From positions 8,370,001 through 8,434,000 of the forward strand of contig JAPNXP010000002.1 in assembly GCA_028753945.1 (NCBI GenBank): 64,000 bases of DNA, written 5' to 3'. Both the position numbers and the translations under genes were made by a program. The stretch comes from Hexactinellida sp. DTS-2022 (Eukaryota > Porifera > Hexactinellida). Of the stretch, positions 1-64,000 are shown piece after piece. Each line of letters starts with the position of its first letter. The stretch's first letter is position 1. The notes below the pieces were generated by a model that was given only the letters and a program-made list of their open reading frames with translations, searched no databases and was not told the DNA's origin.

Positions 1-343
1 TTTGTATTTTTCTAGATCATATTGTCTTCCCTAATAATTCAAGACTAACACACACAATTGCACAAAAGCAGACAACAATTATGCTTTTAATATATGGATA
101 GATAACTTTTATAGAGAAAAATGTCACGTAGTACTTATGTATCTGGTGTTGCTAAATTTTTATTGAAACTTCGGGTTTAGCTCAAGCAAACTATTCATTA
201 TATTTTGAAGTTTTTTCGGCGGAAACTAGTTTCTACTCCCTAATCAATCCCATTTCCAGGTCAAGTTGACCTAAACTGGGCCTAAGAATGAAGTGGGCCT
301 AGGGCTTTAGCCCGAGCAGCACTATGGTAAATCCGCTACTGTG
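1..343. other. Intergenic, no gene recognised
   Basis: AT-rich sequence up to about 230, then a GC-richer stretch (250-325) rich in GGGCCTA/GGCCC motifs that may be the edge of an old repeat. No reading frame or terminal repeat could be supported. Confidence 0.4.
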
Positions 344-797
344 TATAATGTTCAACCAGATGGTAACTGTTTGTACCGTACCGTACTCTATCTCATATAA
401 TATTTGGCACTGAAATTTCTTTCGAGATATTAAAGTACAATCTGATTAATACATTCATTACCAGTACCCAGCATCACTACAATGTTATGCGCACATCTGG
501 CATACACAGTGAGCAGGAATTGCATGAACACATTAACGCTATTTCTGCATCCAACGCTTGGGGTACAAATGTTGAACTTAATATGTTAGCCGCCTTGGCT
601 GGAATTGACATATTATCAGTTGACTGTACTCATGTCAACTCAATGAATTGGAACATTCTCCCTAACTATTAACACAATAAGTTAGACACTCCTATTGAAT
701 GTGATCCGATTTTTAATGCACAGAAAGTCTGTATTTTACATCATAGACTTAGTAGCCGTCTAGAAGGAAATGAACATTTTGATTCCTTCTTTTTTGC
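344..797 (+). pseudogene. OTU-type cysteine protease remnant
   Basis: Translated pieces on the plus strand fit an OTU deubiquitinase-like fold. The nucleophile loop reads PDGNCLYR at about 355-380. A middle segment (540-640) reads WGTNVELNMLAALAGIDI, the usual block between the catalytic residues. A late segment has CILHHR followed by NEHFDS (730-790), placing the catalytic His. Stops and frameshifts separate the pieces (stop after the DGNC region near 400, others near 670), so no functional protein can be made from this DNA as it stands. OTU proteases cleave ubiquitin-like linkages; in animal genomes isolated OTU domains are often carried by transposons. The middle block resembles those at 24280-24330 and 60740-60790. 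A host gene fragment is the alternative. Confidence 0.6.
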
Positions 798-2002
798 TTA
801 GTAATGTTTCATCGCATTGATGAATATAATATTACCTCGGCTGCTTACAGTTCAGGCTCTCGAAGGTCAGAACTAGCGCCCTTCTGGATGAGTTCATAAG
901 TTCATAACTTAGAAAATTCTTTCAATCTATGAAAATACTTTTAATAACTTTTGATACTCATCATTTTTTTCAATCCATTTTACAACAGGTAGCTCTAAGG
1001 AATCTTGCTGTGCGACGCTTTCAGATATTGTCTGATTGTGGCGCCTCAGGTGAGACGTTTTAGGTAAGAATGACTGACCGTACTACTGAAATAGTGCTAA
1101 CATGACTTCCTATTTCTGGCTCCCAGTGCTGACACCTTCATAATGATAGTACACACTATCATGTTGATTGTGGCGCCTTATGTATTTTAAGCTACTTTGT
1201 TTAAAATTGACAAATTATCGAGCTTAAATTGACACGCAATTAACCATATTGAATACTAAACACATGTGTACGTATGTATATATCATAAAGAATAATATCT
1301 TTCATCTACTATTTTCTCGATGAGTGGAGGTTTCTTGGAATTTTATTTGGTGAGTATACTATTTATATGTATTGTTAATGAATACTTCAGATATTAATTC
1401 CTTATAATTTCCAAGACAATCAACAATACTTTAATTGGACATCTATTAATTGGGATCAAGAGATGACCAATCATGATCAATGATTCATGATGCTACTCAT
1501 TGGAATAGATATAAAGACATATTAATGGTGAGAATGTAGAGATATTTAGTTTCACTATTTTAAACGTTGTTGTAGATTAGTAATTTCACCATTAAATCAA
1601 CTAAAACTAACAGAATAGTCCTATCTACGGGGTATCGAGTCAGCGAATACAGAATCAACAGCACTCTCTAAGGAGTTCCTATCTACCAACAGAAACACAA
1701 TAAGCAACAACTTCCATATCCATAGGTGCCACTCGAAGAGGGAAGGGGCCTGGTAACACGAGTGGCTCGCAGTAGACGCTTAGTAGTTTTGCTGTGTAAA
1801 CCCTCCAGGGGAATGGAAGTACAATTGTGTAAACAATTATAATTTTGATTTAAAACATAAAATCAAACAAAACCTTGTACAGCATTTACTTAATAATAAA
1901 AGCTTGGAAAAGTTAATAATAACTAAAACAGAATACAATAATCGATTTACCAAAAGTATGCATAAATCCGCTGAAAAAATGAAAATTTACAACGAATCCA
2001 TT
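798..2002. other. Intergenic, no gene recognised
   Basis: No convincing coding region. A short hairpin with 8-bp arms and a 4-base loop lies at 1143-1162 (ATGATAGT/ACTATCAT). The phrase TGTGGCGCCT occurs twice (about 1037 and 1170). A GC-richer stretch at 1620-1810 stands out but was not identified. Confidence 0.4.
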
Positions 2003-2063
2003 CCCCCTAAAAAGTGCCAAATTCCCCCCCAGGGGGGTTTTCCCCCCCCTTTGGGAACCACTG
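2003..2063. mobile_element. hAT-like right end (truncated)
   Basis: A C-rich/G-rich tract ending in TTTGGGAACCACTG, the usual form of a hAT terminus, followed directly by CTCTAGAG. In the family F MITE downstream, CTCTAGAG is normal internal sequence near the left end, so this is the right half of a hAT insertion at that site. The left half and the first bases of the MITE are missing, indicating a deletion. Confidence 0.55.
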
Positions 2064-3974
2064 CTCTAGAGCACTTCTACCAAAAATATTTACCTCATTT
2101 ACTTGAAACTTTTACTGCGGATTTGAATCATCCTTCTACACTAACCTGCCAAAAGTATTTGAACAGCAATAATTTGTATTCATACATTTGAGGTTATACA
2201 GCATAATAACATTACTAGATTCTACAAAATGGCTATTAACATGAAACGATTTAGAAAGTATAATAAAACAGCAAAATCTTTGAATTTACATTTTTATTGA
2301 GGCGTTAAACTCATTAAATATATAATTAGCTAATTAAATAATTAATTATTGATCATTAAGGTGTTTGACCCTTGATATTTCGACACCCGACGACCTAATG
2401 TTTTTATTGCGTTTTTGGATAGTACTAAGTATTCTAAGATATCCCTGAAAATATTAGAGTTCTACTATCTATTAATCCATAGTTATGAACTAGGTAAGTT
2501 TCAATACAGTACTAATCCATACTAGCCAAGAATTGAATTTTGAACATTTTTTGTATTTTTGAGCCCGAAACATGTCAATTATAAATTATACCTGAGTCGA
2601 TTCTCGAGGGTTTCAATCGTATCAGAATTTAATAATTCCTCCGTCTTCACCAACTTATTGTCATTTTTGTGAAATTGGTCCAAAAAATTGCCATAAATCT
2701 CACTAAAAGTGTCCTAATTGAATATTTTTGTATTACAAGGTCAAAACTGCCGCGATTGAAACCCTGCATCTACATTTCCTGATCATTTTAAAAAAAAGTT
2801 TGACTTTCTATGATAAATATTCTGGATTTTACATTTTTTTCCCCAAATGCACTTTTTTTTTTTATTTTTATTTTTTTTTAAGTAAATATTATGTAATTTA
2901 TTTATTTTTTTCTTAAATATTTTCGATATTTTCTAACTAAAAAAAAAAAAAAAATTATGGGTGACAATCAGTATATCATACAGAGTATTCCTGGTAAGAA
3001 ATTTTTTCTCAATTATTATCCCTGAAAATCAAGGGTCTAACACCTTAAGATGCAATGTTAATATTTTAATTCTGATAGCGGATTTGAATTCCATATGGTT
3101 AAATTACTCTAAGTACATAATTTCTAATCAATCCGAATATTTCTACTGTAATTCAGCTACATTTCCATTTGTGCCACTTATGCCACAAGTGGCACGTGGC
3201 AGAAACACTTGTGCCACTTCGTGGAAATTTTCTAAATTTAATTGAAATCGTTATATTTTGCAATGTATATCTATAATAAGATATTTATAGTCATTTCAGA
3301 ATAGTTTAGATAGCTGTTAATAAGTTACCAGGCGAGTATTGTCTGTGCATTAAAATTCCTATTGTTCAAATACTTTTGGCTGCTTAGTGTATTTGCAAAA
3401 ATGCAATAATATTTCAATGACAAGTAACTGGGAAATTTTAGGTTTTCAAATTTTACTCATTTGTGTAAGAGATTTTTTAGTAATAATGAACCTTACAATA
3501 GTAAATACTGTTTAAATGCGTTTATCTATATCTTGTTTATCCTGCATCGTCTGGGATTGTTCAAATTTAATATATTTTTAATTTTCTTGATTATTACGTG
3601 ATGTCAACCTTTTAATCGAAATTTTCCTATCCAAACCCGCAAAGCTCTGCAAATATTTCTAATTTAATAAATCGCAAACGATACAGGATGGATCTAGACG
3701 AGATCTATCCGAAACCGTTGAGATTTCGATTCTACGTGCAAAACTGAAAATGTTAGTTTTGCGATAGCGGGTTTAGAAAAAAGAATTTACATCAATTATT
3801 CCTAGATTGAGGTGACCAAAGTGTGTAAAACTGGAAAAATAATAGGAATTCTTCTTAGAAATCTCTTGAGAGTACTTATTGGTATCAATACAATCCAAAA
3901 ATGCAATAAAAGAGAGATAGACAATGATTTGGATTTTATCTAAATTTTCGAATTTTGTAGAGTATACCTGAACC
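2064..3974. mobile_element. Family F TTAA MITE, copy F1, left-truncated
   Basis: Begins inside the family F left terminus (CTCTAGAGCACTTCTACC) and ends with GAGTATACCTGAACC followed by TTAA at 3975-3978. It contains the nested element at 2139-3389. Without that insertion about 658 bp remain, close to the 697-698 bp of copies F2-F4 once the lost left terminus is allowed for. Non-coding. Confidence 0.75.
2139..3389. mobile_element. Family G element with TA target duplication (Tc1/mariner-like MITE)
   Basis: Termini are CACTAACCTGCCAAAAG on the left and CTTTTGGCTGCTTAGTG on the right, near-perfect inverted repeats over about 26 bp, with TA directly outside both ends (2137-2138 and 3390-3391). 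The interior is AT-rich and non-coding, with poly-T (2857-2880) and poly-A (2940-2954) tracts and a hairpin at 3171-3195 (GTGCCACTT/AAGTGGCAC). It sits inside F1. Relatives occur at 12062-12365 and around 15090-18047. Confidence 0.8.
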
Positions 3975-4004
3975 TTAATCAAAACACTCCAAATTTTTTA
4001 TGGA

Positions 4005-4195
4005 CGTGACTGGAAGCCAATAAAAGTCATTTAGAATTTACCCTAGAAGATCATATGGTATAATCTTGTCAGGATAGATCAAAACGTCGTAAATCCAACA
4101 CCTGCACGGGTCAGTAAATGGACCATTAGCTATAAGTCCGTCAAATTCAATCATATTGCTTAGCAAATTTGGATTTAGACCTATTAGAATGACCC
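4005..4195. repeat. Dispersed repeat, inverted relative of 60890-61080
   Basis: Reads as the reverse complement of 60890-61080, including the phrases around GTCGTAAATCCAA and TTGCTTAGCAAATTTGG. It marks an old two-copy dispersed repeat. No coding potential seen. Confidence 0.6.
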
Positions 4196-4199
4196 TAAA

Positions 4200-4640
4200 C
4201 AGTTGAGATACCAAAATTCATATTTCTGCAAATTTAATCTTTTTTGACATATATGGTCATATGGTTGCGCCACTTTTGAAGACGGAGCAATTAATTATCT
4301 CACGAATGAGAAGTCGTTGCGACTAGCTCTAACCATGTAACGATGTCAAGTAATAAATACAAATTCACTGGGCAACAAATTGGGACTACATACCATGTAG
4401 TTTTTCACTCTATGATTTTGTAAACCGTATATGGATGTGTCATGTGGCACAATTTGATGACTTAGCAAAAATAATATCTTCTTTAGAGCTTAGTTCTAAC
4501 TTCCGGACACTAATAACATCGGCAGATTTTCGACTACTTTACCAGGATTATGATTATTTAACAATAGTATCGAAACCCTCTATAAATGTCCGGTGCCACG
4601 TGGTTTAGTGTCCTTTTGTACGAATTTCAGACCGATTTTG
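4200..4640. repeat. CArG-bearing repeat module (old copy)
   Basis: Degenerate copy of the module described at 38600-39420: an ATATATGGTCATATGG phrase near 4250, followed by a degenerate AGCTTAGTTCTAAC block near 4490. Non-coding. Confidence 0.5.
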
Positions 4641-5259
4641 GAACGTTTATCATGCGGTGGCTCTATGTACCATTCTTCCAATTGTCAACATGGTAGAAGG
4701 TGGGAACAAGTGGAACATAGTGGCCTATGATCCAAATCCACCACTTAATAAGTGGCTGACACAGGTAACGGCTTCTGCAATGGATATTTCTAATGCGTAA
4801 ATAAGAATCTGGCATCAAAATTGCAATAAGCCATATATTACGAATGCAATATACATTTTTCTAGACAAAATATATTTCTATTTTCTATGGGAATTCTTTG
4901 TAGTACAAATACTGATGGTAGGGGAATGTATGAGTGACAACGGACAATATGATGGCAGTAATATATGATCACAGCGTACTCCCAAGATTTATTCTCTCTG
5001 TATGCTCCTAATTTCTCTAAATACTTACCTTGATGTGAACCTATATTTTTGAACTGTAGAGCGAAGATGTAGAGATTTTCGAGTACAATATATGATATTG
5101 CAGTATCACAAGCCCTCTGAAGGTACTGTATTTCAGCGAATTTCGTTGGCCAAAAGCCTAAAACACTTAGAATACTTAGAATAATTATCAGAAAGTGTCA
5201 AAATAATTCACGAATTACATATAATCCACCCAAATCAACAATTAAAAAACTTCGCATCA
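4641..5259. other. Old repeat sequence, no gene
   Basis: The stretch 4655-4930 matches the TA-type MITE at 42300-42625: a TGTACCA...AAGTGG hairpin region, then ATACTGATGGTAGGGGAATGTATGAG resembling that MITE's right end (quoted in part). No convincing reading frame. Confidence 0.4.
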
Positions 5260-5271
5260 AAATAAATTGTT

Positions 5272-5478
5272 CTACTTAGGGAAAAATTCGAATGCACCAG
5301 CGTTAATGCTTACAGAATAATGGCGTGATTGGCATCTGTGCTGAAGAAACGTATCAAGTTGTACCAATTTCTTTAATGACTCCTGGCGATATACATTTAT
5401 ATATTCTAAGGAAGGATCAACTAATTTCACAACATACCACATCTCAATCATTTCCACCTCTGATGCGGAAGGAAACAT
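5272..5478 (-). other. Possible coding remnant, unidentified
   Basis: A minus-strand frame of about 68 residues has a protein-like composition (EMWYVVKLVDPSLE, then YRQESLKKLVQLDTFLQHRC) rather than the low-complexity look of nearby AT-rich frames. I do not recognise it with confidence. It has no start context or continuation, and a plus-strand frame overlaps it. It could be the end of a decayed transposon-encoded protein. Confidence 0.25.
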
Positions 5479-5876
5479 GGGAAATTTCCGGTCGAGTAAC
5501 TCAAGTCTTCGAAAGATATTGCTAAGTAGATCCTTTAGGGTTCGATGCTGTCTAATACTGTTTGTACAATTTCATCTTTCTTCAACGATGGATTTCTCAG
5601 CTGAGTAATGAAGTTTCAATTTGAAATAGCAGCTTCGTCTACCTCATTAATTTCTTTCCACATCAAACCAACACATTGGAGGCCAAAATTCAATATAGAC
5701 ATTACTCTTCCGCTCGGATTCTACATGAATGATATGGAGATATTCTGATGCATCAAAAAGTCAAAGTCACATTTAAGAAACAGTGAGATGATACTAAGTT
5801 TATCTGAGAGACACGTTAGCCTATGGTCAGGTTGCCCATCTGTATACAAAAAGAAATTTTATTTCTGAGAAACTTT

Positions 5877-5950
5877 ATACACTAACCGGCCAAAGGTATT
5901 TGAACAGAATTAACTTGTAGTTATACATTTAACGCTGGTTCCGCCTTTGA
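5877..5950. repeat. Orphan family G left end
   Basis: CACTAACCGGCCAAAGG preceded by TA matches the left terminus of the family G element at 2139. No matching right end was found downstream, so this is a solo or truncated end. Confidence 0.5.
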
Positions 5951-6359
5951 ATCGACCAAAGTTAGAAATGTCCAAATTTTTAAAATATTTTACAGACACT
6001 GCGAAAGGATGGTATCTTTCGATAGGACTTGGGTTTTCATCGATCCGATAGTTATTTCCAGAGTTATGACCGTTTTAGTAAAGCAACTTTTAATATTAAA
6101 ACGCGGTTTTATTACTCCAAAGGTGTTGCCCACGTTAAAATAACTATTTCTTGTATTTACAACGTTTCAATATTCAGACATATGATAGTCTGACAAAATA
6201 TTTGCACAACTCAACAAAGATTTTTCTTCAAAAGTGGAAATTTCAAAAGTTATAGCCTTTCGACGGTCTTTAGGGTACGGATTCTGAACTAATTTGTAAC
6301 TCAGAGAGGAAAAGAGATAAATTAAATTATACCTAGTTAAAAATGATCAGTATACATAG

Positions 6360-6790
6360 TTTCCCATATGCAAATAATACATTTTGTGAGCCTAGGACGC
6401 CACGTTTTCAAAAATTCCCTATATGGTAGTGTGAATGTGACCAATATTGATGACACTTGCAAATTTGAAACTTCTAAACGAGAGACTCTAGAGCTTAGCT
6501 CTAAATTACTAATCACATTGATATATCATTTCTAAATCATTGCAAAGTCAAAAATCACTCAAAACCAAATGGTTACCTTGCTAATAATCTCAAATGCCCA
6601 TTTATGGAGGTGTCATGTGACCATCAAGAGAGAGAAATCGAAATTCGAAAATGAACTAGAGCTTAGTTCTAACTTTTTGACACTATCAGTGATTGAATTC
6701 CTGCTAGATGGCCGATTTTAATTGCTTCCTGAATCAATATTCTTCGCTGTAGAAGTGACGAAAAACGTCTCTGCCACCTGAAAACCACCA
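6360..6790. repeat. CArG-bearing repeat module (old copy)
   Basis: Contains CCCTATATGGTAG, a GATGAC...GCAAATTTGAAA block and the phrases CTAGAGCTTAGCTCTAAA and CTAGAGCTTAGTTCTAAC in the same order as in the modules at 15760-16050 and 39000-39300. Non-coding. Confidence 0.6.
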
Positions 6791-7814
6791 TATCTTAATA
6801 TAGACTGCGACAATTTTTAAATTATTGTACTGGTGAACTTTATGAAGTTATATCGCTGAGATTTGGAATTTAGCACTGTAATATGTAAACTAAGACCTGT
6901 ACCAGTTCCGATTGTCCGAATTCGTCCTTAAAATACAAACTGGAGTCCTTTCGAAGCGAAAAAGTGGCTCAAATGTGGGAAATCGTCCGTTCCGTACGAA
7001 AATTGCCCAATTCTGATGAAAAATTTGACATTTTGATATTAACACCTACGTCGAGTAATTAAAGGAGACATGGTAGAATGGATTAGACCGATTTTTAGAT
7101 TTGTGCTCTTTTTCAATTCATCAGAAAACAGCTTTTAGTACTATATTATTCTCTATCGGAGCTGAAATATAGAATTTCAAAAAAAATCAGTGCTTAGAAG
7201 CCTTATATTAAAGCGCTAGCAGTCTTAAAATAGCCTATACACTATGTCCTTGCTACATAGGAAGTATTATCTTTCTAGGATAAACGAGTAGGGAGTTATA
7301 GATACTCACTAATGCAATTATAGTGCAAAAACAATTGATTTTAATTTTGATTTTATTTAAAAAAATATATATTTACCATTACTGGCTATAGGTAGGGGTA
7401 TACCACAAAAATTTCCACTTTCGGGTAATTAGCCACATATCGGTTTTATGTTATTTTTGGATAGAACAGCCTATGCCGCATATCAATTCCAAATTTCATA
7501 GCAAAATATTGAAAACTTTCATTGATACCGACTTTTAAATTTATTCACCCGGGATTTCTTACACCCGAGACAATCCGGAGCAAATGGTTGGATTTCCCAC
7601 CTCGGTTAGACCGCCACTGCCCATGTCATACACACAATTGACACAAAACCTGGAATGTGAAGCGAAAGTTAAATGCATTTCAATTGAAAGTGATAGTGAT
7701 TTTTTCCTATATATTCCTTGGACCCCATGTGCCACGTCTTATTAGCTAATTTGTGAAAACATTTATTGAACATTTTAGTTTACCACAGTCTGAAATTGCT
7801 AAACATTGTCTTAA
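6791..7814. other. Intergenic, no gene recognised
   Basis: AT-rich sequence with no supported reading frame, inverted repeat or motif. A minus-strand frame just beyond (7815-8009) overlaps a MITE end and was not accepted as a gene. Confidence 0.4.
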
Positions 7815-8426
7815 CTAATTTGTATGAGTGGTTGCTTGTTTTGTGTCAAAAGAAGTTTCAATCATCTGATGTTGACTGTAAATTTTATATGCATTCTGGT
7901 AGCTCCGAGTTTGATCATTGTAACCCATAACAATCTGAATTTGCTTAAACAAACAACGTGTAGTTAAGGAGATAGACCGGTCGATTTGTCCTTCGAACGC
8001 TGGATCCAAATATTCTATGGTAAATACTCCTCGCTATACCTTGACATGCTATCTATCCAATTCCGAAAGAAAATTTCGGTACGGTCATTTTTTTAACCTT
8101 TTTGTCGTCACCAAAGGTCAAAATCATCTTCTTATAGAATAATATGGCCATAGAAGGGTAAATAATTGTAAATTCATGGAAAACGATAAATTTTGTTTAA
8201 CCACTCCTAGCTATACTTTGACATGCTATCTATCCAAATCCAAAAGTAAAATTTGATTCGGACATTTTTTCTACCTTTTTGACTTCACTAATGTTCAAAA
8301 TCACCGTGATTTTGTACAAATACATTCCGTAAGTATTTCCGGGGAGTGACCTTGATTATGTAAGGGATTTCTCAAAAAGTATAAGTAAGAGAGAAAAAAA
8401 CTATCCATCAAAATGATCCTTATTAT

Positions 8427-8917
8427 TAGACCTGTTTCGTGAGATTTTAACTCATTTGTATTAGTGAACCATGGATATTGTACTAGCGTGAGGTTTTGAC
8501 TTGTTTTGCTGAAATATCATCATTACACCATGGGAAACCGTACATGATACTAGCAAATTGCTACTAGCTAATTGGTACATGTTTCTCCTCAATTCTTAAT
8601 AGAGTTTGATACCTTAATAAATGAGATTTCAAAGTAAAATTTTTGCGTGGATTTAATCGGGGAAATTATCATTATTCTATCACTATTCATATTCCACCGA
8701 GATCTACACAAGGGTGTTAATTAATTACAGATAGAATCACTTGATATCATGCAATTTGCTGTGTAATTATCAGTTCAGTCATGTACGGCTTCCCAATGGT
8801 GTAATGATGAAATTTCAGCAAAACGAGTCAAAAACTCACGCTAGTACAATATCCATGGTTCACTAATACAAATGAGTTAAAATCTTACGAGAGTTAAAAT
8901 CTCACGAAACAGACCTA
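8427..8917. mobile_element. Nested inverted-repeat element
   Basis: The outer arms (8428-8540 and 8790-8917) are inverted copies: CTGTTTCGTGAGATTTTAAC on the left matches GTTAAAATCTCACGAAACAG on the right, and the homology continues inward for about 110 bp through the ATCCATGG block. Non-coding; the target duplication is unclear. Confidence 0.6.
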
Positions 8918-9071
8918 CCAGATCCGCCGTGTCGATTTTCATCTGTAATACAAAGTTATTGAGTTAATAATTAATCTGTGCTAAATATTGGTAAAATTTA
9001 AGAAATTATTTGAAAATCTATAGAAAAAAATAATTAAATTGATTCTGACAAATGTACGTGGCGGATCTGAT
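8918..9071. repeat. Short inverted-repeat unit
   Basis: CAGATCCGCC at 8919 is matched by GGCGGATCTG near 9060, bounding about 150 bp of AT-rich DNA. Possibly a very small MITE. Confidence 0.35.
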
Positions 9072-9351
9072 GTAACTAATAGTGTAAAGTAAATTAGCAC
9101 TATTAAAGAACTTGCGCCTAATAGAGTAAATTGCTGTCTCTTACATTATCTAGTATGGATTCACTATTAGGCTAAACTTTGACTATGAATATCTAATTCC
9201 AATTTTTCGATTTTTGAAATTCTGAGTATCTATGTCCTTCTAAGAATCATTATTACTGTTCAAAAACGCAATAATAACTGGGGGTCATCGGGTGTCGAAA
9301 ATCGACCGGTCTATCTCCTAAACTATTTCTCAACGTATACTTTCATTTCTA

Positions 9352-9938
9352 GATACGCTAATGCAAAAATTGCGTGATATACCTGACTTAGATCACTCTT
9401 CATATGATTGTTTTATACTATTTGTCTTGACGCATGCCATTAAAAAATCTGTCATGATTCAGTCTGTATTTCTCCTTGGATGAATGCCAAATTATTGTCA
9501 GTTGATCTGATGGTTTTTGATTGCGTTGTGCTGTTTGACATATTCACAGATTGCAATTGTCCCACTTTATGTGGCAAGCCAAAGCTATATTTTCTCGATC
9601 TTTGTCGCGAGTCTAAGAATAAGTGTAATTATAATGGTTCTATGTGGCTAGATAGTATCAAATTATATTCAAGATACGAAGATGCACTTTATCGCGACTG
9701 TCTAGTATGCAATTCGTCTAGCTCTGGTCATTCGTTGTATGCTGAACAAGTGAATGTATCGTTATTTATTCGGAGGTTGTGTGAAACATTGGGTGAAATA
9801 CAACTCACGGAGAAATTTGACTTATGTCAACTCTTGACAATTGTAGTTGATCGACTCTCGGATAATCGATTTATGGATGTTTCTTGATTCAGCAGCCAAC
9901 TTTCTTTGTGTTATTACTTAAAAAGTTCAATTTTAAAT
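9352..9938 (+). pseudogene. Caspase-like peptidase domain remnant
   Basis: Three frames on the plus strand together follow the order of a caspase catalytic domain. First, QKLRDIPDLDHSSYDCFILF followed by LTHA (9364-9435) corresponds to the strand leading to the catalytic His, normally SHG. After a frameshift near 9475, FTDCNCPTLCGKPKLYFLDLCRE (9547-9610, quoted in part) corresponds to the p20 segment that ends with the catalytic Cys, normally QACRG; His and Cys are retained but their neighbours differ. Then FIRRLCETLGE and DLCQLLTIVVDRL (9760-9860) resemble the p10 start, and QQPTFFVLLLKKFNF (9892-9936, another frame) resembles the domain's C-terminal strand. Caspases are Cys-Asp proteases of cell-death pathways. 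Two frameshifts and the upstream MITE at 7968-9318 indicate a dead copy, or exons whose introns I cannot see. Confidence 0.6.
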
Positions 9939-11215
9939 TAGTGCCAGCTCTACCGGATATATTTATTCCAAGGTTGCAACCGAATAGTTGACCGAATAGT
10001 TGCTTGGCGATTAGCTAAGAATCGGTCGCTTACCCAAATTCAGGTTTATTGGTTTTATAGGAACCCTGGTATATTTAGCTCATCAAATAAAAGCATTCGG
10101 CTAACCTGAAGATAATATTTTGCTGATCTAATATTAGTTTTCGGTTGACCAAATAGTATTATTCGGTTGACCGAATAGTACAATTTGTCAACCGAATACT
10201 AACATATATTCAACAAAATATCATTATCAGGTGAAGCAAATACTTGTATTTGGAGACACTGATATATATGCGGTCCAAAATGGCAAATAATACTGGGTTT
10301 TGTTAAGCGACCGATTCGTAGCTAATGGGCAAGCAACTATTCGGTCAACTATTCGGTTGCAACCTTGATTTATTCCAACATTGTGCTTCCCAAATTCACA
10401 TTAGGCACCACTAGTAATTGGGAATAAGATGGTTATGATCTATTTTGGCCAAATAGTATCTGCTTTGACAACACCTGGGATAACTTATTGGTTGCAGATG
10501 GTGGTCACGACAGAATTATATTCTTCTCTAAGGAAGGGATATTTATGAAGACAATCATTCATAAACTCTCTCGGCCACATGGTTTGTGTATTCGGCGGAA
10601 TGAAGTGATTTCTACTCAGTGGCATGGTAACTGCATCACATATCACTGTTTAAATACAAGCTGTTTCCTTAAGGAGTTTGGATCATTTGGTAAGTCACAT
10701 GGGGACTTCGATCGTCACCACTGGTGTAGACATTTGTTCTGGAGAATATAATTTGTATATATGTGATCTAAATAATTATCGTGTGCAGATATTCGATGTC
10801 GTCACCACTAAAATTAAACACTCTCTCTGAGTTGCATGAACCACAGGATGTACATATATTCCAAGAGCATATCTATGTGCTGGACAAGGGCAATCCATGC
10901 ATGTAGATTTATAGTTTGCAGCACACTCTAGCGCGTCAGATCATCTCCCGAGCTGACGACATTACAACGAGTACTAGTTTTGTCAACTTATAGCGGGTTG
11001 GTTTTTCTGTATTGGCTGGTCAGGGAATATACTCGTTCCAGATTATTGCGCACATTGTATTAAGATATTCAGCGAGAAGGGTTAATTGAGAATTATTTTG
11101 GGAGAACAAGGGACATGTGATGGGGAATTTATCAAGCCCAAATCAATTGCATTAAGTAGGACACGAGCCATAGCAGTTGTCTGCAATAAATACTATCGCA
11201 AAATTCAAATCAATC
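9939..11215 (+). pseudogene. NHL-repeat (beta-propeller) protein remnant
   Basis: Several NHL-type repeats are readable in shifting frames. LVADGGHDRIIFF (10488-10530) is a typical repeat core. LYICDLNNYRVQIFDV (10750-10800) is another. DVHIFQEHIYVLDKGN follows near 10850. DGEFIKPKSIALS with VVCNKYYRKIQI (11115-11210) is a clear last repeat. The region is interrupted by a hAT element (9969-10367), an in-frame stop in TSNWE* and several frameshifts. NHL propellers are usually C-terminal protein or RNA binding domains of TRIM-NHL-like proteins; no RING or B-box is visible. It begins about 30 bp after the caspase-like end once the hAT element is discounted, so adjacent exons of one gene are possible but unproven. 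Confidence 0.6.
9969..10367. mobile_element. hAT MITE, 399 bp, TSD ATTTATTC
   Basis: Long inverted termini (about 65 bp) starting CAAGGTTGCAACCGAATAG, flanked by the perfect 8-bp duplication ATTTATTC (9961-9968 and 10368-10375). The motif GACCGAATAG recurs inside the termini and the interior. Inserted into the NHL-repeat remnant. Confidence 0.9.
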
Positions 11216-11944
11216 GCACTACGTTATCTTATTGGCGTCATGAAGGTGTTGGTTGCTAATATATCTGGTCTCTCGTCTTATTCTACTTCCTATATTCAAT
11301 TCTTAATGTTTAGGTTTCTAATTCTTAGTTTGTCAGCTCTCCAGCTTCAATTTACTCCCAACTTATTCTACTTCCTTTATTCAATTCTTCAAGTGAAGAT
11401 TCTAGTTCGTAGTTATCAGCGCGCGTGTTTCTGTTTGGTACTCAATCTATTCTAATTCAAATTTCCTGTCGAATGTCATTCTTCCAGTAGAAGCTGTTCA
11501 ATTATTAGGTAGCATTATACCCATGCTTGAAAACGATCCACTAAGTACTAGTGAAGAGCTACAAATATTTAATAAAGTCTTTTTGCCATGGTCTCTACTC
11601 GACTCTAACATAGACTCTTCCGATTTAGAAATAATTATTTATTCATAAAGCTCATATTTTTTGTGTTCATTTCTCTCAACTCTACATATTTATTGCTCTA
11701 TATTTTTTTGACACCATGAATATTTACCAAAGAGATCCAATTGAAGAGCCAATTTCTATTCTTTATAAGAGCAAGAGTGATATTTCTCTTTCTACACATT
11801 ATGATAGTGAATTAAATACAAATCTGAAATTGTTAATGTTGTCATTATACGTTTCAGTTTACCTTTGGTTATAAGTACTTAGTCCATAGTGTAAGAGATT
11901 ATAAGAATAAAGCTAATGAATTTGTCTTATTATAGTTGATTGAC
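11216..11944. other. No gene recognised
   Basis: The frame at 11177-11455 starts in the last NHL repeat and then becomes Leu/Phe-rich AT sequence. Two similar TTCTACTTCC-TATTCAATTCTT phrases (about 11280 and 11370) form a weak local duplication. Nothing else supported. Confidence 0.35.
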
Positions 11945-12035
11945 AAAAAGATATACCAGCTTTGGGGATCGAACCCAGGAACACTTGCATACTGTTCCGA
12001 TAACCTACCAACTGAACTACTAGAAATACTAAATA
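11945..12035 (-). repeat. tRNA-like sequence (SINE-head-like)
   Basis: Read on the minus strand it contains TAGTTCAGTTGGTAGG, an excellent tRNA A-box/D-arm, and 40 bases later GGGTTCGATCCCC, a perfect B-box/T-arm. The flanking 7-base acceptor halves do not pair and the anticodon loop is too long, so this is not a working tRNA. A tRNA-derived SINE head is more likely. Confidence 0.6.
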
Positions 12036-12061
12036 TTAGAAAATGTATTATATTCCATATA

Positions 12062-12365
12062 CACCACCTGGACAAAGGTATTCGACCACCCGACATTTTA
12101 ACATAGAGAATAGTACTATAGGAGGTTGAACAATGGAAAATAGTGTATTCAAATTACATGATATATTGCTATTTCGATTACAAATTCATATTCTGTGCAA
12201 TCGAATTATCAATAGTAGATAAGAAGCATACAATTCATTCCCTTTTGATTTGGTTAAGATATTTATAGTCATTTCAGAATAGTTAGATAGCCGTTAATAT
12301 GTTACCAGACGAGTATTGTGCGAGCACTAAATCACTATTGTTCAGATACTTTTGGCTGGTTAGTG
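12062..12365. mobile_element. Family G short copy, TA-flanked
   Basis: Left end CACCACCTGGACAAAGG and right end CTTTTGGCTGGTTAGTG match the family G termini, with TA immediately outside both ends. Its last 110 bp match 3278-3389 closely. At 304 bp it is an internally deleted relative of the 1251-bp copy. Confidence 0.65.
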
Positions 12366-12375
12366 TAGTACGTAA

Positions 12376-13847
12376 ATATAGCTAGATTACGTATCTGAAT
12401 TTTTTTTAAAAATTTCATCTTCGAGGTCACTTTGGGAGGAAATTATTAAAAGATTAATAAATTAAAAATAAAATCTCCGGCACAAATGTAGTTATTTATG
12501 ATTATTTTGAACTTTTTTGAAAAAATCGCAAAAAAGAAATTAATTTTTACAAAGTGAATCCACTATCTTAATTATATTTTCGATTAGTAACCTCAATTAT
12601 AAAATGTTCCTTACTGTATTTAGCTGAGTTTGTATATTTTAGTTTGTCAACTATTTTATGTTTTAATGAGCAAATATTTTTTGAATGGGAAAAGTATGAA
12701 TATTTTCGACTAAAATGTCCAAATATATATTTTAGAAATTATATATATATTTAGTAAGGCTCGACCCACACCTTCAGGTGGAGGCCCAGAACATTGATTA
12801 AATGTATATTATTGCATATTCCGCATGCTCTATAGATGGGGTATATTCAAAGAAATTTTCATCCAGAAATTCCAAATACTTTAGAAAATATACCACCTTG
12901 CGCCACTGACGTAATACAAAAATTGGGTGGGATTTCGTCACAATTTATAGCGGAATTATCTAATTTGTATTGCTTAATACTTGATAACTTAAGAATAAAC
13001 CATTGCATAATACTTAGTTAACATTGTTATATAACCACTATATAAGATTCCTACAGACTGAAGTGTATATATATAGGAAAACAGTGTTACAATATAAATA
13101 AACAGATATTCTTCAACAAAGTACCAACCCTGACCAACATGCGCAGGTTTTAAAAAAATCAAAGAAGTTAAGGGAAAGCGTAAGTGAATTTTCAACATTC
13201 GAATTTGAGAAAGTTGAAATAGCCATTAATTTGCTCTATAACTATCTAGTAAATATCCATAATATTAGAAGTTGCGAATGCATTTATCCTCGGTTATAGC
13301 TTAATCAAATTTCTATACTATACTGATCCATACTAGCAAGGAAAAGTGAATTCACTATCTAAAATTATTTTTTCGAATAGTAACCTCAATTATAAAATGT
13401 TCCTTACTCTATTTAACTGTGTTTGTGTAGTAGGGAATTTCGATTTAGGATTAAAATTTGCAAAAATGATTTTTTTAAATCATACACGAAAATAGTCATA
13501 TTTTTCCTTCTAAAAAATTAATTGCTCAAAAAAACCTATAAACAGTTGAAATTATATACTAGAAAAACACTAGTACTTGTAATTATCTATATTTTTTACA
13601 ATGAATGTCCGGTTCAAAAAAAGATATTTTTCCCCTTTATCAATTTTGGCGCAAAGTGTCTTTTTACTTTTTTGCTATTTTTTTGCATAAGTTCATAATA
13701 ATCATAAATAACAACATCAGTGCGCAGAAAAAAGAATAAAAAAATTAATAATTTTATTTAAAATATTTCATCCCAAAAGTGACCTCAAAGGTGAATTTTT
13801 CGAAAAAAAAATTCGGATTCGTCATCTTGCTATATTAGTGTACCATA
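12376..13847. mobile_element. Family K inverted-repeat element with inner insertion
   Basis: Left arm TATAGCTAGATTACG... and right arm ...CGTCATCTTGCTATA are inverted relatives extending inward through AATTTTT-rich sequence and a GAGGTCACTTT/AAAGTGACCTC block. The interior has a direct repeat of about 95 bp (12545-12645 against 13340-13440) and a partial family C element. Non-coding. Confidence 0.5.
12758..13040. mobile_element. Family C partial copy (C1)
   Basis: Starts GGCTCGACCCACACC, preceded by GTAA (degenerate TTAA), and continues as an inverted match to 42660-42952, the right side of copy C2. Homology stops near 13040, so the other terminus is missing. Confidence 0.6.
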
Positions 13848-13913
13848 TATATTAAATATGGCCATTTACAAGTTTTTACATTTTGCAACTTTGATCACTT
13901 CCGCTTTCCCTTA

Positions 13914-14226
13914 AACTTGGGATAGGCGTATGGTGAGTTAAGCAAATGTAGTGCTAGTAGTACTGATCAATCATACATATTTTGGGATCTATATCAAATA
14001 TACTTTATAAGAATTAATTCAGTGAAATCTAATAAAACAGTATTACCCCTATGGGGAGGGATTTCCTAAAGAATCTAAAGAAAAATAGTTTGGACTTAGA
14101 TATGCTGTATTCATTTTAAGCTTAGTTATGCAATTACAGAGCAGATTGGAGAATTACACTTCATTATCTACAAAGACGCTAAAAACCACCCATACCGCTA
14201 ATAAAATTTTCACCCTAAGCACCGTT
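13914..14226 (-). mobile_element. Family B partial copy (B4)
   Basis: Reads on the minus strand as the first 310 bp of the family B element at 28948, ending in CACCCTAAGCA next to a degenerate TTAA. The distal part of the element is missing. Confidence 0.6.
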
Positions 14227-14410
14227 AACAGCCAATTCAAGCGGTTCTAATTCAATAATTGTATCAGTCAAAATTAAGGAAAAGGGACAAGCTAAGAAAG
14301 TTATACTCAAAAATTTTAGATTCGAATTGCATATCGTATTTACATAACAGTGAAAATGAAACTATGTGATTATTTAATAATATTTCAATTATTGCATTGG
14401 TCAGCATCTA

Positions 14411-14465
14411 GCTGTTAACAGCTTCGATTTTCATTTGCTGTTATCATCCAGAGGCTGTTAACAGC
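14411..14465. repeat. Palindrome GCTGTTAACAGC, two copies
   Basis: The perfect 12-bp palindrome occurs at 14411-14422 and 14454-14465, with a GCTGTTATCA variant between them. The same palindrome forms a regular cluster at 39971-40044. The following GCTGTTTCC...CCCGGGA/CCCAGGA phrase is also shared with that cluster. Confidence 0.6.
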
Positions 14466-14713
14466 TTAGCTGTTTCCATCCCGGGATATAGTGGTACTAA
14501 TTTTAATTATAAATTGATATTGATGTATGCAAATTTCTACTACTTAGAAGAAAACCAATTTCAATATATGTTTTTATAACATTGATATGATTGTACCTCA
14601 TACAACCATTATTTATTCATAGTTCACTCCCGCTAAGTTGTTTAAATACGTTTTTACTGTGCCAACTATACTATAGTATAGTGGCCCAGTATTTAAATCA
14701 CTGCTTTTATTAC

Positions 14714-14860
14714 CAAAGGTGGGCACAGTTAATCAGAAAGTTAACTTCGTTAATCGTTAATCCGTTAACAAAAAAGTTAACTTCGTTAACAGTTAATCCG
14801 TAAATACGTTAAAAATGTAACGGAAGTTAACGTTAATCCGTTACAGTTATTTTATATATA
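14714..14860. mobile_element. hAT-like end with GTTAAC-rich terminus (truncated)
   Basis: CAAAGGTGGGCACAGTTAAT followed by many repeats of GTTAACTTCGTTAA and its complement. This resembles a widespread animal hAT-type terminus rich in GTTAAC. No matching right end or target duplication was found. Confidence 0.45.
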
Positions 14861-16358
14861 CAAACAACAACAAAATCAGTTTTTTGCTATAAGACATCTC
14901 AATATAAATTGTTTCTTTGTTGGGTCATTCAAGTTACGATATATGCTAGCACAACCTTTATCGTATAATCAGCGAATAATAAGTTGCTTAAGGGATGTTG
15001 ACTAATATAGATATAAGATTCAAATTCACATAAGTGTGAAAGTGTCACTATTGAAAATCTAAAAATACACTAAACGGTGAAAAGGATATAAACAATAATA
15101 ATTTGTATTCATACATTCAAGCTTCTAGCACGATAATAACATTTGTAGATGCTTCAAAATTGAGGTTTACATAAAACGATAAGTTGACATGAGAAGATTA
15201 GAATATACAAATTCTGATATAAGATTTGAATACCACATGGTCGAATTACAATAGCTGCTTATTTTCTAACCATTGCGATTATTTTCTACTGAAGGGTGTC
15301 CACGCATGGAAATATATCGGAAATCACCTTAAAAACATAACATAATCCGATTTTTCTTTTTTGGGCCTAGCAATTCAAAACGACAATATCTAACATTCGT
15401 ACATGGTTTTGAGACTTTTACAAGCGTATTTTCTTAGTTATGATCTATTTTGGACAGCGGTTCACTGGTTTCACCACTTAGATCGATCCAAGTACTCTAT
15501 ATCTCAACAATGGTATGAATGGTGATATCATTACTCTATCCAAGCAATAACTGACGAAAATAATTAACAATTGATCAAAAAAATAATAAAAAAGTGAAAA
15601 TCTGAACCTTTATGGCCTATAATCTCAAACAAGGGTACGTTTTCTGCTCAATTTTCTTTCTCAGACACCCGAGGTGCTACAAACAAAATCTACGTCTCAA
15701 AGTACTCGCAATACCCGACTTGCCATCCGTCAATAATACATTTCGTGACCCTAACACGCACCGTTTTCAAAATGATCCACATATGGGCATACAATGTGAC
15801 CATTTTTGATGACGCAGCAAATTTCTTCTCTCCTAAAGTATATACTCGAGAGCTTAGCTCTAAACTTCTATTCACATCTATAACCCATTACAAACTCATT
15901 GGAACAACTAACGAGACAAGTGACCAAATGGTTACTCGTCTTCTAATTCACATGCCCATATATGGATGTGCCATTTGAGTGATGTGACCATAAACCTCGA
16001 AATTAATTAATATGCGAGAGCGTAGCTCTAAGTTCCTAGAGTTATCAATATTCTATTTCAAGATTTATGGTAAAGTTCAATATGGTATAAAACAATTTTC
16101 CACATGATTACAACCGCTCCGTGCCATTTTTCTGGGAATATTTTTAAAGACCAGATGCCGGACTAAATGCCGGACTATTTTGAGAAAAATACGAAAGATT
16201 AAGGCTTGAAAATTTGTATACATATTAATTAATACTTAACTCAAGATTGACCAGTTTTTTCACCCGATAATCAAGCAATTATCACAGATTAGTAGGCCAA
16301 TTATTATTAAACTTTCAGAAAGTATAGACCTTACTGACTCCGCTGCCTTCAGAATTAA

Positions 16359-17553
16359 GGTTCAGGTATACTCTACAAATTTCGAATATTTTGATAAAAT
16401 CCAAATCATTGTCTATTTCTCTTTTATTGCATTTTGGGATTGTATTGATACCAATGAGTACTCTCAAGAGATTTCTAAGAAAAATTCCTATTATTTTTCC
16501 AGTTTGACACACTTTGGTCACCTCAATTTAGGAATAATTGCTGTAAATTTTTTTTCAAAAGCCGCTATCTCAAAACTAACATTTTCAGAATTGCGGAAGC
16601 AGTCATTTTGTCAATTTTGGTAGTAGAATCAAAAACTCAACAGTTTCGGAGAGATCTCGTAAAGATACAACTTTTCAGTCCTGCGATTTACCCTAATATG
16701 AATAGTTCATCAGTTTTTTGTATTTTGGATAAGGAAAATATTCATTTGAAAATCGACATCACATAAAAGTATTTGAAATCCAGAAAAATGTAGATATTCA
16801 CAATTCCTGTACTCAAAAGTTATATTACATCCAGCTAAACACATTTTATCAATAATATTCTTGGTATTGTTTATCTTTTCTGATTGATTAATTCCGCAAA
16901 AATGGTAAAATTACAAAAAAGATTTTTCCTCTATTAGTTTATTTGCCAATATTATTGTATTTTTGGCATCCTGAGGATCAAGTAAATCCGCTGTAAAAAA
17001 ATTAATTCATTCGGGTAAATACTTATGGTAGAAGTACTCTAGAGCAGTGTTTCTCAAACTTTTTTAGTACAGCGCCCCCCTGTCAACAATTACCCTCGAT
17101 ACCGCCCCCCCCCTCCATAAAGTATTAATATTACATTTTGTATTTGTTTAACAAATCCGTATTTGATTTAATGAATCAGCACTATAGTCTACATTTCTTT
17201 TACTATTCATTTATTCGATCGAGTTTATCAATTATATTCGTTTAGGTTTGTGCGTATTTATATTGAAATTATAGAGAGGACTGGCTTTCGTTAATCAATA
17301 CAATAGTATAGTAATTACCACTGTCAAGGCTCTGATTCTTGCAGTTTTATATAGTATTTGTTAGTTACTTAATATTTATGAACATGTTATCGCTGTTTTT
17401 ACGTGAGATCGTATTTCTGTTTCGCGTTCTATAACCCCTTAGCGCCCCCCCAACGCCCCCTTCTGCATCGCCGCCCCCCAACAACATTTCAGCGCCCCCC
17501 AGGGGGCTCTACGGCCCACTTTGAGAAACACTGCTCTAGAGTATACCTGAACC
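16359..17553. mobile_element. Family F TTAA MITE, copy F2
   Basis: Termini GGTTCAGGTATACTCTA and TAGAGTATACCTGAACC, flanked by TTAA on both sides. It contains the nested hAT at 17045-17533; without it the length is 698 bp, identical to F3. Apparent frames in this family are not conserved as protein between copies. Confidence 0.9.
17045..17533. mobile_element. hAT MITE, 489 bp, TSD CTCTAGAG
   Basis: Termini CAGTGTTTCTCAAA and TTTGAGAAACACTG with the perfect 8-bp duplication CTCTAGAG (17037-17044 and 17534-17541). C-rich inner ends (GCGCCCCCC) are typical of this MITE type. The uninterrupted site is seen in other F copies. Confidence 0.95.
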
Positions 17554-18047
17554 TTAAATATTGGCTGATAGACGTCATTAATTGCTAACTGAGCTGAGGC
17601 AGACTAAAGAGTAGGCAAAATAGAAGTAGAGTATTGATTTAGAACATTCTAGAACAAGTAGAAGTAGTTACCGAATACATATAAAATGTGTTATACAGGA
17701 TAGACGCTCTTATAGTTATAATCAAAAGAATCTATACTTAGCCAAAATAATTTATTCTAGAAGCCTATTAATAGCTTATAACTTATGCTTTACCGGGGTT
17801 GTTTCAATTCTCCAATTGAAGTAATATAAGCACAATTCGAAATGCTTGTGAGATTAAACATTCCTGTGCGTGGACACCGTGAAATACAGTCGAATTCCCA
17901 TTTGTTCCACTTATACTACAAGTGGCACGTGGCAGGGACACGTATTCATGGATATTGGAAAAGAAATCTTCAAATCGAAAGTTTATGAAGTTTATAACTA
18001 TAGCAAGATATTTAAAGTCTTCCAAAGTAGGTTAAACAGCCGTTAAA

Positions 18048-20790
18048 TATGTTTCATATATTTAATATTGAGCCACACATCAACAGGCAGTACCGTCCAG
18101 GCGGAGGAGCAGACTGTCCTCCTAGTAAATTGATTGCCTTAGCCCACTTTGGTTTAATTAAAATTTACTATATATATTTAATATTGAGCCATACATCAAC
18201 AGGCAGTACCGTCCAGGCGGAGGAGCAGAGTATTCACTTAGGTATTGCTTGACTTAGCACACTTTGGTTTAACTAAAATTTAGTTTATTTATTTAATATT
18301 GAGCCACATATCAACAGGCAGTACCGTCCAGGCGGAGGAGAAGACAGTCCTCATAGTAAATTTATTGCCTTAGCCCACTTGGGTTTAACTTAAATTTGTT
18401 TCATATATTTAATATTGAGCCACACATCAACAGGCAGTACCGTCCAGGCGGAGGAGAAGACCGTCCTCATAGTAAATTTATTGCCTTAGCCCACTTGAGT
18501 TTAACTTAAATTTGTTTCATATATTTAATATTGAGCCACACATCAACAGGCAGTACCGTCCAGGCGGAGGAGCAGAGTGTTCACTTAGTGTATTGCTTTT
18601 ATTAGTTCACTTTGGTATAACTTAAAATTGTTTTATTTATTTAATATTGAACGACACATCAACAAGCACTACCCTCCAGGCGGAGGAGCAGAGTGTTCAC
18701 TTATTGTATTGCTTGTCTTAGCACACTTTGGTTTAACTTAAATTTGCTTTATTAATTAAATATTGAGCCACACATCAACAGGCAGTACCGTCTAGGCGGA
18801 GGAGCAGAGTGTTCACATAGTGTATTGTTTGTCTTAGATCACTTTGGTTTAAGGATGCTTCGACTGAATTAGTATTAGGTCGTATTGGTAGTTTCTTTGT
18901 TAGTGCTTCTATTGAACTAGTTTATTGCAAACATAAATTCAGTGTATCATATAAATAGAATATACACTATTGTATAACTTCATTTGATCAATTTAGGAAT
19001 GCTGATCAAATCACTTTCAGGATGGCTTCCATCACCCATGTACAATAGTGTTGGATTACACTATATTTCTTTTTCTGAAAGTATACATGATAGACTTTCA
19101 AAAACTTCAGTGTTTATTCATTACAACCAGTAAGATAAAATTGACCTATTTTTGGAGTAATTAACTTGTGTGAAATATTACTACTATACGGTTGAACCAG
19201 GAACTCTCCAAAAAGGGTCGAAAACTCAAGTTTTTAGGCTATCCATGGGTAAATAAATGCAATCCAACTATTCCATTGCCTTAAAAATAGGTCAATTATC
19301 TTGAAGCAACTATATTTAAGCAAACTTGAAAGTTTCAGACAGCAGAGTAAATTATTTCCTAATAAAATAATCTACTTTGTGTAAAATATTGTGTATTGAG
19401 ATAATGGCGTTTAAAGTTTTATCAAATAATAGTCAACAGATTTTGTGCAAATTAATTTGTGTTTCATCTCGGTATGGAATCCTTAATTAACGTACGTTCG
19501 ATTAATCAATTAAATTCAAAATTATCCATAATTTATCGAATTCCTTGCAATTTGCAGCCATATTTTCCGAGTCCGCTATCTTTTGGGACTTCCTCTTAGG
19601 GAAATAATTCAGGGATAACGTCGTGATTAATTTTGTAATGTGTATTATATGTCTACACTATTTAGGATACAGTAAGTATATACTAAATATATAAGAATTG
19701 AGTGAATATATGAAAAAAGTCAATCAAGCTGTGATAATGCAATGAGAAAAGGAATATTATATGGAGCACAGGGATTGGAACCCAAGAACTACTTATTGTT
19801 GGCCATATATGCTAACCAGACGGACATATATAGGCTTATTAATGGAAGTTTATAATATTGAATGTTAAATGCACGATATATTGCATAGAATATACAAGAA
19901 TGTCAATTGTGATAATTAAAAATGCTGAATCATCATTAATGACGTCACTAAATTGGCATTCTGAAGAATTCGGAGAATTAATTTCAAAAAAATTTCACTT
20001 CTCAAATAATTCTATGATATATAAGCTTCATTTCAATACATAAATTCGCTTACCAATTTTCACACTAAATCCCCTCTTTTTCCAGTCGAAGCATCCTTAA
20101 AAAAAATTTATTTATTAAATATTGAGCCACACATCAACAGGCAGTACCGTCCAGGCGGAGGAGAAGACAGTCCTCATCGTAAATTTATTGCCTTAGCCCA
20201 CTTGGGTTTAACTTAAATTTGTTTCATATATTTAATATTGAGCCACACATCAACAGGCAGTACCGTCCAGGCGGAGGAGCAGACTGTCCTCCTAGTAAAT
20301 TGATTGCCTTAGCCCACTTTGGTTTGATTAAAATTTACCATATATATTTAATATTGAGCCATACATCAACAGGCAGTACCGTCCAGGCGGAGGAGCAGTG
20401 TATTCACTTAGGTATTGCTTGTCTAAGCACACTTTGGTTTAATTAAAATTTACTATATTTATTAAATATTGAGCCACATATCAACAGGCAGTACCGTCCA
20501 GGCGGAGGAGAAGACAGTCCTCATAGTAAATTTATTGCCTTAGCCCACTTGGGTTTAACTTAAATTTGTTTCATATATTTAATATTGAGCCACACATCAA
20601 CAGGCAGTACCGTCCAGGCGGAGGAGCAGACTGTCCTCCTAGTAAATCGATTGCCTTAGCCCACTTTGGTTTAATTAAAATTTACTATATATATTTAATA
20701 TTGAGCTATACATCAACAGGCAGTACCGTCCAGGCGGAGGAGCAGTGTATTCACTTAGGTATTGCTTGTCTTAGCACACTTTGGTTTAAC
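18048..20790. repeat. 116-bp tandem array, 13 units in two blocks
   Basis: Units begin near TTTAATATTGAGCCACACAT and hold a GC-rich core GTACCGTCCAGGCGGAGGAG. The GAGCC landmark falls at 18070, 18186, 18301, 18417, 18533, 18649, 18765, then 20124, 20240, 20356, 20471, 20587 and 20703, a 115-116 bp period. The blocks are separated by a family B insertion (18853-20096). The second block is two copies of a three-unit order (347-bp higher-order repeat). The long peptide frames here come from repetition; nothing indicates a gene. Confidence 0.95.
18853..20096. mobile_element. Family B TTAA element (B1) with tRNA-like motif
   Basis: Termini GGATGCTTCGACTG and CAGTCGAAGCATCC, TTAA on both sides (18849-18852, 20097-20100), inserted in a TTAA of a tandem-array unit. 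At 19771-19830, on the minus strand, a B-box-like GGGTTCCAATCCC is preceded by GTCTGGTTAGCATA, an A-box-like motif. 1244 bp, non-coding. Confidence 0.85.
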
Positions 20791-20794
20791 TTAA

Positions 20795-21514
20795 GGTTAA
20801 ATTATCCCACGTGAATGAAAGTTCTTGTATTAATCTGTAATTGTGAGAAATATATACCTATACGATACAAATCAATAAACCACAAAGAAAATGTCCCTAT
20901 CTATTATACTTTTTATTTTTTGTCGGTTTCAAAATTTGGCTAATACAAATCTCCCATAGGGCGATTTCCAAAAGTGGTGGTAGATATTATGCGGTAATTT
21001 GGCAATGCGGCCATCAATGTTTGTTATCAGAATCAATATTTAAAGATTATAAGCGTAAGGAGTTGGTAGACGGTTTACATTTTTAAATTATGACTTGGAA
21101 TAATTTTTATCAAGCATTTAATCAAATTTCGCATAAAAAGATGACCTTTTTATTCATTTTTTGGTTTTAAATCGTCGCAATATATTTTATTCACATCTTA
21201 TCAAAATTCTAAACCACTCACCAACCGCCCATAACGATGATCTATCTGATAGATCACACAGTACTGGTCTTTGGCAAATAATGATCTTGCAAACCACACA
21301 CTTATCAGGTGGAGTCTGAAAAAATCCCCCTATGGGACTTTTGTATTAGCATAATACTGCAAGCCCAATAATTTCGAATTTATAGAAGATAATTAGATTT
21401 CGTTTTCAGTTTCGATATAGCTATAATGTCTTCCATTATATATGTGAAATTCAAACTCCCACATTCAAAACTAAATTCATGTGTTTTTTTGGGTGAATCT
21501 GCCGTAATTTAACC
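20795..21514. mobile_element. Family H TTAA MITE, copy H1 (720 bp)
   Basis: Ends GGTTAAATTATCCC and CCGTAATTTAACC with TTAA outside both (20791-20794, 21515-21518). Inserted in the TTAA of the last array unit. The same element lies in opposite orientation 172 bp away (H2). Confidence 0.9.
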
Positions 21515-21686
21515 TTAAAACTACATCATATAATGATTCTATGAATATTCTAAACTCAACTTGCGTGTGCATACTTTTCCCATAGCAACAATTACAAAAA
21601 TAGCACTATATGGATTCCTATAAAAAGCTCCATATAGTAAATTATACAGGTTACTTTACGATAATTCTGCTATGGTTGTATATTAA

Positions 21687-22404
21687 GGTTAAATTACGGC
21701 AGATTCATGCAAAAAAACACAGATTTCGTTTTGAAGTTAGGTGTTTGATTCTCACATATATGATAGAAGACACTATAGCTATATCGAAACTGAAAACGAA
21801 ATCTGATTATATTTTATAAATTTTAATTTATGGGGAATGCAGTTTTATTGTAATACAAAAGTCCCATAGGGGGATTTGTTCAGACTCAACCAGATAACTG
21901 TGGGGATTGCAAGATCAATATTACCTAAAGACATATTTTGTGTGATCTAACATAGAGATCATCGTTATGGGCGGTTGGTGAGTGGTTTAGAATTTTGATA
22001 AAATGTATATAAAAAATATTGCGACCTTTTGAAACAAAAAAATGGATAAAAAGGTCATCATTTTATGAGAAATTTGAGAAAATGTTTGAAAAAAATAATT
22101 CCAAGTCATAATTCAAAAATGTAAACCGTCTACCAACTCCGCACGCTTATAATCTTTAAATATTGATTCTAATAACAAACATTGATGGCCGCATTGCCAA
22201 ATTACCTCATAATATCGACCAACACTTTTGGAATTCGCCCTATGGGAGATTTGTATTAGCCAAATTTTGAAACTGACAAAAAATAAAAAGTATAATAGAT
22301 AGGGACATTTTCTTTTTGTTTTATTGCTTTGTATCGTATAGGTATCTATTTCTCTCAATTACAGATTAATACAAGAACTTTCATTAGCGTGGGGTAATTT
22401 AACC
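21687..22404. mobile_element. Family H TTAA MITE, copy H2 (718 bp, opposite orientation)
   Basis: An inverted copy of H1 across its whole length, with TTAA on both sides (21683-21686, 22405-22408). The frame at 22113-22358 lies in the MITE and is not conserved as protein in H1 or H3. Confidence 0.9.
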
Positions 22405-22445
22405 TTAAGTTAATATGCTTATTGATCAATTGCATAAAGTATCCT

Positions 22446-22619
22446 GGTAGGGAGCTATGAAGCCAGATTCCCAATTATGCTTATAACTTCCTTTATAACA
22501 CGTCATCCCTTCGGAATTCTCGCAAATTTGGCTATGAAACATTTATCACAGGCCTATTTTATCTGTGTTACATATATTTATGTTTTATTTATGGGAAAAG
22601 CTCTTCATAGCTCCCTACC
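22446..22619. mobile_element. Small inverted-repeat element
   Basis: GGTAGGGAGCTATGAAG and CTTCATAGCTCCCTACC bound 174 bp of non-coding DNA. The target duplication is unclear. Confidence 0.55.
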
Positions 22620-23409
22620 TAATAAATTTACCTATTGATTCCACTACAGTTCAGAGCTCTACTATGGACACTTTTCTTACCAACTTATATTAATTGGGGT
22701 CAGGTTTTGCTGATCCCCGAGATTTTTCTAATGAGATTTCTTCATTACGAAAACTTTGGCTGGGCATAATTTGTTTTTTATTTAATAGAATTTGCTCAAA
22801 CTTTGCAGAAGCATTTAAACATATATTATATGCAACATTCAGGAAAGACCTCGATTTTTCGAAAAATTGGGGTGTTTAGGGATTCAGTGGGGGAGAAGAG
22901 CCTTAAATATGTGTTGCTGGGATAGTCAAGGACCATATGAATATAATTTATTTTATTAAATTCCATCTGCAAGTCAAGATATTATAATTTGAAATACGAT
23001 CATTAACTATGGTTTCCAAAATAAAGCTAGAGTTTTCAGATAGTGTCAAGTTTCAAGTGCTAAATTTACTACATAAAAGAAGCTTTCTAGTCATTTGAAA
23101 GCACACTAGTATATGTTTTTCTTCTAGTTTCCAGATATTTGTATATAAATAGTAAATCTCTTATGGTTTCCGATTTCGTTATCATTTAGTTTATTCAGTT
23201 TTCGATGATACCATTTGTACATTTAGTGCCCGATCATATATTGTAAGATATGGTCAATTATTACACCTATGCTATCTTAAACTACAGAAAGTTATCTTTA
23301 ACAGTTAATGCGGTTTCTATCCCCCCGTCAGTTTAATTAACACAATCCGGACAAACAAACAAACACACACACAACAATCGAGATTTAATAATATAGATAT
23401 AGTATATAC
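22620..23409. other. Intergenic, no gene recognised
   Basis: AT-rich sequence without a supported frame. A CA-rich patch (ACAAACAAACACACAC) lies at 23353-23372. Confidence 0.4.
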
Positions 23410-23410
23410 A

Positions 23411-23455
23411 GTCAACTCACGTTATAACCAAGTCGGATATAACGAAGTACCTGTC
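23411..23455. mobile_element. pogo/Tc1-like left end (truncated)
   Basis: TA followed by CAGTCAACTCACGTTATAAC and a second GATATAACGAAG phrase, the usual look of a pogo-type terminus. Only this end is present, directly before the endonuclease remnant. Confidence 0.4.
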
Positions 23456-23790
23456 TATATACCGATCACCACATTCCCCGATGAAGGAATTTTACTCTAA
23501 GCTTGATCAGGTTCTAAGTAAATTGATAAATCTGATCCCTTGATAATTACTGGGGACTTCAATATAGATTTATTTGCGCGATCTCCTGAGAGAGATACCT
23601 TGATAAAGTATTTTGAAAATATAGAGATGATGCAATCTTTGTCTGGAGTATCCACTAAAAACTTGATCTGTTCATCTGGTTTTTATGAATCATACTTTAG
23701 TGATCATAAGCCAATGTTGATTTCTCTTGGAACTGTTGTTAGTGACTGCAGTAATGCGGATTATCAACCAATTATATCCATGCTACTAGT
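23456..23790 (+). pseudogene. EEP-type endonuclease remnant (transposon derived)
   Basis: Translation gives IITGDFNIDLFARSPERD (23540-23593), the GDFN core of exonuclease-endonuclease-phosphatase enzymes, and YFSDHKPMLISLGT (23693-23735), the SDH motif with catalytic Asp-His near the C-terminus. The usual spacing between the two is shortened, consistent with an internal deletion after GVSTKN. An in-frame stop lies just before the core (23537-23539) and the frame shifts near 23755. EEP domains nick DNA in LINEs and in Helentron-type Helitrons; the OTU domain that follows favours the latter. Confidence 0.65.
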
Positions 23791-24517
23791 CAACATAATA
23801 TTACTGTTGACCAAATACCATTTGACAATTCAACCAAGGATATTCAGGATGTAATTGTTAGTCATGTGCACATCCCTACTCCTGTGCTGTCTCCTATAAT
23901 TACATATGACAATGCTAATTCATTCACATTTGCGATGAGACAGTCATTAGCAGCATGCATTAATCTACAGAGAATACCTTTGAGACCGACTAACTATACT
24001 GGGTCTAGAGTCTCAGCTACTGGTTATTATGATTTTATGCGTACAAATGTAAGAGATCGGTTTAATTTCAGGATAGTTTCTGTGACAAGTGATGGGAATT
24101 GTTTCTTTAGAACATTGTCTCATAATTTTCGGTGATGAAAGTGAGCATAATAATATCCGTGGTTCTCTAATTGACACATTTGAACAAAGTCTTTATGTTG
24201 CTGCTTTCTGTGGCATCCAATGCTATAATGCAGTTACTATTCAGCAACACTTGAGTAATATGAAGCGTAATTACTCTTGGGGAACTGTGAAGGAACTTAT
24301 TATGTTTGGAATCTTAGCTGGTATTAATGTTAGTTACATTAATGCTGTTGATACAGACCCTTCTAAGTGGGTTATAACAGATGTGTATACTGAGAATATG
24401 ATAGGTGTACCCAGTAATCAAATATTTTGTGGTAAATCGTTGATTGTGTTATTTCATAGCATCAATTTTTCTGGACCATCTGCTAACCATTATGATGCGG
24501 TATATCGGGTTCATTAG
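23785..24517 (+). pseudogene. OTU cysteine protease remnant, downstream of EEP
   Basis: One frame runs NITVDQIPFDNSTKD to SVTSDGNCFFRTLSH (24088-24126), which has the Asp-Gly-Asn-Cys nucleophile loop. A one-base shift near 24125 moves to the frame IFGDESEHNNIRG through WGTVKELIMFGILAGINV to SANHYDAVYRVH (24478-24514), which supplies the catalytic His. Domain order and spacing are complete for an OTU protease apart from that shift. The frame is continuous upstream into the tail of the EEP remnant, so the two were probably one polyprotein. EEP plus OTU in one protein is known in animal Helitron/Helentron elements; no Rep or helicase segment is in the window, so the source element is inferred. 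Confidence 0.7.
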
Positions 24518-26585
24518 TTTCATTAATATAACTTTGTGTGTTACATGTGACTTGTGTTTCAGAGCGAAGATGAGTATTGATTACACTGCTATACACCTAA
24601 CAAGAGTATATGAAGACTAATGCAGTAGATTGTTATAGGTAATAACAAGCGCATATACAGCTGGCTTGTTTTTAAAGTGTGTAGCATTTCAAGCGTATGA
24701 GAATTGAGCTGTTCACAAGTGTGTAACTTGTACATTGTTTAGATGCGATAAAAATGATTATCCAATATAGTATATGCCAATTGGCTCATGATGAACGATT
24801 TACTCACTGGTTTACTATTGATTACATTTATTTATTGAGAGGGTAATATCGGGGAAAGGTACTGAGGTGTGTTCCAAGTGCACCCACTGATTGTTATCAG
24901 CAGCCCTGAGGGACCGATTTACATTTAGGTTTACAATTATTACAATATAAGTAGATGGTATTACGATAGTTTATTTGTTTAAGCTTATGTATTAAAACTC
25001 GATGATTTGTTTTTTTATACAAATTGAATCTGAGATTTGGGGAGCTATACATTCCATATGAATTACAGTTGCGATGTAACTCCAACTATTCTTGAGCATA
25101 AACAGGCGTGCTTAATACTAGGTCCACATGATAGGTAAACAATTTAAAGAGTTTTCAGGTAGCTAACTTGTTTCCTACTTTTTATATAGTTGATAATTTA
25201 ATTTAATAAAGTAACGAAATGAATTTAATATATAGAAAACAATGAAAAATACCATGAAAGTAATAAATAGAGAATAAGAGATTGAAATAGTAAGAATAAA
25301 AGTAGCGTTTAAATACAATGCATCTTATTGATATCCATTCTTGGAATACTTAATTCACAAGTTTTTTTTCTTTTAGACTGGCCGAATGGGTATTTTGAGC
25401 AACTTTTTTGGCTGAGGTTGGAATTCGGCTTTCAATTGGAGTTGACGTCTCCCACGATTGAGTAAACAAGTCAACCAGGTCACTCCTGTTGACACGGTTG
25501 AAGTATCTATTCAACTGTTGTAAGTTATTCATCCTACATATTTCCTAGAAGTCGTTTGGTAAGTTAAGTTTTAAATTGTCATGAATATAGAAATAACTTA
25601 CTGGATTCATTCTCATTTCTTTCAATATCTTATTTTTTTTCAAAAATAAGAATATTCTCTTGTTCTTAACTGAAGACTGCCCAAGGCTTTTTCTGCAAAA
25701 TAGGATATACTGTAGTTCATTGTAGTAAATATTTATATATTAGTGATTCTAGATCCAAAAAGAGCACAAAAATATCTAACCATGCTACAATTTTTGAAAA
25801 AGATTTCATCAAGGATTTGACAAAAAGTGATGACACATACTTTTTCTTAAAATCAATATAACAGACCTACCATATGAATAAACATTTGTTTCTCAACATG
25901 AACAAATACGACTATGGTGTTACTTATCAGATCTTCAAAGTTTGAACACTTCGGACTCAGGATAAAAAGGTTACGTTGATATTCAAAAAATAGACAAATC
26001 TGTTTAAGATTAACCATGGATTATCAGAAATGGAATTTATTTGAATTATATCTATCACAACTTCTATTTAGTATAATATCTTCTTATAGGTATCCCCTGC
26101 AAAAGAATCTTCGATTCCATGGCTAAATTGAACACCTTTATCTGAGAGCATTTCTATGTCCCAAATACCGAAAATAAATGCTGTCGTGGATACAATTGTA
26201 ATAGTAGAAAACATTGATTTCTAAACAGCTTATAAGATTTTTTTAAAAATAGCTTTTGGAGCTTCATAGGAGGTAACATAGTTATATTAGTATGGATTCA
26301 TACTCTTATCTTATAGACATAGTTTTATTAGGCCTATCTGAACTACTTCAACTATGAGTAAATTACTTACCAGATCGAAATTTTTATTACGATTTTAGAT
26401 TTATTTATTTGTGAATTATTTTGCGATTTTTCCTAATTATTGATGAATTATTGTCCAGAACAAACTATACTCATTCACCCTGAGGGAAGTTTTGAGAAAT
26501 TTAAAAATCGCCTCAGTTATTAGGGATATATATATGTTGGTAATGTTCAGTACAATTTTCAAACCTTTTGTGGCTGAATTGTGAC
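24518..26585. other. Intergenic, no gene recognised
   Basis: Mostly AT-rich. A minus-strand frame at 25350-25532 starts MNNLQQLNRYFNRVNRSD and has a reasonable composition, but no homology is recognised and no splice context could be judged. Nothing else supported. Confidence 0.35.
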
Positions 26586-27240
26586 CCCTAGGATCTACCC
26601 CGTTTTGTCAGGTTGGTCAAATACAATATTCTGAGAAAGAAGCCTTCAAAGTTTATATTTATTATTATTTCCGAAACTTTGGGGAATATATCCCTAATAG
26701 TTTTCGGGTATTGGTTAAAATGGATCAATGATATGACTGGAAAGTTAGAGCTAAGCTCTAGCCACTTTTTAGATTTCAATCATATGGTCACATCACAAAA
26801 ATGACACCACCATATATGGGCATGGGAATTTATAGAATTGTAGCCTTTTGGATAATGGTCTCATTTGTTCTTCCAATGATTTTGTAATGGGATATTGATG
26901 TGATTAGATGGTTAGACCTAAGCACTAGCGTATATACTTTAGAAGATAGGAAATTTGCTGCGTCATCAAAAATGGGCACATTACATGCCCATATATGGAT
27001 CATTTTGAAAACGGTGAGTGTTAGGGTCACGAAATGTGTTATTGACGGATAGGAAGTCGGGTATTGCGAGTATTTTGAGACGTTATTTTAGATTCAAGCA
27101 CCTCGGGTGTTTGAGGAAGAAAATGGACAAGAATAGGTACCCTCGATTGGGATTATAGGCCATAAAGTTTCAAATTTTGATTTTTTCATTATTTTTTTTG
27201 ATCAATTGTTGATTATCTTTGTCAGACAAAACATGGAAAA
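26586..27240 (-). repeat. CArG-bearing repeat module, inverted
   Basis: The reverse complement of the module at 15600-16110 and 38870-39300. CCATATATGG occurs exactly at 26810-26819 and 26989-26998, and the AGAGCTAAGCTCTAG near-palindrome lies at about 26747. Bounded on the right by TTGTTGATTATC...TTTGATCAATTG phrases also seen near 15560 and 38810. Confidence 0.75.
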
Positions 27241-28226
27241 AGTTATGTTGACACCAATCTTTCGAAATTGGAGAATATTCAACGGGCATTCGATGCAAAC
27301 GGTGAAATCCAATCTACCGCTAAGCAAATAGGTCATATCTCTCAAAATAAAAATGAAAAAGAGTCAAAACATATGGAAATTATATATTTTGTACGTCTCT
27401 ACTGTTTGGCAAAATAAAAAAAATTCGAGATAATTTCATTTTCAAAATATCATTGACAAATTTTCATACAGGGGATACCCTTATGGCTATTTCAACAGTG
27501 AAATTTTAAATAATCCTATATACAAAAGCTAGTGGCAGGCAAGTAGAGCATTTCACTTTTCTGCTACGTCATCAACACAAATTTTGAAAATTTCTTTTTT
27601 ATTTATTGAAATCGATAGAGTATACAAAATCATCTCTAAATCCGTATTTCCCCGAAATTTGAATGATTTTATCGACCACTTTTCCAAATGTCACGTTTTG
27701 AGGATCTGGGCAGTGTACGGTTAATGTAGCTTGTTTGTTGTTTCGTAGGCTTTACTTGGGTTACACCTGGATTTTGGTTCACCAAATAATTGGGACAAAG
27801 TTAATTTAGTACTATATACAATCATATTATAATAGTTTTATATTAGATAAATAGTAGGATAAATAGACTTACAATAAAGTTGCTTATCGTTTTTATATAA
27901 TATTTGCTAGCCATAATATATGTAGAGTTACTTGTGAGTTCAAATTTGTAGAGAGGAGTTCTTGCAATAGTATAATAGTATAATATTTCCCATATGTGGG
28001 TGGCCCTTTTATAGTTGCTAATAGCTCAAATTATTTACGTTAAACACTGATTTGATTCAATAGTATTTGTTTAGATTCAATGCCATTGAATGTAACAGAA
28101 TACAATTTGAAAATGACTTGTGTTCTCTATGTCACTTTCAACTGTGGGTTTTCATCTGGTTTAGCACTTTAGTTATAAACTTCAACTCTATAGCTCGTAT
28201 ATTTATGACGGGTTACAATATGACAT
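27241..28226. other. No gene recognised
   Basis: AT-rich sequence; short frames only. No inverted termini found. Confidence 0.35.
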
Positions 28227-28230
28227 TTAA

Positions 28231-30212
28231 GGTTAAATTACGGCAGATTCACCCAAAAAACACATGAATTTAGTTTTGAAGGTGGGAGTTTGAATTTCAC
28301 ATATATGATGGAAGAGATTATAGCTATATCGAAACTGAAAACGAAATCTAATTATCTTCTATAAATTCGAAATTATTGGGCTTGCAGTATTATGCTAATA
28401 CAAAAGTCCCATAGGGGGATTTTTTCAGACTCCACCTGATAAGTGTGTAGTTTGCAAGATCATTATTTGCTAAAGACCTGTACTGTGTGATCTATCAGAA
28501 AGATCATCGTTATGGGCGGTTGGTGAGTGGTTTAGAATTTTGATAAGATCTAAATAAAAAATATTGCGACCTTTTGAAACCAAAAAATGAATAAAAAGGT
28601 CATCTTTTCATGCGAAATTTGATAAAATGCTTGATAAAAAAAATTCCAAGTCATAATTCAAAAATGTAAACCGTCTACCTACTCCGTACGCTTATAATCT
28701 TTAAATATTGATTCTGATGACAAACATTGATAATTGCATTGCCAAATTACCGCATAATATCGACCACCACTTTTGGAAATCGCCCTATGGGAGATTTGTA
28801 TTAGCCAAATTTTGAAACCGACAAAAAATAAAAAGTATAATAGATAGGGACATTTTCTTTTTGGTTTATTGATTTGTATCGTATAGGTATATATTTCTCA
28901 CAATTACAGATTAATACAAGAACTTTCATTCACGTGGGGTAATTTAAGGATGCTTAGGGTGAAAAATGTATTAGCGGTATGGGTGGTTTTAGCGTCTTTG
29001 TGGATATTGAAGTGTAATTCTCCAATCTGCTCTGTAATTGCATAACTAAGCATAAAATGTATACAGCATGTCTAAGTCCAAACTATTTTTCGAGTAGCAT
29101 TAAATTCTTTAGGAAATGCCTCCCCATAGGGGTAATACTGTTTTATTAGATTTCACTGAATTAAATATTATAAAGTATATTCTCTATAGCTCCAAAAATT
29201 TGTATGATTGATCAGTACTATTAGCACTACATTTGCTTAGCTCACCAGACTCCTATCCCAAGTTTAACCAATTCTTAACTTACGAAACCCAAAATTCGTC
29301 AAAAAAGAGGCCAGAAAGTGGTATTTTTGCTCCTTGCTTGGTCTCTACTCAGACACTAATCTCTAGTTCGCTTCAATGAGCTTGCAAAATGATCTTTATA
29401 CTATTAAGAACTATACCTGAATTTTTGAAAGCAATCCCTTATGAACTTTATTAGATAAAATTCGGGATATGTCATGAAAACAATAATTGAGTAATTGAAG
29501 GAAAAGTTTTTTTAATGGGAAATGCACTTGTACTATTAAATTTGTCCGTATTATAACCGGATTTAGTTTCAATATACTAGATAATTTTCATACTATATAC
29601 TAAATATGTATTGAAACATCATAGTAAACAAACGACTTGATTAAATCAAATTCTGTGCAAGTTTCTGGCATTCTAATGGAGTCCGCTTTCTTTTGGGACA
29701 TCATTTTCAGCGATTAAATCATTGCAAACGTAGTGATTAATGCTCTAATATGTATAATATGTCTACACTAGTTGGGATACAGTATGAATATACTAATATA
29801 TATGACAATTGAGTTGAATTATATAATATAGTAAATTAATCTGTTGGTGATGTATAAAAAAATACAAAAAATATGCAGATCAGAATTTCTAGCCCATTAT
29901 CAACTGGTTTTGGCAATTTATGTAATCACTGAGATATTTGCGCATATAAATGTTAGTTTATATACATAAAGTATATAAGTGCACGATATTGTACTTATAA
30001 AACCAAGGAATGTCAATTGAGATAATAAAAAAAGCTACATCATCAATAATGACAAGAACAAATTGACATTTTGAATACTTTGCAGAATATTTTTTTTTAA
30101 AATTTCACTTCTCACATAATTTTATGATACATTAGATTCATTTCACAGTATAAAATCAGATTTCAATTTTGTAACAAAAAACACTAAAATTTCACCCTGA
30201 GCATCCTTAACC
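28231..30212. mobile_element. Family H TTAA MITE, copy H3, split by B2
   Basis: Left end GGTTAAATTACGGC after TTAA (28227-28230). The right terminus is cut by element B2 at the TTAA inside ...GGGGTAATTTAACC; the last CC and the outer TTAA reappear at 30211-30216. Without B2 the length is 719 bp, matching H1 (720) and H2 (718). Confidence 0.9.
28948..30206. mobile_element. Family B TTAA element (B2), 1259 bp
   Basis: Termini GGATGCTTAGGGTGAAA and TTTCACCCTGAGCATCC, TTAA on both sides, inserted into the H3 terminus. The interior provides uninterrupted sequence for two insertions into copy B3: the family C site (29047-29060) and the pogo site (29410-29416). Confidence 0.9.
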
Positions 30213-30229
30213 TTAATACATTACTTTCG

Positions 30230-30720
30230 CGCTTCGCTTGCTAGGTCGCTTCACGGCTGAACAACCACAACTGCAAGATTACATTGCGTATCAACAACGT
30301 TTTTTGGAAAAGATTATCCTAAGCGATGTATCAAATAAGAAAATAATTAAATTGGAAAAACGAAATATAACTTCTACAAATGAAACTGCAACATTTTAAT
30401 TCGAATTCTAACAAAAAGAACGCGGACTGTGTTTTCAAGATAAAGAAACTGACGAAATATAATATATTGTTGAAAGAAAAACTCGATCATTTACTAATGA
30501 AAAATTCAGTAATTGAATAAGCATCTCAAAGACTAGAGAATGGTAAATATGCATCTAACCTAAATACGATGAAGGTTCAGCAGATAATTATGCGAATACT
30601 AGGGAAGAAGATTTGCATACATTACATGAAGATGACAACGGCCAAAAGAAGACCTAGACGTTCGAGAAGTATATGCAGATGCAGAAATAGACGAATTATT
30701 ATAAACATATTATTAATAGT
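30230..30720 (+). pseudogene. Unidentified coding remnant
   Basis: A plus-strand frame reads LLGRFTAEQPQLQDYIAYQ with further FLEKIILSDVSNKK before a stop near 30400. Later Glu/Asp/Lys-rich pieces (YDEGSADNYANTREED) appear in another frame. The composition is protein-like and distinct from neighbouring MITEs, but I cannot name the family. Confidence 0.3.
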
Positions 30721-31430
30721 TTTTATTTAGTTATTTAGTTATTTTTAAAATCAATAGAACAAACATATTATGTATTCTTATTTTGCACTATCTTATTAAA
30801 ACAGTAGCATCCTTAGTTCTTTCAACGTTTAAAGAACTCTTATTACGTCTGTTTTGACGGAACTGGACCCCCCTACAGATTTGGACCGGGGGGAATCCAT
30901 TTCCGTCAAATATGTAAAATATAGATAGTGTTTGACGGATTTGGACCGCCCCTTTACAGATTTGGGGCCCCCTTTAATTTGATAATCAAGTCATCATTAT
31001 TGAGCCTTTACTTCCTGTTTGTCATCATACATACTTACCTCCCAACTCTCGCTCTCTTGATATTACTCTTATTTGAACATTTCTGTAAATTTGTGTCATT
31101 TATCAATACATGACAACAAAGATATACTGAGCAATAAAGTTTACAATTGTGTATATCTGTGAAACTCAGGCCCCTTGATTAGAGCCAATTCAAAAAATTG
31201 GAGAAATTAATGAAGATTGCAATAAAATAATATATGGAATTTGTTGACTTTACTCAACTAAAATATATAACTAATAGTTAATTTATTATCAATATATAAT
31301 GAATGAATGGCATGTAACTCAAGATGGTTTATGATAGAAACAAACTTCAAATTTATCTACCGTTCCTTGTGACTCGGACCAAATAACAAATGCTTCTTCA
31401 CACCTTGGGCGTTGATGACTTGTCGAAAAA
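30721..31430. other. No gene; repeated GGATTTGGACC motif
   Basis: Between 30850 and 30970 the phrases GATTTGGACC and TTTGACGGA each recur in both orientations next to C- and G-runs, suggesting a small decayed inverted-repeat element. The rest is AT-rich. Confidence 0.35.
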
Positions 31431-31433
31431 TAA

Positions 31434-31545
31434 TCCAAAATTGCAGCCTGCGGCGACAGCATGTTCCTTTGGAGGCACTATCAATAAACAACACAAAATA
31501 TAGTGCCACCAAAGGAACATGCGTCGGCACAGGCTGCAATTTGGA
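31434..31545. repeat. Foldback element, copy 1
   Basis: TCCAAAATTGCAGCCTG...TTTGGAGGCACTAT is followed after a short loop by ATAGTGCCACCAAAGG...CAGGCTGCAATTTGGA, giving a long hairpin. A second copy lies at 34423-34537 with similar left flank (GATGACTTG-CGAAAAA). Confidence 0.7.
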
Positions 31546-31729
31546 TTTTTTTTAAACTAACCTCTACCATTCATTCTTTGGCAGCTGTAGCACTTTAAGG
31601 TCACCGTTCGACCTCAAAATTTGAATGATTGGACGAATTTTGTAATTTGACAGTCGAAGTCGAACTACAAAGGTATAGAAATCTGAAAGTTTGCATGGTA
31701 GAGTTTAGTTTGAATAATCCTCAGAAATT

Positions 31730-31935
31730 ACATATGTCCTCTGTAGTTTAGACTTGGCTTCAACCAATTTGAACCAAATTTGCAATATTTGAACCTAAAC
31801 AAAATTATTTTTATTTGAAAATTTACCTTTGCATGATGATACACACATTCCTGAGTTCTAAAATGGTCGCTACAGCAAAAGTAGAGGTCAGATTCAGCTG
31901 AAAATTTCAGTGTAGCTCTATTTTCCTGGGTACAA
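31730..31935. repeat. Family J-related repeat fragment
   Basis: Matches 44727-44910 in the same orientation (CATGATGATACACACATTCC, AGCAAAAGTAGAG and flanking phrases). The ORF reading across it is not conserved between copies. Confidence 0.6.
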
Positions 31936-32846
31936 TCCGGGAACATTCTAAACTCAATTTCGATCCTGAGTATAGTGGTCCCTTTATTAGTTTAACACCT
32001 CCATATAAATGTAAATTAAAAATCTTGATATTTTATTATACTTTAAATATCGTAACATTTAATTAGCAGTTTTGATTAAGATTATTAGATGTTTCAACAA
32101 GGCTATTTTGATAAATTAATATGTCAATTAAAATATAAAAGGGAAATTTTTTAATTCAGATTTTTAGGGAGGTGACAAACTCTTCAACTATATAATTAGC
32201 TAATTAAATATATAATTCTGATCATTAAGTTAAGATACAATTACAAATTTACAATATACAAGTTCTGATTGCAGATTTGAATTCCACATGGTCGATTACT
32301 CTAAGTCTAAGTACATAATTTCAAACCAATACGATTATTTTCTACGGAAATACAGCACATTTTATTAGTGCTACTTGTGCCAGAATTGGCACCTGGTAGA
32401 GACACTTATACCAAATAATGTATATTTGCTAAAATGACTTGAGATCAAAACTATCCCCACAAATTATGATAATTATTATTAATTCTAATACGAATGTTCC
32501 TTAATGAGAGGTCAATCTGAATGGTTAAGTGACATTTGGGACACAAAAGTGTGTTCCCTGTTCACTGTAGGGAGGTGTTCCTTAATGGGAGGTAGGTATC
32601 AATGTTAAAGCATAGTAGAAAATCGGGACTAGAGAAAAGTGTCCCCTAAGCAGAGTTGTTCCTTAATCGGAGGTGTTCCCTAATGGAGGTTTTACTGTAT
32701 ATTTAAAAATCATCGATAATGCCCTGAAAGATCATTTCGTTAATTTTGCATGTACATTACACATGTAGCACTGCATTTTTAAGTACATGCACAATATACG
32801 CATTTAATGTATATAATTTAAGGTTAGAGCATGGTAGATGTTCCAA
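31936..32846. other. Old repeats, no gene
   Basis: 32270-32410 resembles family G (TTTTCTACGGAAATACAGC; CACATGGTCGATTAC). 32500-32700 holds four variants of a GTTCC-TTAAT-GGAGGT phrase. No supported frame. Confidence 0.4.
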
Positions 32847-33047
32847 TTAATTGAGTAGTAAACGTACGTCCCAAGTATTCATATTTCGAGGTTTTTTGGT
32901 TGCAATATTGTTCATTCCCTTGAGCAGGCGTGATATTAACGTATCTTTGCCTATTTGTGAACCCAATGTGACTTCTAGTATTGTTCCAATAGCAGAACGA
33001 AAGGTAGATGCCCTACTAGTGGAATTTTGCGCCTCAAATGAGGTCAT
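32847..33047 (-). pseudogene. Tyrosine recombinase, N-terminal part, inverted
   Basis: The minus strand reads STFRSAIGTILEVTLG, then DTLISRLLKGMNN and NTWDVRLLLN, the segment that normally precedes the catalytic domain of DIRS/Ngaro-type tyrosine recombinases. Its C-terminal end lies at 32847 and its N-terminal end at 33047, so it points away from the catalytic part on the opposite strand (33048-33657). Flipping this block in place would restore the normal order. I infer a small in-place inversion of about 200 bp. Confidence 0.6.
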
Positions 33048-33657
33048 AAGAAACGATAATAAGTCGTTAAAAACCTATCCCAAAAAAACATGACACTCCT
33101 TTCCCTAACAACAGCCTCCAGATGCTCAGAGCTAACTGCTTTGGACACCTCTCACATGGAGATATATGCATATAAAATTATCTGCCACATATCTCGAAAC
33201 AAAACATGGAAGCAAAAATCAATGAAACCGGTATACATCCATGCCTTTCCAGACAATCCTAGCATTTGTCTCGTTACCACACTCAACTTGTATCTGTCTC
33301 GAAAAGAAGGATTAAGAAAAAACATCACCCTTCTAATTGCTGTAGTCAAACCTTACAAACCTATATCCCCAACCACGTTGGTGATGTGGATAAAGGAGGC
33401 CCTCAGTCTTGCAGGAATCGATACTAGCGTATACAAGGCAGCATTCTACGAGATCAGCCTCCACCTCTATAGCCGCTATGGCCGGAATACCAACTAACAC
33501 AATATTGAAAGTGGCAGAGTCGTCCAACGCTCAAACCTTCCAAAGATACTACAAGAGAAGTACAGGGGATGAGGATGCGACAACTCGATCTGATGCAGCT
33601 CATGCATTTGCATCAGCTATCCTCACAAATAAACTCCCTAGCGATACTATAGAATAG
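33048..33657 (+). pseudogene. Tyrosine recombinase catalytic domain remnant (DIRS/Ngaro/Crypton-like)
   Basis: Starts NDNKSLKTYPKKTMTLLSLTTASRCSEL (quoted in pieces: the first catalytic Arg lies in TASRCSEL at about 33114-33137), continues to ALSLAGIDTSVYKA, shifts frame at about 33443, then reads HSTRSASTSIAAMAGIPTN (His-x-x-Arg of the active site) and FQRYYKRSTGDED (catalytic Tyr, about 33539-33577). Such recombinases insert circular DNA by site-specific recombination. No reverse transcriptase or terminal repeat is visible nearby, so the class of element is uncertain. Broken by the frameshift and the upstream inversion. Confidence 0.7.
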
Positions 33658-34422
33658 TAGTGTCGCAATATTGCTACTTAACTAGCTGACTAGTTAAGCT
33701 TATTAACGAATTTCTCCCATTTAGGCAAATTCCACTTTATGTAGAACTAAGTGTAGCAATTTAGCCAAGACATGAATTTATCCCGTTTCATGCAACAAGC
33801 CCTATTTCCGTTAAACGGGCCATTTAAACTATATTATTGTCTGGTTACGCCATTTGTCGAGTCGAATTCCAAAAAAATATCGATGCTTCCAATTTGATTA
33901 TTAGGGATTATCGAGTGTGCGGAATTGAAATTTGATAACCAAATTAATTAATTAATTATTTATGACAAATAATTTAATTTAATAATTTTAGGTTGACATT
34001 GAAATTGGTGTTATATTATAAATAATATTTATTAATATTTATAATAATTAATTAATTACCACAAATTTCAGAGATTATACAAAATAGAAACAAATTTCAA
34101 ATTTATCAATTGATCCTTATGCCACATAACACCTTTACAAATGGGTCGTGACACCTTGAGGTGATGATGACATCGTCTAAAAAAATATTTTTACAATTTG
34201 TGAATTAAATAATTTGCATGGGTTGTTTGGAGTTGGCTTGAAAACCCAACACGCACCTAAAAAATGCTGACTCAGCACATATTATATTCTACTTAAACTT
34301 GAATATCTCTCAATGAAGTGAGCTAAATAAAAACTTCCACCACTCTAAGGGTCGTAGCCTTCTGAAACACCTTTCATAAATCATTTAACACTTTTATAGT
34401 CATGATGACTTGGCGAAAAAAA
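33658..34422. other. AT-rich intergenic, no gene
   Basis: Dominated by TTAATTAATTATTTAT-like sequence at 33940-34060. No frame or inverted termini supported. Confidence 0.4.
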
Positions 34423-34537
34423 TCCAAAATTGCATCCTGCGCCGACATCTTGATCTCTTAGAGGCACTATTAATAAACCACCTACAAAATATAGTGCCAC
34501 CAAAGGAGCATGCGTCGGCACAGGCTGCAATTTTGGA
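34423..34537. repeat. Foldback element, copy 2
   Basis: The same hairpin as 31434-31545: TCCAAAATTGCATCCTGC... and ...CAGGCTGCAATTTTGGA, with the central AGGCACTAT/ATAGTGCCACC pair. Confidence 0.7.
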
Positions 34538-35196
34538 CTTTTCATTATAATAGGAAGAGAGCTCTCTTGATAAATGATATAATAACACTGTACAACACAC
34601 ACAAAAATACGAGATAACGACAATGTATTTTATGGTAATTTGGATATGCTGATCACATATCCGCAATCCGTTTGGGCCTTATCACATTACATTTTTAAGA
34701 ATAAACAATACTAGAATTTTCTTAATTATATAAATAAAATCGACATTTTGACCGAAATTGAGAAATCTAAGTTGATCTAAAATTATTAAAATTCGAAAGG
34801 TGTTTGATTTGTGAGGAGTAAAGGTGTATACGTTCATATATTACTACATGATTACAATAAAAAAAATCTTTCCTAGGTAGTAATATGCAAAATTGAGATG
34901 TTGAAAAGTACTGTGCTCATGCTCCTATTTAAATCGGAGTATAGTTACTTGACTAGATTACTCGGATGTTGTTATGGAATTAGCTTATATTAAAGAGATC
35001 ATTATTTGCCTCGTTTAGTTACTAGGACAATGCAATGGAATTATTGGTGTGGTACGAATAAGGAAAAGTACTATTAACATTCGCCTAATGTTATTACTAA
35101 GCAACATCGTTTAAGAAAAGGATAGATTACATACATACCAACCTGAAACACGGACAAATCGGGACGGAAGTTGTATTTAATAGGATATTTGGATAT
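34538..35196. other. No gene recognised
   Basis: AT-rich sequence; minus-strand frames crossing 34381-34666 read through the foldback element and are not genes. Confidence 0.35.
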
Positions 35197-35200
35197 TTAA

Positions 35201-35898
35201 GGTTCAGGTATCCTCTAGAGTACCTCTACCATAAGTATTTACCCGAATTAATTAATTTTTTTACAGCGGAATTACTTCATCCTCAGGATGCCAAAAATAC
35301 AATAATATTGGCAAATAAACTAATAGAGGAAAAAACTTTTTTTAAATTTTACCATTTTTGCGGATAGATCAATCAGAAAAGATAAACAATACCAAGAATA
35401 TTATTGATAAAATGTGTTTAGCTGGATGTAATATAACTTTTGAGTACAGGAATTGTGAATATCTACATTTTTCTGGATTTCAAATACTATTATGTGATGT
35501 CGATTTTCAAATGAAGATTTCCCTTATCCAAAATCCAAAAAACAGATGAACCATTCATATTAGCGTAAATCGCAGCACTGAAAAGTTGTATCTTTACGAG
35601 ATCTCTCCGAAACCGCTGAGTTTTTTATTCTACGACCAAAATTGACAAAATGACTTCTTCCGCAATTCTGAAAATGTTAGTTTTGAGATAGCGGCTTTTG
35701 AAAAAAAAATTTACAGCAATTATTCCTAAATTGAGGTGACCAAAGTGTGTCAAACTGGAAAAATAATAGGAATCTTTCTTACAAATGTCTTGAGAGTACT
35801 CATTGGTATCAATACAATCCCAAAATGCAATAAAAGAGAAATAGACAATGATTTGGATTTTATCTAAATATTCGAAATTTGTAGAGTATACCTGAACC
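35201..35898. mobile_element. Family F TTAA MITE, copy F3 (698 bp)
   Basis: GGTTCAGGTATCCTCTAG on the left and TAGAGTATACCTGAACC on the right, TTAA on both sides (35197-35200, 35899-35902). Inverted relative to copy F4, about 390 bp away. Confidence 0.9.
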
Positions 35899-36291
35899 TT
35901 AACAGGACATAGCATATTAGTATTAGACCTCACTGCCAAAAATGGGGACAGTTGGCAAGTATTTGATTAGCATATTTTTGCTTTCCTTTGATAGCTTTTT
36001 AGATTTTATTGCATGTCTGGACGTGGTTGTAAGAATTTACCATAAAGAAGAACCAACGAGATATTACTGAAATCATTAATAAGTTCTACAGTTTGTATTT
36101 TGGATGTAGGCTCGTTGACCAGGAAAAAAATGGCCGCCACACATTAGTTGCATGAAATGTGCCTCTTGTCTAACACAGTGGTTCAACCGAACAGGTCCTG
36201 GCTTTAGTTTCGGAGTGGCAATGATATGGCGTGAACAACGATATCATTCAACTGATTGCTACTTTTGCATTTCTTCGGTTGAAGGATTTAA

Positions 36292-36988
36292 GGTTCAGGT
36301 ATACTCTACAAATTTCGAATATTTTGATAAAATCCAAATCATTGTCTATTTCTCTTTTATTGCATTTTGGGATTGTATTGATACCAATGAGTACTCTCAA
36401 GAGATTTCTAAGAAAAATTCCCATTATTTTTCCAGTTTGACACACTTTGGTCACCTCAATTTAGGAATAATTGCTGTAAATTTTTTTTTCAAAAGCCGCT
36501 ATCTCAAAACTAACATTTTCAGAATTGCGGAAGCAGTCATTTTGTCAATTTTGGTAGTAGAATCAAAAACTCAACGGTTTCGGAGAGATCTCGTAAAGAT
36601 ACAACTTTTCAGTGCTGCGATTTACCCTAATATGAATAGTTCATCTGTTTTTTGTATTTTGGATAAGGAAAATATTCATTTGAAAATCGACATCACATAA
36701 AAGTATTTGAAATCCAGAAAAATGTAGATATTCACAATTCCTGTACTCAAAAGTTATATTACATCCAGCTAAACACATTTATCAATAATATTCTTGGTAT
36801 TGTTTATCTTTTCTGATTGATTAATTCCGCAAAAATGGTAAATTAAAAAAAAGATTTTTCCTCTATTAGTTTATTTGCCAATATTATTGTATTTTTGGCA
36901 TCCTGAGGATCAAGTAAATCCGCTGTAAAAAAAATAATTCATTCGGGTAAATACTTATGGTAGAAGTACCCTAGAGTATACCTGAACC
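36292..36988. mobile_element. Family F TTAA MITE, copy F4 (697 bp)
   Basis: GGTTCAGGTATACTCTA and TAGAGTATACCTGAACC termini, TTAA at 36288-36291 and 36989-36992. First insertion in the pseudogene at 36015. The 182-residue frame starting at 36152 is an artefact joining pseudogene and MITE. Confidence 0.95.
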
Positions 36989-37141
36989 TTAATGGAAAAC
37001 ACAAAAATAACATCACATATCCCAATCTTCCTTCTGCAATTCGACCCATAGCCATCTCAGATGATATTCCTACACCAACACCACCTGTCTCTTGACCCTA
37101 TATTCAGTGGTGTTTTGCCAAAAAAAGAAGTGGGGGGGCTC

Positions 37142-37801
37142 CAGGGCCGTGCGGGCCTATTTTACCTGACCAGGTCAAACTTAATTAGAGTAAATATATA
37201 AAACATCTGTGTTGATGATATTCTCATTAACATATTTTTAGTAACTTTAGTAAAAATCTTGTATTACTAGTGCACAGTAATTTGGATTAATTATCTGAAA
37301 TATACGTATTTGAATGCAATTTCATAATTCCATAAGTGTACAGAGAATCCCAGGACTAGCGAGCGCAAACTAAAATTTGGGTCGTTCATGTATTTGTCCA
37401 ATGTACACGTTTCCCACCTTTTTCAGCCGTGGACCCCTATATAAATTCCCTCGGTTTTTGTGGACCCCCTCCCATAGACCGTAATACATTCTGTGGACCC
37501 CTACTAGAGTTCGTGGATCCCCAAGTGGTCCATTGACCCCAGGTTGGTAACCACTGTTCTAGATGAAGTCCCCTTTTCAGTGCTTTATACGTATATTATA
37601 TATTTAATACTCAATAGTCATAACAATAATAATTGTTTTGAAACTCATCAGCTAGTGAGAACCTGGTTAAATGACCAGGTTGACCTGGTTAAATGACTAG
37701 GTTGACCTGGTTAAATGACCAAGTCAACCTGGTCAGAACCTGGTCTGGAAAAAATCTGCCCAGGTTTGACCTGGTCAGTTTACATTAGTGGCACGGCCCT
37801 G
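37142..37801. mobile_element. hAT element, second layer (660 bp)
   Basis: Termini CAGGGCCGTG and CACGGCCCTG, flanked by a 7-bp match GGGGCTC that lies in a G-run of the host hAT, so the expected eighth base is ambiguous. Near the right end ACCTGGTTAAATGACCAGG-like units repeat about three times (37660-37740). Confidence 0.8.
37406..37556. mobile_element. hAT fragment, third layer
   Basis: CACGTTTCCCACC on the left and GGTTGGTAACCACTG on the right, with GTGGACCCC repeats between. The left terminus is altered and no target duplication is visible, so this is a decayed element inside the 37142 element. Confidence 0.5.
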
Positions 37802-38540
37802 GGGGCTCTCCCTTTTCAAATTTAGCATTTTCTTTGAAAAGATAGGTGAAAACGGCCCCCAATAATGAAGTGAGGGGCCATGTATATGCCATTTGTTCAT
37901 GCCAAAGCCAAAATCTAGGAACTTTGTTCATGATCTGTCTACACTGCTCAAATTTCACAAATATACTATTATAGGATGATAGGAAATTTAGAATTTTTAA
38001 CTTGATGTTACATTCTATAGATAACTGATTTGGAAGGAGAGCCCCCCTGGGATATAAGCGCTCCCCCTAGCGAAATAAGTGGGGGGGCGCGCCCCCCCGA
38101 GCCCCCCCCCCAAAACATCACTGCCTATATTGATTCAGCATAATTTGATGATGATTGTCATGAAGATGATCTTGACTACCAAATTGAAAATTCCAAAATA
38201 CCACACATTATATCACAAGTGGAACCGAATGACCTAGTGAGAGATTTGCGTTTAACAAAAAGCCAAAGTGAAATCCTAGCATCTCGTCTTCAAGGATGGA
38301 ATTTGTTGGAAGATGAAACAAAGGTGACCTTCTACCGCAAGCGAACTGCACATTTTAAAACTTATTTTTACATGAAGGGTGACCTTTGTAATTGCAACAA
38401 CATAAATAGTCATTTCAGTGCCTATATATTTACTAAGATGTTAGTGATTGGCGGTTGTTCATAGATGCTTCAAAGTACAGTATCAAGGGAGTGTTACTAC
38501 ACAATGGAAACATTTATCCATCTTTACCAATTGCTCATTC

Positions 38541-39930
38541 GGGTGTCCCTTATAGGGAAAAAATCGGAAATTTCGCTCCAAAAAACAACTTAAATTAATT
38601 TTTTTTTTTGTACCAAACACTGCCGAAGGACCAAAACTAACGTTTGTATATGGTTTTGAGCCACGTCCACACGTATTTTCAGAGTTATGATCTATTTTGT
38701 ACAGCGTATCACTGGTTTCAACACTTTGAACTATTATCAGTACTGTATTCCTCAACAATGGTAAGATTGGTGGTATCATTACTCTATCCTAGCAATCAAT
38801 GACGAAAATAAACAACAATTGATCAAAAAAAATTCGCAAAAAGTGAAAATCTAAACATTTATGGTCTATAATCTCATTCGAGGGTACGTTTTCTTGTCCA
38901 TTTTCTATCTCAGGTACCCGAGCAGCTAGAATCAACATATACGTCTCAAAATGCTCGCAATACCCAACTTCCTATACGTACATAATACATTTTGGGAGCC
39001 TAACACCCTCCGTTTTCAAAATGATCCCTATATGGGCATGTAATGTGCCCAATTTTGATGACACAGCAAAATTTATATCAACGAAAGTATAAACTCTAGA
39101 GTTTAGCTCTAACCATCTATTCACATCAATATCCTACTGCAAACTCATTGGAAGTACAAATGAGACTCATAACCAAATGGTCACTCTTCTATAAAATTAC
39201 ATACCCATATATGGAGGTGTCATTTCAGAAATGAAACCATGAACTTTGTAATTAAATAATGAGCTAGAGCTTAGTTCCAACTTCCTAGTAACATCATTAA
39301 TCCATTTTAAGTTAGATGGTATAGTTATCGAATACTACTTCATAAATTTAATCGTGCGGGGATTCTTTACGGTCTTTCTCTCAATATAATATAAATGCCG
39401 GTGTTTGGGGACTAATGTCACGGAGTGTGACGAAATCAAGATAGGTTAAGAGCTCAAATTTTTTCTACAAGTTTTATACCACTAAAATTTAAAAAGCATA
39501 GATTGTATAACCAAAAAACACCAAAATTCTACTAATAAGAGAGAAACAATCTCAAAATAAAAAAAACAATCAAAAAACCTTACCTTTAGACGCTCTCCCC
39601 TTCATATTCATTGATGGAATTTCGAAATCCGATGTTGTGGGTCTTTGGTTGGAAAGATTAGGCCTTTATATAGTTAAATTGAGCTAGAGAACATTCTAGA
39701 ACAATTCAGAAACTATATACAAGCTTGACACTATCTATGTTATATTGAATAGACGCACATAACTGCATATTAAAAGAATCCATACCTAGACAAAACAATT
39801 CCATATTCACTTGAATGAATAAATTCTTCGCTATTTTTATCCAGACCAAGTTCTGAGGGTACTTAGAAGTATTCAGAGAATCTATAGACATGTTCTGTAG
39901 TGATTTATCAGTTTGCTATAAGGGATACCC
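38541..39930. mobile_element. Family D non-autonomous copy (D3, 1390 bp) with 17-bp flanking duplication
   Basis: Left end GGGTGTCCCTTATAG and right end CTATAAGGGATACCC are inverted repeats (one mismatch in 15). The flanks carry a perfect 17-bp direct repeat, TTACCAATTGCTCATTC (38524-38540 and 39931-39947). The intact paralogous gene near 54620 has only one copy of this stretch, so the duplication arose with the insertion or later. Both ends match the long D copy: 38541-38580 corresponds to its 53460-53499 end and 39290-39930 to its 48795-49440 end, inverted. It contains a CArG-bearing module (38990-39300). Non-coding. Confidence 0.85.
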
Positions 39931-39970
39931 TTACCAATTGCTCATTCAGTGACACTTAATGGCAATCTTA

Positions 39971-40044
39971 GCTGTTAACGGCCCATTCTAGCTGTTAACA
40001 GCCCAATTTTAAGCTGTTAACAGCCAATTGAAGATGTTAACAGC
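39971..40044. repeat. Palindrome cluster GCTGTTAACAGC
   Basis: Four spaced copies or one-base variants start at 39971, 39991, 40013 and 40033, 20-22 bp apart. The fourth begins GATG. The centre of each is TTAA. Confidence 0.7.
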
Positions 40045-41584
40045 TTGGCTGTTTCCTTCCCAGGACATGTATGATTTTTTTCTTCTTAATTTTCAATAAA
40101 TATGGTGTTATTTAATAAAATATGACGTCGACTTACTTATAAGGGCATGGCAATTTTTCAAAATTGTTGAATCTTTTTGAATTTTTTAACATATTATTAT
40201 GAGACTATTTCCTCTAAGAATTTTTTTTATTTTATATATTTTTGCAGGAGAAACGATGCTATAGGACTTTTTTTCAAAATAATTATATAACGCTGTAGTG
40301 CAGTATACTAGCGTTATAAAATTTAAGAATAATAAATTTTCAATTCTGGATCAAGCATCTGAGGACGGATCATGTGTTACCCCAGAGAAATTTTTTGACT
40401 TTCTGATGACTATTCTTGGGTTTATAAGCATTCTAGGGCTGCGGCCCACGAATTTCTCCGAATTTCAGCATCAGAAGAGGTGATAAAATTCTGCACTGCC
40501 TTGTATTGTGTCCCAAAATTAAAAAATTCGGAATCTACAGGTCAAAATATACAGTTTCACGTCAAAAAGTTCAGGAATATGTCAAAAATTATGAAATTAG
40601 AGGCATATGAGAAGATGAAGGGTATGCAAGTACCCAGTGATCATATATTACTGTGGCAAATTGCTCTGCAGGATAATTCTGTTATTCTTCATAGAAATGC
40701 GTCAGCTTCTTATCTATACGTAGATTTTGGTTTCAACACTTTTACAATGACATATCATGAGTTATGACCAATTTATGACGATGGTTTCGTCTGTTTTGTC
40801 ATATTTTCATACCTCAAGGCCCTCAAATATACAATAATGTATTATATAAATCCCCGATTTGATAATACAAAGATGGAAATAGCATTTGCGCACAAAATGA
40901 GACGTTAAACGACACGATCCAATCATTATTCGATAGGTTATGGACTTTTGCCCCTCAGAAGGGTGCAAAAATCACACATTTCACACCTGTTGCTATTTTA
41001 GAAACGCTTTGAGATATAATGATTATAGCCATTAGAAAATACTGTAAATACCTGACTTTGTATACGTTTATGGTACATTTAGGACTCTAGGTGTCACACA
41101 TTTTAACATGACCATATATGGTAATTTGATGTGATAAATTTTGATGACGAAGCAAATTTTCTTACTCTTGATCTCTGGACAGCAGAGATTAGCTCTAAAA
41201 TCCTAATCACATCATGATACTATTTCTTACTCATTGGATAAACTTTTGGGATAATATTATAATCGAATAATGTGTTCTGATTTCAAATTCCCAAATATGG
41301 TGGTGTCAAAGTGGCAATATTTTAATAAGCTGACAAAAATCCAACTTCTGGGCCAAATGAGATAGAGCTTAGCTCTAAATTGCTAAAGAAAGTCTAATTC
41401 AATTTCAAATGACATTATCTATTTTATGCAGTTTTGGAACACCTTTTCTTCGCACTTTCATATTCTGGACTCAGCCACTTCGACACAAATTAATTAAATT
41501 CTAATTATGAAGGTGTAAAAAAAGACCATTTGGGCAGAATGATGTAAAAAAGAAATTTTTTATTCTAGATGGTCAAACTCTTTT
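40045..41584. other. Repeat-derived sequence with two unidentified frames
   Basis: Frames at 40298-40483 (DQASEDGSCVTPEKFFDFL) and 40480-40767 (KFCTALYCVPKLKNSEST) look moderately protein-like but match nothing I know; the second runs into a degenerate family D interior block (TTTTGGTTTCAACACTTTTAC, about 40725; quoted approximately). 41080-41470 is another CArG-bearing module, with CCATATATGG at 41112-41121. Confidence 0.35.
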
Positions 41585-42151
41585 TTAAGGCTCGACCCAC
41601 ACCTTCACTAATAACGTCCCCCTCAAATCCATACATATATCAGTTTTAGCCATATCTATAAGCTACCTAAATCCGCAATCAAAATTGAATTCGAATAATA
41701 TTCGCAAGAGTGATTGAGTTAGTTCCATATTGCGTAATATTAAATTCCTATACCGAGTGAAAATATGTGCTGCAACTTTTTAGAAAAACAATAAAAGTTT
41801 AATTGCTGATCTATCTTTATTTATTCAATACATATACTAGTGTAAATCGCTGAGCTATTGAATAGTCAATTTAAATGCTTACTATGGAATTACTGTTAAT
41901 GAAAGTGAATAATCACGATATTTTATGATTATTTTGCATTTTTTTGATTCAAACACTTATAACAATTCTTTGATGTATTAGAAGCTTATTCCATCCGTGT
42001 CGGTTATCAACAGGTATTCCATGAATAATACGAAACACTAAAATCAATATAAACTTGAAAGAATTTTCTGAACTAGGTGTGCGAGTAATGGAGTCTCTAC
42101 TGTAAAATCAAATTTTACAGATTATTTATATTATAACACAGTTTTCCTATA

Positions 42152-42625
42152 CCCTCCCCTACCAAAAGTATTCGCACCCAAAAATTTCCTATGGAAATAG
42201 TACTATATAACTCTATTATTTATCGCTAATGTATACAAATTCTATGAGATGTCGCCACTTTGGTTTCAGAATCGTATTCTACGCCACCGAATTGACCATT
42301 GTAGAAGCTTTCAACTCAATTACATATTTAATAGTTTGAAAATTATCATCCGGTGTCACCATGTACCACTTCTTCCATTTGTCCCCATCTACAAGATGGG
42401 AATAAGTGGTACATGGTGGCATAGGATGATAATTTTCTACTTAATCAGTAGCTAATAGAGTTCAAAGCTTCTTTAAATGTATATTTCGAATGCGTAGATT
42501 ACTAATATGAAATCTAAATTAAAATATTCCATGTATTTAGTGTACAATAAACATTATTATTGACACACTATATTACTATTTCTATGGGAATGCTATGGAG
42601 TACGAATACTTTTGGTAGGGAAGTG
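42152..42625. mobile_element. TA-flanked MITE (mariner-like)
   Basis: CCCTCCCCTACCAAAAG...CTTTTGGTAGGGAAGTG termini, TA outside both ends. A relative lies near 4655-4930. Confidence 0.65.
42357..42418. repeat. Perfect 15-bp stem hairpin inside the MITE
   Basis: CACCATGTACCACTT (42357-42371) and AAGTGGTACATGGTG (42404-42418) are exact inverted repeats around a 32-base loop that itself has a CCCATCT/AGATGGG stem. Confidence 0.8.
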
Positions 42626-42956
42626 TATATATACACTTCCTTAAGTAGGAATCTGAAATAGTGGTTATATAACAATGTTAATTGAATTTAATGTAATGGT
42701 TTAATTCAATGTTGTGAAGTATAAAGCTATCTAAATTAGATAATTTCGCTATTAATTGTGACGAAATCCCCACCAAATTTTGCATTACGTCAGTGACACA
42801 AAGTGGGGCAAGGTGGTATATTTCCAAAACTATTTGGAATTTCGGGATGAAAATTTCTGTGAATATACCCCATCTATAGAGCATGCGGAATATGCAATAA
42901 TATAAATTTAATCAATGTTCTAAGCCTCCGTCCTGAAGGTGTGGCTCGAGCCTTGA

Positions 42957-43383
42957 AATGCTCAGTAAATGTAGGCGGATGTTTTCAATCACGGTTGTTT
43001 TGGCACTATAATACAAAAAAATTTAATTAGTAGAATTTTAATGAAATTTTATTTTGACCAATTTCACAAAAATGGCAATAACATAGAGTAGATTAAGGAA
43101 AAAGCACATTTAGGTCTGATTGAAATATTGAGTATTGAATCAGGTATACTTTATAATTGACATGTTTCGCGCTAAAAAGTAACATAAAAATTATTTTTCA
43201 TTCTTTGGCTAGTATGGATTAGGCCTATATTGACATTGTCTAGTTCATAACTAGGGATATATACATGGTATAACTCCAATATTTTCAGGGATATCTTAGA
43301 ATACTTAGTACTATCCAAAAACGCACTAAAAACATTAGGTCGTAGGATGTCGAAAAATCAGTTCAGAGAACCCTCAAATTCTT
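42957..43383. repeat. Dispersed repeat, inverted relative of 2380-2700
   Basis: The phrases around TTCAGGGATATCTTAGAATA and TTAGGTCGTAGGATGTCGAA are the reverse complement of blocks in family G copy 2139-3389. No gene. Confidence 0.5.
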
Positions 43384-43387
43384 TTAA

Positions 43388-44973
43388 GGCCCCTCTCGGG
43401 TTAATTTTGAATTATTTAAATAATTGAGTTTATTTCGTTTTTATTAGTTATAATACCCGGGAGGATAATATAGGAAAATTTGGCTTAATTCTGAGGACAA
43501 TTGAACTCACTAGAGCAATTTGAAATTGGGGAATGTCTGTTATATGGCCAAATTGAGAGTAATATAAATTACGGCCACACAATGCTGGTCAGATAAATTG
43601 AGATTCGATTGTTTTTGGATAGTACACCAGAAAGTAAAGCCACATTGAAAATTTCAGGTGAATCTGACTAATAGTTTTGCTGTTGCGACCATTATAAGAT
43701 CCAGGGATGTGAAGGACATCATGGAGGGTGACTTTTTCAAATGGAATGAAAGTTTAGTAGGCTGGCACTGCCACAATTTGTTTTCAATATAGTTGTTATT
43801 CATACAAAAGTATATTTGCATATTTACTTAGGTTGTAAACCTAAATTTTAAACATTACAAAAATTAAGTTCCGAGTTATAGTCATTTGAAGTCAGATTTG
43901 GACTGTCAAGGTCCCTAGTCTGACTTCAAAGGGCATTAACTTTGAAAGTTTGTATTGTAAAGTTTAGATCAAGGGTCATTCCCATATTAAATATATATTC
44001 AATCGTTTACACTTGGTTTCAAACAATTTGGATGAAAACTGTGAACGCTTTAGCATTTTAAACTTTCTGACCTTTCAACTCATTGGGTGGTCCTTTCACA
44101 TCTCTACATTGAATCTCAGAAACCCGTCGACCAATAATGAAATATTTGAGTGCAAAATGCTCGCAATACCCGGTTTCCTATTCGTCCATAATACATTTTA
44201 TGACCCTAACTCGCAAAAATCTTCCAAATGACCATATATGGGCATAAAATGTGCCCATTTTTGATGATTTAGCATATTTATTTCTTCAAAACTATAAACT
44301 CTAGAGCTTAGCACTAAATTTCCCATCACATCCATATAATATTGCAAACCCATTAGAATCACAATTGAAACCATTTTCCTAAAGATTGCTGTCCTATATA
44401 TTGACCGGAATACCCTCATAATAGTGTGAAAAGTAAATTTAAAATTGCATTTATTTTTGGTTCAACTATTGCAAATTTGGTCCAAATTGTTTGAAACCAA
44501 GTCTAAACTAACGAGGACATATGTAATTCGGGAGGATTTTTCAAACTAACCTCTAGCATAAAAAAATTCAGAATTCTATATCTTTGAAGTTCGACTTGGA
44601 CCGCATATTTACATAAAACATCGAATAATGCAAAAATTGGCAGTCAAAATGTGACTTCAAAGGGCTATAACTCACAAAGTTTGTATGTTAGTGGTTAGTT
44701 TGAAAAATCCCCCCGAATTACATATGTCTTCATCAGTTTAGACTTGGTTTCAAACTATTTAGACCAAATTTGCAATAGTTGAACCAAATGTAAATATATT
44801 TTCATTTGAAAATTGACATTTTCATGATGATACACACATTCCTGAGCACTAAACTGGTATTAACAGCAAAAGTAGAGCTCAGATTCACTTGAAATTTTCA
44901 ATGTATCAATACTCTACTGTGTACTATACGAAAACAGTCTAATCTCAATTACCAAATTAACCAAAGAGGGGCC
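43388..44973. mobile_element. Family J TTAA element (1586 bp)
   Basis: GGCCCCTCTCGGGTTAATTT and AAATTAACCAAAGAGGGGCC termini, TTAA at 43384-43387 and 44974-44977. The interior holds repeated GTTTGAAACCAA/TTGGTTTCAAAC blocks in both orientations and a CArG-bearing module (CCATATATGG at 44232-44241). Frames at 44013-44231 and 44198-44419 lie in repeats and are not genes. Confidence 0.8.
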
Positions 44974-45233
44974 TTAAGGACACATTTTTCCGGTAAAACT
45001 GGGGTCCTCGTATTCCTTCCAGGGATATTTAGGTTCAGGTATACTCTAGAGGACTTCTACCAAATATACTTTCCCGAATTAATTAGATTTTTTACAGCGG
45101 ATTTACTTCATCTTCTAGATGGCAAAAATGCGATAATATTCGATCTAGGTAACTCAGTGAAATATTTTTTTCTATATAATCGTATTTTGCGGAACGGATA
45201 GGTTTTTTCAGGTTAATGATTAAGGTTGCAGTA

Positions 45234-45904
45234 TACTTTTAAGCACTTTTTCTAAAGTTTTTTGCAGATTTGAAAGATCTTTTTTGTTTTAGATTCCCTG
45301 CTGCGAGATCTATCCAAAGATGCAATAATATTCGACCTTGGTAACATGGAGAAAATTTAAATTTTTTATAAACACACTTTCTTGGGATACACAAGTTTTT
45401 TCCTCTTAATGATTAAGACTTGTTTCCTGTTTTATTACATAGAGAAGCTTCTAATATATCATGTGAATGTACAACTTCTTTTTGATTACTTATGAGTCCA
45501 ATTTTTCATCAATAACAGTCGACATCACTTTTTTTATCATTAGGAAATATAATATAATTAGAAAGAAAAGTCACAAATGAAATTCGCTACATAGACAAGA
45601 TAGAACTAATTGAGAGCTGTCCAAAACCGTTGAGATTTTGTTTCTAGGTTGTATATGAAGGCAAAATGTGTTTCCCAAATTGACAAAAGTTGCGGCTGGA
45701 GATGGCGGTGTCAGAAAAAAATGAGCCCCTACAGGAGTGGCTTAGGTGGAGGTCACAAAAAAGTCGGTATTATTAAAAGTTTTCTATATTTTTCTACAAA
45801 GTTTGGAATAGAGATGCGGCATAGGCTGTTCTATCCAGAAATGAAATAAAACCTATAAGTGGCAAAATACCCGAAATTGGTAAATTTAAAGGTATACTGC
45901 AACC
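45234..45904. mobile_element. TTAA MITE with terminus GGTTGCAGTATAC, nested in F5
   Basis: Ends GGTTGCAGTATAC and GGTATACTGCAACC, TTAA at 45230-45233 and 45905-45908. The uninterrupted site is TTAATATTAAGAGTAGATTG in F6 (about 47714), directly showing TTAA duplication. Confidence 0.95.
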
Positions 45905-46504
45905 TTAAGAGTAGATTGTTGTTACATTGCATGGAGAAGCTACTAAACTATCATATGAGTGCAAGAATTCTTTTAATCACTTATGAGTCCAATTTTTCAT
46001 CAATAAATGTGGACATCACTTTTTTCATCATCAATAAAACAAATAAAAATAAAAATAAAAGTTACAAATGAAATCGCTGCACTCATATGATAGAACTAAT
46101 TGAGAGCTGTCCAAAACCGTTGAGATTCTGTTTCTAAGTGGTATATGAGTGAGAATATGAATTCCGCAATGCCAATAATTGTGTTTGGAAATAGCGGGGT
46201 TTTAAAAAAAGTTTCCCCTATGGCAGTGGCTTAGGTGGAGGACAATAAAATGTCTGTATCATTAAAAGTTTTCAATATTTTCCATAAGATTTGAAATTAA
46301 GATGCGAAATATGCTGTTCTATCCAAATATAAGATAAAACCTATATGTGGCTATGTCCCGAAATTGTCAGGTTTCTATGGTATAATTCAACCGGCAACCA
46401 ACACCATAACCCCAATATTTTTTTCAAAACTCGAAGTGAGTCAAACTGGAGAAATAATTGGAATTTTTCTGTGAAATTTCGTGAGAGTCCACATGGGTAT
46501 CCAC

Positions 46505-46821
46505 CAGGGGCGTCAGAAGGGGGGGGCACAGGGGGGCACGTGCCCCCCTCAAAAATCTCGGTGCCCCCCCCCCCACTGTGCCCCCCTCATCTGTGCATCC
46601 CCACGCCTGAGCCCCTTCCCCTGTCCAAATAGATGAAATAACAACACCAATGATACACATGAGTTCAAATGTCATGATACCACTGCTCTTATCCGAAGTG
46701 AAACTATCAAAAAAGACATAAAATCACGTTGGGTTTTATACGACTAAGAATTAGCTTTTTGTCTGTGCCCCCTCTAAATTCTGATTGCCCCCTCCCCGAA
46801 TACACGCTTCCGACGCCCCTG
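46505..46821. mobile_element. hAT MITE, 317 bp, TSD GTATCCAC
   Basis: CAGGGGCGTCAGAAG and CTTCCGACGCCCCTG termini and an exact GTATCCAC duplication (46497-46504, 46822-46829). F6 has one copy of the site (GTGTCCAC near 48310). Confidence 0.95.
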
Positions 46822-46919
46822 GTATCCACACAATCCGAAAATGCAATAAAAACGAGATTTACCATAATTTGGGATTTTATAGAAATTTTGGGATTTTGTA
46901 GAGTATACCTGAACCTTAA

Positions 46920-47526
46920 TTAGTTAGTTTGATGTACTCGCTAAAGATTATATTAAATAAGCGAGTCTCCAGCCCTAAAATTTCTTAAATTGTATATACT
47001 ATACGTTGTTTGTAACATACCAGCATATTTTTGCATGATCAAAGCGAAGATTTTTCTAAGAATCATGACATTACAATACATGAAGTCTCCGCACAACACT
47101 AGCTGGAGTAGATTCTCTTCATATGTTTGTCGGGTTACAACCTTCTTGAGAATGATGTCCTTGACATGCCACATATTTCCATACTTCAAATTGATGTAAA
47201 GTAATGAAGTTCTTGAACTTTTCACTTCCAATCAAAGAGAGTTCACCCTACCAAGTAAATACTAGGCCAAAACTCTGACCAGTTACGAAGTTAAAACGTC
47301 TGAGTGTGTTTGTTAATATTTTCCTTGCATTGCTTTTGTCATTAAAGGCATCTTACAGGCTAATTAAGGATGGAAGTATATGCTTTAAACTCAAAAAAGT
47401 GTACAATTAATCGTGTGCCAGATAGTCCAGATAGATAGATTGAGCATGCGCCAGATAGTTAGGCGCATGCGCCCAGTACTTTCTAGTAGGGATAAAAAAG
47501 AACCTTTTGAAATTCTTAAGGTTAAC
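46920..47526. other. No gene recognised
   Basis: Overlapping frames on both strands (46953-47231 and 46990-47199) shadow each other; neither shows a recognisable domain. CATGCGCCAGATAG and GCGCATGCGCC give a small CpG-rich patch near 47450-47475. Confidence 0.35.
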
Positions 47527-47530
47527 TTAA

Positions 47531-48403
47531 GGTTCAGGTATACTCTAGAGCACTTCTACCAAATATATTCACCCGAATTAATTAAATTTTTTACAGCGGA
47601 TTTACTTCACCTTCTAAATTGCAAAAATGCAATAATATTCGATCTAGGTAACTCAGTTAAATTTTCTTTTTCTATAAAATCGTATTTTGAGGGACGGATA
47701 AATTTTTTCCTGTTAATATTAAGAGTAGATTGTTGTTGCATTGCATGGAGAAGTTTCTAAACTATCATATGAGTGCAAGAATTCTTTTAATCACTTATTA
47801 GTCAAATTTTTCATCAATAAATGTGGACATCACTTTTTTCATCATCAATAAATTAAATAAAAATAAAAAGAGAAGTTACAAATGAAATCGCTGCACTCAT
47901 ATGATAGAACTAATTGAGAGCTGTCCAAAACCGTTGAAATTTTGTTTCTAGGTGGTATATGAGTCATAATATGACTTCCGCAATGCCAATAATTGTGTTT
48001 GGAGATAGCGGGGTTTGAAAAAAGTGTCCCCTATGGCAGTGGCTTAGGTGGAGGACACTAAAAAGTATGTATCATTGAATGTATTCAATATTTCTCCATA
48101 AGATTTGAAATTAAGATGCGATATATGCTGTTCTATCCTAATATAAGATAAAACCTATATGTGGCTATGTCCCGAAATTATCAAGTTTCTATGGTATACT
48201 GCAACCGGCAACCAACACCAGAACCCCGATATTTTTTTCAAAACTCGAAGTGAGTCAAACTGGAGAAATAATTGGAATTTCTCTTTGAAATTTCGTGAGA
48301 GTCCACATGGGTGTCCACACAATCCGAAAATGCAATAAAAACGAGATTTACAATGTTTGGGATTTTATCGAAATTTTGGTATTTTGTAGAGTAGACCTGA
48401 ACC
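47531..48403. mobile_element. Family F long-form TTAA element, copy F6 (873 bp)
   Basis: GGTTCAGGTATACTCTAG and GAGTAGACCTGAACC, TTAA both sides (47527-47530, 48404-48407). Serves as the empty-site reference for the two insertions in F5. Confidence 0.9.
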
Positions 48404-50323
48404 TTAAGGTTAAGGATGCTTAGGGTGGTATGGTTGGTTTTAGCGTCTTTGTAGATATTGAAGTGTAATTCTCCAATCTGCTCTGTAATTGCATAACTAA
48501 GCATTAAGGCTCGACCCGCACAGCTAAATTTTTACTCCCAATAAATCCATAGTTATATCAGTAAAAGCCTACACTATACTGATAACAAATCCACCATCAG
48601 AATTGATTTCGAATAATATTCACTCGAGTGATTGATTATAGTTCCATATTGCGTAATATTAAATTCCTATACCAGACTGAAATATGTGCGCCCTTGTAAC
48701 AATTAAACAACAGAAGATTAAGCGCTGATCCAGCATTATTTATTCAATAGATATACTAGTGTATAAGACATACCTCTAATACTCTGAAGTTTATCGGTGT
48801 CCCTTATAGGAAACTGATAAATCACTATAGAACATGTCTATAGATTCTCTGAATACTTCTAACTAACCTCGTAACTTGCTCAGCCTAAAAATAGCTAATA
48901 ATTTATTCATTCAAGTGCGTATTGAATTGTTTTGTCTAGGTATGGATTCTTTTAATATACAGTTATGCGCGTCTATTCAATATAACATAGATAGTGTCAA
49001 GCTACTATATAGTTTCTGGATTGTTCTAGAATGTTCTCTAGCTCAATTCAACTATATAAAAGCATAATCTTTCGAAGCGATTTCGAATAGAATGAGATTT
49101 CGGAATTTTATCAACGAATTTGAACGGGAGAGCGTCTGAAGGTAAGGATTTTTGATTGTTTGTTTTATTTTGAGATTGTTTCTCTAATATTAGTAGAACT
49201 TTGGTGTTTTTTGCTTATTCAATCACCCGTAGCTAAATGTTAGTGGTATAGAACCTGTAGAAAAAATTTGAGCTCTAAACCTATCTTGATTTCGTCACAC
49301 TCCGTGACATTAGCCCCCTATCTCCGCCTGATAATTATATTGAGATATTCTCGATCAAAGTTTACCCCCCCGGACCGAAAATCGATGGAATATATGACAT
49401 TTTCCGGACGCATGTTTCGATTGGAAATTGGCAACCAGGGATATCAAAGAGTTTCAAAATGTGTTGAATGGTAAATTTTATTTTGGAAAAAGACACTTTG
49501 AGACCTTGGAACAATAAATTGCACATGCCCATATATGGGGCAAGGTAATATGACGAATTGTGGGCGAAAATGGTTATTTTCAGAGTTACAGTGTTTTGAT
49601 GTATTAGTTGTGTATAGTATATCATGGATTGCATACAAAATGCCGTTGAGAGCTAAGCTCTAGCTCAACGGAATCAAAAGTTAGCAAACACTTTTTAGTT
49701 TCTGTTATGACCATATATGGGAGACAAACGCGCATATTGTCAATTTTGGAGATACAACATTTTTGAGTATTATTGGGGTATAGTAATTCGATAATTTATA
49801 TTCTAAAACTGTCGAGATCTGAACTCTAGCACTTCCGCTTCGCCGCGTACTAGATGTCGAAAAATACGATTACGAGGATTTCCATATATGGTATTTGTGG
49901 TTATAAGTCAGTGGGATGTTGTGATTTACACTTCAAAAATTTTATATATTGTCTAAGGAAAATTTGCTTTCCGAAAATTTGAAATGCTAAGCTCTAGGAC
50001 AAGAATTCAAAATGACCATATACGGAAAACTACTCGAAATAAGCGTTTTTGAAGACATTTTGAATTAGCGACACATATGAAATCATATATTCTAATTATT
50101 TTCATAATATAGTTCTAGACGATAAAACTTATATTTCTCTTGAAACAATGGATATTTATAAATTTTGTTGCATAATTGGCTTTTTTCGAACTTTCTAAGA
50201 TTTTGAATTGAATTATAAGATTAGGAAGTTGTCTAGAATTATGTTTTTGGTATGTGGGAACTATCAGGGTCCATATTTACTGCCTATTTTTCATTATAGG
50301 TCAGTTTTACTACTATACATACA

Positions 50324-52693
50324 TCAATTTATACTTTTACACTCTTCACAGAAAAACAATTCTGGCAATTTCCTGTTATTTTTGATTCCTACGCAGCTGG
50401 AGTGGAACCAGTCCTCGCACATATGGCAACAGACCCAGCGATCAAACTCTCGCGTTGTACGTATAGGGCATTCCCTCAGGTTACACTCGCAGCAGACACT
50501 ATCACTCTCGTCGCCACTAGACTGTACCTCGGAGCCGAACTTCCCTGAGGAATAGACGGCCTTGTTGAGACGTTTTCCGGTGGAGGAGACAGGCTTATCT
50601 CGACGCCTTCTTGAGGTTTCAGCCAATTTTGTTTGTGTTACTATTTGCCTTCTACGGCGCTTATGTGTTTCTCTTATACGACGCACTCTAGCCTGGTTTC
50701 TTCGGCGATCGCGACGATACAAGTAAGTAATAGTTTCATAACTAGGCGTGAGTCTGAGTTCCTTCATGAGGACAGAATAGGACAACGACCCTTCATTGAA
50801 GGCCAGGACCGCCGTTGCCGTACTGGCTACAAGGGACTTGTGTCCCACTCTCTTGACCTTGGGTGCGTTGTGCCACAACATATTGTGTAAACTTTCATTG
50901 CTATTCTGTGTCTTCCCTAGGGTGATAGTTTTACAAAAGGAAAGACTGGCGAAGATCAGAAATATCTCCGCAGTCCGACTGGACTCCGCCGGGGTTAGAA
51001 ATGGTTCTCTGGTAACTGGGAATGGTAAGGAACTGTCCTCCAGATGCTTTGCGACTAATTTCCTGAAGTAGCACCATGAAGTTGAACCCTCCGGGCAATT
51101 ATCGTGCTTTTCATTCGTGTGTAGGAGAAGGACCTGCAGGGCTTCATGGATTTCCAGAGGACTTTCACCCCGGTGCTGGACTATTACCAGAGCGTAGAGG
51201 TGAGCTATTCTATCAGCTTTCCCTTCTGGTAAGCCTTTGAAGGTTTTAGACTTTTTACGCAAGTTCCTTTTTACGCGCTTCTGAACGTGTCCGAGACACT
51301 CTTCCTTCCTAACCGTTGTTAGGCCATTATAGGGATCTGACTTTACTAAATTCTTATAGGAAGAAGAATCTCCATCACCGATATAAGTCTCGTACACCAA
51401 ACTATGACTGGATACTGACCTCTTCCAAATTTCGACAGCGGCCGAGCTCTCCATGGATTGAGAGGAACCAGAGTAATTCGCTGTACAGAAAGGTTTATGA
51501 GTACTCCAATATTCCTCATACTCTTCCGGGTTATTCTCCTTTCTCTCTTCAGGCCAGTTGGAGCAAAGGTAACATACTCTGTCGTAGAGTTGATAATCTA
51601 GTACTTTCCCGAATTCCGAATCAATAGCAGCTGCGAATCCTTGATTCGAAAAATGCCCTCTACGATGCCACGATGCGTCGAAGCTTACAGTACAAGCCCG
51701 AAGGTTTTCTGGCAGAAGATCGGTTGCATGAGAAGAAGAATGGACCTGGTTGGCTGCTAATTCCATTGACTTCGATACAACTCGTGTGGTTGAGTCAACG
51801 AAGTTTTTTAGGTGTCTCTTGGAGATTGTACTGGCCGGAACTTTCAGATCCAGGAGACTGCACGTTTGCCGAAAGTCTTCCCAGCTTTGTGATGTCGTGT
51901 GTACTGCCAACATCGAACGTAAGTTTAGGTCGCTTTGGCCTCGTTTACGAATTTTCTTATTGTTTACACACTTATCTGCAGTTACTCCAATTGGCAGAGA
52001 CGCTGGGAATTCCGCGACAACATTATGACAGTAGTCACATTTTATAAGTAGGAATTTTTGTAGGCCGTCCTCTATAAGTTGCTCATATAACCGTATCTTT
52101 CCTTTACAGGTCTTATCCACGCAGCTCAGAAGAGAAAACACGTGAGTGAGAATATATAGATTCACAATCTGGTTACCGGTTGCAAGTGAAACATTTTTCG
52201 TATATTCCAGACCTTCCGAACAAAGTTTGATATTGGTCACCCTTGTCTCCTTTTCAAAATGAATGTCTTTGTATAGGGACGAAGCTGGGCGAACGAATTT
52301 GACAGCCTCTCTTCCAGGATCAATAGAGCTGCGCAACACGAAAGGTGTGACTCCTTTCTTGAAACCGAATATTTTACGTTTCATTATTCTCTTCCTCTTA
52401 GGTTTAGGCGTTGTAAATGACTGATCGTCTGAGGTTTGTGACGACAAGCCGACGTAAGAGAAAGCAGCCCCCAATGACGTCCCTGGACTAGCCGGAGTTG
52501 TTGGTGTTGAGGGACCTGTCGGAGTATCGGTGTACTCAGATTCGCTGAGCTCAGATATGCTTGACGACGAGGTGTCAGAATCAAATGGAGTAGGGTTCAA
52601 TATGATGGGTAGGTCTGCTGGCCTAAAGGTCTCTGTTGGTTCGGGAATATCTTCGTCCGAAAAAGTCTCATAATCAATATCAAATGATGCCAT
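50324..52693 (-). CDS. Mutator-like DDE transposase with C-terminal PHD finger
   Basis: An uninterrupted 789-residue protein, taking the ATG at 52693 (ATAATGG context) rather than the TTG four codons upstream. Layout (about): acidic Ser/Thr/Pro-rich tail 1-95; basic KPKRKRIMKRK at 97-107, a likely nuclear signal; zinc-ribbon-like C-x4-C and C-x2-C at 191-222; transposase core 330-660 with VSFDASWHRRG (first Asp about 339), YIGDGDSSSY (second Asp about 440) and SNESLHNMLW (Glu about 600); Arg-rich stretch 660-700; PHD finger 734-785 with the Cys4-His-Cys3 pattern (CCECN, CCHMCEDWFHSSC, FFCEEC). The core matches the animal Mutator-like transposase type (GTW/ASWxxRG...GDGDS). PHD fingers read histone tails and could guide integration. 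It lies in family D, whose termini it probably cuts. No stop or frameshift; expression and activity unknown. Confidence 0.8.
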   Translation of the reverse strand: MASFDIDYETFSDEDIPEPTETFRPADLPIILNPTPFDSDTSSSSISELSESEYTDTPTGPSTPTTPASPGTSLGAAFSYVGLSSQTSDDQSFTTPKPKRKRIMKRKIFGFKKGVTPFVLRSSIDPGREAVKFVRPASSLYKDIHFEKETRVTNIKLCSEGLEYTKNVSLATGNQIVNLYILTHVFSLLSCVDKTCKGKIRLYEQLIEDGLQKFLLIKCDYCHNVVAEFPASLPIGVTADKCVNNKKIRKRGQSDLNLRSMLAVHTTSQSWEDFRQTCSLLDLKVPASTISKRHLKNFVDSTTRVVSKSMELAANQVHSSSHATDLLPENLRACTVSFDASWHRRGHFSNQGFAAAIDSEFGKVLDYQLYDRVCYLCSNWPEERKENNPEEYEEYWSTHKPFCTANYSGSSQSMESSAAVEIWKRSVSSHSLVYETYIGDGDSSSYKNLVKSDPYNGLTTVRKEECLGHVQKRVKRNLRKKSKTFKGLPEGKADRIAHLYALVIVQHRGESPLEIHEALQVLLLHTNEKHDNCPEGSTSWCYFRKLVAKHLEDSSLPFPVTREPFLTPAESSRTAEIFLIFASLSFCKTITLGKTQNSNESLHNMLWHNAPKVKRVGHKSLVASTATAVLAFNEGSLSYSVLMKELRLTPSYETITYLYRRDRRRNQARVRRIRETHKRRRRQIVTQTKLAETSRRRRDKPVSSTGKRLNKAVYSSGKFGSEVQSSGDESDSVCCECNLRECPIRTTREFDRWVCCHMCEDWFHSSCVGIKNNRKLPELFFCEECKSIN

Positions 52694-52800
52694 TATATCA
52701 AACAAGGAACGTTTTCTTTCAGTTGTCCAATTTTATTAGTGGTGTACTTTAGAACACTATTTATACTTTCCAATTATCGAGTGTAGTTTCACATATATTA

Positions 52801-53060
52801 TTATGGCATGCATTCAAATATCATTACTGTAGATTCGTTGCTCAGTTCAAATTTCAAAGTGGTTTCAAATATCATTATTACAAAGTGGTTGCTCAGTTCA
52901 AATTTCAAAGTGGTTTCAAATATCATTATTACAAAGTGGTTGCTCAGTTCAAATTTCAAAGTGGTTTCAAATATCATTATTACAAAGTGGCTGCTTATTT
53001 CAAATTGAAAAGTGGTTTCAAATATCATTATTATATAGTGTTTGCAAAGTGATTTCATAG
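52801..53060. repeat. 51-bp tandem repeats upstream of the transposase
   Basis: The unit CAAATTTCAAAGTGGTTTCA... recurs with starts at 52848, 52899, 52950 and 53001 (exact 51-bp step), with decayed units on both sides. They lie between the transposase start and the family D terminus. The period is divisible by three, so repetitive frames on both strands are artefacts. Confidence 0.9.
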
Positions 53061-53773
53061 CATTATTGTATAGCAGTTATAAATATAGAATTTCTGAAAT
53101 AGTTTCAAATAACACTATAGTTGTGTGGTTACTAAAATAGATTTTCTAAAGTGTTTTCAAATATCATTTAGTTTTGTGGTTGCTAGGTTGTGAATTCAAA
53201 ACGATTGCAAAGATTGTTCGTATAAAACTGTTGTATTTTCTAAATATATTTTTTATTGACAAAGAATACATTCATATTATTCAGACTACATTCTGTGAAA
53301 TTTTTGAACTAATCGGAATGTAATATTATTTTATCCTTATAAGGAGGTGTCAAAAGGTCATAAAAATGGTGATTGAAGGGTGTAAACCGAAATTTCGGAC
53401 GGGGGCAATGAAACTAGGCTTATTTTGCTCATATTTTAATATAAAAAGTTTTGAACGGGGAAATTAATATTTTCGGCGATTTTCTTATAAGGGACACCGT
53501 TATGCATATTCAATGAATTACACTGGTCAACAACATTTTCTTGGCTAATAAGTTGAGACTATTTCTTGGGTATATTGGGGTCACTGAGTTCGAAAATGGG
53601 ACTAATTCCTGTCAATTGGCTCTACTTTTTAAAATATTGTAAATTATGTGTTTTTCAATATCCGTGAATTTGTGTTCACTGATACTATATAGTATGTATG
53701 TATTGCCTTATAACTAGAATTGAACGGACGTAATAAGCAGATAATTTAAGAAATAATATGATCTGAATACTTA

Positions 53774-55477
53774 TCAATCATGAACGAACGTTCTCTTATA
53801 CGATTTCCTCTTGTGAGGTTCCTGGGCGCAATCACGCATAAGGCTCCAGCAGTAATCTGACAACATGTGAGCGTCCCATCGTCCTTGGTACCGTTCCTCC
53901 ATAGTCCTGATGTCTTGGTGGAATCGCTCGCCCTGTTCTTCGCTTAAATCACCAAGATTTTCAGGGAATCTCTCTAAATGGCTATAGAGGTAGTGAAGTT
54001 TTATGCTCATTCTGGTTCCCAGACTGTGGAAGTTCTTGAGCATGTCTTCGACCAGATTCTGGTAGTTAGCTACTTTGGTGTTGCCTAAAAGTCCCTTTAC
54101 AACATCGACAAAGGAATACCACGCGGCAGCCTCAACCCCAGTCATATGTGAAGCGAAATCTACATCTTTTATCAGTTTTCTGATTTGTGGCCCATCAAAA
54201 ATTCCTGCCTTAAGTTTTTCGCTACTCAGACCAGGAAACACTGAGCAGAGGTAGCTGAAACAGTTACCATCTTTGTTCAATGCCTTTACGAATTGTTTCA
54301 TCAGCCCCAACTTGATATGGAGTGGGGGTAGGATTATACGGTCACGACTAACTAGGGGCTCGTTAACGATATTCTTTTCCCCGACGGAGAGCTCTTGGCG
54401 AACGGGCCAGTTCTTCTTTTCCCAGTGCACCTCATCCGCTCTGCTGTCCCACAAACAAAGAAAGCATGGGTATTTAGTGTAACCACTTTGCTGTCCTAAC
54501 AGAATGTTGACCATCTTCAAGTCTACACACGCGATCCAGTTATGTTCATCATAACACAGCTTTTGTAGGACCATCTTTATAGTTGCGTAGTGCTCTTTCA
54601 AGATTACTGAATGGCCGATTGGAACAGAGGCAAACTTGTTACCGTTATGCAGCAACACACACTTTAGACTCCGTTTAGAGCTGTCGATAAATAAACGCCA
54701 CTCATTCGGATTGTATTGTGACAGTCCTATTGCTGAGAGAAGTCCTGGGATGTTATTAAAAAACACGAAATCGCCTTCTTCACTGAAATAGCGAATAAGT
54801 TCTTCGTCTCTGCGTCGGTAATAAGTTATCCTGGCTTCATTGTGGAGAACATGGTGTTCACTGAGACGGGAAGCCAGGATCTCTGAAGCATCTTTCGATA
54901 GGCCTAAGTCTCTCACTAAGTCGTTGAGCTGCCCCTGGGTGAAAGGCTCCGCTTTAGTTATCTGTAAAGACTCGATACAGCTATTGTTGCTGTAAGTGCT
55001 GTCCGACGAATCATCAATTGCCTCATTCGCAGTATCAAGAACTTGATCAGGAAAGGACTTAAAAATAGGCACCTGAATTTCGCTGCAATGTGGAATTGGC
55101 CGTCTTGCAGAATCGATGTCAGGATATTGCCACGAATTCTTTTTCTGTCGGTTCCATCCAGACATGTTAACCATGCAGAAGTAACAGTCATCGTGATGGT
55201 TCTTGGGCTCTCGCCAAACCATTGGAACACCGAACTTCATGGATTTGGCTTTTCCTTGGGTCCATAAGCGGAGGGTTTCTGTACAATACTTGCACACTTT
55301 GTGAGGGCTCCATGACTTATCCTGATCGCCTAACTTCATACCAAAGTAGGCCTGATAAGCTTTTTTGGTGACATCTCTAACATTAAAACGATATTCCTTT
55401 GCCATATATTCACCACAAATATAGCAAAAGACATCAGGATCATTGAGGCAACAACGTCTAATGCGCTTTGAATCCAT
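53774..55477 (-). CDS. Intact 567-residue zinc-finger protein of unknown function, repeat-family gene
   Basis: Complete from ATG (55477) to stop. Residues 10-101 are Cys/His-rich: CYICG at 18-22, HKVCKYC at 59-65 and CYFC at 98-101, suggesting zinc binding. Residues 185-205 (NDLVRDLGLSKDASEILASRL) form a conserved block also present in the pseudogene at 38219. From 260 on, acidic residues sit in hydrophobic strands: LFIDSS (Asp264), ACVDLKMVNILLGQQSG (Asp319) followed by CFLC, then LPPLHIKLGLMKQF and EEQGERFHQDI (Glu517). This could be an RNase H-like D-D-E arrangement; that is inference. I recall similar multicopy genes in invertebrate genomes but have no established function. It lies inside composite C3, with a second, broken copy at 36015-39975. 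Confidence 0.75.
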   Translation of the reverse strand: MDSKRIRRCCLNDPDVFCYICGEYMAKEYRFNVRDVTKKAYQAYFGMKLGDQDKSWSPHKVCKYCTETLRLWTQGKAKSMKFGVPMVWREPKNHHDDCYFCMVNMSGWNRQKKNSWQYPDIDSARRPIPHCSEIQVPIFKSFPDQVLDTANEAIDDSSDSTYSNNSCIESLQITKAEPFTQGQLNDLVRDLGLSKDASEILASRLSEHHVLHNEARITYYRRRDEELIRYFSEEGDFVFFNNIPGLLSAIGLSQYNPNEWRLFIDSSKRSLKCVLLHNGNKFASVPIGHSVILKEHYATIKMVLQKLCYDEHNWIACVDLKMVNILLGQQSGYTKYPCFLCLWDSRADEVHWEKKNWPVRQELSVGEKNIVNEPLVSRDRIILPPLHIKLGLMKQFVKALNKDGNCFSYLCSVFPGLSSEKLKAGIFDGPQIRKLIKDVDFASHMTGVEAAAWYSFVDVVKGLLGNTKVANYQNLVEDMLKNFHSLGTRMSIKLHYLYSHLERFPENLGDLSEEQGERFHQDIRTMEERYQGRWDAHMLSDYCWSLMRDCAQEPHKRKSYKRTFVHD

Positions 55478-55638
55478 AAAGCTTCTAATATGCTGGAAAT
55501 AGAGTGAACAAATAGTAGTAAATGTTGTAATAAACGTACAAATCGCTTATATTTGTATTATTAACTCAAAATTTAAGGTTGTGTAATATCTAGTAAACTA
55601 GAGCCAAATCAGCAAAACTAATATTATTTTCGGATTAA

Positions 55639-56870
55639 GGATGCTTGACGCCAAATTATCCGGTATTTAACTTCAAAAATTGAAGGGTCGATTAATGTGA
55701 AATAACATGCAAAAATAACCTGGAATTCTGTTGGAAGTGCAAATTTTCAAAAATCTAGAATATTTTTGCTCAAAACAGCATTATTAGTGACGTCATTTTT
55801 GATGACATCGGTGATTATGTGAACATTCCTCACATTTATCACCATTGATGGTAATTTATGTGCATTTTGATACTAATATCAGTTCATATATTACTAATAT
55901 GTATCAACGGCACGGTGGAAAGCATATGGAGAATGTATACTTGAGGTTATGGGTTCGAATCTCTATGGTGACTATCATTTTAATTATTCTGGGATATACA
56001 GCAATTCAATTGAAAGATTCCACACATATACATGGTGCATGTACATAGTAGTTCAAACCATTGCTGGAATGAACTTTCTGTTGAATTTCGAACAATTCTC
56101 ACAGCCAATTACATCAAATTCCTTTTCCAGCTGGTGTCCCAAAATAAAGTGGACTTGCATAAATGGATAAATATCAAGTCATTTAGTTACGAACAATGAC
56201 TGAATACATGTAAAGCTTATCGTACGAATATAAGCTTACATACTCCTTCCATACCGGGATGAAACACCAATTGAAATGTATCTATTATTAGTGGGAATAA
56301 CCTGGTAAACTTTGAACGCTTGTATCTCAAAACTCATTTTTTCGACCTTCTCGGCATTAGTTGAGAAAAAATATTTAGCGGAATGACAAAAAAAACTCAG
56401 ATATACTTGTATACACTATTGTCAATAAAAATGACTAGCTTGGGAGCGATTGTACAAGAACTAAGTGTTCTTTGAACCAATTTGGTGTAAAATTGTCAAA
56501 TTTTGACCGATTTTTGAGATAAAAAGGGTCAAGCACCCACAGGATAGAAAGTAGGAACTCTACAATACCAAAGCTAGTCATTTTTTCATTCCTAGTTGTG
56601 GGGAATATGTACAAAACTTTTCAGAACTTGCGCCACAATATAACACTCTGGATAATGCCGAGAAGTTTTGATTCTATAGTATTACGGCTATGAGAAGCCA
56701 AAAAAAATATTTTCACCCTCCCTGACAAAAATATAATTCCAAAAAATGATCTCAAGTGCTAAATATCTTAGTTAGGATAAAGGATCTTATGTTTATAGTG
56801 ATTTACCATTGTTTGGACAAAACTATGGAAACTGCCCATTACAGCTAATGTTAACTCGCGTTCAGCATCC
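55639..56870. mobile_element. Family E TTAA element (E1, 1232 bp) with tRNA-like motif
   Basis: Termini GGATGCTTGACGCC and GCGTTCAGCATCC, TTAA on both sides (55635-55638, 56871-56874). At 55897-55965 an A-box-like CGGCACGGTGGAAAGCAT and a B-box GGGTTCGAATC are spaced as in a tRNA gene. Frames here (55845-56170) are not genes. It lies within 160 bp of the start of the 567-residue gene. Confidence 0.8.
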
Positions 56871-57710
56871 TTAAGCAAACCCGAAATACCCTAGAACCGC
56901 TCTAACAATCTATGCCAAGAGACAAAAATATATTTTTGCTGGCCTGTGTTATTAGTCTTCAAAGTGAAACCTAGTCAATGACTCATGGTTATTTTGCATT
57001 TTCTTGATTCAAATTCTTATAACAATTCTTTTAAGGTTTTGAAAAGTTATTTGGAGCTTCTCTTATATACAAGTATACACTGAATAATGATAAATCCAGA
57101 AAACATGTTTTACTTGATGGGATTTTTTTCTAGACCGGCGCATGTTCATCACTTTGATTGAAAATTCATTTTTGAAATCTTTAACAATAATATGGAGAAG
57201 AATGTACTTCAAGTATTGATATTTCCCAAAGTATTTGAAATTTCTGACTGAAATTTTAAGTGAATACTCTAGACATCTAAAGCTTGCTAAATATTCACTT
57301 ACATTAAATTTGACTGCTTTGAAGAGATTTTTCTGGCTGTGCGACTCGAGCCTTAAATGTATACAGCATGTCTATGTCCAAACTATTTTTCCAGTAGCAT
57401 TAAATTCTTTAGGAAATGCCTCCCATAGAGGTAATACTGTTTCATTGGATTTGACTGAATTTCAACTTATAAAGTCGATTCTTTAAAGCTCCAAAAATTT
57501 GCATGATTGATCAGCACTATTAGCACTAGATTAGCTTTGCTCACAAGACGCCTATCCCAAGTTCAGCCAATTCTTAACATACGAATCCTAAAATTCGTAA
57601 AAAGATGCCATAAAGTTGTATTTTTGCACAATGCTTGGTATCCACTCAGACCCTAATTGTTAGTTTGATTCAATGAGCTTGCAAAATGATTTTAATAATA
57701 TTAGGAACTA

Positions 57711-58256
57711 CAGTCTACTCCGCTTAATTGGGACACGTTTGTTCCAGGCCTTTTGTCCCAATTAAGCGGAGATCCCAATTAACCGAAAAACCATTGTAAA
57801 GTGGTGATTTACCTGTGATTTACACAAATTTTGGTTTTAAACCTGTTACAACAATTCCTCCAAAGCCAGCGGGCCCTTGATTCTTCTCTAACCCATATAA
57901 TGAGCATTAATATTCTCAGGACCGTTTGATATATCCCTGAACCACAAGGTCATAATCTCTGGTAAATTTCGATATCATGGAAATCAATAAGAAATAGACA
58001 ATATTAGATATTTTGTCCTTCCTTCATCAGTATTGGCAAAGATTATTAGAATTCGTTCTGATCAATATGAATTTTCTATTGAGCGAGCACCAATTTTGAA
58101 CCAAATTTATTTAGTTTGTCCCGATTAAGCGGAGTTTTTCCCGATTAACCGAAGATTTAGTAATAGCTTCTAACGAAAGGATTCTGTTCTTGGGGCGTTG
58201 TCCCAATTAAGCGGCTGTCCCGATTAACCGGTGTCCCAATTAAGCGGAGTACACTG
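57711..58256. mobile_element. pogo-like MITE, TA-flanked (546 bp)
   Basis: CAGTCTACTCCGCTTAATTG and CAATTAAGCGGAGTACACTG termini with TA outside both. TCCCAATTAAGCGGAG and TCCCGATTAACCGAAG variants recur inside. Copy B2 shows the uninterrupted target (GAACTATACCTG near 29409). Confidence 0.9.
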
Positions 58257-58592
58257 TATATACGTGTATGAATTTTTGAAAGCAATCCCTTATGAACTAT
58301 AATAGATAAAATTCGGGATATGTAAAAAAAACAATAATTGAGTAATTGAAGGTAGAACTTTTTTGATTGTGTAATGCATATGTGCTATTAAATTTGTCCG
58401 TATTACAACCGGATTTAGTTTCAATATACTAGATGATGTTCATACTATGTACTAAATATGTATTGAAACATCATATTATTCAAACGACTTGATTAAGTCG
58501 AATTATATGCAAGCTTCTGTCATATTAATGGAGTCCACTTTCTTTTGGGACATCATTATCAGCGATTAAATCATGGCTAACGTAGTGATTAA

Positions 58593-59616
58593 GGATACTG
58601 CACGCCTAAAGTGTATTGGCGCTATGGGTAGTTTCACGGTTATTTTGAATATTGAGCTGAATTCTCCATTATTGCCTGTAATAGCCCAACTAAGAATGTA
58701 ATCTTGACTATTGAACTTTTTATGAGCGATTTTCAGAATTACATCATATTACGTAGCGCATGGCTTCCTATCTCCGTAATACTAAATATTGTCTAGGGGC
58801 AGACATTTAGCATGAAAACTGTAAGAGATCTAGTTCTAAAATTTGCTGAGTATATACAGCACTACTATAGGAAGAAATTGACCATTTTCAGACTGATTCA
58901 TTCACAAATATATATTTGGGATATAAATACCCTAAACATGCGGTCAATAGCTCGAAAAGATCGATTCTTAGGCAATCTCTCATAGGCTGGTCACACAATA
59001 TAAGTTCGATTTGTTCAAGCAAGGTCAAATGTATAGGAACCGATATACTAATATATGCCAAATTTTTAAAGTGTTTTGGTTAGCCGTTTTTAAACTAAAA
59101 GTGGTCAAAGGTCAGAAAAATCCTTTTTGAGATATTTACGGTCAAAATTATTCGGACTAAACACTCTCAAACTAAACTATTATATGGTTTTTCATCCCGG
59201 TATCGAAGAATAATATAAGCTACTATTCGTACAATAATCTTTACATGTATTCAAACATTCTACGTAACTAAATGACTTGATATCTACTCATTTATGCAAG
59301 TCCACTTTCTTTTAGAACACCCGCTGGAAAGGAAATTTGATGTAATGGGCTGTGAGAAATGTTCGAATTTCAACAGAAAGTTCATTCTAGCATTGTTTTC
59401 AACTACTATGTACAAGCACTATGTATATGTGTAGAATCTTTCAATATAACTGTCCGAATGTCAAAGGTTAATCAAATAGATGGTCACTACAGGGATTCGA
59501 ACCCATGACTTCAAGTTTAGATTCTTAGTATGCAATCCACTGTGCTGTTGATACATGTTATTAACATATAATCTGACATTAGTGACAAAATGCACTATAA
59601 TTTACCATCAAGGTCC
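58593..59616. mobile_element. Family E TTAA element (E2, 1024 bp) with tRNA-like motif
   Basis: Starts GGATACTGCACGCC after TTAA (58589-58592) and ends AAGGTCC before TTAA (59617-59620); the right end is shortened relative to E1. On the minus strand GGGTTCGAATCCC (about 59492-59504) with an upstream CAGCACAGTGGATTGCAT matches the tRNA-like motif of E1. Confidence 0.75.
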
Positions 59617-59901
59617 TTAAACAAACAACACATCTATACTCCCAAAGCCTATTTATTTCTGTTTTTGAATGGTGAAAAAGAAGATAAAATTGTAAGTCTA
59701 GACGAAATTAGAAAGTTTTAGATTAGTAAACACAAATTATATCAATTGAATATATATATCTGTAGAAAAGATACATAATTGAGACTGTAATGGAATTGAC
59801 ACCAGATATATATCCTAATTTCACAGATAATGAGACATACACATAGAATAGTGTATTTCGTGGTAAGTATTCTACACAATATTAATTGTGATACCTTATA
59901 T

Positions 59902-60257
59902 CAGTGGTTTTCAACCGGGGTTCCGCGGAACCCAAGGGTTCCGCGACTAAACCTCAAGGGTTCCGTGAGATTAATGTCAAAACGATGTAAATACATCAGA
60001 GACTCATAATAGTCAATCGGAAATACAATCTTTAGCAGCTTATTGACTATCAGACCACGAATAAAAGAAATATGCAAAAGTAAACAATCACAGATCTCAC
60101 ATTGAAACTGTTACTGTAGCTGGCAATACAAGTTAATAAATAAATGTAATTAAATTTGTTATTAATATATTCGTAGAGGAATTAGAAGTGTAGGGTTCCG
60201 CGTGCTGCCACAAACAATTTAGGGGTTCCGTAGTACAAAAAAGGTTGAAAACCACTG
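59902..60257. mobile_element. hAT MITE, 356 bp, TSD CCTTATAT
   Basis: CAGTGGTTTTCAACC and GGTTGAAAACCACTG termini, exact CCTTATAT duplication (59894-59901, 60258-60265). GGGTTCCGCG repeats lie near both ends. Confidence 0.95.
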
Positions 60258-60329
60258 CCTTATATGGATGCAAAAATTAATTGTGTAATTTTATTATACT
60301 TAATGATTTATATATACATGTATTAGGCG

Positions 60330-60843
60330 ATGGAGTATCTCAATACGATGCTATGGGACACGTTCGGCGAAAAAGATCAAACCGTTATTACAGATGCCTA
60401 TCCGGATGACCCAAAGATTATTGTTATAGATGAGAATTGGCAGCGTAGTAAATGTGTTCTCTTGGGGATAACATTTGATTCAGTCAGCAAGCAACCATCG
60501 GATCTCCTTGGACAGCCACTAAGCAAATACGAACCAGAGCTGACAGAGAAAATCAAAGGAGATGGTAATTAAATAATTACTGGGAGTGAAAACAGCCACC
60601 TACAGCTTCATTCAATTATATGCCGATTTATAGCCAGTGAAGGGACAACAATACTTGGATGGTGTTGTAAATTAAGCAAACGACACCGTGTCATTACCTC
60701 GTACACGAAAAGCTATCTATCGTGAATCCATTTGGGAAAATGATGTTGAAATTATGGCTGCTTCTACTTTTCTGAATGCTGATATCAACTTTGCTTACAA
60801 CGATTATAGAATGCCAGAGTCTTTAAATGGTCAAAGAAATTAA
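60330..60843 (+). pseudogene. OTU-domain protein remnant (third copy)
   Basis: An 80-residue frame reads from MEYLNTMLWDTFGEKDQ to LTEKIKGDGN, then a stop replaces the expected Cys and following residues of the OTU loop, fitting a small deletion. The same frame continues after the stop with IITGSENSHLQLHSIICRF and ASEGTTILGW. A frameshift leads to IYRESIWENDVEIMAAST and FLNADINFAYNDYRMPES (about 60719-60840), the usual middle block. The catalytic His region is absent. It differs from the two other OTU remnants in the segment before GDGN, so it comes from a different gene or element family. Confidence 0.6.
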
Positions 60844-60889
60844 AATTTGCAGAAATGTGAATTTTATTTTCTCAACTGTTTAGAGCCAT

Positions 60890-61080
60890 TCTAATATGTC
60901 TAAATCCAAATTTGCTAAGCAATACGATTGGATTTGACGGACTTATAGCTGATTGTTCATTTTCTTCCCCCTGCTGGCACTGTAGGTATTGGATTTACGA
61001 CGTTTTGTTCTATCCTGACAAGAATATACATCAGAATCGTATACAAATTCTTTTGATGACTTTTTATGTGCTTCCAGTCA
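60890..61080. repeat. Dispersed repeat, inverted relative of 4005-4195
   Basis: The reverse complement of 4005-4195 over most of its length; cut on the right by the hAT at 61099. Confidence 0.6.
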
Positions 61081-61098
61081 TCCAGTCATGCTTTGTAG

Positions 61099-61563
61099 CA
61101 GGGTTGCTAATCCAATCCAATCCAATCGAGGCAAATTTGGACAATCGGCAATCCAAATTTGGACAATCGATCATTCTGATGACAATCCAATCGCAATCGA
61201 AAATCCAAAATATCATCGATTTTTTTTATTGTTTCTCCGATTTTTTTCGATCGTTTATTCCTCAGTATTATATCAAAAAGAGTTATGTTTCATCATATGT
61301 TCAAACTTAAAACATATATTATTGGGTTTAATTGACGAGCAATTGAGCATTTTAAATTTTGCATTATTTAGAAATTGAAAAAACAAACAATCGAAAAAAT
61401 CGATGAAAATTCATCGATTGCAATCCAATCGATGAAAATCGAAGCAATCCAATCGACAATCCAATCGATGAAAATGCAGCAATCAAACCGATAATCCTAT
61501 CGATGAAAAATGCAGCAATCGGCAATCCAAAATCTTCTCGATTGGATTGGATTGGCAACCCTG
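61099..61563. mobile_element. hAT MITE, 465 bp, TSD CTTTGTAG
   Basis: CAGGGTTGCTAATCCAATCC and GGATTGGATTGGCAACCCTG termini, exact CTTTGTAG duplication (61091-61098, 61564-61571). The ATCCAATCGA/TCGATTGGAT motif repeats throughout. Frames inside are repetitive. Confidence 0.95.
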
Positions 61564-61617
61564 CTTTGTAGAGACGTTCTATAGATACTGGCCATATTTA
61601 ACTTTGTGACACCTTAA

Positions 61618-61640
61618 GGTTCAGCTATACTCTAGAGCAC
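61618..61640. repeat. Family F terminus fragment
   Basis: TTAA (61614-61617) followed by GGTTCAGCTATACTCTAGAG, the family F left end, breaking off after GAGCACT. No right end downstream. Confidence 0.6.
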
Positions 61641-61906
61641 TGTTGTATGCCAGAATGACTCGCATGCTAGAATGACACAAACCATGGATATTCACTATCT
61701 ATGCTAGAATGACACTCTCTACTTCATCTAATGCTGTTAGAACTTCACAGGTTTCTCAGTTCATTCAGACAATTACATTTCACTTTTTGATATGGCTTCT
61801 TCATCTTTAGATTTTTAAATAGCATTACAGTTTTAATGAGTTATAATATTTAGTATTTGATTTCATTCTTTTAAACCAATAATCGCTGATAGAAAAAGCA
61901 AAAAGT

Positions 61907-62692
61907 ATGTTTAAAATTAGGACATTAATTGCCATGAATGAAAGCGAGGAAAATGTGCGGTTCCTAATGGAGACATTCATTAATCCCGAATCTAAACTAA
62001 TTGAACAAGATGGTATTGATCTCCCGCAAGGGCTTGTGAAAGTAAAGGTATACGGTAGCATGTTCGATGTGAAAATGTCGGGTATCCTTACCGGTGCTGG
62101 CGATGCAAATTGCCAATTATGCACAGCCACATTCACAGAGCTACACGACATTGAACTAGTAAGATCTGGATTCCCAATTAATAGAACAATATCAGCTGCA
62201 AGAGATATTTTTGCTTCCGTTAACAAGACGAGTATTTATCACTCGCATCTCAAGAACGATTTGGCCTAACTCATGAACCATTATCCGAAATTGAGACAAT
62301 ATCTGCTTCTCCTCTCCATCCATACACATGTGCATTTCGATGGTTCATGACACTTGTGTACCATTTACATTCCGGATCTAATAAATGGTCACCAACATCT
62401 GCTAAAGTAAAACTCATTGAAATTTGTTCCTGATTTCTTACAAGAGAAAACAAGCCTAAAAATTGACCAACCTTCTAGTGTTGCAGGTACAACATCTACC
62501 GGTAACTTAGCTCGTGAATGTTTTAACAATAAACATAACTTCATATATTGGATTACAACCTTAGTCCCAGCAGATTTCCATGATTCTCTCACGAAAATTC
62601 TTAACAATCTTTCAGCTATCCAGCGATCTTTCTCTAGTAGTAGGGAGATAATTTCCGATACCCAAGGTCTTCAATGTCGAGAAACATACTAA
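61907..62692 (+). pseudogene. RAG1-like transposase remnant
   Basis: Three consecutive pieces resemble the middle of the RAG1 catalytic core. Piece 1 (61907-62268) has IAMNESEENVRFLMETFINP, then GDANCQLCTATFTELHD. Piece 2 (about 62250-62430, shifted frame) has RFGLTHEPLSEIETIS and FRWFMTLVYHLHSG. Piece 3 (62417-62692) has LKIDQPSSVAGTTSTGNLAR then ITTLVPADFHDSLTKILNNL. Order and spacing follow RAG1, where the CxxC is followed by Asp708, the zinc region and a GNFAR-like helix before the ERHEAL-type helix. Here the residue after CxxC is Thr, so the second catalytic Asp appears missing. RAG1-like proteins occur in Transib/ProtoRAG transposons of invertebrates. The N-terminal and C-terminal thirds are absent and frames are broken. 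Confidence 0.65.
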
Positions 62693-62967
62693 TTCATCTT
62701 AGGAAAATTTCCATGGGTGAATATTACACCATCCCTCCACAAGTTGATAGCTCATAGCACGGAGTTAATAATAGTCGATAACCCATATGCAATTAAGACA
62801 TTTTAAATGTATAAGAAACATGCAAACCCCTATTTCCCCTCAGGTGTCAATTTTTCCCCACTGTGTGGTAATTTTGGCTGGTTATTATCTCAGTATTCCA
62901 CAACAACAACCAAATTATAACCAGACATATGTACGGAAATTAGATACTCTTTTTTATGGCATACGAC
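62693..62967. other. No gene recognised
   Basis: Short frames only; the sequence beyond 62692 does not extend the RAG1-like match as far as I can read. Confidence 0.4.
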
Positions 62968-63110
62968 CAGGGCCGCATTAAGGGGGGTGCAATGGGTGCT
63001 GCAGCACAAGGGCACAGCTCCTGAGGGGCCCCGCGTTGCTGGCCTCTAGAGAGTTCTTCCCTGAAAATTCGCAAATAGAAAAATAATAGGGCCCGGAGGT
63101 TGCACTTTGC
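62968..63110. mobile_element. hAT-like left end (truncated)
   Basis: CAGGGCCGCATTAAGGGGGG followed by GC-rich sequence is typical of a hAT MITE start; no right terminus or target duplication found. Confidence 0.45.
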
Positions 63111-63689
63111 TAGATACATACTAGATTATACTATACCAGGCTTCCCGACTCCGGGATAATTACCCTCAAATGGGGTAATATGATGAATTTCGAAGGGTAA
63201 ATGGGGGTGATTAAATATATCAAAATATGTCATTATTAGTTCGATGGTCATTTTGAATACTTGTGATTGATTTTGCAGGTTTTTAATGTTTTATAATTAG
63301 CTTAACGCTACCTACGAGTACTATTTTTGCCAATGGTGTGGCTGGCTACAAAATCTCAAAAAAAAATTATTTCGTCTATAGACGCTTGATTAAGCCCCCA
63401 AGGATATGCAAAGGTCAAATGTACAATATCTCGACTAATTTGACCTCTATAAGTCGATATTTGGGGTGCTAAGTGGACTTTTTCAGTGGTTCAGCACTTT
63501 CAGATAGATTGTTTGCTGTAACTGACATGATATTTGGTGATTTTCCTTGAATATACCTGGCCCATTTGATAGTCTGTGCTAAAAACACCAAAATTGATAA
63601 AAAAATCATATAGAAAGAGAAAATTCGCAAAGTTAGGGTACATTATCTATCCTAGGGGTCCTATTTCTAACACCCCCCCTCTGAATACA
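63111..63689. other. No gene recognised
   Basis: AT-rich sequence with repeated GGGGTAAT/ATTACCC phrases near 63160-63210; otherwise nothing supported. Confidence 0.35.
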
Positions 63690-64000
63690 TTTCTCAGACT
63701 CCCGTGCACCTAGAATTAAAATGTACTAGTGAAAAAGCATCGCAATACACGACTTCCTATGCGTCCCTAATACTTTTTGTGACCCTAAGACGCCCCGTTT
63801 TTCAAATGACCATATATGGGCATGGATATGTGCCACATTTTGATGATTCAGCATTTTTGTATCTCATAAACTAGAGAAAGCAGAGCTTAGCTCTAATCGA
63901 TTATTCACATCAATATATCATGCATATATCATTGGAATAACAAATTGGACTATTTTCCAAATAGTTACCATGCTCAAGGAGCCCATGCCCATATATGGAG
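63690..64000. repeat. CArG-bearing repeat module, running off the window
   Basis: CCATATATGG at 63810-63819 and 63989-63998 bracket GCAGAGCTTAGCTCTAATC at about 63880, the same order as in the other modules. Continues past the window end. Confidence 0.8.

Follow-up and report, generated by a model that had tools for sequence, protein, structure and literature searches.

What kind of transposon occupies positions 48795..53499 of the DNA stretch analysed here (the window, 64,000 nucleotides from the sponge Hexactinellida sp. DTS-2022), and could its own protein guide it to histones? The window belongs to a 112-Mb genome in 18 contigs; at the ten ends of five of these contigs, one end reading N in the inspected part, no simple telomere repeat was seen by eye. 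The locus was initially taken for an autonomous transposon with a PHD-finger Mutator-like transposase. We consider it probable that the element is a Kolobok-type cut-and-paste DNA transposon with Rehavkus-like extras, namely a C-terminal PHD finger and an internal minisatellite.

The borders of the element (4705 bp), assigned here to clade A, were placed by its inverted arms and by genome copies with the same ends. The arms (48792-48813 and 53481-53502) are 22 nt long and 91% complementary; their outermost three nucleotides are flank, so that the terminal repeat proper measures 19 nt with one mismatch, the left repeat (48795..48813, plus strand) lying on the side of the gene's 3' end and the right one (53481..53499, minus strand) on that of its 5' end. 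Directly outside, a TTAT target site duplication was read at 48791..48794 and 53500..53503. Clade A termini have the form [C/G]GGTGTCCCTTATA, with GGGTG as the terminal bases of some copies and CGGTG in another set, to which the window copy belongs. Whereas 0.35 occurrences of the motif CGGTGTCC would be expected in the window, four were counted, a number reached by none of 100 shuffles. Two of them are the ends of the element, the one at 17872 was read by eye as terminating a decayed relative, and the one at 58229 lies in sequence without a match to the PHD-transposon family. The inverted termini proposed to bound 4.7 kb were thereby confirmed; the preliminary description had made its proposal depend on the same termini flanking other copies of the gene, and in L003, L004 and L005 the window element's ends do so on both sides. 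Between the gene start and the right terminus, repeat detection located a minisatellite with a 51-52-bp unit (52813..53185), to which arrays in L012, L014 and L016 are related. That this array is required for movement was doubted, because its AACCACT word has no match in the 1.39-kb element of the window.

The gene itself is one uninterrupted ORF (50324..52693, minus strand) of 789 codons plus a stop, as first described. In Pfam, residues 173-541 (51071..52177, minus strand) match PF20700 "Mutator" (Mutator-like transposase) with E 7e-53; no other transposase model appeared at E up to 1, and piggyBac models were absent at E <= 1. This stretch contains D339 and D440, a CxxH motif and the residues of two putative zinc fingers (CCHC and H-H-C-C), and the presumed catalytic glutamate E600 (codon 50894..50896, minus strand) lies in a TQNxNE motif within helix 594-609 of the predicted fold. 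None of the 12 aligned proteins departs from D339, D440, D442 or E600, so that the suggested D-D-E residues withstood comparison. Equally invariant in all 12 are C374, C377, H399 and C403, a putative zinc finger of CCHC type following the first D; C466 and H469, the CxxH between the second D and E; and H525, H530, C533 and C541, which by their sequence pattern form a putative zinc finger between the CxxH and E. The transposase gene is under purifying selection, with a dN/dS of 0.18-0.20 against three intact relatives; the near-identical pair L004/L005 was too similar to be measured. In a search that left out the other short ORFs, the element yielded no recognisable accessory gene for a nuclease or helicase, and one scan of viral contigs returned 44 pattern matches, among which confirmed viral relatives numbered zero.

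The C-terminal PHD finger (residues 734-785; 50339..50494, minus strand) likewise stood up. Its Pfam match stays under the cut-off (19.9 bits versus 24), the full C4HC3 pattern is present in the window protein and in eight of the 11 other aligned proteins, and the nearest PHD sequences are those of chromatin proteins, among them PHF8, PHF2 and MLL5.

Copy numbers in the genome were counted as matching stretches, some of which are pieces of one copy, and are lower bounds: at least 36 matches to the gene DNA and at least 72 to the transposase protein. An open frame is also retained in three further close copies: L004 and L005 (protein 93% identical) and L012 (88%). The pair L004 and L005, which answers the earlier call for near-identical copies, is 99.8% identical over 4,576 bp; the two have differing flanks, with a TTAA duplication at each. 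Since nearly identical elements with open genes and TTAA duplications thus sit at separate sites, the clade A family has moved recently. The recent activity read from the open gene therefore holds for the family but is not demonstrated by the window copy, whose nearest relative (L002) is 97% identical, about 3% apart, and contains stops.

More distant relatives were found in the same genome. L014 (protein 55% identical), which is flanked by TTAA, terminates in CGGTGTCC and contains a related minisatellite. Family B (L019-L022; protein 45-46% identical) comprises four 3.6-kb copies with mutual identities of 99.5-99.75%, every one of them with TTAA on both sides; next to L021 lies an unoccupied repeat unit. 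Exact family B termini adjoin TTAA in 45 of 48 cases, with no match to the reversed-pattern control; one element of approximately 1.4 kb with such termini (CGCTACC), preceded by TTAA, starts in the window (63306..64000, plus strand) and extends beyond it. Clade C (L099-L101; protein 37%) has three copies, each on a contig of its own, that agree at 99.8-100% across 12.8 kb and all have TTAA at the end reached; the element is longer than 12.8 kb and has a 169-bp satellite toward the opposite end, which lies beyond the sequence read. Within the 13.9 kb read of the copy on C11, the single ORF of at least 100 aa encodes 821 aa.

Ends of the window transposon are also found on a 1,385-bp element with 46 genome matches, 31 of them covering at least 1,300 bp, the window copy included. 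Two such 1.39-kb elements sharing both termini had been reported in the window: one, at 38541..39930, is complete and has an exact 17-bp duplication at its flanks, but a second complete copy was not found there, the remaining matches being partial, with approximately 70-80% identity. The decayed relative mentioned above (15294..17879) includes partial matches of this kind at 15332-16072 and 17641-17752; its ends, read from the sequence, are GGGTGTCCACGCA and CGGTGTCCACGCA, and it is broken by other sequence. The supposed master/dependent relation is plausible in view of the shared ends, but a simple internal deletion in the large element does not explain the complete short one, because only one end of the latter aligns with the former beyond the terminal repeat (551 bp, 87%), the other end sharing the terminal repeat only.

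To characterise the target sites of clade A, 37 copies were tabulated, of which the 29 with both terminal motifs were kept and eight dropped (L061/062, L067/068, L071/072, L085/086, L087/088, L089/090, L093/094 and L095/096); five further places with a single end seen (L002 and L055-L058) were left out. An exact 4-bp duplication is present in 11 of the 29 (five TTAA, two TTAT, two CTAA, one TTAG and one TTCA) and absent from 18. The four flanking bases of 12 copies disagree at one or two positions, L077/078 has a duplication offset by one base, exact longer duplications occur in two copies (8 bp in L043, 17 bp in the 1.39-kb element of the window) and L045, L049 and L050 have no clear duplication. 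Duplications of 9-11 bp were seen in none of the 29 and one of 8 bp in a single copy. Among the dropped copies, L085/086, with its left end partly lost, has a 26-bp duplication. Joining the 29 flank pairs and searching them by BLAST against the collected loci and the window revealed no empty site for clade A; only family B provided such a site. Target specificity in this clade is relaxed, and its duplications fit Kolobok better than the Mutator group.

Kolobok transposons are described as having TTAA duplications, RR...YY termini, a C/DxxH motif and, ahead of E, a zinc finger; some lineages additionally have a CCHC following the first D (PMC9587614). The 4-bp TTAA-type duplication of the window element, its CxxH between the second D and E, its zinc finger before E with the conserved third-position C and its CCHC after the first D all recall the Kolobok lineages P, E, D and 5 of that account; the C-terminal PHD finger, the relaxed target and, in the window copy, a start with CG instead of RR set it apart. 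Compared by description, the element agrees with Kolobok in these four characters, its 4-bp TTAA duplication being relaxed; the terminal bases vary among copies. "PHD" does not occur in the main text of PMC9587614, nor in that of PMC13359780 from the Rehavkus literature, and our literature search found no publication joining a Kolobok transposase to a PHD finger and none on PF20700. One publication from the Kolobok and PHD literature deals with fungal host-TE fusions.

The broad kind of element is already known, and the combination of PHD finger and minisatellite matches published Rehavkus, as far as the sources describe it: a single ORF with a PHD finger, a 9-bp duplication and a minisatellite that precedes the 3' terminus (PMC6446971). 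That the window element is a Rehavkus in the strict sense, the published 9-bp duplication not being universal among members, has in our judgement a little short of an even chance, and such an assignment would be compatible with the Kolobok-type reading. Besides the single ORF with its PHD finger and the internal minisatellite, it is favoured by clade C, whose 169-bp satellite and size of more than 12.8 kb may be compared with the 164-bp repeat in the termini of Rehavkus-1_TC, an element of 9.5 kb (PMC10218199). Against it, most exact duplications here are TTAA-like and 4 bp long (11 of the 29 copies, with 9 bp in none), the minisatellite of the window copy is located toward the gene's 5' end instead of before the 3' terminus, and the likeness was judged by description. 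Having the duplication and zinc-finger residues of Kolobok together with the PHD finger and minisatellite of Rehavkus, the element may be said to work like the former and to be built like the latter.

The 12 copies with differing flanks bear on how insertion takes place. At all 20 of their differing positions, the element-proximal base is the TTAA base, which suggests, by analogy with piggyBac, that TTAA is carried to the new site on the element ends. The same count would follow if the duplication were TA only, the element starting with A and ending with T (ACGG...CCGT) and carrying no flank, a model that accounts for all 12 copies (for example CTAA/TTAG); because A or T stands beside most copies, the direction count alone cannot separate the two. 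The coupling between the sides does separate them: wherever a non-TTAA base lies beside the element, the corresponding base on the opposite side is the same (seven of seven; 23 copies, permutation p 0.0004, with L043, L045, L049, L050, the window 1.39-kb element and L077/078 set aside). The TA-only model, with which TTCA on both sides of L081/L082 without any TA and TGAA on both sides of the decayed relative are also at odds, is thus unlikely. The pattern agrees with insertion at TTAA-like sites by a 4-bp stagger, TTAA ends being carried over and their mismatches resolved either way.

By structure comparison the predicted fold is near ISCth4, which we take to be an IS256-type transposase, and MULEs are related to IS256-type transposases. 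This proximity, the DDE-type fold and C/DxxH motif, the 8-bp duplication of L043 and the name of PF20700 would suit a canonical MULE that happens to have short target duplications, and Rehavkus, the architectural relative, is filed by Repbase under MuDR (PMC4455052). However, MULE duplications are given as 8-11 bp (PMC6446971), a range represented among the 29 copies by the one 8-bp case; Pfam offers no second transposase model at E up to 1; and the residues of a putative zinc finger that lies after the second D and ahead of E, a feature said to be missing from MuDR (PMC9587614), are invariant in all 12 proteins. We regard a canonical MULE as quite improbable, and the Mutator-like label of the preliminary description as weak, because it rests on the name of a Pfam model while the exact duplications are mostly 4 bp and TTAA-like and the Kolobok zinc-finger residues are conserved throughout. 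Domestication of the open frame as a host gene, with which purifying selection would agree, is scarcely credible for a gene flanked by termini and a target duplication and having three close open-frame relatives elsewhere, two of them 99.8% identical.

For the Kolobok-type element, we envisage that its single protein, a DDE transposase of RNase H fold that combines three conserved Cys/His clusters with a PHD finger, would bind the GGTGTCC ends, excise the element by presumed catalytic steps and insert it with a 4-bp stagger at TTAA or a similar tetranucleotide; it may also mobilise the 1.39-kb elements that retain the ends. The old TTAA flank would travel on the element ends, as in piggyBac, where TTAA hairpins are opened to give 4-nt overhangs (PMC7351741). 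The likeness to piggyBac concerns the TTAA target and this possible carriage of the flank, whereas the protein matches no piggyBac Pfam model at E 1; that piggyBac-like folds were absent from the structure match lists shows nothing either way. Our literature searches found no study of Kolobok hairpins at TTAA and none on topic for piggyBac insertion at non-TTAA sites.

The PHD finger may contact methylated histone H3. Since clades A, B and C all include proteins with this finger, it probably does something, the candidates being steering, self-regulation and plain stability; because it is closest to the PHD fingers of chromatin proteins, the histone-guided targeting first proposed is a reasonable idea, no more. 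A fuller version, in which a TTAA-inserting Kolobok-type lineage uses its own PHD finger to recognise the chromatin of active genes (methylated H3K4), takes the previous TTAA flank along on ends shaped as hairpins or overhangs in the manner of piggyBac and leaves donor bases beside the element at non-TTAA targets, is tentative and, taken as a whole, rather unlikely.

Whatever the case, open and recently moved copies of a PHD transposon within one genome make the steering of a transposase by histone marks testable in ordinary assays, and the copies with mismatched targets constitute a genomic footprint that may be informative on the chemistry of excision. The findings also raise the question whether PHD-finger elements are rightly classified under Mutator; if an H3K4-reading, flank-carrying Kolobok-type lineage did exist, the Rehavkus of Repbase would belong to it and not with Mutator.

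An open gene of 567 aa lies on the minus strand at window positions 53774-55477, 274 bp past the main PHD-finger transposon (48795-53499). Its product had no match in Pfam at E 1. Its relatives account for 86 matches across the genome, one of which, on contig C1, is 99% identical, and the gene therefore looks like part of another repeat family. A stretch similar to this gene is broken by the 1.39-kb dependent element, which is flanked by an exact 17-bp duplication (38524-38540 and 39931-39947). Other long duplications were found at loci elsewhere in the same genome (8 bp at L043 and 26 bp at L085/L086), and all three lengths greatly exceed 4 bp, the usual length of exact target duplications in the main element's family.

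A decayed relative of the 1.39-kb element, with matching ends of its own, occupies positions 15294-17879; it is flanked on both sides by TGAA and holds one or more insertions of other sequence. From position 63306 onward, the window also contains an element of sister family B, with termini CGCTACC, a family represented in the genome by four almost identical 3.6-kb copies (L019-L022) and numerous shorter end pairs spaced about 1.4-1.65 kb apart. With up to 3 mismatches allowed, its termini gave 192 matches versus 1 in the reversed control.

Inspected by eye in five of the 18 contigs, seven of ten contig ends (L107, L109-L111, L113-L115) apparently carry one family of satellite sequence and do not have the appearance of a simple telomere repeat.

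A relative of the main element exceeding 12.8 kb (L099-L101, L116-L123) was observed on contigs C11, C12 and C18 in almost identical copies. It encodes a single transposase of 821 aa with a PHD finger, contains a 169-bp satellite and has TTAA/GGATTGAC at the one end reached.
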